A stretch of 42,880 nt of DNA from Sphingomonadaceae bacterium (lineage in GTDB: Bacteria; Pseudomonadota; Alphaproteobacteria; Sphingomonadales; Sphingomonadaceae): positions 1 through 42,880 of the forward strand of contig JAHDBR010000004.1 of the NCBI GenBank assembly GCA_020630295.1. The letters run 5' to 3'. The notes below the pieces were generated by a model that had not been told where the DNA came from, made no database searches, and saw only the letters and a program-made list of their open reading frames with translations. The position numbers and the translations under genes were made by a program. This document shows positions 1 to 42,880 of this stretch, piece after piece (within the stretch, counting starts at the first letter, position 1; each line of letters starts with the position of its first letter).

Positions 1-53
1 GCGCTGCCCTCCGAAGGCAGAGGCCAGAGGTTCGAATCCTCTCGGGTGCGCCA
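1..53 (+). tRNA. tRNA-Arg(CCG), 3' part only
   Basis: The left edge of the window cuts this gene. What remains is the anticodon arm (CTGCC stem, CTCCGAA loop, GGCAG stem), so the anticodon is CCG, which reads the arginine codon CGG. A short variable region follows, then the T arm (AGAGG, TTCGAAT, CCTCT), the 3' acceptor strand CGGGTGC, discriminator G and an encoded CCA at 51-53. The acceptor 5' strand and D arm lie outside the window, so acceptor pairing cannot be checked. Confidence 0.9.
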
Positions 54-76
54 TTGCCAGTCAGGATTTCGGCCAA

Positions 77-1633
77 TCAATTGACGGCGCGTTCTTTGCC
101 CTCCCAATAAGGGGCTCTTAGCTCTCGGCGGAGGATTTTTCCTGAGGGGTTGCGGGGGAGCGCTTCGATAAAGTCGATCGATTTCGGGCATTTGAATCCG
201 GCGATCTGTTCTTTCGCATAGGCAATGACGCCTTCCTCTGTCAGCCCGCTGCCCGGTTTAGGGACGACGACAGCCTTTACCGCCTCGCCCCATTTTTCGT
301 CAGGCACGCCGATCACTGCTATATCGGCAATATCGGGATGGCCATACAAGGCGCTTTCAACTTGCGCAGGGTACACGTTTTCGCCGCCAGTAATGATCAT
401 GTCCTTGATCCGGTCCTGAATGTAGAGATACCCCTCGTCATCCACCATCCCGGCATCGCCTGTACGGAACCAGCCGTCACCGATCATGGCTTTTTCATTT
501 TCCTCGGGGCGGTTCCAGTAACCTAGCATAACGGCATCGCTGCGGATCGCGACTTCGCCGGTGGTGTTATTGGGCAGAGGTTGCAGATCTTCGTCCATGA
601 TCATGACTTCGACGCCTGGCATAGGTTTGCCTGCAGATTTCATAACATGCTCGCGCCCTGCAACATTCTCCGGCTTATGATCATCCGGCGAAAGGCTGAT
701 TACGGTGCCGAATGTTTCGGTCAGGCCGTATAGCTGCGCAAAATCACATTTGAGCCGCTCGACCCCTTCTTTCAGCATATCGAGCGGTATCGGGCTCGCG
801 CCGTAAGTAAGGCCTTTGACGGAGGAGAAGTCCGCATTTTGCGCATCAGGATGGGCGAGCATAATGCCCAGGGCGGCGGGAACAATAAAGAGCCACTTCA
901 CGCGGTATTTCTCGACATCGGCGATCATCAGAGCCGGATCGAATTCGCGGTGAATGATAAGCTCCTGCCCGCCGAGCACTGCGCCGAGCGCCGTGCCAAC
1001 ACCCGCAATATGGCCATAAGGCATTGCGAAGATCATAGAGTCCCCCGCATCGGCGCAATACCAGTAGATATTGTGCTCCTTCATCAGAGGGCGAAAATGC
1101 GTGCCGTTATGATGGCTAAGCACAACGCCCTTGGGCAGTCCCGTAGTGCCTGATGTGTAAAGCTGCAGCAGCCCGTCATGCGCGCTTACTTCGGTCGTTA
1201 CCGCGCTGTCAGATTGTGCATCCCGCCACACATCAAAGCTGTCATCAGTGAGAATCTTCTTGCCCTCAAACGGCAATTGTTCGGCAAATTCGGGCTCTAC
1301 GAACAGTACCCCCGCGCCAGAATCCTGAAGAATGAATTCAACTTCTTTTGGGGCAAGCCGCCAAATGATCGGAATGAAAACCATACCGGCGCGCGCAGCG
1401 CCCATGGCAAGCTCCACCGATCGGTCGCTGTTCTTACCGAAATAGGCAACCCGGTCGCCCTTGGCCAATCCCATCTCCGCAAGGCCGTTGGCGATTTGCG
1501 TGGCGTGGCGGTCATATGTTTTATAGTCGACCGTCCTGTCCCCGAACCGTAAGGCGATTTGGTCCGGCGTAGCTTCAGCCCAAGCCGTCAGCGCATCGCC
1601 ATATGTCGGGTAATAGGGGTTGTCTTCGGACAT
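77..1633 (-). CDS. Acyl-CoA synthetase (fatty acid--CoA ligase, AMP-forming)
   Basis: Adenylate-forming ligase of 518 residues, expected to activate a carboxylic acid (probably a fatty acid) to its CoA thioester through an acyl-AMP. Visible motifs are the P-loop-like TSGTTGLPKG near residue 160, YGLTETFG in the central part, the GWFRTGD hinge motif and the C-terminal NPSGKILRRELR with the catalytic lysine. Length fits the FadD3/FadD13-like class. An in-frame ATG lies 18 bases upstream at 1651, but GGAGAG stands seven bases before the ATG at 1633, so I choose 1633. Chain-length preference cannot be read from the sequence. A CYP153-like hydroxylase lies elsewhere in the window, so a role in handling alkane-derived acids is possible, but the genes are 28 kb apart. 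Confidence 0.88.
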   Translation of the reverse strand: MSEDNPYYPTYGDALTAWAEATPDQIALRFGDRTVDYKTYDRHATQIANGLAEMGLAKGDRVAYFGKNSDRSVELAMGAARAGMVFIPIIWRLAPKEVEFILQDSGAGVLFVEPEFAEQLPFEGKKILTDDSFDVWRDAQSDSAVTTEVSAHDGLLQLYTSGTTGLPKGVVLSHHNGTHFRPLMKEHNIYWYCADAGDSMIFAMPYGHIAGVGTALGAVLGGQELIIHREFDPALMIADVEKYRVKWLFIVPAALGIMLAHPDAQNADFSSVKGLTYGASPIPLDMLKEGVERLKCDFAQLYGLTETFGTVISLSPDDHKPENVAGREHVMKSAGKPMPGVEVMIMDEDLQPLPNNTTGEVAIRSDAVMLGYWNRPEENEKAMIGDGWFRTGDAGMVDDEGYLYIQDRIKDMIITGGENVYPAQVESALYGHPDIADIAVIGVPDEKWGEAVKAVVVPKPGSGLTEEGVIAYAKEQIAGFKCPKSIDFIEALPRNPSGKILRRELRAPYWEGKERAVN

Positions 1634-1734
1634 TATCGTACTCTCCAGCATGCTTATGGCCGAATCGCCCGGCTCTTATGCGGCGATCATGTCCGTTTCC
1701 GTTTGCTACGTAAATGGCGCAGCTAGGGTACTGG

Positions 1735-2943
1735 CTAGGCGAAACCCCGTTCAAGAAATCTAAGTGCGCAGCCAGCCAGTATTGCGGTGCCACTGGGAAG
1801 TGCGCTCTCATCCACGTGCATACGCGGCGAATGAATGCCGCAGCACGCGCTCCAATCGTCGCCCTCCGGTGCAACGCCGAGAAAGAACATCGCCCCTGGC
1901 ACCTTTTCCAGCAGATAGGCGAAATCTTCCGCGCCCATAATGGGTGCGGGCAGATCCTGCCATCTATCGGCGCCCAGCACATCGCGGGTGACGGCGCGAC
2001 CCAGTTCGACTGCTGCCGCGTCACAAACGGTCACGGGGAAACCTTCGGTTATGGCAATTTCTGCCGTCACACCGTGAGCCGCTGCGATGCCGTTCACTGT
2101 CTGCCGGATCAAGTCATGCAGTTTGGCGCGGTGTTCCCGCGATAGAGTCCGCATTGTGCCATTTAGCTGTGCATCATCGGGAATGACATTATGCGCGGTT
2201 CCGGCGTGCATCTGGGTGACGGTCACTACGACTGCATCCGCGGCGTTGAACCGCCGCGTTACCAGAGTTTGCAATGCGCCGACTATTTCGGCGGCTGCCG
2301 GAACGGGATCATGCGTGTCGTGCGGCATGGATGCGTGCCCGCCCTTGCCAGTGACGGTGATGTCGAATTGATCCGCTGCGGCCATCAACGGACCTGGTTT
2401 GCCGGCCACAACGCCGTGCGGGGCATTAGGCATGATATGCAATGCAAAGGCGGCATCTGGCATCGGGTCTATCAACCCGTCATCCAGCATAAACCGGGCG
2501 CCGTGAAAGCCCTCTTCCCCGGGCTGGAACATGAACTGTACTTCGCCCGCAAATTCGCCGCGTTTGGCGCTTAGTAATTCGGCAGCGCCAGCAAGCATGG
2601 CGGTATGCGTATCATGTCCGCAAGCGTGCATCCGTCCGGGGATGGTGGAGGCAAAGTCCAGGCCTGTGTCTTCCGGCATCGGGAGCGCATCCATATCTCC
2701 GCGCAGCAGCACACGGCGCGTATTGCCAGTGCTGGCTGCCGTCCCCCGTAAAGTTGCGACCATGCCAGTGGTGGCGCCGCCTTCTTTCCAGATCAGGGGC
2801 AGGTGGGCCAGCGCCTCGCGAACCTTGGCACTGGTTTTGGGCGTTTGCAGGCCCAGTTCGGGTTCTGCGTGAATGGCGCGGCGCAGGCTGATGATCCGGT
2901 CAGATAATTCGCGGGCGGCCTCTAGAATCTGGGTGTCTGGCAT
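1735..2943 (-). CDS. M20-family amidohydrolase (hippurate/N-acyl-amino-acid hydrolase type)
   Basis: Zinc-dependent aminoacylase/carboxypeptidase of the M20D type, 402 residues, the usual length. The metal-binding motif MHACGHDTHTAML lies near residue 107. QPGEEG near residue 142 supplies the general-base glutamate. HASMPHDTHDP in the middle belongs to the dimerisation (lid) domain, and MGAEDFAYL near the C terminus carries the last metal ligand. No signal peptide is seen, so the protein should be cytoplasmic. It probably hydrolyses N-acylated amino acids or similar amides; the exact substrate is unknown. It lies upstream of the acyl-CoA synthetase on the same strand with about 100 bases between them. 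The start lacks a clear Shine-Dalgarno sequence. Confidence 0.87.
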   Translation of the reverse strand: MPDTQILEAARELSDRIISLRRAIHAEPELGLQTPKTSAKVREALAHLPLIWKEGGATTGMVATLRGTAASTGNTRRVLLRGDMDALPMPEDTGLDFASTIPGRMHACGHDTHTAMLAGAAELLSAKRGEFAGEVQFMFQPGEEGFHGARFMLDDGLIDPMPDAAFALHIMPNAPHGVVAGKPGPLMAAADQFDITVTGKGGHASMPHDTHDPVPAAAEIVGALQTLVTRRFNAADAVVVTVTQMHAGTAHNVIPDDAQLNGTMRTLSREHRAKLHDLIRQTVNGIAAAHGVTAEIAITEGFPVTVCDAAAVELGRAVTRDVLGADRWQDLPAPIMGAEDFAYLLEKVPGAMFFLGVAPEGDDWSACCGIHSPRMHVDESALPSGTAILAGCALRFLERGFA

Positions 2944-3034
2944 GCGCGCAATCTACGCCAAGATTGCCATTCCGTCTGCAAAAAATGCCCGGGGAAGAGC
3001 CGGAAGATCTTGCCGGCGGCGTCATGACGCACCA

Positions 3035-3050
3035 ATTTCAGCGGTGAAAT
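3035..3050. other. Small inverted repeat in divergent intergenic region
   Basis: ATTTCA (3035-3040) and TGAAAT (3045-3050) form a perfect 6-bp repeat around GCGG. It lies in the 160-base region between the divergent M20 amidohydrolase and the lipid kinase gene. It could be an operator or a short hairpin; nothing else supports either role. Confidence 0.3.
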
Positions 3051-3103
3051 CCGCTTTTGCCCTCTGGTGCAAGCAACCCTTGAGCGTTTAAGGCAATCGC
3101 GCA

Positions 3104-4147
3104 ATGACCGGTAGTTCACCTGATAGCTCGCGCACGGCGCAAATTGCCTCCGACGGCGGCGATGCTATTGTAGGGGCTGCGCGCTCTGCTCCAATCATCG
3201 GGATCATCTACAATCCGCGTAGCCACCGCAACCGCGGACGGGACTTGGATATTGCCGCGCTGCCCAATGTCCACGTAGAACAGCCTAATGAACGCAGTGA
3301 CATTCCTGCTGCTCTGGCCCGGTTTGCCAACCTTGGCGTCAATTATCTGATCATTAATGGCGGTGACGGAACGGTGCGCGATGTACTAAGCTGCGGACAG
3401 ACGGTGTTCGCCGGTGACTGGCCGGAGCTGGCCGTGCTGCCAAAGGGCAAGACCAACGCGCTGAATGTGGATCTGGGGGCCCCTGCCGGTTGGACTTTGG
3501 CAGATGCGGTCGCTGCCCATGCGACAGCACGGAGGGTAAAAAGGCGTCCAGTCTCAATTGCGCCGGCCGATGGCCAGACGGAATCCATCCCGGGGTGCGG
3601 TTCGTCCATGCTTGGTTTTATTCTGGGCGGCGGAGCTTTCACGCTTGGTGTGCAAGCTGGCCAGGACGCGCATAGGCTGGGTGCGTTTAACAGCCTTGCG
3701 GTAGGCGTGACCTCCGCGTGGGGGGTGCTTTGCGGCCTGCTCGGCAGTAATGATAATATCTGGCGGCGGGGTACGGTCATGCAATTTCTGCTCGGCGCGA
3801 ATAGAGCGCCTTTGCCGCATTGCGGTGAAGGTGATCCAGCGCGTCGAAGCGTTTTCCTGGCCTCCACTTTGCGGCGTTTCCCGGCAGGGATGAAACTGTT
3901 TGGCGCGCATGAAGACGGTCTTAAACTGTTGGTGTTGGATCGCCCGACCCGGCGTGTGCTGGGCATGGTGCCGGCAATTATGGCTGGTTGGGTGCCGCAA
4001 TGGGTGAAAGATCGCGGACTGCATCAAGTCGCGGCCGAGCAGTTCGAGCTGACAATTGAAGAAGAATACATACTTGACGGAGAGGCTTATCCGGCGGGGG
4101 TATTTATCGTCTCGTCAGGTCCGGAACTGTCTTTTGTCGTTCCATGA
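3104..4147 (+). CDS. Lipid kinase with DAGK catalytic fold (diacylglycerol or ceramide kinase-like)
   Basis: ATP-dependent lipid kinase, 347 residues, with the DAGK_cat/LCB5 fold. Motifs are YNPRSHRNRG near residue 36, the nucleotide-binding NGGDGTVRDVL at 85-95 and PKGKTNALN at 113-121. In the last, lysine replaces the threonine usual in GTTN, and the glutamate normal in GGDGTxxE is aspartate. ILDGEAYPAG near the C terminus matches the conserved DGE stretch of the family's second domain. There is no signal peptide or clear membrane span. The stop codon overlaps the start of the next gene (ATGA), so the two are translationally coupled. Family knowledge says such enzymes phosphorylate diacylglycerol, sphingosine or ceramide. 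Sphingomonads make sphingolipids and Caulobacter has a ceramide kinase (CpgB) with this fold, so ceramide is a credible substrate. Confidence 0.82.
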   Translation: MTGSSPDSSRTAQIASDGGDAIVGAARSAPIIGIIYNPRSHRNRGRDLDIAALPNVHVEQPNERSDIPAALARFANLGVNYLIINGGDGTVRDVLSCGQTVFAGDWPELAVLPKGKTNALNVDLGAPAGWTLADAVAAHATARRVKRRPVSIAPADGQTESIPGCGSSMLGFILGGGAFTLGVQAGQDAHRLGAFNSLAVGVTSAWGVLCGLLGSNDNIWRRGTVMQFLLGANRAPLPHCGEGDPARRSVFLASTLRRFPAGMKLFGAHEDGLKLLVLDRPTRRVLGMVPAIMAGWVPQWVKDRGLHQVAAEQFELTIEEEYILDGEAYPAGVFIVSSGPELSFVVP

Positions 4148-5040
4148 CCGGCAAGCTCCACCAAAGAATCGACGCGCAACTAGACGCAGAAATACACCCA
4201 TCGGTTGCTGCATTTGCGGAAAGACTTGCGGTGTCCGCAGGGGCGGAAGCGGCGCTGTTTTACGGCTCCAACTTGCGCACTGGCGAATTGGAGGGCGTGC
4301 TCGATTTCTATTTGCTCCTGCCCGGCGCCCAGAAAGAGCGGATCTGGCCGCGTGTAAGTTATCATGAATGGGAATATGACGGCGTGACCCTGCGCGCCAA
4401 AGTGGCTTCCATGGCGCTGGAGACTTTTGAGCGCGCATCCTCAGGTAAATCGGTTGATACAACCATCTGGGCACGGTTCGTACAGCCCAGCGCTCTGGTC
4501 TGGTGCGGCGGCGCAGAAACGCGCGCGCGGGTAGTGGCAGCGATCGCATCGGCGGCGCAGACTGCGGCACGATTGGCTGCGGCACTCGGCCCGCAAGAAG
4601 GCCGGGCGGAAGATTTCTGGCGGGCCCTTTTTCAAGCGACATACAAAGCCGAATTTCGCGTTGAAAAGGCCGGGCGAGAGGATTCGATCCTGTCAGTGAA
4701 TCAGGCCCATTTTGACGGTTTATTACCGATGGCCTGGCACGCTGAGGGTGTCTCTTTCGGTCAAGAGGGAGATCGGCTGGCTCCGAAACTTAGCGAAAGC
4801 GGGCGGGCAGAAATACTGCGCTGGTGGCATGTACGCCAACGCCTCGGCAAGCCGTTCAATATTGTGCGATTGTTGAAAGCCAGCACCACATTTGAAGGCG
4901 CGGGGCGCTATGCAGCCTGGAAAGTCGAGCGGCATACAGGGGTAAGTGTGGAGGTGACCCCTTGGCGCGAAAAGCACCCGATTTTGTCCGCACCGGGCGT
5001 GCTGTTCAAAGTGTGGCGATCTCGCCGGCGCACCGGCTAA
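4144..5040 (+). CDS. Tam41-like nucleotidyltransferase (putative CDP-lipid synthase)
   Basis: Protein of 298 residues that would often be called hypothetical. It has a nucleotidyltransferase signature: YGSNLRTG at 40-47 followed by the acidic strand LDFYLLL at 53-59. The order of other blocks resembles mitochondrial Tam41 (phosphatidate cytidylyltransferase): TTIWARFVQP at 106-115 matches the Tam41 region that reads like GRLxKP. TYKAEFRVE at 166-174 followed by a SILSVNQAHFDGLL block matches the Tam41 pattern SYxGDxRM ... NIV ... F. No transmembrane spans are seen, unlike CdsA. The start overlaps the lipid kinase stop by four bases, so kinase product and this enzyme are likely consecutive: a phospholipid made by the kinase would be activated to a CDP-lipid. 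The assignment is from memory of the family pattern, not a search. Confidence 0.6.
   Translation: MTGKLHQRIDAQLDAEIHPSVAAFAERLAVSAGAEAALFYGSNLRTGELEGVLDFYLLLPGAQKERIWPRVSYHEWEYDGVTLRAKVASMALETFERASSGKSVDTTIWARFVQPSALVWCGGAETRARVVAAIASAAQTAARLAAALGPQEGRAEDFWRALFQATYKAEFRVEKAGREDSILSVNQAHFDGLLPMAWHAEGVSFGQEGDRLAPKLSESGRAEILRWWHVRQRLGKPFNIVRLLKASTTFEGAGRYAAWKVERHTGVSVEVTPWREKHPILSAPGVLFKVWRSRRRTG
5024..5037. terminator. Short hairpin at convergent gene ends
   Basis: GCCGG (5024-5028) and CCGGC (5033-5037) pair around CGCA, inside the last codons of the Tam41-like gene. The neighbouring minus-strand gene ends two bases after this gene's stop. The stem is only five base pairs and no T run follows, so a terminator role is weak. 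Confidence 0.25.
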
Positions 5041-5041
5041 A

Positions 5042-5539
5042 TTATAGATACTTCATGTTGATAGTGATCGAAGTGACCCCGTTGCCCACATTAAAGCGGG
5101 TTTTCTTGTAGCTTGGCTTACCCAAATTGAAGATGTTGATGCTCGGATTGTTGGACATACCGCCGCCATCGCTGGAAATGTCGGTCTTGCCATTGCCGTT
5201 TTTGTCGTGGCGGATAGCGATGCCATAAGTTCCGGGCGCCGAAACAGGAACACAGAACGTCATTGTGCCTGCTTTTGCATTTGCTTCGATCCGGCTTTGC
5301 CAACGTCCTTTTTGAAGCCAGTCAGCTTTGGTGCCCTTATAGCTTTGCACGCGCATTTTGCCGCTAGAACCTTCGATACCGCGTACCGTAACTTTTACCG
5401 CGGGCCCGGACGAAGCCGAGCATTTGCTCAGGTCATTACTGATCTTCTGCCGGTACTGACCGGCGGCAGGGACGGCAAAGATCATGCTGCCCGTTGCCAG
5501 CGCAATTGCCCCGGCGCCTAGAAGCTTTCTGGTCGTCAT
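5042..5539 (-). CDS. Secreted DUF2141-like protein
   Basis: Small exported protein of 165 residues. The N terminus is a signal peptide: positive MTTRK, then a hydrophobic stretch GAGAIALATGSMIFAV and a likely cleavage after PAAG. The mature part has a beta-rich pattern with two cysteines and the block AIRHDKNGNGKTD, typical of the DUF2141 family, where a calcium-binding-like DxNGNGxxD loop recurs. Function of the family is unknown. An ATG five codons upstream (5554) is in frame, but GAGAG lies just before the ATG at 5539, so I prefer 5539. The stop codon is only one base away from the stop of the convergent Tam41-like gene. Confidence 0.75.
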   Translation of the reverse strand: MTTRKLLGAGAIALATGSMIFAVPAAGQYRQKISNDLSKCSASSGPAVKVTVRGIEGSSGKMRVQSYKGTKADWLQKGRWQSRIEANAKAGTMTFCVPVSAPGTYGIAIRHDKNGNGKTDISSDGGGMSNNPSINIFNLGKPSYKKTRFNVGNGVTSITINMKYL

Positions 5540-5683
5540 AATTCTCTCATTCATGCGCGTGCCGCGCCTATCTGTTTCATATATTTGGACATGTAATCAA
5601 AGAATCACGCCCACTGATGTGCCTTAGAGATGCCGCAGATGCCCTTAATTGGGCCTGAATTGGTGATTTCATGGCAAAGAGCG

Positions 5684-7570
5684 TTACAAATCGTTACGCC
5701 CTTCTGACAGGCCAATGAATTGTGCCGCAAGAATGGCTCTGGGTATTGCGAGCATTCGCGGCCAGTCTTCTTCAATGTCGAAAGAAGGCGCATCGGGCCA
5801 ATTGCGAAGCAGATGCTCGACTCTGTCGATATCAATGACTTTTGCCAGAAAAGGGTGTCCGCGCATTGTGTCCAGCGCTTCGATCAACGTAACTCGCTGG
5901 CTACCGATGCGGGTGTGCCAGTCTATATTGTGCTGGCCGTAATTTGGGTTGAGGCGCTGCGCCTCAGGCAGTCTGCCTTTGGCCATAAGCCTAGCGAGCC
6001 GTCGCTCTTCCCCGCCAGACGCGAACTCTCCTGTCGGCAGCCCGATGCAGAATTCGATGAGCGGGCGATATGCGGTGACGTCGCGTTTCTGAATGCCGTA
6101 TAGCTGCTGGAATGCCAGATCGACATCGGCCCCAAGCCCGTCCGCAGCGTGATGATCGTGCATAGCGGCTTCGATCCGGCTGCGGGCGAAGGTGAAGTCT
6201 TCCCAATCCGATTGCGAACCACGTCTGCGCGCGCGGTCTGATTGAGCAGCGCGGGCATCGTCTGCAAGCGGCGTAAGCAGGGCGAGCATATCTCTTCTTT
6301 GCGGATGCATTTTCGCACGGATTGCCGCGCGTAGCCGTACTGGCAGCATGGGCAATATGGAGAGAGCAGACAATTTGCGCCACATAGGCCGTGCATCGCC
6401 GGGGCGGGCATCCAAAAGGCGGAATAGCTCGGCCCACTGGCCGCTGCGCGCATATTCGATATAGGCCCAGCGGCCGTCGCTACTGAAGCTTTGATTGGCA
6501 AGATCAGCCGTCAACAAGGTGCCGCAGCCCAGCTCTTTGGCTTTGGAGTACACCCCGTGATACATTCCTACATTCGCCAAGCCCGGCGCAAAAATGCGCA
6601 TCGCCCGCATCATATCGCGGGACCGGAAGTCAAACCCTGCCTGTGACGGATCCGATACGTGCATATCAATGCGTGGATGCATGGCCGCAAATTCACGCAC
6701 CAAGGGCAATTCGTCACCCATTATCCCGGGCGCGGTTACGCCCGGCCAGTCCGGGTGAGGGCCAAAGCTGATTGTTTTGAGGCGTTCTGTGACCGGCAAT
6801 TGATCAAGCAGGCATGTGGCTGCAAGCGAGGAATCTAGACCTCCGGAAAGGGCCAGCGCGGGGCGTTTGCCGGAGTGCAAACTGTGCTTCGCGGCTTCTT
6901 GCAACAGGTCTAACGCCTTGTGGGCTGCTTCGCCGTCCTCGAGTTCCTGCTGGCGGGGTATATCTGCAACCGAGTACCACCGGTCTACTTGTACTGTTTT
7001 GCGCCCGAGTTTGACGATGCTCCCCATCGGAACCTTGCGGATGCCGTGATAGAGGAATGCGTCATCACCGTCGCGAAAGTCGTAAGCAAGCTGGTCAACG
7101 ACATAGTCGTAATCCAGTTTCTCGGGCACGCCTGCCACAAATAAAGCGCGGAGCAGCGGGGAGACGGCTGCAAATCCTGCATTATTTGCATAATAGAGCG
7201 GCGGGGCCGACCAAGGCGAGCGCGAGAGCCGCAATCCGCCATCTTTGCTGCACACGATAGCAGCATAACTCCCTATTAGGGACCGTTCAGCTGCGTCCCC
7301 CCAACAATCTATAGCGGCCATGTAGAGCGCCGCATGATTTTCAGGGTCCGTTCCGGTCAGGCGGGAAATTTCGGGCGCATTGTCGATCCAGCCGGAAAAA
7401 GCGCAATGTTTCCCTGTGCTGCCTGAGGCGATCGAGGGAGCGTATAAGCGGGTATTACCGTCCGTAACTTCCTGAATACGGTCCGACCCGGCGGTTCCGA
7501 ATGCAGAAAGTGCACCGGATATGTCACCTTTGGGAGCAGCTCCATCCCAGGAGTGCCAAGCCGCAATCAC
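5684..7570 (-). CDS. Asparagine-synthase-like protein, putative lasso peptide macrolactam cyclase
   Basis: Protein of 628 residues with the two-domain layout of asparagine synthetase B and lasso cyclases (McjC type). The N-terminal half resembles a class II glutaminase domain but has no cysteine at position 2, so it cannot use glutamine as AsnB does. The C-terminal half holds the ATP pyrophosphatase loop SGGLDSS at 242-248. Family knowledge: such enzymes adenylate an Asp or Glu side chain of a peptide and join it to the core N terminus. The start is a GTG; an in-frame TGA three codons upstream rules out a longer protein. It lies 21 bases after the short precursor gene and in the same direction as the PqqD-like gene, which supports a RiPP role rather than asparagine synthesis. 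Confidence 0.82.
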   Translation of the reverse strand: MIAAWHSWDGAAPKGDISGALSAFGTAGSDRIQEVTDGNTRLYAPSIASGSTGKHCAFSGWIDNAPEISRLTGTDPENHAALYMAAIDCWGDAAERSLIGSYAAIVCSKDGGLRLSRSPWSAPPLYYANNAGFAAVSPLLRALFVAGVPEKLDYDYVVDQLAYDFRDGDDAFLYHGIRKVPMGSIVKLGRKTVQVDRWYSVADIPRQQELEDGEAAHKALDLLQEAAKHSLHSGKRPALALSGGLDSSLAATCLLDQLPVTERLKTISFGPHPDWPGVTAPGIMGDELPLVREFAAMHPRIDMHVSDPSQAGFDFRSRDMMRAMRIFAPGLANVGMYHGVYSKAKELGCGTLLTADLANQSFSSDGRWAYIEYARSGQWAELFRLLDARPGDARPMWRKLSALSILPMLPVRLRAAIRAKMHPQRRDMLALLTPLADDARAAQSDRARRRGSQSDWEDFTFARSRIEAAMHDHHAADGLGADVDLAFQQLYGIQKRDVTAYRPLIEFCIGLPTGEFASGGEERRLARLMAKGRLPEAQRLNPNYGQHNIDWHTRIGSQRVTLIEALDTMRGHPFLAKVIDIDRVEHLLRNWPDAPSFDIEEDWPRMLAIPRAILAAQFIGLSEGRNDL

Positions 7571-7591
7571 GCCGGATCAATCACGCGGATT

Positions 7592-7714
7592 TCAGGATTT
7601 TCGGTTACTTGCATCCTGAGCGACAGGCACTGGACGGCCCGCAACATCAGAAATCGTCCCAATGCGCTGAAGCACGGGCTTTTTCCATTTTTCCGTAGTC
7701 TTCGTATCAGCCAT
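7592..7714 (-). CDS. Putative lasso-type RiPP precursor peptide
   Basis: A 40-residue peptide between the PqqD-like and cyclase genes. Its leader fits the known lasso pattern YxxPxLxxxG: here it reads WKKPVLQRIG, with tryptophan for tyrosine. The stretch after it is TISDVAG, then RPVPVAQDASNRKS. If the core begins at the glycine, Asp is residue 9; if it begins at the arginine, Asp is residue 8. Both fit the 7 to 9-residue ring of lasso peptides. The usual leader threonine at -2 is missing (alanine or valine, depending on register). ATG at 7714 has a weak GGA eight bases ahead; an upstream in-frame ATG at 7735 has none. The core is short, about 14-15 residues, with no aromatic plug residue. 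Confidence 0.6.
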   Translation of the reverse strand: MADTKTTEKWKKPVLQRIGTISDVAGRPVPVAQDASNRKS

Positions 7715-7789
7715 TTGTTGTATCCAATAGGGCATTGAAGCACGATTATTAGCGCAATTCGGAGAATTTTGCAATTGCAGTTCACCGTA

Positions 7790-8050
7790 TTAGTCTATCA
7801 GGCCAACACTTTTTACATCGGCTAGAAATTCTTCGACATCTGCCACTGCGGTCTGTTGGTCAATGCCGTACTGATCGCAAATTTCTGCAACAATTTGCTC
7901 TTCGCTGCGGCTGCCGTCAATCAGACGCCAGATGGCAAGGCCGCTGCCTTTGACCGAGTATAAATGTCCGGTTTCGAGAGCGACGATGATTGTCTCATCG
8001 TCGACATCGGTTTCGATCAAGTCGCTCCTGGATTTACGGATTGCGTGCAT
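7790..8050 (-). CDS. PqqD-family RiPP recognition protein (lasso B1-like)
   Basis: An 86-residue PqqD-like protein. The pattern of the family is present: ALETGHLYSVKGSGLAIWRL in the first half, then a helix region ending VEEFLADVKSVGLID. In RiPP systems this winged-helix domain (RRE) binds the leader peptide and brings it to the modifying enzyme. It stands alone rather than fused to a B2 transglutaminase-like peptidase, and I find no B2 gene beside it. The precursor starts 75 bases downstream. No Shine-Dalgarno sequence precedes the ATG, and the promoter seen at 8058-8085 would start transcription almost at this ATG, so the mRNA may be leaderless. A TTG inside the gene preceded by AGGAG is a less likely start. 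Confidence 0.8.
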   Translation of the reverse strand: MHAIRKSRSDLIETDVDDETIIVALETGHLYSVKGSGLAIWRLIDGSRSEEQIVAEICDQYGIDQQTAVADVEEFLADVKSVGLID

Positions 8051-8057
8051 AACAATG

Positions 8058-8093
8058 CTTATATGGTGGTCCGCAGATCAATCAATCCACCAT
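8058..8093 (-). promoter_or_regulatory. Promoter of the RiPP cassette with embedded operator
   Basis: On the minus strand TTGATT (8085-8080) and TATAAG (8063-8058) are separated by 16 bases, a good sigma-70-like pair. A perfect 7-bp inverted repeat, ATGGTGG (8093-8087) and CCACCAT (8069-8063), encloses the -35 box and touches the -10 box, as expected for a repressor site. Predicted transcription would begin near 8051, at the PqqD-like start codon. Confidence 0.5.
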
Positions 8094-8198
8094 CTGTAGA
8101 GGTGTATCGGACCTCCGATGTGGAAAAGCGTGTCCGGCGCGCTTGTGGGGCAGACTCGCGGCTTCTAGGCGATGTGATAGGCAACAAGAGCACCACCA

Positions 8199-8873
8199 AT
8201 GGCCCACCAGCAGGCATTGCCGCTGATTTCTCCATCAATTCTTTCTGCCGACTTCGCTCGGCTGGGTGAGGAGGTGCGCGCAATCGACGAAGCTGGATGT
8301 GACTGGATCCACGTTGACGTGATGGATGGTCATTACGTCCCGAATATCACCATCGGTCCGGCTGTAGTGAAGGCTTTGCGCCCGCACACTGACAAGCCTT
8401 TCGATGTGCATTTAATGATCAGCCCCGTCGATGCCTATCTGGAACAATTTGCCGAGGCCGGTGCTGACATAATCACTATCCATCCCGAAGCCGGCCCGCA
8501 TACGCATCGCACGCTTCAGGCTATTCGCGCGCTAGGCAAAAAGGCCGGTGTCGTCCTCAATCCGGGCACACAAGTTGAATCGCTCGATTACCTGATTGAT
8601 CTGGCTGATCTGGTCTTGGTAATGAGCGTGAACCCCGGTTTTGGCGGGCAAAGCTTCATTGATAGCCAGCTGCGCAAGGTCGAAGCGATCCGCGCCTTGA
8701 TCGATCAGACCGGCCGCGAAATCCATTTGGAAGTCGATGGCGGGGTAAATCCGCAAACAGCCCGGCAATGTATTGCCGCCGGTGCCGATGTGCTGGTTGC
8801 CGGCTCTGCAACTTTCAAAGGCGGGCCTTCACAATATGCAGCAAATATCGCGGCATTGAAGGGCGGCCAGTGA
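8199..8873 (+). CDS. rpe: Ribulose-phosphate 3-epimerase
   Basis: Pentose phosphate enzyme interconverting ribulose 5-phosphate and xylulose 5-phosphate, 224 residues, normal length. The TIM-barrel landmarks are all present: [13 protein letters not shown] at the N terminus, [17 protein letters not shown] with the metal-binding His and Asp, HLMI, the [13 protein letters not shown] loop, and [11 protein letters not shown] near the end. The start has AAGAG nine bases upstream. The stop codon shares one base with the ATG of the next gene, so the two are coupled. It is divergent from the RiPP cassette. Confidence 0.96.
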
Positions 8874-10768
8874 TGGGCGAGGCGGTTACCGAAACACGGA
8901 CCGCCAGTAATGCGGCCATCGATGAGGGCGCGGCCACCGATAGCGCTTTGCCGATGGAGAATGCGGTTGATGGCGGTGATCCGCTAATCATCGAAGATCC
9001 GACCTCACGGTCTGCCAAGCGGGAGACGTTGGAGCCTGGCCGTTCATTGGTCATCGGTGATTTTGCCCCGCCTTCGATCAGTGCGGGCGAAAAATTGATC
9101 CGGCTTGCCTACCGTTTGGGGGTTCCTGCATCATCTCTAAGTTCGCCATTCGCAAAGTCGGTCAAGCCGCGTTTACTAGGGACGGTCGAGACTCCGTATA
9201 TCGGTAACCGCGCTGCTGGCGTGGCATTGCGTGCCGGACATTTTCAGGTCCACGGCGTGAAAGCGCCCATCGCGCAAATGGATTTCGCCGGAAGTGCGCG
9301 CCTTACTCCGCCATTCGAACGCGTCATTCACGGTTTCACATGGCTGCGTGATCTTGCGGCGTCTGCTCCACGTGAACAATGCACCTCGACTGCAGAGCGG
9401 GTGATGAATGCGTGGTTTGATGCCAATGCACGTAAAGGCACGTCCAAGATGGGCCGCGGTACTGCATGGAATGTCGAGCACGTCGGCCACCGCCTGCTGA
9501 ATTGGCTGGTCCATGCTCCGCTTATTCTATCAGGCTCCGCAGAACAGCGCGGCTTTACCTTGGAAGTTATGTCCGAGACTGCCCGGTGGTTAGACCGGAA
9601 TGTGTCTAAAGCTGCCGACCGTCAGGGCGAAGTCGCTGGTTGGACTGCTATCGTTGCCGCTGGCCTGTTGTTGCCGGAAGGTAAGCCGCGCCGGCTGTTT
9701 GGTGAGGCAGGTCTGATGCGTGCGCTTGGAGAATTGGTGGCGGATGATGGCGGTGTGCTGTCCCGCAATCCGCTTGCGCAAATTGATGCAATTGCAATGC
9801 TTGTCGATTTGCGTGCGTGCTACAATGCGTGTGACCGCGATGCGCCGGAATCCTTGGAAGCCATGCTCCAATTGCTTGTCCCGCCTTTGCTCACCCTGAT
9901 CCATTCGGATGGCTCGCTGGGGAATTGGCAGGGGGCGGGGGCTGTGCGCGCTGACCGGCTGGCGGCGCTTATTGATGCAAGCCGCGTTCGGGCCCGACCG
10001 CTCAAGGATGTGCGCCAATGGGGTTACCAGCGCGTAGCGGTTAACAAGACTACGCTGATGTTTGACGCGGCCCCGCCTGCATTGTCCCGCCACTCGCGTT
10101 CGGGTTGCGCGTCGACTCTGGCGTTCGAGCTGTGCGCGCGCGGGCAGCGGATCATCGTAAATTGCGGCGGCGCAGCCTTTGCTGGCGGACAAGTGCCAGC
10201 GCGTATCGAACAGGGTTTGCGCGCGACGGCGGCGCATTCCACGCTCACGCTGGATGATGCCAATTCGACCGCAGTGCATATTAACGGCAAGCTCGGCGCC
10301 GGGGTCAGTGAAGTTGAGATCGACCGGAAGACGATGGAGCTGAAAAACGGCCTCGCCACCCGTTTGGAAGCCAGCCATGATGGCTATGCAGCACGGTTCG
10401 GCCTGCTGCACCGCCGTGTTCTCATCATGCGGGACGACGGTAGCGAACTTCGCGGCGAAGACTTGCTGGTACCTGTTGGCAAAAAGGGCAAGCGCGGTAA
10501 AATCGCCATGGCAATCCGTTTCCATATCGGCCCTGGCGTCGAGCTGGGCTTGTCTGAAGACAAGAAGGGGGCCGGACTCGCCTTGCCCGACGGCACCTAT
10601 TGGCAATTCCGCATGGCGGGCGTGGAGACAGACGCCAAATTGACCATTGAGGAAAGTATGTGGGTTGACGGCGGGGGCCGTCCGCAGCCTGTCCAGCAAC
10701 TGGTAATTCAAGGCATGACATCGCGCGGCGGGGGTAGTTTCTCCTGGTTGCTCAAGAAAATGGGATAG
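8873..10768 (+). CDS. Heparinase II/III-family protein
   Basis: Protein of 631 residues with the two-part heparinase II/III layout: an alpha-helical toroid in the N-terminal two thirds and a beta-sandwich region at the C terminus. The latter shows AHSTLTLDDANS and HDGYAARFGLLHRRVL, both typical of this family. Members cleave acidic polysaccharides by elimination, but many bacterial chromosomal copies next to purH have no known substrate. No signal peptide is evident; the first 50 residues are polar and low in complexity. A longer frame opens at 8768 inside rpe, but the ATG at 8873 follows AAGGGCGG and overlaps the rpe stop by one base, so I use it. purH starts nine bases after the stop. Confidence 0.85.
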   Translation: MGEAVTETRTASNAAIDEGAATDSALPMENAVDGGDPLIIEDPTSRSAKRETLEPGRSLVIGDFAPPSISAGEKLIRLAYRLGVPASSLSSPFAKSVKPRLLGTVETPYIGNRAAGVALRAGHFQVHGVKAPIAQMDFAGSARLTPPFERVIHGFTWLRDLAASAPREQCTSTAERVMNAWFDANARKGTSKMGRGTAWNVEHVGHRLLNWLVHAPLILSGSAEQRGFTLEVMSETARWLDRNVSKAADRQGEVAGWTAIVAAGLLLPEGKPRRLFGEAGLMRALGELVADDGGVLSRNPLAQIDAIAMLVDLRACYNACDRDAPESLEAMLQLLVPPLLTLIHSDGSLGNWQGAGAVRADRLAALIDASRVRARPLKDVRQWGYQRVAVNKTTLMFDAAPPALSRHSRSGCASTLAFELCARGQRIIVNCGGAAFAGGQVPARIEQGLRATAAHSTLTLDDANSTAVHINGKLGAGVSEVEIDRKTMELKNGLATRLEASHDGYAARFGLLHRRVLIMRDDGSELRGEDLLVPVGKKGKRGKIAMAIRFHIGPGVELGLSEDKKGAGLALPDGTYWQFRMAGVETDAKLTIEESMWVDGGGRPQPVQQLVIQGMTSRGGGSFSWLLKKMG

Positions 10769-10777
10769 CTTCACGTA

Positions 10778-12367
10778 ATGACTGATGTGACGATCAAACG
10801 GGCTCTGTTATCAGTGTCTGACAAGAGCGGATTGGTAGAATTGGGCCAAACTCTGGCGGCACGCGGTGTGGAACTCGTTTCAACCGGGGGGACTGCCAAA
10901 GCGCTTCGTGAAGCAGGGCTTGAAGTCAAAGACGTATCCGATTTGACCGGATTTCCGGAGATGATGGATGGCCGTGTGAAAACGCTGCATCCTATGGTCC
11001 ATGGCGGCTTATTGGCGGTGCGGGATAATCCTGAGCATTTTGCCGCGATGGAACAGCACGCCATTGGCGCAATCGATTTGGTCGTAGTCAATCTGTATCC
11101 GTTCGAAGCAACGGTGATGCGCGGCGCAGACCGCCCCGAGATTATCGAGAACATTGATATTGGCGGTCCGAGCATGGTTCGCTCCGCAGCAAAGAACCAT
11201 AATTTTGTGACGATCGTTACCGATCCGGCCGATTATGAAACGCTGACGGGCGAGCTTGAGGCGCAGGATGGCGCGACCTCGCTTACGTTCCGCAAGCAGA
11301 TGGCGGCAAAAGCGTTCTCTGCCACGGCGGCGTATGATTCCATGATTAGCCAATGGTTTGCATTTGCAGATCAGGGGCAGACTTTCCCGGAAATGCTGGC
11401 CATTAATGGCAAGGCCCCGACAGAGCTTCGCTATGGCGAGAATCCGCATCAGAAGGCTGCGCTTTACACTCCGGTTGGTCCACACGCTCAGGGCATCGCC
11501 CAGGCCGAGCAGCTCCAGGGCAAGGAACTGAGCTACAATAATTACAATGATGCTGATGCCGCATTAGAGCTTTGCGCTGAATTTAAAGATGGCGCGCCGG
11601 CAGTAGTGATTGTCAAACACGCCAATCCATGCGGAGTAGCGCAGCGCGCAACATTGCTGGAAGCTTGGGAACAGGCTCTGGCGTGCGACAGCGTATCCGC
11701 GTTTGGCGGGATTGTGGCGGTAAACGTGCCGCTGGACGGCCCGACTGCGGAAGCCATTTGCAAAATTTTCACAGAAGTTGTGATCGCACCGTCCGTTTCC
11801 GATGAGGCACGCGCAGCATTCTCTAAGAAAAAGAACCTGCGTCTGCTGATTACCGGCGATTTGCCCGATCCGCGCCGCGCCGGTCTGGCGGTAAAACCCA
11901 TTACTGGCGGCCTGCTGGTGCAATCGCGTGACAATGCGGCGATATCTCTGGATGAACTGAAAGTGGTTACAGAACGCGCGCCGACAGAGCAGGAATTGCA
12001 AGACTGCCTGTTCGCATGGACCGTGGCGCGCCACGTGAAATCAAACGCAATTGTCTATGCCAAAGAGGGCGCGACAGCAGGTATCGGCGCGGGCCAGATG
12101 AACCGGCGTGACAGTTCGCGGATTGCCGCGATGAAGGCAGCCGAAGCCGCAGAAAAATATGAATGGCCGCAATCCCGCGCGGTCGGTAGTGCCGTGGCGT
12201 CCGACGCCTTTTTCCCTTTCGCGGACGGGTTGCTGGCTGCGGCAGAAGCCGGGGCTACTGCGATTATCCAGCCGGGCGGATCAATGCGCGATGACGAAGT
12301 AATCCAGGCCGCAAATGAAGCGGGCCTCGCCATGGTATTCACCGGAATGCGCCACTTCCGGCACTGA
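10778..12367 (+). CDS. purH: Bifunctional AICAR formyltransferase/IMP cyclohydrolase
   Basis: Last two steps of de novo IMP synthesis, 529 residues, normal length. The N-terminal MGS-like IMP cyclohydrolase domain begins [17 protein letters not shown] and includes [12 protein letters not shown] and [15 protein letters not shown]. The C-terminal transformylase domain shows [26 protein letters not shown] (with the Lys-His catalytic pair) and ends FTGMRHFRH. It sits nine bases after the heparinase-like gene and is probably cotranscribed with rpe and it. Confidence 0.97.
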
Positions 12368-12535
12368 TCGGGTCTGACGGCTGCGGACATAATGGCGCGC
12401 TGGAATATTTTGGCGGGGTGAAACCTTTTCGTCTGGCTCAACGTATCTCTTAACAACAACAGAGCGTTCACCGATCCGAAAGCGCGGATTGATATGAGGC
12501 TCCTCAATAGTTTTTAGAGATACGAAGACAGCGAT

Positions 12536-12673
12536 ATGACCTTTATGAAATCAGATCTCCCGCGAAGTTTTGCCATCGGCTTTCTGGCCGGCGCGTTGAT
12601 TGTCGCGTTTCATATCAGCCCCGATCTCGGCAGCCAGTTGTTGCCGGAAGCAGTCGCGGCGACGCTCAAGTGA
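12536..12673 (+). CDS. 45-residue membrane microprotein
   Basis: Short open frame of 45 residues coding for MTFMKSDLPR, a hydrophobic segment SFAIGFLAGALIVAFHI, and a polar tail ending in VAATLK. A single transmembrane helix is likely. GAAGA lies eight bases before the ATG. Its TGA stop overlaps the GTG start of msrA (GTGA), an arrangement that argues for real translation and coupling. I do not recognise the family. It may be a small partner or anchor for the exported MsrA, or simply help translate it. Confidence 0.65.
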   Translation: MTFMKSDLPRSFAIGFLAGALIVAFHISPDLGSQLLPEAVAATLK

Positions 12674-13374
12674 GCCGGTCTGCATATAGCCGCCGCTTGA
12701 AGCGCGTTCTTCTGCCGCTTGCGGCGGTGACCATGACTGTCTCCGCCTGCGGAATGCAGGCGCAAGCGGCCGAAAATATCGTTGCCGCCCCTCCGGCAAA
12801 ACGATTTGCAAATGAAGGCCTCGGCCTGAAAACCGCTATTTTCGCAGGCGGCTGTTTCTGGGGCATCGAGGCTGTCTTTAGCCACGTTAAAGGCGTGAAA
12901 AGCGCGGTTTCCGGCTATCATGGCGGCAATGCGGCCACTGCAACCTACGAACAGACCAATACCGGCGTCACCGGCCATGCCGAGGCTGTTCGCGTCGTGT
13001 ATGATCCGAAAATTGTTCGGTATGATGAATTGCTCCGGATATTCTTTTCAGTCGGCGCTGACCCGACCTTGCGCAATCGGCAGGGCCCGGATCGCGGTAG
13101 CCAGTATCGCGCTGCGCTGATTCCGATGAACGCCGAACAGCGTAAAGTTGCCGCTGCCTATCTCAAGCAGATGCAGGCTTCGGGCAAATGGAAGCGCCCG
13201 ATTGTAACCGAGATCGAGAACTACAGGAAGTTCTACAAAGCCGAAGCCTACCATCAGGATTTTATGCTAAAGAACCCGCGGCACGGTTATATCGTCCGGT
13301 GGGACAAGCCCAAAGTGCGCGGCCTTCAACGCCTTTATCCTTCGTTTTACCGGTCGACTTTCGTCCCGAATTGA
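12670..13374 (+). CDS. msrA: Peptide-methionine (S)-S-oxide reductase, exported lipoprotein form
   Basis: MsrA reduces methionine-S-sulfoxide in proteins; 234 residues from a GTG start that overlaps the preceding microprotein stop. The catalytic motif AGGCFWGIEAVF holds Cys62. HGGNAATATYEQTNTGVTGH and SQYRAALIPMN are family blocks, and HQDFMLKNPRHGYI lies near the end. The N terminus (RRLKRVLLPLAAVTMTVSAC) is a signal peptide with lipobox VSAC at 24-27, so the enzyme should be lipidated and act in the periplasm. An MsrB with a similar export signal lies at 28682. The pair would repair oxidised methionines of envelope proteins. Confidence 0.92.
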   Translation: MSRSAYSRRLKRVLLPLAAVTMTVSACGMQAQAAENIVAAPPAKRFANEGLGLKTAIFAGGCFWGIEAVFSHVKGVKSAVSGYHGGNAATATYEQTNTGVTGHAEAVRVVYDPKIVRYDELLRIFFSVGADPTLRNRQGPDRGSQYRAALIPMNAEQRKVAAAYLKQMQASGKWKRPIVTEIENYRKFYKAEAYHQDFMLKNPRHGYIVRWDKPKVRGLQRLYPSFYRSTFVPN

Positions 13375-13395
13375 GCGGGCGAATCGGGTGGTGAC

Positions 13396-13409
13396 TGCCA
13401 GTGCTGGCA
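13396..13409. other. Small inverted repeat between msrA and the Fur-family gene
   Basis: TGCCA (13396-13400) and TGGCA (13405-13409) flank GTGC, giving a perfect 5-bp hairpin or operator 31 bases before the regulator start. It could be a weak msrA terminator or an autoregulatory site; no T run follows. Confidence 0.25.
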
Positions 13410-13439
13410 TAGCGCGCAATCAATCGCTATATCGGCTTC

Positions 13440-13907
13440 ATGGGCGTTCATGATCCTCACAACCACCACATCCATTCAGGCGAACACCTGATTGATGCCG
13501 CGCGCGAATCACTGACCTCCGCCGGAGAGCAGTGGACAAATATGCGCGCCGATATTTTCGAAGAGCTGGCGCGCCACGAACGGCCTGCTTCTGCCTACGA
13601 TATCGCGGATAATTTATCTGCAAAGCGCGGCAAACGTGTGGCACCGAACAGCGTGTACCGAATTCTGGACCTGTTTGTTGCGAATAATCTGGCGCTTCGG
13701 GTTGAAAGCGCAAATGCCTTTTTGGCCAACAGCCATCCTGGCTGCACGCACGACTGCATTTTTCTGGTTTGTGACGAGTGCGGTGAAGCGACCCATTTGG
13801 ACAATGATGAAATTTCCCAGAAAGTACGCGGCGTTGCCGCTGCTGCAAAGTTTGCAGCACGCCGACCGATTATTGAGGTCCGCGGTCTTTGCAATAGCTG
13901 TGCATAG
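13440..13907 (+). CDS. Fur-family transcriptional regulator, Zur-like
   Basis: Metal-responsive DNA-binding protein of 155 residues. The N terminus is rich in histidine (HDPHNHHIHSGEH). A winged helix follows (SAYDIADNLSAKRGKRVAPNSVYRILDLF), then the dimerisation domain with the structural zinc cysteines in CDECG and CNSC, and HPGCTHDC ahead of them. The layout fits Zur, the zinc uptake repressor, better than Fur or PerR, because it lacks the Fur HHDH block. The gene has no strong Shine-Dalgarno sequence. It lies between msrA and dxs; no zinc transporter is adjacent, so targets are elsewhere. Confidence 0.82.
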   Translation: MGVHDPHNHHIHSGEHLIDAARESLTSAGEQWTNMRADIFEELARHERPASAYDIADNLSAKRGKRVAPNSVYRILDLFVANNLALRVESANAFLANSHPGCTHDCIFLVCDECGEATHLDNDEISQKVRGVAAAAKFAARRPIIEVRGLCNSCA

Positions 13908-13977
13908 CGGCAAACCGTGCATTTTTATCGACAAAGCGTTCATCGACAGTTCTGATTTCTCGGTGTAAGCACTGCGC

Positions 13978-15900
13978 ATGACTACACGCCCAGACACACC
14001 GCTGCTCGACACGGTCGACACCCCCACAGACCTCCGGAAGCTCAAGCCGGAACAACTTCGTCAGCTTTCTGACGAGCTGCGCAGCGAAATGATTTCTGCG
14101 GTGGGCAGTACCGGCGGACATTTGGGCTCGGGACTTGGTGTGGTCGAGCTGACCACTGCCATCCACTACGTATTTAACACCCCGGACGACAAGCTGATCT
14201 TCGATGTGGGGCATCAGGCCTATCCGCATAAGATACTGACCGGACGGCGCGACCGTATCCGTACCTTGCGGCAGGGCGGCGGGCTATCCGGCTTCACCAA
14301 GCGTAGCGAGAGCGAGTATGATCCGTTCGGCGCAGCGCACAGCTCCACCTCAATTAGCGCGGCTTTGGGCTTTGCTGTCGCGAACAAGCTGAATGACCGC
14401 CCCGGCCGGGGTATTGCGGTGATCGGCGACGGCGCGATGAGTGCTGGCATGGCTTACGAGGCGATGAATAACGCCGAACAGGCGGGTAACCGTCTGGTCG
14501 TGATTCTGAACGATAATGATATGTCGATTGCGCCGCCCGTGGGCGGGCTTAGCGCTTATCTTGCGCGGATGGTTTCCAGCAGCGAGTATCTCGGCTTGCG
14601 CAGCCTCGCTTCGAAAGCCGTCGCGAAGCTGTCCCGCCGCGCGCATAAAGCGGTGGGCAAGGCTGAAGAACTGACCCGCGGCATGGTGACCGGCGGCACG
14701 TTGTTTGAAGAGCTGGGTTTCTACTATGTCGGCCCGATTGACGGGCATAATCTGGACCACCTGATCCCGGTTCTCGAAAATGTCCGCGATACGTCCGAAG
14801 GGCCTGTGCTGATCCACGTCGTCACAACTAAGGGCAAGGGATACGAACCTGCGGAAAACAGCGCTGACAAATATCACGGCGTTGCGAAATTTGATGTTGT
14901 TACCGGGGAACAGAAGAAAAGCTCTGGCGGCCCGCCAAATTATCAGAATGTATTTGGGGAAACGCTCGCCAAACTGGCTGAAACGGACAAGCGTATCTGC
15001 GCGATTACCGCTGCAATGCCGAGCGGTACCGGCGTGGACAAATTTTCGAAGGCGCATCCCGAACGTTCATTCGATGTGGGCATCGCAGAACAGCACGGTG
15101 TGACATTTGCCGCCGGGTTGGCTGCGCAGGGTATGCGGCCATTCGCGGCCATTTACTCAACCTTCCTGCAGCGCGCCTATGACCAAGTTGTTCACGATGT
15201 TGCGATCCAGAATTTGCCGGTCCGCTTTGCGATTGACCGTGCGGGCCTGGTGGGCGCCGATGGCGCGACTCACGCAGGGTCTTTCGATGTGACTTATCTG
15301 GCGACACTGCCAAACATGGTGGTGATGGCTGCGGCGGACGAAGTCGAGCTGGTCCATATGACTTATACCGCTGCCGAATATGACGATGGGCCGATCGCAT
15401 TCCGCTATCCGCGCGGAGCCGGGGTGGGGCTCGAACTGCCGGACACGCCGCAAAAGCTGGAAATCGGCAAAGGCCGCATCGTCCGCGAAGGTACCAAGGT
15501 CGCCCTGATGTCGCTCGGCACGCGGCTGCACGAAAGCCTGAAGGCTGCCGACGAACTTGAAGCGAAAGGCCTGTCGACAACGGTTGCCGATATGCGTTTC
15601 GCCAAACCCCTCGATACTGAACTGATTGAACGCCTTATGCGTACGCACGAGGTCGTTATTACAATCGAGGAAGCTGCGATTGGCGGGCTGGGCGCCCATG
15701 TGCTGACCTTTGCCAGCGATGAAGGGCTGACCGATGGCGGCCTGAAAATCCGCACCTTGCGCCTGCCAGACGCGTTTCAGGACCAAGATGCCCCGGAAAA
15801 GCAATATGACGAGGCAGGCCTGAACGCTCCGCACATCGTCGAAGCAGTCCTGAAAGCACTGCGCCATAACAGCGCCGGAGTTGAGGAGGCGCGCGCTTAA
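13978..15900 (+). CDS. dxs: 1-deoxy-D-xylulose-5-phosphate synthase
   Basis: Thiamine diphosphate enzyme that condenses pyruvate and glyceraldehyde 3-phosphate, the entry step of the MEP isoprenoid pathway. It has 640 residues, the usual length. Landmarks: [29 protein letters not shown], the ThDP-binding [19 protein letters not shown], then the transketolase-like pyrimidine domain ([17 protein letters not shown] with the catalytic Glu), the [18 protein letters not shown] block and a C-terminal domain. It would feed carotenoid, quinone and hopanoid synthesis. Confidence 0.97.
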
Positions 15901-15974
15901 GCTGTGCGTTTTGTCGGCGGATCATGCGCGCTGTTTAAGGACCGTATTCGCTGGCCCTCAGAGGGTAACGTATA

Positions 15975-16769
15975 GTGGTCCGCATATTGATTGCGGCGGC
16001 AATGATCTATTTGATCGTGGCTGCGCTCGTCTATTCCCAGCAATCCAAATTTATCTATCCCGCTCCGCAAGGCTTGGTGCCGGCACAAGCCGGCTATCAG
16101 GATGTCGCGTTAGAAACAGGTGACGGGCTTGCTCTGCGTGCGTTCTACAAGCCTGCGGCCGAGGGGCTGCCAACCGCGGTCTATTTCCATGGCAATGGCG
16201 GAACCCTGTCAGGCAGCGTTGCGGCGACCGCGCGATTGGCGCAGGAAGGCTACGGCCTGCTGTTGGTGGAATATCGCGGCTATGGCGGCAATGCCGGCGA
16301 TCCCGGCGAGGAAGGTTTTTACCTCGACGGACGTGCTGCTTTAGCTTTCATTCGCGAGCGCGGTATCGCTGAAGGTGACATTGTTTTGATCGGCAATTCG
16401 ATCGGATGCGCGACCGCATTGAAGATGGCGACCGAGATCGCTCCGAAGGCGCTTATACTTTCCGCGCCGTTCTCCAGCCTGACTGAAATAGCGGGTGAAA
16501 AAATGTGGTGGTTGCCCGTCAGCCTTCTGCTGACGGACCGTTTCGATAATGCGGCAAACATTGCCAAGGTAGCCGCGCCTGTGCTTATCCAGCACGGCAC
16601 GGCTGATACCCTTATCCCTCCGCACCATAGCGAGGCTCTGGCCGCAGCGAATCCGGCCGCAACCTATCAACGGTTTGACGGTGCCGGACATAATCTGATT
16701 TTTCTGCCGGACACACAAGCATCACAATATAATTGGCTCGAGGCGCTAAATGCCCGAGCGGACTCCTGA
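15975..16769 (+). CDS. Membrane-anchored alpha/beta hydrolase (BEM46/ABHD13-like)
   Basis: Serine hydrolase of 264 residues. The first 20 residues (VRILIAAAMIYLIVAALVYS) form one transmembrane or signal-anchor helix, so the catalytic domain likely faces the periplasm. YFHGNGGTLSGS is the oxyanion-hole region, YRGYGGNAGDPGEEG a family motif, and GNSIGCATA holds the nucleophile serine. LIQHGTADTLIPPHHSE carries the acid, and DGAGHNLI the histidine. Start is GTG with AGAGGG upstream. The substrate is unknown. The crotonase gene follows 22 bases later and is probably in the same transcript. Confidence 0.85.
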   Translation: MVRILIAAAMIYLIVAALVYSQQSKFIYPAPQGLVPAQAGYQDVALETGDGLALRAFYKPAAEGLPTAVYFHGNGGTLSGSVAATARLAQEGYGLLLVEYRGYGGNAGDPGEEGFYLDGRAALAFIRERGIAEGDIVLIGNSIGCATALKMATEIAPKALILSAPFSSLTEIAGEKMWWLPVSLLLTDRFDNAANIAKVAAPVLIQHGTADTLIPPHHSEALAAANPAATYQRFDGAGHNLIFLPDTQASQYNWLEALNARADS

Positions 16770-16791
16770 ACGTTTAACCCGGGGAAACTCC

Positions 16792-17589
16792 ATGTCATTG
16801 CTCACCACGACATATGATGGCCATATTGCCACACTGACTTTTGACAGAGCGGATGCGATGAACCCGTTGGGCGCTCATGGAGACGGAGACGAAGTCGCGG
16901 CTGCGTGCGATGCCATCAACACCAATTCCGACATTCGCTGCGCCATTCTGACCGGTTCGGGGCGGGCATTTTCTGCAGGCGGCGACATAAAGGCTATGCA
17001 GAACAAAACCGGCAATTTCAGCGGCAATCCGGTGGAGATTGCCGAGGGATACCGGACAAATATTCACAAGGCGCTGCGGGCGCTCGATGGATTGAAAGTG
17101 CCGTTGATTGCTGCGGTCAACGGCCCGGCAATCGGTCTGGGATGCGATCTTGCCTGTTTGGCCGACATCCGGATTGCCTCCGAAAAGGCCAAATTTGGCG
17201 TCACATTCCTGAAGCTGGGAATCATTCCCGGCGATGGCGGCACTTGGATCCTGCCCCGCGTAATCGGGCAGAGCCGCGCCGCCGAATTGTTCTACACCGG
17301 TGACCTTCTGGACGCTGCTACTGCGTGCGAGTGGGGCCTCGTCAGCAGAGTGGTGCCGCATGACCGCCTCTTGGAAGAGGCGAATGCGCTGGCCGCAAAG
17401 ATTGCCGCCATGCCGCCATTGGCACTGCGCCAGACCAAGAACCTTCTGCGTCAAGGGCGATCGGTCACTTATGACACAGCGTTAGAACTTGCTGCTGCGA
17501 CACAGGCACAAATGCACCATACGCAGGATCATGCCGAAGGTGTCGCCGCATTGATAGAGAAACGCGCGCCCGAGTTTAAGGGTCGCTGA
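16792..17589 (+). CDS. Crotonase-fold protein (enoyl-CoA hydratase/isomerase family), non-canonical active site
   Basis: Protein of 265 residues with the crotonase fold. The oxyanion-hole block GRAFSAGGDIKAM is intact near residues 58-69. GPAIGLGCDLACLADIRIAS, with G117, gives the second backbone amide. The two glutamates of classical hydratase (Glu144 and Glu164 in rat) correspond here to Asp119 and Phe139, so ordinary hydration is doubtful. Isomerase, hydrolase or another crotonase reaction is possible. GGGGA seven bases before the ATG at 16792 fixes the start; an ATG at 16750 in frame overlaps the upstream gene and lacks a site. Confidence 0.85.
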   Translation: MSLLTTTYDGHIATLTFDRADAMNPLGAHGDGDEVAAACDAINTNSDIRCAILTGSGRAFSAGGDIKAMQNKTGNFSGNPVEIAEGYRTNIHKALRALDGLKVPLIAAVNGPAIGLGCDLACLADIRIASEKAKFGVTFLKLGIIPGDGGTWILPRVIGQSRAAELFYTGDLLDAATACEWGLVSRVVPHDRLLEEANALAAKIAAMPPLALRQTKNLLRQGRSVTYDTALELAAATQAQMHHTQDHAEGVAALIEKRAPEFKGR

Positions 17590-17606
17590 AACCTGTCATT
17601 CAGCGA
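17583..17606. terminator. Stem-loop at the crotonase stop, convergent region
   Basis: TCGCTGAA (17583-17590) and TTCAGCGA (17599-17606) form a perfect 8-bp stem with an 8-base loop. The stem includes the stop codon. It lies in the short gap between the convergent crotonase and FKBP genes and could end transcription in either direction, although no clear T run follows. Confidence 0.45.
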
Positions 17607-17639
17607 TAAGCGCAGTTTCTAACGCACGACCTCTTCGGC

Positions 17640-18134
17640 TCAGCTGTCCTCGATCCCCAGCAATTCGATTGTGAACAGCAGGGTCGCTCCGCCTGGAATC
17701 GGCCCCTTGCCGCGCGCGCCATAGCCTAGCGATGCGGGTACAGCGATTTCGATCTTGTCGCCCACGCTCATTTTCGGGATCGTCTGCTGCCACGCGTCAA
17801 TCAAACGGCCTAGCGGGAAAATTGCCGGTTCACCGCGCTCATAGGAGCTGTCAAATCCGGAACCGTCCACGAAGGTGCCCGCATAATGCACTTTAACCGT
17901 ATCTTGTACTGTGGGCCGGGGACCTGCGCCCGCACCTTCAATCCGTCTCCACAGCAAGCCGCCATCGAGATAGGACCACCCGTCTTCCGCAGTCCGTTCG
18001 GCCAGGGCAAGTTGCTGCTGGCTATGCCACATCATGTCTTGTGACCGGTCAACGGCCGTATCCTGAGCCGAAATAGCCGAAGGGAGACAGACAAAACCAA
18101 GCGCGAGAAGCGGGCGGACAATCAGATTTTTCAT
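17640..18134 (-). CDS. Exported FKBP-type peptidyl-prolyl cis-trans isomerase
   Basis: Prolyl isomerase of 164 residues. A signal peptide (MKNLIVRPLLALGFVCLPSAISA) leads to a probable cleavage before QDT. The FKBP domain begins at VKVHYAGTFVDGSGFDSSYERGEP and includes LIDAWQQTIPKMSVGDKIEI and LGYGARGKGPIPGGATLLFTIELL. This protein should help fold periplasmic proteins. I chose the ATG at 18134, 11 bases after the stop of the upstream amidohydrolase, with AAAGG eight bases ahead; an ATG at 18155 lies inside that gene. It is the last gene of the POT-amidohydrolase operon. Confidence 0.88.
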   Translation of the reverse strand: MKNLIVRPLLALGFVCLPSAISAQDTAVDRSQDMMWHSQQQLALAERTAEDGWSYLDGGLLWRRIEGAGAGPRPTVQDTVKVHYAGTFVDGSGFDSSYERGEPAIFPLGRLIDAWQQTIPKMSVGDKIEIAVPASLGYGARGKGPIPGGATLLFTIELLGIEDS

Positions 18135-18144
18135 TTTGCGGCCT

Positions 18145-19440
18145 TTACCAGTCATATGCTTTGGGCAGATCGCTCTCGTCGAGATCGCGGTAGCGGTCCC
18201 GCAGGCGGGTTTGATGATTTGTCAGCGGCTGCTCGACACCGTCGATAAAGACGCGGATCGGGGAGCTGGAAACCTCCAAAGGATCGCCGTCCCACACAAC
18301 TACATCCCCGGCAGCCCCCGGCTTCAGCACACCGTATTGCCCGCCGAAGCCTGAAATTTCTGCGGGGATGGAGGTAATGCTCGCAAACGCCTCGCCCCAT
18401 GTAAGGCCGGATGCGCGCGGAACGTTCTGCAACGCGACCAGATTACCCGCAAATTGCGGAGCAGTACGTGGACCTGTGATTCCGCCGCTCAGCCCGCCCA
18501 GTGCAACTTTTACACCGGCATCGGCCATGCGCCCGACATTGCTTTGCGTGGCGGCAAGCTGTTCGAAGCTGGACGGCAAATCATCCAGCGGATCGGCGAT
18601 AACCGGCACATTGGCAGCCGCTATCTCGCGCGCCACAATCCAGCCTTCGCTCACACCCACCAGAACCATATCCAGCTTGGGATAGGTACGGCGCAGCCCC
18701 AATACGGCGCTGATATCCGATGCCCGTTCGACATGGATGTACAGCTTTTGCGAACCGTTCAGCACTTTGCCCAACGCCGCGGCATCTGCGCGGGTCAGGA
18801 GATTATCCTCCCCGCTCCACCGGCCTGCGGCGAAATCTCCTGCCTCGCGCAGGGCGTTGGCAAATTCGCTGAATGCGGCAACGCGGCTTCCACCGGCGAT
18901 CCGTGCACCCGTTTCACCGAGAACGACCAATTGGAACAATTGCGGTTTGATAATCGCGTCGGGATCAGCGCCCAGATCAATCGCCGCCCCCTGTCCTGCA
19001 AAGATAGACCCTGACGGAGATGTCGTAATCGTCGCCCGAGTCACACCGCCAGCGCGGCTGACGGAAATATGCTGCGAGGCATAGTTCACCGCAGTCGATG
19101 CATCGAGCGAGGCACTGAATGGCGAGTCTCCGGCGCGGATGTCATTGCTGTTGCTCACAGCGCCTACATCCCAAAGACCCAGATTGGTGAGCGGCATAAA
19201 GATGCCCGGCGTGACCCAGCTGCCGGTGCCGTCAAACACCTGCATTCCTGCGGGAACAGTTATGCCCGCGCCAGCGGCAACAACTTTGCCGCCGCGAACG
19301 ACCACTGTGGCGTTTTCAATTGGCCCGCTGCCATCACCAGTGGCGACAGTCGCCCCGGTGATTGCCATATCTTGTGCGGCGCAAGTGCCGGCAAATGCCA
19401 GCGCGGAAAGTGTAGCGGCGATTTTGGGGAGGTAGTTCAT
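18145..19440 (-). CDS. Amidohydrolase paralogue lacking metal ligands, exported
   Basis: Protein of 431 residues with a cleavable signal peptide (MNYLPKIAATLSALAFAGTCAA). The composite-domain beta strands (AITGATVATGDGSGPIENATVVVRGG) and the C-terminal AAGDVVVWDGDPLEVSS are those of imidazolonepropionase-like amidohydrolases. Where the family has the metal-binding HxH after VTPGI, this protein reads VTPGIFMPLTNLGLWD. The later HSD-type aspartate region is replaced by GLSGGITGPRTA. It is therefore probably catalytically inactive, or uses a different mechanism. Its ATG overlaps the stop of the intact paralogue by four bases, so the two may form a heteromer. Confidence 0.8.
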   Translation of the reverse strand: MNYLPKIAATLSALAFAGTCAAQDMAITGATVATGDGSGPIENATVVVRGGKVVAAGAGITVPAGMQVFDGTGSWVTPGIFMPLTNLGLWDVGAVSNSNDIRAGDSPFSASLDASTAVNYASQHISVSRAGGVTRATITTSPSGSIFAGQGAAIDLGADPDAIIKPQLFQLVVLGETGARIAGGSRVAAFSEFANALREAGDFAAGRWSGEDNLLTRADAAALGKVLNGSQKLYIHVERASDISAVLGLRRTYPKLDMVLVGVSEGWIVAREIAAANVPVIADPLDDLPSSFEQLAATQSNVGRMADAGVKVALGGLSGGITGPRTAPQFAGNLVALQNVPRASGLTWGEAFASITSIPAEISGFGGQYGVLKPGAAGDVVVWDGDPLEVSSSPIRVFIDGVEQPLTNHQTRLRDRYRDLDESDLPKAYDW

Positions 19441-20819
19441 TTCACATCTCCTTCACCGGGCTGGCCAAGCTCGAAATCGCTGACCGGCCTGCGTTTTGGA
19501 TCGTTCGCATCGAATAGCAGCGCGCCGTCGACCCAAACTTTTTCCGGCCGCGAATATACGCTCAGCGGATCGCCATTCCACAGCACAACATCGGCCATTT
19601 TGCCTTTGGTCAGGCTGCCGGTCTGGTCGTCGATGCCCATCGCCTTTGCAGCATTCAGAGTGATCCAAGAAATCACGTCCGCATCATCGATCTCGACGCC
19701 GATCCTGCGGCCCGCAGCTTGCGCCTTTGCCGCCTCCTGATTGAGGCGCTGGATACCGTTTTCATCATCAGAGTGGATGACCACGCACGCGCCTTCTTTC
19801 TGAATTAGCGCAGCGTTCTCCGGAATGCCGTCATAGCTTTCCATCTTAAAGCCGTACCAATCGGCCCAGACCGCGGAACAGGTGTCGGCATCTTTCAGCA
19901 GGTCCCCGATTTTGTAACTCTCGACCGCGTGATGGAATGCGCTGACTTTGTAGCCAAACTCCTTCGCCATATCGAGCACCAGCGCCATCTCGTCTGCGCG
20001 GTAGCAGTGATTATGGACCAATATCTCTCCATCCAGAACGCCCGCCAGCGTATCATTGGCGAGGTTACGCTTGGACCGGTCACCATCGGCATAGGATTGC
20101 GCATCAATCCAGGTCTGCCGGTTGACCGCGAAATTGCCCATCCGCGTGGAAGGCTTGCGGCCTCTGCCGCCATATACGCGCTTCGGGTTTTCGCCGCAGG
20201 CCATCTTCATGCCGTAAGGCGCATCAGGGAACTTCATGCCCTGAACCGTGCGGCTGGGTACGTTTTTCAGCGTGACTGTTCGCCCGCCCATCAAATTGGC
20301 GGAGCCGGGCAGAATTTGCAGCGCAGTGATGCCGCCATTGGCCATCGCGCGGCTAAAGCCGGGGTCTTGCGGCCATACAGAATGCTCGGCCCAGACATCG
20401 GGCGTGGTCGGGCTGGTGGCTTCGTTGCCGTCAGAATGCGCCTGAACCGAGGGGCTGGGATAATCGCCGAGATGGCTGTGAATGTCGATAATGCCGGGAG
20501 TGACGAACTTACCGCTACCATCGATGCGCGTGTAGCCATCGGGAATGGCCAGATCAGAGCCGCCCACAGCAACGATCTCGCCGCCGCTGAACAGCAATGT
20601 GCCGCTGTCTATGCGCTGTCCGGCCCCGTCATAAATTGTTGCACCCACGAGCGCAGTCGGAGCACCGGGATAGGGGGTATAGGTAGAGGCATAAGGCACA
20701 TCGGCCGATGCCGCCGGCGCTGGCGTGCTATTGGCACTGGCCGGACTGGATTGTCCGTTGGCAGAGCAGGCAGCGAGCGCCACCGCGCCCCCCATTACGG
20801 TAAAGGCACGGTAGCGCAT
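19437..20819 (-). CDS. Metal-dependent amidohydrolase lipoprotein (imidazolonepropionase-like)
   Basis: Protein of 460 residues, predicted periplasmic lipoprotein: lipobox LAAC at about 15-18, then a Ser/Ala/Pro-rich linker. Metal ligands are visible: IDIHSHLG (His114, His116), a later HNHCY block, SAFHHAVESY, and HSDDENG with the catalytic Asp. It closes with GKMADVVLWNGDPLSVYS. Homologues include bacterial enzymes that hydrolyse Xaa-Pro or other dipeptides, but the substrate cannot be fixed from sequence. A frame opening at 20834 begins with TTG; GGAGA eight bases before the ATG at 20819 decides for the latter. It follows the POT transporter by 33 bases. Confidence 0.85.
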   Translation of the reverse strand: MRYRAFTVMGGAVALAACSANGQSSPASANSTPAPAASADVPYASTYTPYPGAPTALVGATIYDGAGQRIDSGTLLFSGGEIVAVGGSDLAIPDGYTRIDGSGKFVTPGIIDIHSHLGDYPSPSVQAHSDGNEATSPTTPDVWAEHSVWPQDPGFSRAMANGGITALQILPGSANLMGGRTVTLKNVPSRTVQGMKFPDAPYGMKMACGENPKRVYGGRGRKPSTRMGNFAVNRQTWIDAQSYADGDRSKRNLANDTLAGVLDGEILVHNHCYRADEMALVLDMAKEFGYKVSAFHHAVESYKIGDLLKDADTCSAVWADWYGFKMESYDGIPENAALIQKEGACVVIHSDDENGIQRLNQEAAKAQAAGRRIGVEIDDADVISWITLNAAKAMGIDDQTGSLTKGKMADVVLWNGDPLSVYSRPEKVWVDGALLFDANDPKRRPVSDFELGQPGEGDVK

Positions 20820-20852
20820 CGCTTTATTCTCCAATTTTGTCGGCTTGGTCTG

Positions 20853-22508
20853 TTAGTTACGCGTTGCAGGACGGATGCCGCCCTCTTGCGATTCCAGACC
20901 GGCTGCAGCCTGACCTTCCAGATCGTCACCCACATTGTCATCCTGAAGCGTATCAATATGCATCAGCTTCTTGACCAGCGGGCTGACCACCATAACTGCT
21001 ACGCCGATACCGACAGCATACCAGCCGACTGTCCCATAAACATCGAGAACCAGCTGTTTGCCAGCCTCTTCGCCGACACCCTCGGCACCGGTTGCGGCAG
21101 CAATCAGACCAGCAGCAAAATTACCAAGGGCTGATGCGAAGAACCACGTTCCCATGATGAGCGAGGCCATATGGGCCGGCGCCAACCTGTTCATTGCACT
21201 CAGGCCGACAGGGCTCAAGCAGAGCTCGCCAGTGGTGTGCAGCAGATAGATCAGGAAGATGAAAATGACCGGTGTCGGAACATTTACACCGACTGATTCC
21301 GCACCCCAGACCAGAACGAGGAAGCCCAGGCCGACTTGGATTACAGCAAGGCCAAACTTCATCGGTGTGGAAGGCTCTGCACCTTTCCGCGCAAGGCTTT
21401 GCCACATCATGGCGAATACAGGTGCCAGCAGCACGATGTAGATCGCGTTGATTGACTGGAACATCGAGGCATTCACGCCAGCTGTATCAACATGGCGATC
21501 CGTGAACAGGTTCAGAGACGAACCGGCTTGTTCGAACAAGGCCCAGAACACAATCGAGGTAAGGATGAGGAACATCGCCGCAAAGATGCGGTCGCGTTCC
21601 TGCGGTGCCAGTTTTGTAACTGCGGTGAACAGCACGTAGAGCACGAGGCCCCCGCCAAATACACCGAGCACGTATCCGACAAGTTCTTGATACTGGATTG
21701 CAGCCCAGCAGAGCAGAACCATTGCTAGTCCGGCGCCGTAAATGCCCCATTCCTTGCCGCCCGCGATCTTAGCCGGATCCTTCGGTTCGCCCTTGCCCAA
21801 CAGCAATGGCTTGCCGAGAACGAAGAAGATCAATCCGATCAGCATACCGAAACCAGCCAAGCCAAAGCCGTATTCCCAACCATATGTCTGGCCGAGGAAA
21901 CCGCAGATGATCGAGGCTGTCGCGGCACCTACGTTAATTCCCATGTAGAAAATTGTGTAAGCAGGATCGCGGCGGATATCGGTGCGCGAATAAAGCTGCC
22001 CGACGATAACGGAGATGTTTGCTTTCAGGAAACCGGACCCGACAATAATCAGCGCCAGAGCCAGCCAGAACACGTTGATGAATGGATCATCCTGTCCGCC
22101 GCTTCCTTCGAACGCCATGAAGAAGTGTCCGAATGTGAGCAGCACAGCGCCAAACAATACTGCCTTGCGCTGCCCTAGATACCGGTCGGCCAGATAGCCG
22201 CCGACAACCGGCGTAATATAAACAAGCGCCGTATAAGCACCATAAATGACGGAGGCTTCTCCGTCCGAGAACATCCAGTGCTGAACCAGATAAAAGATCA
22301 GCAATGCGCGCATACCGTAATAGGAAAAACGCTCCCACATTTCTGCGAGGAACAGCAGGAACAGTCCTTTCGGGTGCCCAGCGAATTCCGGTTGCGGCCG
22401 TGTAATGATGTAGGAGCCGCCAAGCAGGAACACGCCAAGCGCAATTACTGCGATCCAGAACGTCCATAGCTCGAACAGCGAATCGAACGTGAAAATAAAC
22501 TCATGCAT
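20853..22508 (-). CDS. POT-family proton-dependent oligopeptide transporter
   Basis: Inner-membrane peptide symporter of 551 residues with 12-14 hydrophobic helices. The POT signature EMWERFSYYGMRALL (ExxER proton-coupling motif) lies near residues 56-70, followed by GGYLADRYLGQRKAVLFGA. The C-terminal tail is acidic and glycine-rich. It should import di- and tripeptides. It heads an operon with two periplasmic amidohydrolases and a prolyl isomerase, which points to peptide use. The upstream leader carries a 12-base GC palindrome between the Shine-Dalgarno-like GAGGGG and the ATG. Confidence 0.92.
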   Translation of the reverse strand: MHEFIFTFDSLFELWTFWIAVIALGVFLLGGSYIITRPQPEFAGHPKGLFLLFLAEMWERFSYYGMRALLIFYLVQHWMFSDGEASVIYGAYTALVYITPVVGGYLADRYLGQRKAVLFGAVLLTFGHFFMAFEGSGGQDDPFINVFWLALALIIVGSGFLKANISVIVGQLYSRTDIRRDPAYTIFYMGINVGAATASIICGFLGQTYGWEYGFGLAGFGMLIGLIFFVLGKPLLLGKGEPKDPAKIAGGKEWGIYGAGLAMVLLCWAAIQYQELVGYVLGVFGGGLVLYVLFTAVTKLAPQERDRIFAAMFLILTSIVFWALFEQAGSSLNLFTDRHVDTAGVNASMFQSINAIYIVLLAPVFAMMWQSLARKGAEPSTPMKFGLAVIQVGLGFLVLVWGAESVGVNVPTPVIFIFLIYLLHTTGELCLSPVGLSAMNRLAPAHMASLIMGTWFFASALGNFAAGLIAAATGAEGVGEEAGKQLVLDVYGTVGWYAVGIGVAVMVVSPLVKKLMHIDTLQDDNVGDDLEGQAAAGLESQEGGIRPATRN

Positions 22509-22520
22509 GGGCGCGCGCCC
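22509..22520. other. GC palindrome in the POT leader
   Basis: A perfect 12-base palindrome, GGGCGCGCGCCC, sits directly in front of the POT start codon, between it and GAGGGG. A further repeat, GTCTGC (22542-22547) and GCAGAC (22559-22564), lies upstream in the leader. Together they could fold the leader and limit translation. Confidence 0.4.
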
Positions 22521-22724
22521 CCCTCAATATTTCTGTCTGTTGTCTGCGGTCCCACCCGGCAGACGGAATACGTGCACACTAGCGCCCAAATTTGCCATGT
22601 GAAGCACTAGTTTCACGCGAAACGTGTTCTTTTTGCCGATGGGGAGGCTCGCCCCGGCGCGATTTCCGTATCCAAACGGCAAATGCCGGGAACTTGACGC
22701 GGCGCAGTGTATTATGGCACTGAT

Positions 22725-22749
22725 GCACCTATATGGTGCCTGCAGGTGC
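22725..22749. promoter_or_regulatory. Candidate operator of the GntR-family regulator
   Basis: GCACC (22725-22729) and GGTGC (22735-22739) form an inverted repeat around TATAT; a third half-site GGTGC (22745-22749) follows in direct orientation. The half-sites are spaced ten bases apart, one helical turn, and lie 35-60 bases before the regulator start in the divergent region shared with the POT operon. A GntR dimer is the obvious candidate to bind here. Confidence 0.5.
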
Positions 22750-22783
22750 AAGCCGCCCGATGCAGCACGTTGAGGAATTAGTG

Positions 22784-23125
22784 ATGAGCCAGCAATCCCG
22801 CCCCGTCTATTTGAAGCTTCGCGATCAAATCGCTGCGGCGATTATTGAAGGCGAATATTCCGAAGGTGAAATGCTGCCTTCTGTCCGCGCCTTTGCAGCT
22901 GCGCAGGGGGCCAATCCGCTCACGGTGGCCAAGGCATACCAGCAATTCCAGTCAGATGGTTTAGTCGAAGTACAGCGCGGTGTCGGAATGTATGTGGTGC
23001 GCGGCGCGGCGGAAAAACTCCGGCGCAGCGAGCGCGATCAATTTATCACTGAGGAATGGCCGGAAATCCGCAGCCGTATGGCGCGATTGGGCATTAAACC
23101 CGCCGAGTTGCTCGAGAGCGTCTGA
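22784..23125 (+). CDS. GntR-family regulator, YtrA subfamily
   Basis: Short regulator of 113 residues. The GntR winged helix covers most of it: PVYLKLRDQIAAAIIEGEY, SEGEMLPSVRAFAAAQGANPLTVAKAYQQF, then GLVEVQRGVGMYVV. Only about 40 residues follow, so there is no effector domain of the FadR or UTRA type; this is the YtrA layout. YtrA-type genes usually sit with an ABC transporter, but here the divergent neighbour is a POT peptide transporter. GAGGA eight bases before ATG 22784 fixes the start; a longer frame from 22733 has no site. Autoregulation through the adjacent half-sites is likely. Confidence 0.87.
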   Translation: MSQQSRPVYLKLRDQIAAAIIEGEYSEGEMLPSVRAFAAAQGANPLTVAKAYQQFQSDGLVEVQRGVGMYVVRGAAEKLRRSERDQFITEEWPEIRSRMARLGIKPAELLESV

Positions 23126-23303
23126 CTAAGCCGTTGTTTTCGCGCCGATATAGCACTGACTGGCATAATTTTACATCGTTTCATTGCGAAAACCACGCAT
23201 TTCTGCCAAAAGTGCCTCGGGTCGTGTCGCTGTTTGGGGCGCGAAATACGCTTGCTACCAAAACTGTCCGGTAACGGCAGGTCGGTGGGGGCGAGGAGAA
23301 ATT

Positions 23304-23585
23304 ATGATACGTTCGGAACTGTTGCAGGCTTTGGCAAAAGATAATCCTGACTTACGGGCGGAAGAGATCGAGCAAGTCGTCGATATCTTTTTTGACGAAA
23401 TCTCGAAACGGCTTGCAGAGGGCGGGCGCGTGGAACTGCGCGGCTTTGGTGCCTTTTCAACCCGTGAACGCGAAGCGCGTAGCGGCCGTAACCCGCGGAC
23501 CGGCGAAACCGTATCGGTCCCCGCGAAACGGGTCCCGTATTTCAAGCCGGGCAAAGAAATGCGCGCCCGGATGAACCCGGGCTGA
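23304..23585 (+). CDS. ihfB: Integration host factor subunit beta
   Basis: DNA-bending histone-like protein of 93 residues. The helical N terminus MIRSELLQALAKDNP is followed by the HU/IHF signature GGRVELRGFGAFSTREREAR, then GRNPRTGETVSVPAKRVPYFKPGKEMR. The beta-arm sequence RNPRTGE and the lack of an N-terminal MNK suit IHF-beta rather than HU. GAGGAGAA four bases ahead of ATG 23304 makes this start certain; an open frame from 23184 is not supported. IHF beta pairs with IHF alpha encoded elsewhere. Confidence 0.92.
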   Translation: MIRSELLQALAKDNPDLRAEEIEQVVDIFFDEISKRLAEGGRVELRGFGAFSTREREARSGRNPRTGETVSVPAKRVPYFKPGKEMRARMNPG

Positions 23586-23601
23586 TTTCAGCATCAGTGG
23601 T

Positions 23602-23625
23602 GCGCGGCACAATTTTGCGCCGCGC
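23602..23625 (+). terminator. Stem-loop after ihfB
   Basis: GCGCGGC (23602-23608) and GCCGCGC (23619-23625) form a perfect 7-bp GC stem with a ten-base loop, 17 bases after the ihfB stop. No T run follows, so it may be a 3' stabiliser or an imperfect terminator. Confidence 0.45.
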
Positions 23626-23742
23626 CTGCTCACCCAAAATCCGGCAAGTTGAAACTTGCTCAAGAACAAATCTTGGCGTTTGCCGTTTAAGCGGTTACTG
23701 CGCTTTGCCTTGGCGCAAGCTGACATATGCAGGCTGATGGGC

Positions 23743-23827
23743 GCGGGTGTGGCGGAATGGTAGACGCCGGGGACTTAAAATCCCCTGATCATTGATCGTG
23801 CTGGTTCGAGTCCAGTCACCCGTACCA
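23743..23827 (+). tRNA. tRNA-Leu(TAA)
   Basis: An 85-base class II tRNA with long variable arm. Acceptor GCGGGTG pairs with CACCCGT (first pair G-T). The anticodon arm is GGGGA, CTTAAAA, TCCCC, so the anticodon is TAA. The T arm is GCTGG, TTCGAGT, CCAGT, and CCA is encoded at 23825-23827. It lies between ihfB and the PilZ gene. Confidence 0.95.
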
Positions 23828-23886
23828 TTATAGACCAGCGTGACCGCGGCACCTGCACATTAGATGCAATTTAGGTGTAATTCCCT

Positions 23887-23904
23887 ACCCGCCCAATAGC
23901 GGGT
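23887..23904. terminator. Stem-loop downstream of tRNA-Leu
   Basis: ACCCGC (23887-23892) and GCGGGT (23899-23904) pair around CCAATA. It sits 60 bases after the tRNA and 72 before the PilZ gene. It may end the tRNA transcript; evidence is the hairpin alone. Confidence 0.3.
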
Positions 23905-23975
23905 GAATAGCCATTCTGCCTTATCACGAATCTTGCCCGGCTCGGTGCCGCGGTGTGACGGGATAGGGACTACAT

Positions 23976-24656
23976 ATGCAGCAAATGCCACAGCTTGCCC
24001 CGGAGACCGGCGTGTCAGCGGAGATTGACGACCGCGCGGCTCCCAGATTTACGTTGCTGATCCGAACAGCAAAATTACTGGTCGAGGATCGGCAGTATCT
24101 CTGCATTGTAAGGGACATTTCAGCGACCGGCGCCAGCATTCGCAGCTTTCATCCCATCCCGGACGGCACGCGGATTGCTCTGGAACTGCAAAATGGCGAG
24201 CAGCATGCTGCCAATCTGGTCTGGCAAAATGATGCCGAGGCAGGGTTCGAATTTCACACACCGATTGATGTGGACGAGATTGTCCTGGGCTTGAGTGACT
24301 ACCCCAAGCGCGATCTCCGCTTTGATATAGACATGCCGGTGACATTGCGAACCGGTGGTCGGACCATGGACGGGCGGCTGGCGAACTTATCACGGCAGGG
24401 CGGCAACGTGGTATGCTCCGGCACATTGGCGATCGACCAACCGCTCCAGATCGAGGGCGCGTCGCTCCCCGACATAGAGGCGCGGGTACGGTGGCGCGGG
24501 GACGGCCAATACGGCCTGATCTTTGATACCACCTTCTCCTTGAGCAATCTTGCGATGCTAGTCCGTAGCTTAAATGCCCGGACTTCAGAGATTGCCGGAG
24601 GACAAATGCGCACTTCCAAACCAGCAGGACCAGCCGGATTTTCCGGGCGCCGTTAA
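23976..24656 (+). CDS. Tandem PilZ-domain protein
   Basis: Cytoplasmic protein of 226 residues with two PilZ-like domains. The first has RAAPR (R20xxxR24) and DISATG (D47, S49, G52), the RxxxR and [DN]xSxxG pattern that binds cyclic di-GMP. The second begins about residue 105 with KRDLRF and has NLSRQGG, a shorter arginine spacing, so its binding is less sure. No output domain is attached, so it probably acts on a partner protein, perhaps in motility, adhesion or polysaccharide control. AGGGA seven bases before the ATG supports the start. Confidence 0.83.
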   Translation: MQQMPQLAPETGVSAEIDDRAAPRFTLLIRTAKLLVEDRQYLCIVRDISATGASIRSFHPIPDGTRIALELQNGEQHAANLVWQNDAEAGFEFHTPIDVDEIVLGLSDYPKRDLRFDIDMPVTLRTGGRTMDGRLANLSRQGGNVVCSGTLAIDQPLQIEGASLPDIEARVRWRGDGQYGLIFDTTFSLSNLAMLVRSLNARTSEIAGGQMRTSKPAGPAGFSGRR

Positions 24657-24712
24657 TAATTGCCTAACCATTTTCCTTCACCTCCGGATCACACATGCAA
24701 TCGGGGGTAGAG

Positions 24713-26353
24713 ATGACCACTTCGACGACAAATAAAGTTTCGGGCAACACGCAAAGCGAGCTAAACGTAGATGTTGCGATTATCGGTGCGGGGCCGGCCG
24801 GCCTGACCGCCGGCTATCTGCTGACCAAGCAAGGCAAAACTGTTGCAATCATCGAGAAAGACGAAACTTACGTCGGTGGCATCAGCCGCACAGTGGAGCA
24901 TGAAGGCTACCGCTTCGACATAGGCGGCCACCGGTTCTTTTCCAAAAGCCAGCAAGTTGTCGATCTGTGGAACGAGATCCTACCTGACGATTTCATCCAG
25001 CGTCCGCGCATGAGCCGCATCTATTACGAAGGTAAGTTCTATAGCTACCCGCTCCGCGCGTTCGAGGCGCTTGGCAATCTGGGCATTCTGCGTTCGACGG
25101 CCTGCATGGTCAGCTACCTTCGGTACAAATTGTTTCCGATTGCCGAAGTCAAAAGCTTTGAAGACTGGACGACCAACCAGTTCGGCAAAAAATTATACTC
25201 CATTTTCTTCAAGACTTATACCGAGAAGGTCTGGGGAATGCCGTGCGATGAAATGAGCGCGGATTGGGCGGCACAGCGGATCAAGGGCCTGAGCCTGTGG
25301 AGCGCGGTGATTGACGGCCTTAAGCGGTCGATGGGGCTGAACAAAAAACCCAATGACGGCCAGGCCGCCAAAACGCTTCTGGAGACATTCCGCTATCCGC
25401 GTCTTGGCCCGGGTATGATGTGGGAAACCGCACGCGACAAAATTGTCGCAGCAGGCGGCACGATCATTATGGGTCACGGCCTTGAGCAGCTGGCTGCTGA
25501 CGGGCAAAAAGGCTGGCGCATGACAGCGACGGCTGCCGATGGCAGCAAAGTGGTGGTCAAAGCCAAAGACGCCATCAGTTCTGCGCCAATGCGCGAGTTG
25601 GCGGCCCGGTTGCACCCGCTACCCGAAAGCACGCTGAATGCGTCAAATCTGAAATACCGTGACTTCCTGACCGTTGCGTTGAAGATCAAGTCCGAAGATC
25701 TGTTCCCGGATAACTGGATCTACATTCATGACGACAAGGTTCAGGTCGGGCGCGTTCAAAACTTTCGCAGCTGGTCACCCGAAATGGTGCCCGACGAAGA
25801 CGTGGCCTGCGTTGGTCTTGAGTATTTCTGCTTTGAAGGCGACGGTTTGTGGGCATCTTCTGACGAGGATCTCATTGAACTCGCCAAGAAGGAAATGGAT
25901 ATCCTAGGACTGTGCAACCCGGACGATGTTGTCGGCGGAGCGGTGGTCCGTCAGGAAAAAGCCTATCCTGTCTATGACGAAGATTACGCTGCCAATGTCG
26001 ATGCAATGCGCGCGGAACTGGAAGACAAATATCCGACGCTGCATTTGGTAGGCCGCAACGGTATGCACCGTTACAATAATCAGGATCACGCGATGATGAC
26101 CGCTATGCTGACTGTCGAGAATATTGTTGCTGGCGAGCGTCTCTATGACACTTGGTGCGTTAATGAAGATGCCGAATATCACGAAGCTGGCGATGAAGGC
26201 GCGGAGAAAGTGCTGCCGGCGCAAGATAGCAACCATGCCGCCATTACCGAAGATCAGGCTGCTGCGCTGAATTCTCTGCGCGGGGTGCCGGAACGCATCA
26301 AGCCGGAAGCCGAAGCGGCGAAAGACACATCAGCCGACCGCAAGGTCGCCTGA
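24713..26353 (+). CDS. FAD/NAD(P)-dependent oxidoreductase (amine oxidase/UDP-galactopyranose-mutase-like)
   Basis: Flavoprotein of 546 residues. VAIIGAGPAGLTAGYLL near residue 22 is the FAD-binding GxGxxG fold, and FDIGGHRFFSKS is typical of the protoporphyrinogen-oxidase/UGM-like group. RNGMHRYNNQDHAMMTAML near residue 440 is the C-terminal flavin contact. The last 50 residues are acidic and low in complexity. GGGGGTAGAG immediately before ATG 24713 supports that start over the ATG at 24695. It precedes a GtrA-like and a GT-C-like membrane protein, so a role in modifying a lipid-linked sugar or saturating an isoprenoid-type carrier is plausible. The reaction is unknown. Confidence 0.8.
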   Translation: MTTSTTNKVSGNTQSELNVDVAIIGAGPAGLTAGYLLTKQGKTVAIIEKDETYVGGISRTVEHEGYRFDIGGHRFFSKSQQVVDLWNEILPDDFIQRPRMSRIYYEGKFYSYPLRAFEALGNLGILRSTACMVSYLRYKLFPIAEVKSFEDWTTNQFGKKLYSIFFKTYTEKVWGMPCDEMSADWAAQRIKGLSLWSAVIDGLKRSMGLNKKPNDGQAAKTLLETFRYPRLGPGMMWETARDKIVAAGGTIIMGHGLEQLAADGQKGWRMTATAADGSKVVVKAKDAISSAPMRELAARLHPLPESTLNASNLKYRDFLTVALKIKSEDLFPDNWIYIHDDKVQVGRVQNFRSWSPEMVPDEDVACVGLEYFCFEGDGLWASSDEDLIELAKKEMDILGLCNPDDVVGGAVVRQEKAYPVYDEDYAANVDAMRAELEDKYPTLHLVGRNGMHRYNNQDHAMMTAMLTVENIVAGERLYDTWCVNEDAEYHEAGDEGAEKVLPAQDSNHAAITEDQAAALNSLRGVPERIKPEAEAAKDTSADRKVA

Positions 26354-26365
26354 TACGGGAGGGGT

Positions 26366-26404
26366 GCCATTCCTAGCCGGTTGGGGGGACCGGTCAGGAA
26401 TGGC
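26366..26404 (+). other. Strong intercistronic stem-loop
   Basis: GCCATTCCT (26366-26374) pairs perfectly with AGGAATGGC (26396-26404). Inside, after two bases on each side, CCGGT (26377-26381) pairs with ACCGG (26389-26393), closing on a TGGGGGG loop. This gives 14 base pairs with one small internal loop, 13 bases after the oxidoreductase stop and 64 before gtrA. No T run follows, so a 3' stabiliser or processing element is more likely than a simple terminator. Confidence 0.6.
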
Positions 26405-26467
26405 GTTCACCCCACCTGCTATAGCTCTCAAGCCATCCGAAACGGGCCGAAACGGGGAAGAGTTCGC

Positions 26468-26878
26468 ATGACCGCCACATTGAACAAGCTGCGTGACATT
26501 CGTCTGATGCGCTATCTGTTCGCCAGCGTCGGCGCTCTGGCTGTCGATGTAGGGTGTTTCCTTCTGCTGCTTTCGGGCGGGATGATGGCAGCGGCAGCTT
26601 CTGCGGTTGGCTATAGCGCTGGCATTCTGGCCCATTGGGTTCTGTCCAGCCGTACCGTCTTCACCGACAGCGTGGCCGAGCGCGGCCGTGAGCGGACCAA
26701 GCAAAAAGCTTTATTCGTTATTTCCGCGTTTGCCGGGCTTGCCGTCACGACTGCAATTGTCGGCGCGGCTGACTATCTTGCATTTGATCCGCGCCCAGCA
26801 AAACTGGTCGCAATTGCGGCAAGTTTCACTTTGACATGGTTGCTGCGCAGCCGCGTCGTCTTCCGCAGCGCCAGATAG
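26468..26878 (+). CDS. GtrA-family membrane protein
   Basis: Small integral membrane protein of 136 residues with four hydrophobic helices: LMRYLFASVGALAVDVGCFL, AAAASAVGYSAGILAHWVLS, KALFVISAFAGLAVTTAIVG and KLVAIAASFTLTWLLRSR. The pattern, with charged NFxxxRxxVF-like ends (here SSRTVF and RSRVVF), is that of GtrA. Family knowledge: GtrA-like proteins are linked to flipping of polyprenyl-phosphate-linked sugars. GGGGAAGAG precedes ATG 26468; the longer frame from 26381 reads through the stem-loop and is not supported. Confidence 0.85.
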   Translation: MTATLNKLRDIRLMRYLFASVGALAVDVGCFLLLLSGGMMAAAASAVGYSAGILAHWVLSSRTVFTDSVAERGRERTKQKALFVISAFAGLAVTTAIVGAADYLAFDPRPAKLVAIAASFTLTWLLRSRVVFRSAR

Positions 26879-26891
26879 AAAGCCCTGCCGG

Positions 26892-28655
26892 ATGAACGCA
26901 GATCGCAGAGACAGGACGCATCAGAAGCCCAATTTGCGCATAGCGCTGATGTGGCTTGTGTTGTCGCTGATCTTTCTTGCTGTCGGTTTGCAGCGAATTT
27001 TGCAGGGGCAGTTCCCTGATCCCGATGACGCACTGCGCTTGGTTCAGGTCCGCGATTTAATCGGCGGTCAACCATGGTTCGATTTGCACCAATACCGCAT
27101 TGATCCGCCAGCGGGTACTTTGATGCATTGGTCGCGGTTGGTCGATATTCCGCTGCTGATCGTGATCGGCCTTCTCACACCATTGATCGGCGCAGGGGCT
27201 GCGGAAACCATTGCGTTGATAGTGGTGCCGCTACTCACCTTGGGCGGCGTATTATTCTTCATTGGCCGGCTGGCATGGCGCCTGTTCGATACCGATGTCG
27301 CGGCCTTTACGTGCCTCTGCGTTGGGTTGTTTGCCCCGCTGGTATTCCAGCTGCAACCCATGCGCATCGATCATCACGGTTGGCAGATTTTCACAGTGGC
27401 GATGGCATTATGGGCCTGCGCGCACCGTTCGCCTTTGATGGGCGGTGCAATCGCGGGCGTAGCCATGGCGCTGGGCATCACCATATCGCTTGAAATACTA
27501 CCAATGGTCGCCGCATTTGGCGGAATATTAGCGCTACGCTGGTTCCGTGACCGCGATGACCGGTGGTGGCTGGTCGGTTATATGCAGTCACTTGCGCTAA
27601 CCATGGTCGTAGCGTTCTTTGCCACCCGCGGAATTGCGGATCTGGCACAGCATTGTGACGTAGTGTCGCCAGCACATTTGGGTTTCTTTGTAATCACGGC
27701 AGTCGGAACAGGCGCAATTGCTGTCGCCCCAAAAATGCCGCGATTTGCTCTGGCGGGCGCGTTCGCACTGGCCGGCGCGGCCGGACTGATGTTCTTCGCG
27801 CTCTCATCGCCCGGCTGCGTGATGACACCCTTCGCAGCGCTCGATCCGCTGGTGCGCGATTACTGGTATATCAATGTGTCGGAAGGTCGCCCGCTTTGGG
27901 AACAACGGCTTGATCTCGCTATTCCAAGTTTTGTCCAGTTGCTGGTGGCGTTGGCTGCATCCGTAGCGCTGGCGTTGCGATCACGCGACTGGTTGCGGGC
28001 GTGGTGGACCGAATACACCTTGCTGCTCGTCGCAAGTATAATTCTGTCGCTGCTGGTCTGGCGCTCTGCCGCCTTTGCCGCGATTATCGGGGCCGTTCCG
28101 CTCGGCTGGCTGACGGTTCGCCTGCTGCGCCGGTTCCGGTTAGCGGATGGTATTGGGACCAAGGTTGCCATGCTCCTCGCGATTATGCTGGTTCTATTGC
28201 CCTCAATACCGGTTCGCCTGTGGGAGCTTGTCGCGCCTGCGGACGAGACTGCCATCGCCATACGTGTCGAAGAGTCCAAATGTGCCATCCGCGATCAGGC
28301 CGAACAGCTTGATGCATTGCCGCAGGGGATCGTGTTTGCTCCGCTTGATATCGGTCCGTCAATCCTGCTGAAAAGCCATCACGGCGTTATCGGCACCGGC
28401 CATCACCGGGCCGAAGCGGCCATGAGTGACGTGATCGCCGCCTTTATCGGTAAACCGAAGAACGCGCGGCAAATCATCGTCCAGCATCGCGCCAATTATG
28501 TTGTCATGTGCACCGATCTTGCCGAGGCGGGTTTGTATGCCGCATCGGCGCCAGATGGTCTGGCGGCGCAGCTTGTCAGCGGAAACGTCCCCGCGTGGCT
28601 AGAACCATTGCCGACTGAAGGTCCCGAGGAATTCCGCGTCTGGCGTGTCAGGTAA
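26892..28655 (+). CDS. Polytopic GT-C-like membrane glycosyltransferase (putative)
   Basis: Protein of 587 residues with about ten hydrophobic helices and a soluble C-terminal domain of roughly 130 residues. The first periplasmic loop has FPDPDDALRLVQVRDL at 41-56, an acidic motif in the position used by GT-C enzymes, and RIDHHGWQ near residue 160 resembles the DHH block of STT3-type transferases. These suggest a transferase using a lipid-linked sugar, in line with the GtrA-like gene just upstream (13 bases). Such proteins are often annotated only as membrane or AcrB-like proteins; no RND features are seen here. Confidence 0.65.
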   Translation: MNADRRDRTHQKPNLRIALMWLVLSLIFLAVGLQRILQGQFPDPDDALRLVQVRDLIGGQPWFDLHQYRIDPPAGTLMHWSRLVDIPLLIVIGLLTPLIGAGAAETIALIVVPLLTLGGVLFFIGRLAWRLFDTDVAAFTCLCVGLFAPLVFQLQPMRIDHHGWQIFTVAMALWACAHRSPLMGGAIAGVAMALGITISLEILPMVAAFGGILALRWFRDRDDRWWLVGYMQSLALTMVVAFFATRGIADLAQHCDVVSPAHLGFFVITAVGTGAIAVAPKMPRFALAGAFALAGAAGLMFFALSSPGCVMTPFAALDPLVRDYWYINVSEGRPLWEQRLDLAIPSFVQLLVALAASVALALRSRDWLRAWWTEYTLLLVASIILSLLVWRSAAFAAIIGAVPLGWLTVRLLRRFRLADGIGTKVAMLLAIMLVLLPSIPVRLWELVAPADETAIAIRVEESKCAIRDQAEQLDALPQGIVFAPLDIGPSILLKSHHGVIGTGHHRAEAAMSDVIAAFIGKPKNARQIIVQHRANYVVMCTDLAEAGLYAASAPDGLAAQLVSGNVPAWLEPLPTEGPEEFRVWRVR

Positions 28656-28681
28656 GTCGTTATTAGCGCGTTGCCGGCTGA

Positions 28682-29179
28682 TTATGCGGCTATAAAGTCC
28701 ATCGCCACGCCGTTCATGCAATAACGTTTGCCCGTCGGCTTGGGCCCGTCATTGAATACATGGCCCAAATGGCCGCCGCAATCGGCGCACAACACCTCTG
28801 TGCGCGGATAGCCGATCTTGTAGTCAGTCGCAGTTACAATTGCCCCGGATAGCGGTTTCCAGAAACTGGGCCAGCCGGTCCGGCTGTCATATTTGGTGCG
28901 CGAGGAATATAATTTATTGCCGCAGCCCGCGCATACGAAAGTACCTGCGCGCTTCTCCTTATCGAGAGGCGAACTGTACGGACGTTCGGTCCCGGCTTCC
29001 CTCAATACATAAAATTCCTGCTTAGTTAGCTTGCGCTGCCATTCAGCCTTTGTCCGTTTGACAGGATAGGTGCGCGCTTCAGCAGGCGCGCTGCCGCAGG
29101 CCGCCAGCACCGGCAGTGCAGCGCCTGCACTGAGCCATCCCAAAAAGGACCGCCGGGAATTTTCGGGAATCTGGGTCAT
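28682..29179 (-). CDS. msrB: Peptide-methionine (R)-S-oxide reductase, exported
   Basis: MsrB reduces methionine-R-sulfoxide; 165 residues. Family blocks are the zinc CxxC pairs (CAGCG and CADCG), TGWPSFWKP, GGHLGHVFNDGP and the catalytic RYCMNGVAMDF at the C terminus. The N terminus SRRSFLGWLSAGAALPVLAAC combines a twin-arginine motif with a lipobox LAAC, so the enzyme should be Tat-exported and lipidated. Three ATGs lie close together (29188, 29182, 29179); I chose 29179, eight bases after GGA. A longer frame from 29248 lacks a site. It converges on the GT-C-like gene. Confidence 0.9.
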   Translation of the reverse strand: MTQIPENSRRSFLGWLSAGAALPVLAACGSAPAEARTYPVKRTKAEWQRKLTKQEFYVLREAGTERPYSSPLDKEKRAGTFVCAGCGNKLYSSRTKYDSRTGWPSFWKPLSGAIVTATDYKIGYPRTEVLCADCGGHLGHVFNDGPKPTGKRYCMNGVAMDFIAA

Positions 29180-29255
29180 CATGTGCATCCGATTTTGGAG
29201 TTGGTATTCACATTTATAAATACGTTCAGCCAGCCCAAAAGGTTGCACTTGGCGA

Positions 29256-30587
29256 TCAGAATTCCGTGATCTCGACTTCCAGTTTGCGGAACCCGTGTAC
29301 GAAATTGGCGCGGACCCGTTCTACATCACCCGCAACATGCACGCGCAGTCGCCGCTTATGCATTTCTTCGAGCAAGATTTTGAGCTGTAGTTCGGCCAAG
29401 CGCGCGCCAACACAGCGGTGGATCCCGTAACCGAACGCGATGTTGCGCCGGGCATTTTCACGTTCGATATCCAGCTTGTCCGCATCATCGAAAACGCTCT
29501 CGTCACGGTTGGCTGACAGATACCACATGATCAGCTTCTGACCTTTCTTGATCTGTTCACCAAACAGCTCGGTATCTTCGGTTGCGGTGCGCCGCATATG
29601 TGCCAGCGGGGTCTGGTAGCGGATACATTCCTGTACCGCATTGGGGATCAGGTCCGGATTTTGTTCGAACTTTTTACGCTGGTCGGGGAACTTGTCGAAC
29701 GCGTGAATGATGCCGGACATCGTGTTGCGTGTGGTATCATTGCCGCCAACGATTAGCAGCACCAGATTACCCATGAATTCCATCGGATCCATCTGGTTCA
29801 TTGCCGGGCTGTGGATCATCATGGAAATGAGATCGGGGCCGGGTTCTTCCTGAGCTTTCTTCGCCCACAGACCTTGGAAATAGGCGGCCATTTCGTGCAA
29901 TATCTCGCGGCGCTGCTCGTCCAGATCGCGTGCCAGTGACAGTTCTGTATCGCCCGCCCAGTCAGACCAGAAAGTCAGCAAATGACGGTCTTCCCACGGG
30001 AAATCGAACAGGATGGCCAGCATCCCGGTAGTCAGCGGAATGGAAACTTTGTTGACCCAGTCGAAAACCTCTCCCTTAGGCAAGGTATCGAGCAGTTCGC
30101 CCGTACGTGAACGGATTTCATCGTCCATCCGCTTCATTTCTGCCGGGGTAAATGCCGGGGCTACAGTGCGCCGCTGACCGGTATGTTTCGGGCGGTCCAT
30201 GGCGATGAACATCGGCAATTGAAAGCGTTCCTCGCCTTCGGCCAGTTCTTCTTCCCAATCGGGGTCTGAAATGGTGATGCCGCCGTGTTCCCAGCTTGAT
30301 GAAAACAATTCCGGAAGCGATTCGACGTGCTGGATGGCTTTGTGCTGCACGACATTCCAATACGATCCGAACGGGCTATCTTCTACGAAATGCAGCGGGC
30401 CCTTGGCGCGCATTTCAGCGAAGATAGGCTGCCAGCGATCTTCGACGTAAATATCGCTACGGCTGACATCGAAAGGGTGCGTATGCCGGTCCGCGGCTGG
30501 CGGGTTCTGCTCGAAATATTCTTCAAGCGCCTCGGCCGCCGTCGGGGATGTGCGGAATTGTGGTTTCTCGGGTGCTATTGTTGCCAT
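29256..30587 (-). CDS. Cytochrome P450, CYP153-type alkane/fatty-acid omega-hydroxylase
   Basis: Soluble bacterial class I P450 of 443 residues. The I-helix reads LVLLIVGGNDTTRNTMSG, the pattern typical of CYP153A terminal alkane hydroxylases. The heme loop FGYGIHRCVGARLAELQL holds the proximal cysteine, and ECIRYQTP provides the ExxR motif. Family knowledge: CYP153 enzymes hydroxylate the terminal carbon of medium-chain alkanes, needing a ferredoxin and ferredoxin reductase. No ferredoxin is adjacent; a ferredoxin reductase lies at 34062. GGAGA eight bases before ATG 30587 sets the start; a frame from 30638 is less likely. Upstream is a perfect TTGACA. Confidence 0.92.
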   Translation of the reverse strand: MATIAPEKPQFRTSPTAAEALEEYFEQNPPAADRHTHPFDVSRSDIYVEDRWQPIFAEMRAKGPLHFVEDSPFGSYWNVVQHKAIQHVESLPELFSSSWEHGGITISDPDWEEELAEGEERFQLPMFIAMDRPKHTGQRRTVAPAFTPAEMKRMDDEIRSRTGELLDTLPKGEVFDWVNKVSIPLTTGMLAILFDFPWEDRHLLTFWSDWAGDTELSLARDLDEQRREILHEMAAYFQGLWAKKAQEEPGPDLISMMIHSPAMNQMDPMEFMGNLVLLIVGGNDTTRNTMSGIIHAFDKFPDQRKKFEQNPDLIPNAVQECIRYQTPLAHMRRTATEDTELFGEQIKKGQKLIMWYLSANRDESVFDDADKLDIERENARRNIAFGYGIHRCVGARLAELQLKILLEEMHKRRLRVHVAGDVERVRANFVHGFRKLEVEITEF

Positions 30588-30635
30588 GATGCATCTCTCC
30601 TGCGCGCCCACTCTGCGGGGGTCACTACATGATCG

Positions 30636-30664
30636 CATCCTGACCTTACTTACCTCAATGTCAA
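30636..30664 (-). promoter_or_regulatory. Possible P450 promoter
   Basis: On the minus strand TTGACA (30664-30659) is a perfect -35 box; 17 bases on, AGGATG (30641-30636) is a poor -10 box. It overlaps the last codons of the ABC permease gene upstream. The P450 start follows 49 bases later. Confidence 0.3.
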
Positions 30665-31938
30665 TAGTGAGTTGCTATTTGCGACTTATCCTTGCGCCGG
30701 AGCGAAAGTTTGCTGCGCCGTTTGGATGATTTGGCACCTTGAGGGCCGGATTTCATAACCCGGCGGCGGAACAGAGTCGCGCCCGCCTTGATGAGAATCG
30801 CTACGCACACCGCCTGCCATGCCAGAGCCAGCAGGTGCGGCCACAATTCGGCGCTTTGCGCGGCGCGCGCAATCATCGCGAATGGCGAACTGAATGGCAC
30901 GATGGCTGCGGCAAGCTCCATCTTCGTGCCCGGTGCGGACATGGCGTAACTGGCGAAGAAGAACACCAGCAATTGCAGCATGGTGACCGGCATGGACAAT
31001 GTCTGCACCTCGCGCACAGTGGCCGCCATCGATCCGATCGCCAGAAAGAGCGAGCCGAGAATCAGATAGCCCATCGCGAAATACACAATCCCCAGGCCGA
31101 AAAATACCGGCCAACCCACTGCAGGCGCGGCGAATGTCGCAGTTTCGTATCCGGCGCCGAAGAAAATCAGCGTACCCGTGAGGCCCCACACGGCAATGCC
31201 GACAAAAGAGACGCCGAGCATTGCAAACAGCTTGCCCAGAAAAACCGCGTCCATCGGAATCGCTGCGGCCAGCACTTCGATAATCTTATTGCCTTTTTCC
31301 TCAACCAGGTTGGACAGGACCATGCCCCCCAGCAACATGGTGAGAAGGAACAAGAGCATTTGCGCCGCCTGCGCCGTTTGTACCCGGCTGCGTTTCACAT
31401 CCGCGCCGCTGGTCGCGACGACATCTGCGCCTATCTCAGGGAATTGCGACGGAGATGTTTCCAAGCTGGTGGCGCTCACCAAGCCGACCGGACCGCGCCA
31501 CCGGTCAATCTGACTCTGCGGCGCTGTGATGACAGGTTCGGCGCGCGTGCCGGAAACGATCGCTGCATAGCCCGCGCGTTGTTCCTGTAGAATATCCTTG
31601 GGTGAGACGTCCGAAAGGTCTTCTGCCAGCGGCACCATGGCAGGAATATAGCCGCCTAGTTCTTCGCGCAGCGTTTTTGACGTGACAATCATCGCCGCAG
31701 TATCGGCGCTGTTCATCGCTACCGCAATTTCGGTACTTGCTGTGCCTTGCTGGACCTTGCTGCCAATGCCGCCTGCCAGACCGCCAACAATTATCGGGAA
31801 CAGCGGCCCCAACAGAAAGAACAGGAACGCGCGGCTGAACAAAATTGCCAGAAAGTCGCGCCTGGCAATGACATAGGCGGCCTGAAGCGTGGAAAGGCGC
31901 GATGACTGCATGATTGGATGGGGATTGTCGGCGCTCAT
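30661..31938 (-). CDS. ABC-2 type exporter permease (NatB-like)
   Basis: Membrane component of 425 residues. An N-terminal helix (FLAILFSRAFLFFLLGPLFP) is followed by a long periplasmic domain of about 150 residues, then about five helices (for example MLLFLLTMLLGGMVLSNLV with the VEEKGNKIIEVL motif, typical of NatB/YhaP). The basic C-terminal tail is cytoplasmic. It should pair with the ATPase encoded immediately upstream; the genes overlap by four bases. Family knowledge links such pairs to export of sodium, drugs or peptides; the cargo is unknown here. Confidence 0.85.
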   Translation of the reverse strand: MSADNPHPIMQSSRLSTLQAAYVIARRDFLAILFSRAFLFFLLGPLFPIIVGGLAGGIGSKVQQGTASTEIAVAMNSADTAAMIVTSKTLREELGGYIPAMVPLAEDLSDVSPKDILQEQRAGYAAIVSGTRAEPVITAPQSQIDRWRGPVGLVSATSLETSPSQFPEIGADVVATSGADVKRSRVQTAQAAQMLLFLLTMLLGGMVLSNLVEEKGNKIIEVLAAAIPMDAVFLGKLFAMLGVSFVGIAVWGLTGTLIFFGAGYETATFAAPAVGWPVFFGLGIVYFAMGYLILGSLFLAIGSMAATVREVQTLSMPVTMLQLLVFFFASYAMSAPGTKMELAAAIVPFSSPFAMIARAAQSAELWPHLLALAWQAVCVAILIKAGATLFRRRVMKSGPQGAKSSKRRSKLSLRRKDKSQIATHY

Positions 31939-32957
31939 CGTGCGGCCTCCGCTGCAATGTCTGCTTCCAATGCGCGCGCTGCGGCTTCGCCGGCGATATG
32001 CACAAACGCATCGTGCAACCCTGCGCGCTCAATCGACAAAGACAGGATACCGGCTTCGCCTTCGATCAATGCTCTGAGCAATGTCTCAATGCCGCTTTCA
32101 GGCAAAGAGAAATACCAAAAGTCGCCCTCCCGCCGCGCATCTTCGGGCAGCGCAGAACGCCATTTGCCGTCAGCCGCACGCGTTTCAAGGCGAACCTGAG
32201 CGGGAATGCGGTCACGTGCTGCCTCGACAGAACCGGCATAGGGCACTTTGCCGCCCGCAATGATGGCCACGCCTTCGCACAACCGTTCCGCATGGTGGAT
32301 GACATGGGTGGAAAAGATCACGGTTGTGCCGTCTTCAGCCAGCGCGCGAATCATGCGCTCCAGCTTGCCCTGATTGATGGCATCAAGGCCAGAGAACGGC
32401 TCGTCCAGCACAACCAGTTTGGGGCGGTGCACCAACGTACCAAGCAATTGGACGGTTTGCGCCATTCCTTTGGACAATTGGCGAATTTGACGGTCCGCTG
32501 CATGGCCCAGATCATGCTTCTCCAATAATTCACGCCCGCGTTTGCGCCCTTCATCAAGCGGCAGTCCGCGCAGCGCGCCCATGAATGCAATTGCCTCATC
32601 CGCCTTCATCGACGGGTAAAGGCCGCGTTCTTCCGGCAAATAGCCAATCAGTTTGGCAATCTGATGCGGGTTGTCATGGCCGAATACCCTCCGGACGCCT
32701 TCATCCGGGTCGATAATGCCCAGCAGCATCCGTAATGTGGTGGTCTTGCCCGCGCCATTGGGGCCCAGGATTCCGTATATCGCCCCCTGGGGCACGGAGA
32801 TATCCACGCCGTCCACGGCGCGCGTACCTTCGAACTGTTTGACCAGGCCGCGCGCTTCAATCGCGAGTGGCCGCGTGTCGGGCATCGGCGTCTGGTCGAC
32901 ATCGCCTGTGGCCACAGAGTTGTTCTCGTTGTGCAAATCGCTTAGCGGAATATCCAT
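31935..32957 (-). CDS. ABC transporter ATP-binding protein (NatA-like)
   Basis: ATPase of 340 residues. Walker A GPNGAGKT at 65-72, signature LSKGM at 161-165, Walker B LVVLDEP at 181-187 and the switch histidine in FSTHV at 215-219 are complete. A C-terminal domain of about 100 residues of the DUF4162 type follows. The first 30 residues are polar and unusual; an internal ATG at residue 25 would remove them but has no Shine-Dalgarno sequence. It partners the NatB-like permease. The gene is divergent from queG with only 44 bases between starts. Confidence 0.88.
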   Translation of the reverse strand: MDIPLSDLHNENNSVATGDVDQTPMPDTRPLAIEARGLVKQFEGTRAVDGVDISVPQGAIYGILGPNGAGKTTTLRMLLGIIDPDEGVRRVFGHDNPHQIAKLIGYLPEERGLYPSMKADEAIAFMGALRGLPLDEGRKRGRELLEKHDLGHAADRQIRQLSKGMAQTVQLLGTLVHRPKLVVLDEPFSGLDAINQGKLERMIRALAEDGTTVIFSTHVIHHAERLCEGVAIIAGGKVPYAGSVEAARDRIPAQVRLETRAADGKWRSALPEDARREGDFWYFSLPESGIETLLRALIEGEAGILSLSIERAGLHDAFVHIAGEAAARALEADIAAEAAR

Positions 32958-33001
32958 GCCAGCCGCCTACAAAATGCGGATGAACGGGAGTAACCCCAAA
33001 C

Positions 33002-34078
33002 ATGGTTAACGCCGCAGTAGTAAACCAGCTTAAGCAAGCCATGTCTAAGGAAGCTGTGCGTTTGGGCTTCTGCGAGATTGGTTTCGCCAGTGCCGAAGAT
33101 GACCCGGTGCGGGCGCAAAGGCTGCATGACTGGCTGGAGGCTGGCCATCACGGTTCGATGGGCTGGATGGAAGAGCGCGCAGATGTGCGGCAGGGACCGA
33201 GCAGCATGTGGCCCGAGGCCAAAAGCGTTATCGCGCTGGGTATGAGCTATGCGCCGGACCATGACCCGCTTGCCTTGGAAGGCGTTGGCGACCGCGCGCG
33301 AATTTCTGTCTATGCGCAAGGCCGCGATTATCACGACGTCGTGAAAAAGGCGCTAAAGGCGCTCGCCCGCTGGCTGGTTAGCGCCGCTAAAGAGGCGGGT
33401 TTGGAAGAGCCGCAGCTCAAGGTGTTTGTCGATACGGCCCCGGTAATGGAAAAGCCGCTGGGTCAGGCGGCTGGTATCGGTTGGCAAGGCAAACACAGCA
33501 ATCTGGTCAGCCGCGAACATGGCAGCTGGATGTTCCTTGGCGCAATTTATACGACTGTGCCATTTGCGCCCGACATAGCGGAAGAAGATCATTGTGGTTC
33601 GTGCGATGCGTGCCATGCGGCCTGTCCGACAGACGCGTTTCCCGCGCCGTATCAAGTCGATGCACGGCGGTGCATTTCCTATCTTACAATCGAGCATAAG
33701 GGCCCGATTCCGCACGAATTTCGTCGGCCTATGGGCAACCGTATCTATGGCTGTGATGATTGTTTGGCAGTGTGCCCGTGGAACAAGTTTGCGGACACTG
33801 CCGCGCGGCACAAATCCTTCGCCGCACGGACCGAGCTGGTCGAGCCGGAGCTGGCCGAGTTGCTCCAACTCGATGACGCTGCTTTTCGTACCATGTTTTC
33901 CGGTTCCCCGATCAAACGTATCGGCAGGAACCGCTTTGTCCGTAATTGCCTGATTGCGGCAGGTAACAGTCAAACCCCGTCATTGGAGCCGCTGGTAAGC
34001 GAGCTATGTGCAGATCCTGATCCGGTGGTTGCGGAAGCTGCCGAATGGGCGCTCGGCGAGCTTACAGCAAAGCCTTAA
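33002..34078 (+). CDS. queG: Epoxyqueuosine reductase
   Basis: Cobalamin and iron-sulfur enzyme for the last step of queuosine tRNA modification, 358 residues. The two [4Fe-4S] clusters are visible: [16 protein letters not shown] near residue 200 and [14 protein letters not shown] near 253, joined by [15 protein letters not shown]. The N-terminal cobalamin-binding part has SYAPDHDP and GRDYHDV. The C terminus has a HEAT-like end. Its stop lies 17 bases inside the convergent ferredoxin reductase gene, so the two 3' ends overlap. Confidence 0.95.
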
Positions 34079-35288
34079 GCGGTATTTCTGTGTCCGCCAA
34101 TGCTTCTACATCGGGCGCAATCCGCGCTTCTACCAGCTTGCGCCCCTGCACGTAATCTTTCACGTTATTCACGCAGTCCAGCGCTATGACGCGCCCTTCT
34201 TTGAGATAGATCACAGAGAACTTCCGGTCCGCCGGATCACCGCGCAATACGGTACTGTCATAATCCAGTGACAAGCCTGCGGTTTGTAATTTCAGATCAT
34301 ATTGGTTGGACCAGAACCACGGAAATGCGTGGTACGGCTGTTTGTCGCCCATGATCGATTTGGCGGCCGTGGTCGCCATATCATTGGCGTTCTGCACCGA
34401 TTCCACACGAATAACCGCGCCGTCCGCAAAATCATTAGCGTGTGCAGCGCAGTCTCCGATCGCGTAAATATCTTCCAGCGTTGTGCGGCAAAACTGGTCG
34501 ACATCGACCCCGTTAGCGCCCGCTGCGCCGGCCATGATCAGTGGCCCTACCGACGGGACAATTCCGATTCCGACCACGACCATATCGGCGGCAATCTCTT
34601 CACCGTCCGCCAGTTTTACACCGGTAACCGATCCATTTGCGCCGACTATGCTTTCTACCGCGACTTCGAGCCTTAAATCCACACCCTGACCCCGGTGCTC
34701 GTTCTGGTAAAATTCAGATAGTTCGCCGCCTGCAACCCGTGCCAGGACACGCGGCAAAGCTTCCAACAAAGTTACCTCATTGCCTAGTTTGCGAAGCACC
34801 GCCGCCGCTTCAAGGCCGATATAGCCGCCGCCTATCACAACTGCGCGTTTGGGGCCGGTCGCCAGTTCGGACATCATCCGGTCCACGTCGCTACGACCAC
34901 GGACGGTGTGTACGCCGCTTAAGTCCGCGCCCGGACAATCCAGCCTGCGCGGATCGCCCCCGGTCGCCCATATCAGCTTGCGATAAGAGACTTTGCTGTC
35001 GTCACCCAGAGTGACCGTTTTGCCCATCCAGTCAATTTCGACCACGGGATTGCCCAGCCGCAAGTCCACATTCTTGTCCGCCCAAAACTGCGGCGGGCGG
35101 ATATAAAGCCGATCAAATGGCTTGTCTCCCGCCAGATATTCCTTGGACAAAGGCGGCCGTTCATAGGGCGGTTCGCTTTCCCGACCCAGCATTACTATGC
35201 TGTCTTCGTGGCCGTTCTGCCGCAGTGCAATCGCAGCCTGCGCGCCCGCATGCCCTGTGCCCACAATTAGAATGTCTGCATGATCCAT
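34062..35288 (-). CDS. Ferredoxin/rubredoxin NAD(P)H reductase (FAD)
   Basis: Flavoprotein of 408 residues of the putidaredoxin-reductase type. An N-terminal FAD fold ([18 protein letters not shown]), [10 protein letters not shown], the NADH-binding fold [19 protein letters not shown] and the second FAD motif DIYAIGDCA are in order, and the C-terminal reductase domain is complete. It would pass electrons from NADH to a ferredoxin that could serve the P450 at 29256. A GTG two codons upstream (35294) is an alternative start. No ferredoxin gene accompanies it. The stop overlaps queG by 17 bases. Confidence 0.87.
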
Positions 35289-35360
35289 GGCCACTGACTT
35301 GGCGCAAATCGCGCAGCGGTCAAGCCCGTATGCGTTGATCTCTGGAGTCGAACAGACGGA

Positions 35361-38300
35361 TCAGCGTGCGAGCAGGTTGCGCGCCTGACTGGCAATTTGC
35401 GCCAACATTGCGGGTGCAACCAATGGCTGTTTCTGTGCGCGGTCAATCATGGACCTGAACTGCCGGATTGCGGCCTTGTGATCCTCTGCCCAACTGCCGA
35501 CTGCGCCGGCAGGATCATCTTTGGCGCCCTTTCTGCGTGACAGGCGACGGAGAAAGTCCAGCCGCATTTGCTGAAAATCACGGGCCAGACCAGCCACCAG
35601 CAAACGCTCCCACACGTCCGACGGCATCATCATGGCTGCCGTGCTTTGCGCCCAGTCCAGACCGAGCCGTTCACCCAGATCGGTAAATGCGGAAGTAAGC
35701 GCGTGTGTTTCGATTCCGGCATCCAGCGCAAGCGATGCCAGGCCGATCGAGCCGTCAACGTCATACAAATGTGTGACTTCATTCGCGAGTTTTTCGGGTG
35801 CGCCAGCCTCCACAAAGCTGGCTTTCAGCTTTGCCGATTGCTGCCGGTTCTGGTCTCCAAGAAGACCGGATGTTGCCTTTGAAAGTTCGGTCACGCGTGT
35901 GTGTAACCGTTCAATCATTTCTGACGGCATGCTGACGCTCGCGCCGGCGCGGAGCAAATCCGCCATTTGACTGCGCATGGCCGAAGCAAGGTGATCAAAC
36001 AGCATAAGGCGGGCCTGTTCGGGCATTTCTGCGGTTTCCAGCTTGGCCCAAAGTTCACCCACGCCAAACAAAGCTTCTGCAGAAACGAAAGAAGCTGATA
36101 CGTCGGCCAGACCCACGCCTTCTTCCTCGGCCAGCTCGAACGGGTGAACGATGCCAAGGCGGTTAATTACGCGGTTGGCAAGCGCAGTCGCGATAATCTC
36201 CCGCCGCAGTTGGTGCCCCTCAATCTGCGCCTTGTATGACTTGCGCATCGGGGTCGGAAAATATTCGATCAGCGAGCGTGTCAGGCTCTTATCATCGGGG
36301 AGGTCTGTATTCTCGATCGCATCCTGGAGAACAAGTTTGGTCGAGGACAAAAGCACGGCCAATTCGGGCCGCGTCAGCCCGGCACCATCGCTCGCGCGCC
36401 GCGAAAACGCTTCGCTATCAGCCAGGCCTTCGGTCTTCCGGTCGAGCGCCCCGCGATCCTCCAACGTTTCGATCAACCGCAATTGCGAGGCTGTCGCCTT
36501 CGCACCGCCAATTTCGGCAATTGAGAGCGCCAGAGCCTGAAGCCGGTTATCTTCCAGCACCAGTTCCGAAACTTCATCGGTCATTTTCGCAAGCAGGCTG
36601 TTGCGTTTTGCCTCTGACAATTTGCCTGACCGCCGCGCTGCAGCCAGAGCGATCTTGATGTTTACTTCATTATCGGAACAATCCACGCCGGCAGAATTGT
36701 CGATAAAGTCGGTGTTGATCCGCCCGCCAAGTAAAGCGAACTCAATCCGGCCAGCTTGGGTCACGCCTAAATTGGCGCCTTCACCAATCACCTTGGCGCG
36801 CAAATCTTCGGCGTTCACGCGTAGCGCGTCATTGGCCGGATCGCCGACCTGAACGTTGTTTTCACCGGACCCCTTGATGTAGGTACCGATACCGCCGAAC
36901 CAGATGAGATCAACGGGTGCGGTAACGATCGCAGAAATCAGGGCTTCCGGTTCAATCTCCGCGGTCTCAACGCCCAATGCTGTACGCGCGGCGGCGCTTA
37001 ACTTTATCGTTTTGGAGGCGCGGGAATAGACCCCGCCGCCCTTCGAGATCAGCTTGCTATCGTAATCTTCCCAGCTGGACCGCGCCAATCCGAAAAGCCG
37101 CTTGCGTTCTTTCCAGCTGGCAGCCGCATCAGGGTCGGGATCGATAAAGATGTGCCGATGATCGAAGGCTGCAACGATCTGGATGGATTTGGACAGCAAC
37201 ATCCCATTGCCGAAAACATCGCCCGACATATCGCCGCAGCCGACAACGCGAACCGGGTCGCGCTGCACATCCACGCCCATTTCAAGGAAGTGACGCTGGA
37301 CAGAAACCCAAGCGCCCTTGGCCGTAATGCCCATGGCTTTGTGGTCATAACCGTTGGAACCGCCACTTGCGAAGGCATCGTCCAGCCAGAAATCGCGGCT
37401 CTGCGCAATACCATTGGCAACGTCACTAAAGCTGGCGGTTCCCTTATCCGCAGCGACCACGAAATAGGGGTCCTCTCCGTCCAGCGGAAGGACGCTATCG
37501 GGATGAATGACTTTGTCTTCGACGATGTTATCGGTGATCGACAGCAATGTGCGGATGAAAATTTCGTAGCTTGCGCGGCCTTCTGCAGCCCAGCCTTCGC
37601 GGTCGACCTGCGGAGAAGGCAATTGTTTCGGATAGAAACCGCCTTTGGCGCCTGTTGGAACGATCACAGCGTTCTTCACCCGTTGCGCTTTCATCAGGCC
37701 TAGGATTTCAGTGCGGAAATCATCACGCCTGTCGGACCAGCGCAGGCCCCCCCGCGCGACAGGTCCGGCGCGCAAGTGGATGCCTTCAACACGCGGAGAA
37801 TACACAAAGATTTCGCGCCATGGCACAGGCTTTGGCAGGTTCGGCACAAGGTCGGACTGGATTTTGAACGCCAGCGCTTCTTCAGCGGTAGGGGCAAAGC
37901 AATTGGTCCGCAAAATGGATTTTATCAGCGCATGGTAGAGGCGCAGCAACCGGTCATCATTGATCGCGGCAACTTTGGACAGGCCTTGCTTAATCGCATT
38001 TTCCGAAGCCGTGATTGCAGCCTCCCGGTCGCCGGTAAATTCCGGGTCGTGAGCGGCGGCAAATCGCGCAACAAGTGCACGCGTCACATCCGGTGCGCGG
38101 CGCAAAGCATCGACCACTGTATAAATGGTGAAGCCCATGCCCGCCTGGCGCAAATAGCGGTAATAGGCGCGCAGCCAGTTGGCCTCGCGCGCAGCCAGTG
38201 CCGTGCCGACAACCAAGCGGTTAAACGGATCATCCTCTGCGGTCTCGTTCAAGACCGCGGTGACCGCTTGTTCGATAGTTTCAGCGCGCTCGAGAATGGG

Positions 38301-40091
38301 TCCGGTTTCCACGCCAGCGGGTAGTTCCAGCTTGAAATCGTGGATCGTGCCCAGCTTCCCGCCATCCAGGCTGGTGGGTATTTCAGACAGCACCTCAAAT
38401 CCGAAATTCTCCAACGCTGGTACAGCGTCGGACAGAGGCAGCGAGCCTTCATGTTCGTAGATTTTCAGGCGCAGACAATTCGCCGCATCTGTTTCAAGAC
38501 GGTAGAGTCGCGCATCGCGCTGCAGCTGTGCTGGATCTGAAGCTTTGCTGTCCGTTTGCAGCATATGCCGCATCCGCCCAATGTCGAGTGCGGCCTCTTC
38601 AGGACCGTAAGTGACTCGGTATGAGACGGGAAAAACATCGGCATATCGCGATGCTATTGCGGCAGCGCGGCCTGATTCTTCGAATTGCGAAAGTTCTTGT
38701 TCGACCGATTCTGCCCAACCGCGCAGCATGCGCTGCATGCGTGCCTCGATTTCGCTTTCGCTATAATCGGATTTGCCATCACGGATATCCAGCACAAAGC
38801 GGAGCATTGCCAGATTTCCGCCTTCAACTTCCAGGCTCCAGTCTAGCAGGCTGGCGCCTGCGCTGTCCTGAAGCAGATCGCGGATTTGCTCGCGGACTTG
38901 TGTCGACAGCATATCGCGCGGCAACCATACAAAAGCGAACAAGTGACGAGCCAGAGGTGCCTGGACGATTGCAAGCCGCGGACGGGGCCGGTCAACCAAA
39001 CCCATCATCGCCGTAGTGACGCGGGCAATTTCTTCATCGGCAAAACCGATTAAAAGATCGTGCGGCAATGCCGAGAGGGCATGGACCAACGCCTTTCCGG
39101 CGTGGCCAGAGCGGTCAAAATCGAACCGCTCCATGAGTTTTGCCAGCTGGGCTCTCAGGCTGGGAACCTCGCTGGGCGGCGCGGCCAGAGCAGCGCTGGT
39201 CCAGACACCTGCATGAACCGACACTGCCGTCACCTTTTTGCCGGACATGATCGGTATCAGGAACAGGTCCAGCGGAACTCGGCGATGCACGTTTGAAACC
39301 TGATTGGCCTTGATTATCAGCGGCACACGGTTTTCGCGGTTTGCGGGATCATCAAACCAAGCGAACGCCCGGTCATATGAATCGTCTGCGAGTAATGTCT
39401 TCGCGCTTTTGCGGCAGATCCCGCTAGCGCCAGATTGCGCCCCACCACGTTCGCGTGTCACATGACCAAGCTGCGTCAGCATCCCGCCTTCAAGCCAGCG
39501 GAGCAATTCTGCTCCTTCGCTATTACCGGCCCGTTCCGCGTCCTCCTGCATGGCAGTGCGCATTTTCGGCCAATCGGCGACTGCCGCCCGAACATCACCC
39601 AGCGTTACACGCAGCGCCTTTTCCAATGCGCGGCGCTGTTTTGCATCGATCCGCGCTGTTTCGATGTAGATCATGGATTCGCGGCTGGCCGAATTGTCGC
39701 GGCTATCGCAAAGACTGGTCAACGTACCTTTCTCATCGCGTTCTACTGCGATGACCGGATGTACCAGCCGGTCAATTGCGAGGCCCTGTGCGGCTATTGT
39801 TGCCGCAACAGAGTCGACCAGAAACGGCATATCATCATTGACGACAGCGATCCGCATAAAGCGCCGTTCATCGGTAGCAGAAGCCAAGGTTATTGCGGAA
39901 CGCTTGGCATCACGCCGGGCGGCAGTGTCGAGCACAAACTTGGCAGCTTCGCGCACTTTGGTTTTTTCGAAGGGCGTGTCGCCCGGCAATAATGACGCGC
40001 AAATATGCTGCGTCAGAGCCTCCACCAGCTTAGTCTCTCCAGCCAGGCGTCTCATCGGATTGCGAGGCGTTTCGGTGGTCTTCGAACCCAT
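35361..40091 (-). CDS. NAD-specific glutamate dehydrogenase, large (GDH-180) type
   Basis: Very large enzyme of 1576 residues that deaminates glutamate to 2-oxoglutarate with NAD. Size and layout match the class first seen in Streptomyces and Pseudomonas: about 700 N-terminal residues of regulatory (ACT-like) domains, a catalytic core with RGGLRWSDRRDDFRTEILGL, KNAVIVPTGAKGGF (substrate-binding lysine) and GCGDMSGDVFGNGML, and a helical C-terminal region. Cytoplasmic. GGAG lies nine bases before the start. This enzyme usually works in amino-acid catabolism, and here the window also encodes a peptide transporter with amidohydrolases, but they are 13 kb away. Confidence 0.96.
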   Translation of the reverse strand: MGSKTTETPRNPMRRLAGETKLVEALTQHICASLLPGDTPFEKTKVREAAKFVLDTAARRDAKRSAITLASATDERRFMRIAVVNDDMPFLVDSVAATIAAQGLAIDRLVHPVIAVERDEKGTLTSLCDSRDNSASRESMIYIETARIDAKQRRALEKALRVTLGDVRAAVADWPKMRTAMQEDAERAGNSEGAELLRWLEGGMLTQLGHVTRERGGAQSGASGICRKSAKTLLADDSYDRAFAWFDDPANRENRVPLIIKANQVSNVHRRVPLDLFLIPIMSGKKVTAVSVHAGVWTSAALAAPPSEVPSLRAQLAKLMERFDFDRSGHAGKALVHALSALPHDLLIGFADEEIARVTTAMMGLVDRPRPRLAIVQAPLARHLFAFVWLPRDMLSTQVREQIRDLLQDSAGASLLDWSLEVEGGNLAMLRFVLDIRDGKSDYSESEIEARMQRMLRGWAESVEQELSQFEESGRAAAIASRYADVFPVSYRVTYGPEEAALDIGRMRHMLQTDSKASDPAQLQRDARLYRLETDAANCLRLKIYEHEGSLPLSDAVPALENFGFEVLSEIPTSLDGGKLGTIHDFKLELPAGVETGPILERAETIEQAVTAVLNETAEDDPFNRLVVGTALAAREANWLRAYYRYLRQAGMGFTIYTVVDALRRAPDVTRALVARFAAAHDPEFTGDREAAITASENAIKQGLSKVAAINDDRLLRLYHALIKSILRTNCFAPTAEEALAFKIQSDLVPNLPKPVPWREIFVYSPRVEGIHLRAGPVARGGLRWSDRRDDFRTEILGLMKAQRVKNAVIVPTGAKGGFYPKQLPSPQVDREGWAAEGRASYEIFIRTLLSITDNIVEDKVIHPDSVLPLDGEDPYFVVAADKGTASFSDVANGIAQSRDFWLDDAFASGGSNGYDHKAMGITAKGAWVSVQRHFLEMGVDVQRDPVRVVGCGDMSGDVFGNGMLLSKSIQIVAAFDHRHIFIDPDPDAAASWKERKRLFGLARSSWEDYDSKLISKGGGVYSRASKTIKLSAAARTALGVETAEIEPEALISAIVTAPVDLIWFGGIGTYIKGSGENNVQVGDPANDALRVNAEDLRAKVIGEGANLGVTQAGRIEFALLGGRINTDFIDNSAGVDCSDNEVNIKIALAAARRSGKLSEAKRNSLLAKMTDEVSELVLEDNRLQALALSIAEIGGAKATASQLRLIETLEDRGALDRKTEGLADSEAFSRRASDGAGLTRPELAVLLSSTKLVLQDAIENTDLPDDKSLTRSLIEYFPTPMRKSYKAQIEGHQLRREIIATALANRVINRLGIVHPFELAEEEGVGLADVSASFVSAEALFGVGELWAKLETAEMPEQARLMLFDHLASAMRSQMADLLRAGASVSMPSEMIERLHTRVTELSKATSGLLGDQNRQQSAKLKASFVEAGAPEKLANEVTHLYDVDGSIGLASLALDAGIETHALTSAFTDLGERLGLDWAQSTAAMMMPSDVWERLLVAGLARDFQQMRLDFLRRLSRRKGAKDDPAGAVGSWAEDHKAAIRQFRSMIDRAQKQPLVAPAMLAQIASQARNLLAR

Positions 40092-40132
40092 CCGGTTTGC
40101 TCCGTAGGGCTATGCCCCTGTTATATTGTTAC

Positions 40133-40143
40133 TGCACCGTGCA
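40133..40143. promoter_or_regulatory. Palindrome upstream of the GDH gene
   Basis: TGCAC-C-GTGCA is a perfect 11-base palindrome 42 bases before the GDH start. On the minus strand a weak -10-like TATAAC lies just downstream of it. It could be a regulator site; the region 40092-40247 holds no gene. Confidence 0.35.
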
Positions 40144-40247
40144 CTAATCATTCGCGAATAGGCCGTTCCGGGCAGACCCGCAAGTGCGTCTATCTGCAAT
40201 CTAACACGCCGGGTCTGTTTGATGAAAGGCGTGCTGAACATACGTGA

Positions 40248-41231
40248 TCAAGGGGCGATTACGTCCATTGTCAGCTCCAAAGAACGGATGCGGTCCTCAG
40301 GGTCGAATGTCGATCCTGCAACTATGATTTCGTCAGCCTGCGTGCGCTCTACAAATTCGCGGATCTTGGTACGTACTGTTTGCGGTGATCCGATGGCGCT
40401 GGCCTGACCGATATGAGCGAGCATGGCTTGCAATGGCGCGGGAAGGCTGGCGCGATAATCATCCACCGGAGGCGGCAATTTTCCGGGTGAGCCCGTCCGC
40501 AATCGGACAAATGCCTGCAATTGGGAAGAAGCGATTAGCTCGGCTGTCTCGTCTGTTTCCGCTGCGATAACCGTCATGGCCGCCATCACATGAGGCTTAT
40601 CGAGCGTATCTGAAGGCTGGAAATCGCGGCGATATAGCTCCAGCGCTGTGTCAAGATGGTCAGGCGCAAAATGCGATGCGAACGCATAAGGCAAGCCTAA
40701 CTTCGCCGCGAGCCTCGCGCCGAACAGGCTGGAGCCCAGCATCCACATTTCAACATTTGCACCAAGTCCGGGAGTCGCGGCAATCGGCAATTCAATGTCG
40801 CCGGTCAGCAAGGCGCGCAGTTCGGTGACATCCTGCGGGAATTGTTCGGCTGCAACGTGCAGATCTTTTCGCAAGGCGCGTTGCAGCTCTGGACCGGCAC
40901 CAGGTGCGCGGCCCAGCCCCAAATCAATCCTGCCGGGAAAAAGTGCGTCCAGCGTTCCAAACTGCTCCGCAATCGTAAACGGCGTGTGATTGGGCAGCAT
41001 GATGCCGCCAGACCCGATGCGGATAGTGGATGTGGCATTGCCGATATGGGCCAGCACAACCGAGGCTGCTGCACCCGCAATGCCTTCCATTACGTGGTGT
41101 TCTGCCACCCAATAGCGCGCATATCCTGCCTCTTCGGCCGTGCGCGCCAGCCGCGCTGCAGCTTCATAAGCGTCGGGTAAAGAGCTGCCTTCGCGGACGG
41201 GCACCAGATCGAGGACGGATAAAGCAGTCAC
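40248..41231 (-). CDS. Luciferase-like (LLM) flavin-dependent oxidoreductase
   Basis: TIM-barrel flavin enzyme of 327 residues. LDLVPVREGSS at the N terminus, YWVAEHHVMEGIAG, IRIGSGGIMLPNHTPFTIAEQFGTLDALFPGR and LGLGRAPGAGP are the standard LLM family blocks, including the run that binds flavin. Such proteins use FMNH2 supplied by a reductase; the substrate is unknown. The start overlaps the TPR gene stop by four bases. It is the last gene of the three-gene set that begins with the ABHD10-like hydrolase at 42843. Confidence 0.9.
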   Translation of the reverse strand: MTALSVLDLVPVREGSSLPDAYEAAARLARTAEEAGYARYWVAEHHVMEGIAGAAASVVLAHIGNATSTIRIGSGGIMLPNHTPFTIAEQFGTLDALFPGRIDLGLGRAPGAGPELQRALRKDLHVAAEQFPQDVTELRALLTGDIELPIAATPGLGANVEMWMLGSSLFGARLAAKLGLPYAFASHFAPDHLDTALELYRRDFQPSDTLDKPHVMAAMTVIAAETDETAELIASSQLQAFVRLRTGSPGKLPPPVDDYRASLPAPLQAMLAHIGQASAIGSPQTVRTKIREFVERTQADEIIVAGSTFDPEDRIRSLELTMDVIAP

Positions 41232-42085
41232 TGGTCCGGCAACGGGTTCAGACCCGCCAATTGGTCCAGATATGATTGCGCCGTTTGCGCGTCATCGCTG
41301 CCGGGCGCGAGGGTGGTGACGGATTGCCAACTGCGACGCGCGGCATCATCATTTCCGGACAAGACTGCGATCACCCCGGCTTCCAGCCCGATTTGCGTGT
41401 TTGAAGGGTCGAGCAGGACCGCTTGCTCGATAAATTGCTGTGCAGCGGGCAAATCATTTGTACGACGCGCGAGAGTTGCTGACAGGAGCCATGCACGGGC
41501 ATTTGCACTCGTCAGCTCTCTTGCAGTTGCCAGCGCGGCTTTTGCTTCTTCCGGCCGGCCCAAAGCCACCAGTGACCGCGCGCGGTCCAATGCAATTTCA
41601 GAACTCAATTGCGGAAAGCTGGCAGACTTTGCATCGGCCTCGGCAACATCCAGTGCGGCGAGTGCAGCCACATTATCACCCGAACTGATCATCGCGTTGG
41701 CCGCAATCGTGCCCAGCCGCGCGCGATAAGCGGGGTCATCACCGGAAACGGCATCGCGCGCTGCAAGGAAGCTGGATGCGGCCTCGGTCCATTCGCCAGA
41801 TCGGGCCTGCGCATAGCCCAGACAATGCAAAGCGTCTGCTTTGTCGTCATCGCCGGCGTTGCTGCGCCATTCGGCGGCTTCTGTTTTGGCGGCTGTGCTG
41901 TCCTGATCGCCGCGCGCAAGGCATAGTTTCAACCGATCGGGCCGTAGATCGACAACAGCGTCTTGCTGGCGCGTATTCAGGCGCTGCCGTAATTCGTAGA
42001 GTTCCGGCGGTACGGCGGTAACCGGTGTGGAAGCAGACGGGTTGGGCCCGACTTGCAGTAACAGTACCAATGCAGCAGAAATCAA
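41228..42085 (-). CDS. Exported TPR-repeat protein
   Basis: Protein of 285 residues with an N-terminal hydrophobic signal (MISAALVLLLQVGPNPSA) and at least three TPR-like helical pairs, for example ADALHCLGYAQARSGEWTEA, RARSLVALGRPEEAKAALAT and AWLLSATLARRTNDLPAAQQ. It is probably periplasmic and holds partners together. No enzyme motif is seen. It overlaps the genes on both sides by four bases, so it is translated with the hydrolase and the LLM protein, though how the three act together is not clear. Confidence 0.75.
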   Translation of the reverse strand: MISAALVLLLQVGPNPSASTPVTAVPPELYELRQRLNTRQQDAVVDLRPDRLKLCLARGDQDSTAAKTEAAEWRSNAGDDDKADALHCLGYAQARSGEWTEAASSFLAARDAVSGDDPAYRARLGTIAANAMISSGDNVAALAALDVAEADAKSASFPQLSSEIALDRARSLVALGRPEEAKAALATARELTSANARAWLLSATLARRTNDLPAAQQFIEQAVLLDPSNTQIGLEAGVIAVLSGNDDAARRSWQSVTTLAPGSDDAQTAQSYLDQLAGLNPLPDQ

Positions 42086-42843
42086 AGATTATCTCCGGAA
42101 GCGCGTTCAATTACATCCGCTATCTGGGCCAGCAAAATGCGAATGTCGCTCTCTCTGGACAGGCGGTGATCGCCGTCTTTAATCAGAGTGACCTGTATAT
42201 CATCCGAACGGGCGGCGGCAGCCAGCTGCATGGTAATTTCCCATGGAACATCCCGGTCCTTTTGCCCGTGTATCAAGCGCATCGGGCAGTTCAGTTCAAT
42301 GACACTGTCCAGCAAAAGCTGGCTTTGGCCGTCACGCCAGAACAACGGATGCATGGGCGTAGGCTCAGGCCCGTAGGGATTTTCGTCAAAGACAGTCTGC
42401 CCGCTTTCTAGCAAAGTCTTATCCGCGTCCGATCTGCCCCATTCGGTAAAATCGGGAGCCGAAGCGATACCGACTATACCGGCCAATTGGTCATTCAGCG
42501 CCAGTCCCAGCGTGAGCATCAGCCACCCGCCCATGGACGATCCGATTATGACCGCGCTGCCTATTTCCAAGGCGCCGATCAGATGCAGAATTTCGCCGCG
42601 CCAGTTGCTGAGTGACCCGTCGGAAAATTCGCCATCGCTCATTCCGCATCCGGTATAGTCGAGAAGCAGGCAGCCATGTCCTTGGCTCGTGGCCCAATCG
42701 AAGACTGCAGTCGCCTTGCCGCCATCCATGTCGGACATATAACCAGGCAGGAAAACGATGGTCGGCCCGCCATTACTGGCTGGATGGTGCCGGAAAGCCA
42801 TGCGCCGGCCATCGGGTAGTTTATGAAATCGAACCTTTGCCAT
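42082..42843 (-). CDS. Alpha/beta hydrolase (ABHD10-like)
   Basis: Cytoplasmic serine hydrolase of 253 residues. FLPGYMSDMDGGKA is the oxyanion region, LDYTGCGMSDGEF a typical block, GSSMGGWLMLTLGLA holds the nucleophile serine, and IHGQKDRDVPWE and GDHRLSRE supply the acid and histidine. The whole looks like ABHD10-type thioesterases/esterases. It starts 37 bases from the right edge and is first of the overlapping three-gene set. Confidence 0.88.
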   Translation of the reverse strand: MAKVRFHKLPDGRRMAFRHHPASNGGPTIVFLPGYMSDMDGGKATAVFDWATSQGHGCLLLDYTGCGMSDGEFSDGSLSNWRGEILHLIGALEIGSAVIIGSSMGGWLMLTLGLALNDQLAGIVGIASAPDFTEWGRSDADKTLLESGQTVFDENPYGPEPTPMHPLFWRDGQSQLLLDSVIELNCPMRLIHGQKDRDVPWEITMQLAAAARSDDIQVTLIKDGDHRLSRESDIRILLAQIADVIERASGDNL

Positions 42844-42880
42844 AGGCGCCTAATGCATTGTCACACGCATCATCTGCAAG

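Follow-up and report, generated by a model that had tools for sequence, protein, structure and literature searches.

How does a lasso-like gene cassette release its peptide when no leader peptidase (B2) stands beside it, and on which side chain does its cyclase close the ring? A cassette of this kind lies in the window, by which we mean the whole stretch of 42,880 nucleotides that was analysed, and the original prediction offered for it an unlinked leader-removing enzyme, a product that keeps its leader, or a new RiPP type. Comparison of sequences across related genomes leads us to a split lasso-type RiPP pathway as the probable answer: the cassette would provide recognition protein, precursor and cyclase, and a B2 encoded elsewhere would act in trans.

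A three-gene cassette between rpe and a DUF2141 gene

Three genes in the order B1-A-C, all on the minus strand, lie between rpe (PF00834) and a DUF2141 gene (PF09912). Both the gene set and its flanks had been predicted correctly, on the strength here of Pfam matches and a conserved precursor frame, and the extent first given (5684-8093) holds at its start and is too long at its end, the features reaching 8050. B1 (7790..8050, minus strand) is a PqqD-like RiPP recognition protein of 86 aa that matches PF05402 at 68.9 bits (cut-off 23.4) and so would supply the recognition element of a lasso system; against NCBIfam, its top models were lasso PqqD chaperones, with scores under their cut-offs. 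C (5684..7570, minus strand; 628 aa, GTG start) is a cyclase of the asparagine-synthetase/beta-lactam-synthetase fold that matches PF00733 at 40.6 bits (cut-off 21), and its PP-loop ATP-pyrophosphatase motif SGGLDSS (6827..6847, minus strand) is intact, as in an AsnB-like lasso cyclase. At the window cassette, promoter and terminator patterns showed no excess over the shuffled mean.

The precursor peptide A (7592..7714, minus strand; 40 aa) is kept in relatives. Its start codon is uncertain, because upstream the frame stays open as far as a TTG at 7774 and passes a further in-frame ATG on the way; the choice is irrelevant to the leader motif and the core, since both are independent of it. An alignment of 33 precursors places the leader motif WKKPVL, of the [Y/W]xxPx[L] type found in lasso leaders, at 7670..7687 (minus strand), and the register of the same peptide suggests cleavage after DVA, which would leave the predicted core GRPVPVAQDASNRKS (7595..7639, minus strand). 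Within this core, the CAG codon of Gln8 (7616..7618, minus strand) marks a near-invariant position of the family, and Asp9 follows at 7613-7615. By its pattern of conservation the 7592-7714 frame is a genuine gene, because leader motif and core recur in relatives (33 aligned rows; 61 distinct sequences) and synonymous changes are in excess when A is compared with that of G179, a genome of the same genus (in the final 32 codons, counting the stop, 13 differ synonymously and 5 non-synonymously). The frame's conservation, on which the lasso-like reading of the original prediction had been made to depend, is in this way confirmed, and that reading is supported.

The leader peptidase in the window genome

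A whole-genome search with PF13471 gave one match, on contig C11, so that the window holds no B2, as had been noticed at the outset. The C11 protein scored 57.1 bits against the NCBIfam lasso B2 model NF033537 (cut-off 33), and the likely catalytic Cys and His of B2 are each conserved in 66 of 67 aligned B2s. The assembly (2.44 Mb, 99.85% complete) is in 88 contigs, a fragmentation that counts against the split-pathway reading. The B2 is unlinked to the window cassette and not missing from the genome: the transglutaminase-like leader peptidase that lasso clusters carry within the cluster is found here elsewhere. The ideas that the leader is retained, or that a new RiPP type follows from the lack of B2, are left unsupported. 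The C11 B2 is adjoined by a convergent nucleotidyltransferase gene, N (PF14907, 178.8 bits), and by an ABC transporter gene; nucleotidyltransferase and ABC genes, absent from the window cassette, can be carried by described lasso clusters (PMC9266682, PMC10368454).

Co-occurrence of cassette and B2 in relatives

A contig scan with the window cyclase alone confirmed no relative, and an alignment-based scan of contigs recovered relatives; at several of the loci from that scan a precursor was sought and none was found. In the 298 genomes of the family, a cyclase search gave hits in 62, often weak ones. The cassette stands beside rpe in 31 of the 32 fetched clade loci, window included, the exception being G274. 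In relatives such as G060, G036, G119, G255 and G026, with the cassette beside rpe, B2 is located between B1 and the precursor/cyclase genes, which argues that B2 belongs to the pathway.

Among the 298 family genomes sampled, every genome whose clade cassette lacks a local B2 has a B2 elsewhere (17/17). The 17 comprise every member of the 32-row cyclase clade that has no local B2, a B2 being called local within about 10 kb of the cassette (G065 and G135, with B2 about 6-9 kb off, past a lipid-kinase gene, were counted as local), and the classing covers clade members, with weak cyclase hits outside the clade left out. G169 (outside the clade) and G082 (66% complete, its cyclase and its B2 each on a short contig of its own) were kept out of the 17; as assembled, both have their B2 elsewhere than beside the cyclase. 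The only one of the 62 cyclase-hit genomes without B2 is G181, whose hit is weak (E 4.5e-12). A precursor search of 396 genomes of the order found 40 genomes with a precursor, all in the same bacterial family, and the 21 newly found precursor genomes all have B2: away from the cassette in 14, local in 6, and undecidable in G503, whose precursor and B2 sit at contig ends, on separate contigs.

Of the 236 genomes that gave no cyclase hit, 73 have B2, compared with 17/17 (Fisher p 8e-9); B2 was present within genus g78 (60 genomes) in 23/23 precursor-bearing and 21/37 precursor-less genomes (p 9e-5), both p values overstating the case because Fisher tests treat related genomes as independent. In the precursor-bearing g78 genomes, B2 lies on another contig or more than 600 kb from the precursor. 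The unlinked peptidase first put forward as one option is thus supported by the C11 B2 and by relatives; the pairing of a distant B2 with this locus in relatives, which the original prediction had named as a finding that would refute it, is borne out as strict co-occurrence, and the C11 B2 stands as a candidate functional partner.

Counting against the split-pathway reading, a solitary B2 without the rpe cassette occurs in seven genomes (G104, G564, G569, G576, G586, G588 and G592); three of them, G586, G588 and G104, retain cassette relics and the other four have an empty site. G104 has a canonical-type cyclase near its solitary B2, and G146 has neither precursor nor B2. The relics, together with the lack of an ABC gene adjoining the window cassette (25 of 32 clade loci have an ABC match beside the cyclase), would fit a cassette that is itself a decaying remnant and makes nothing. 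We consider this highly improbable, given that C is open over all its 628 codons for amino acids with its ATP motif intact, that A has accumulated more synonymous than non-synonymous change, and that the cassette is intact in several genera.

Phylogeny of the cyclases and peptidases

In the cyclase tree (39 rows), the family forms a single clade (support 99/100). Across well-supported branches of the tree, presence of a local B2 switches at least 5 times, gains and losses being undistinguished. Cassette and B2 have been separated or joined repeatedly, and in every such case the genome contains a B2.

In the B2 tree (67 rows), one branch parts the window B2 and solitary B2s from cassette-local B2s, with a support (89/99) that is under the 95 mark. 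The side of the window B2 holds those of its genus-mates G179, G222, G037, G259 and G291 along with 25 solitary B2s; that of a sixth genus-mate, G120, falls on the other side and lies beside its own cyclase-like gene. The solitary B2s adjoin a gene 85-100% identical to acyl-CoA dehydrogenase (25 loci), and the one protein tested from that gene matched PF02771, PF02770 and PF00441. Among other unlinked B2s, that of G274 groups with a local B2 (96/91), that of G092 stands among local ones on a long branch, and those of G002, G158 and G096 have another B1- or cyclase-like gene nearby.

One B2 probably shared by several cassettes

The window genome contains two lasso-type cassettes, one in the window and one on contig C12, and the single B2 on C11. 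The C12 set comprises a precursor with Asp8, a cyclase (259.5 bits against NF033535), a protein of the PqqD type, a 2OG oxygenase and a gene whose HprK-like match is weak. Its asparagine-synthetase gene had been considered as part of an exosortase locus, a candidate that was dropped because precursor, PqqD protein, HprK-like match and cyclase occur together there. The C11 B2 probably serves the C12 cassette also. In G222, a single B2 accompanies three lasso-type cassettes, and in both G222 and G179 the B2 is near another lasso set, so that in these genomes, as in the window genome with its second set on C12, B2 could serve the other sets only.

This last arrangement bears on a different account, in which a general host protease or aminopeptidase removes the leader, and other lasso sets are what the unlinked B2 works on. 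Pseudomycoidin is reportedly made without leader and leader peptidase, a point for such an account. Out-of-cluster proteases mature other RiPPs (PMC10885120), and the position of B2 near another lasso set in the window genus (G222, G179) also speaks for it. We nevertheless find it quite improbable, because host proteases would not predict the complete co-occurrence of B2 with the cassette (17/17 clade genomes, 23/23 in g78), which extends to G058, G239 and G490, genomes in which the rpe-site cyclase was the only cyclase-like gene that a canonical lasso cyclase query (E up to 1e-6) recovered. If one B2 does serve two to three lasso-type cassettes, as it apparently does, leader-peptidase specificity becomes directly testable in cultured environmental bacteria.

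The cyclase

C has the asparagine synthetase/beta-lactam synthetase fold, as judged from an AlphaFold2 model (32-row alignment, pLDDT 94.2) whose best structural matches are TsnB9 (Z 27.9, 3.1 A over 511 residues), beta-lactam synthetase (Z 25.9, 3.2 A over 446 residues) and AsnB (Z 25.4, 3.5 A over 451 residues). Residues G244, D246 and S247 of SGGLDSS are invariant in 39 of 39 aligned cyclases. Against the lasso cyclase model NF033535, C scored 57.4 bits, below the cut-off of 525, a point against the split-lasso reading, and the canonical cyclases L055 and L072 likewise fell under it (237.9 and 259.5 bits).

The Cys of a Met-Cys N terminus is expected for a working glutaminase site. A site of this kind is unlikely in these cyclases, as read from their N termini, since none of the eight alignment rows that reach the N terminus starts with Met-Cys. 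Thr513 of C was considered as a change that tracks Gln8 and was dropped: it is found in 30 of 32 clade cyclases, with Asp there in 5 of 7 outside the clade, and is a marker of the clade and not of Gln8, because the two Glu8 members in the alignment carry Thr too.

Glutamine at the ring-acceptor position

The family leader reads WxxPxLxxxGxxxD(V/I)A; in the 33-row alignment W and P are invariant, L is present in at least 90% of rows, and position -2, where lasso leaders have Thr, is Val or Ile. Using a pattern on the leader only and a core length of 10-30, we collected 61 distinct leader-plus-core sequences, and removal of the window genome's C12 core (Asp8) left a set of 60 distinct cores. At core position 8, 53 of these carry Gln and 4 carry Glu, and Ser, Pro and Asn occur once each, counts to be read with the bias towards Gln8 of loci fetched with the precursor profile; 50 of the 60 come (also) from L002-L099, L179-L241 or the window, and of these 43 have Gln and 4 Glu. 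The cores with Pro8 or Asn8 have Gln9. Over 500 core shuffles, the maximum for any residue in the first 12 columns was 26/60. The original prediction had not remarked on this Gln at the ring-acceptor position.

Counted from the leader W, core position 8 is the Asp column of the canonical distant relatives L225 and L227. Asp stands one place later, at 9, in L206, L208, L211, L213 and L226, the last of which has Gln8-Asp9 like the window peptide. All of these misfit the pattern and are outside the core count, as are L219 (Gln8, no acid) and L210, L212, L216 and L220 (other leaders). Two other lasso-type precursors of G222 keep an acid, with Glu8 in L242 and Glu at 9 or 10 in L055, according to the first Gly chosen. 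As the C12 precursor of the window genome (Asp8) also shows, lasso-type peptides from outside the family but encoded alongside it retain an acidic residue at the acceptor position or close to it, so Gln8 is a trait of the family and not of the organism.

On the preferred reading of a split lasso-type pathway, B1 would bind the WKKPVL leader motif and the unlinked B2 would cut after Asp-Val-Ala, freeing Gly1; C would then activate a core side chain with ATP and join it to the Gly1 amine to give an 8- or 9-residue ring, for which Gln8 or Asp9 would be the acceptor in the window peptide. The conserved C-terminal Ser may be a substrate of N, and export of the product may fall to the ABC protein.

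Since Gln8 and Asp9 are both present, an ordinary ring is possible for the window core, whose Asp9 is a candidate lasso acceptor within positions 7-9. The window product would in that case be a common lasso peptide with a G1-Asp9 ring, and Gln8 would be kept for another reason, for example recognition by C. We hold this to be a real possibility that falls short of being probable: 19 of the 61 distinct cores have Asp/Glu at 7-9, and Asp9 recurs in the distant relatives named above, including the Gln8-Asp9 peptide of L226. For the family as a whole an acid at 7-9 is not the rule, and one based on Asp9 cannot hold, because 38 of the 60 cores have no Asp or Glu anywhere; examples are GPPVPFAQAAGNKRS of Qipengyuania nanhaisediminis CGMCC 1.7715 (L183) and GPSGFGSQGGPNSKS of Q. 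aquimaris JCM 12189.

Other PP-loop enzymes adenylate ureido or amide carbonyls. We tentatively suggest, as a somewhat unlikely yet consequential alternative, that this clade of lasso-type cyclases closes the ring on the side-chain amide of Gln8 and not on an Asp/Glu carboxylate. By this route C would adenylate the amide oxygen and the Gly1 amine would attack to give a cyclic amidine; transamidation by C, or prior deamidation of Gln8, would be alternatives. Should Gln8 prove to be the acceptor, lasso cyclases would have a broader catalytic range than is known, and acid-free cores such as GPPVPFAQAAGNKRS would give new macrocycles from enzymes so far thought to need a carboxylate.

The same acid-free cores could also mean that the product is not a threaded lasso at all, with C joining other groups, such as the carboxylate of the C-terminal Ser and the N terminus, or closing an unthreaded ring. 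In those 38 cores the C terminus is the only carboxylate, the shortest cores of the family have 12 residues, and 60 of the 61 distinct sequences end in Ser. Such a product is unlikely, in our view, because position 8, in the lasso acceptor register, is the most constrained of core positions 1-12, which closure at the C terminus leaves unexplained, and because a C-terminal Ser is already a tailoring site in paeninodin-like lasso peptides (PMC9266682).

Comparison with known systems

The titles and abstracts that searches of open-access literature brought up, a scope with most subscription papers and bioRxiv outside it, reported neither an unlinked B2 shared by lasso clusters nor a Gln at the acceptor position, which is weak evidence that both are absent from print. 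Precursor mining has used criteria that combine Gly1 with an Asp8 or Asp9 in the core and a Thr close to where the leader is cut (PMC7533575); mining of this type would miss most of the Gln8 family, and searches that demand an in-cluster B2 would likewise miss it.

The system resembles paeninodin/pseudomycoidin-type clusters in its separate B1 and B2, its AsnB-type C, the PF14907 nucleotidyltransferase by the unlinked B2, and the C-terminal Ser (PMC9266682). Unlike them, it has the window B2, N and ABC genes on another contig, no kinase in the cassette, Val(-2) in the window leader and Gln8 in the core. The neighbours of the window cassette, rpe and the DUF2141 gene, include no HprK-like kinase such as paeninodin-type clusters carry; the HprK-like match of the C12 set is weak and sub-cut-off, and the genes beside B1 in L047 and L051 are HprK kinase-like, below the Pfam cut-off.

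The Bradymonas bsf lasso cluster shares Ile/Val at -2, separate B1 and B2, and an N gene (PMC10368454), and differs from the window in its ring acceptor, Asp8, and in having B2 inside the cluster. Leaders with Ile/Val(-2) have been reported in the same article also for Sphingomonadales precursors, and 'Gln' is absent from its main text (PMC10368454). A Pontixanthobacter comparison describes among its gene clusters a set of B2, nucleotidyltransferase, sulfotransferase, PqqD and asparagine synthase (PMC10040529), which resembles the B2-linked set of G222.

Metanodin offers a parallel, being a lasso peptide whose ring contains an unusual residue; in metanodin, however, that residue is the first (Asn), and an aspartate forms the ring (PMC12670498). 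Finally, removal of the leader by an unlinked enzyme is shared with the RiPPs of AplP, SflL and TldD/E, which belong to other RiPP classes and are processed by metalloproteases, whereas the unlinked enzyme of the system described here would be a lasso-specific B2 (PMC10885120).

A second lasso-type set was observed in the window genome (locus L072, G000:C12:1001-20000), at 4547-9977 of that locus, and the sole B2 leader peptidase gene of this genome lies on a different contig. Within 4547-9977, the minus-strand precursor gene (7721-7945; core GMVGPDDDEDFDGSLS) is accompanied by genes encoding a 664-aa cyclase, a PqqD protein, a 2OG-Fe(II) oxygenase and, by a weak match, an HprK-kinase-like protein. 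In the window itself, Rfam identified a tRNA gene at 23743-23824 and another at 1-50, truncated by the window start.

Solitary lasso B2 genes were found at L056 9642-10085 and at 24 similar loci from several Sphingomonadales genera (n = 25). Each of these 25 genes has an acyl-CoA dehydrogenase gene as a neighbour, and at four of the loci the neighbour on the opposite flank encodes an acetate-CoA ligase. The rpe cassette (B1-precursor-cyclase, between rpe and DUF2141) was absent from 7 of the 25 genomes.

Between rpe and DUF2141, cassette relics were detected in L252 (G588), L263 (G586) and L265 (G104). These consist of ABC transporter fragments, to which G588 adds the start of B1, while G104 keeps only a long open ABC gene. 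One cassette (L040, genome G015) carries two tandem precursors, the first (7302-7427) having no acid and the second (7505-7630) Asp9.

Distant cyclases (27% identity) were further observed in uncultured Pseudomonadales and Gammaproteobacteria (L225, L226 and L227). Their precursors all contain SHQD, whose Asp occupies the acceptor column, core position 8, in two of the three (L225 and L227), and falls one position later in L226.
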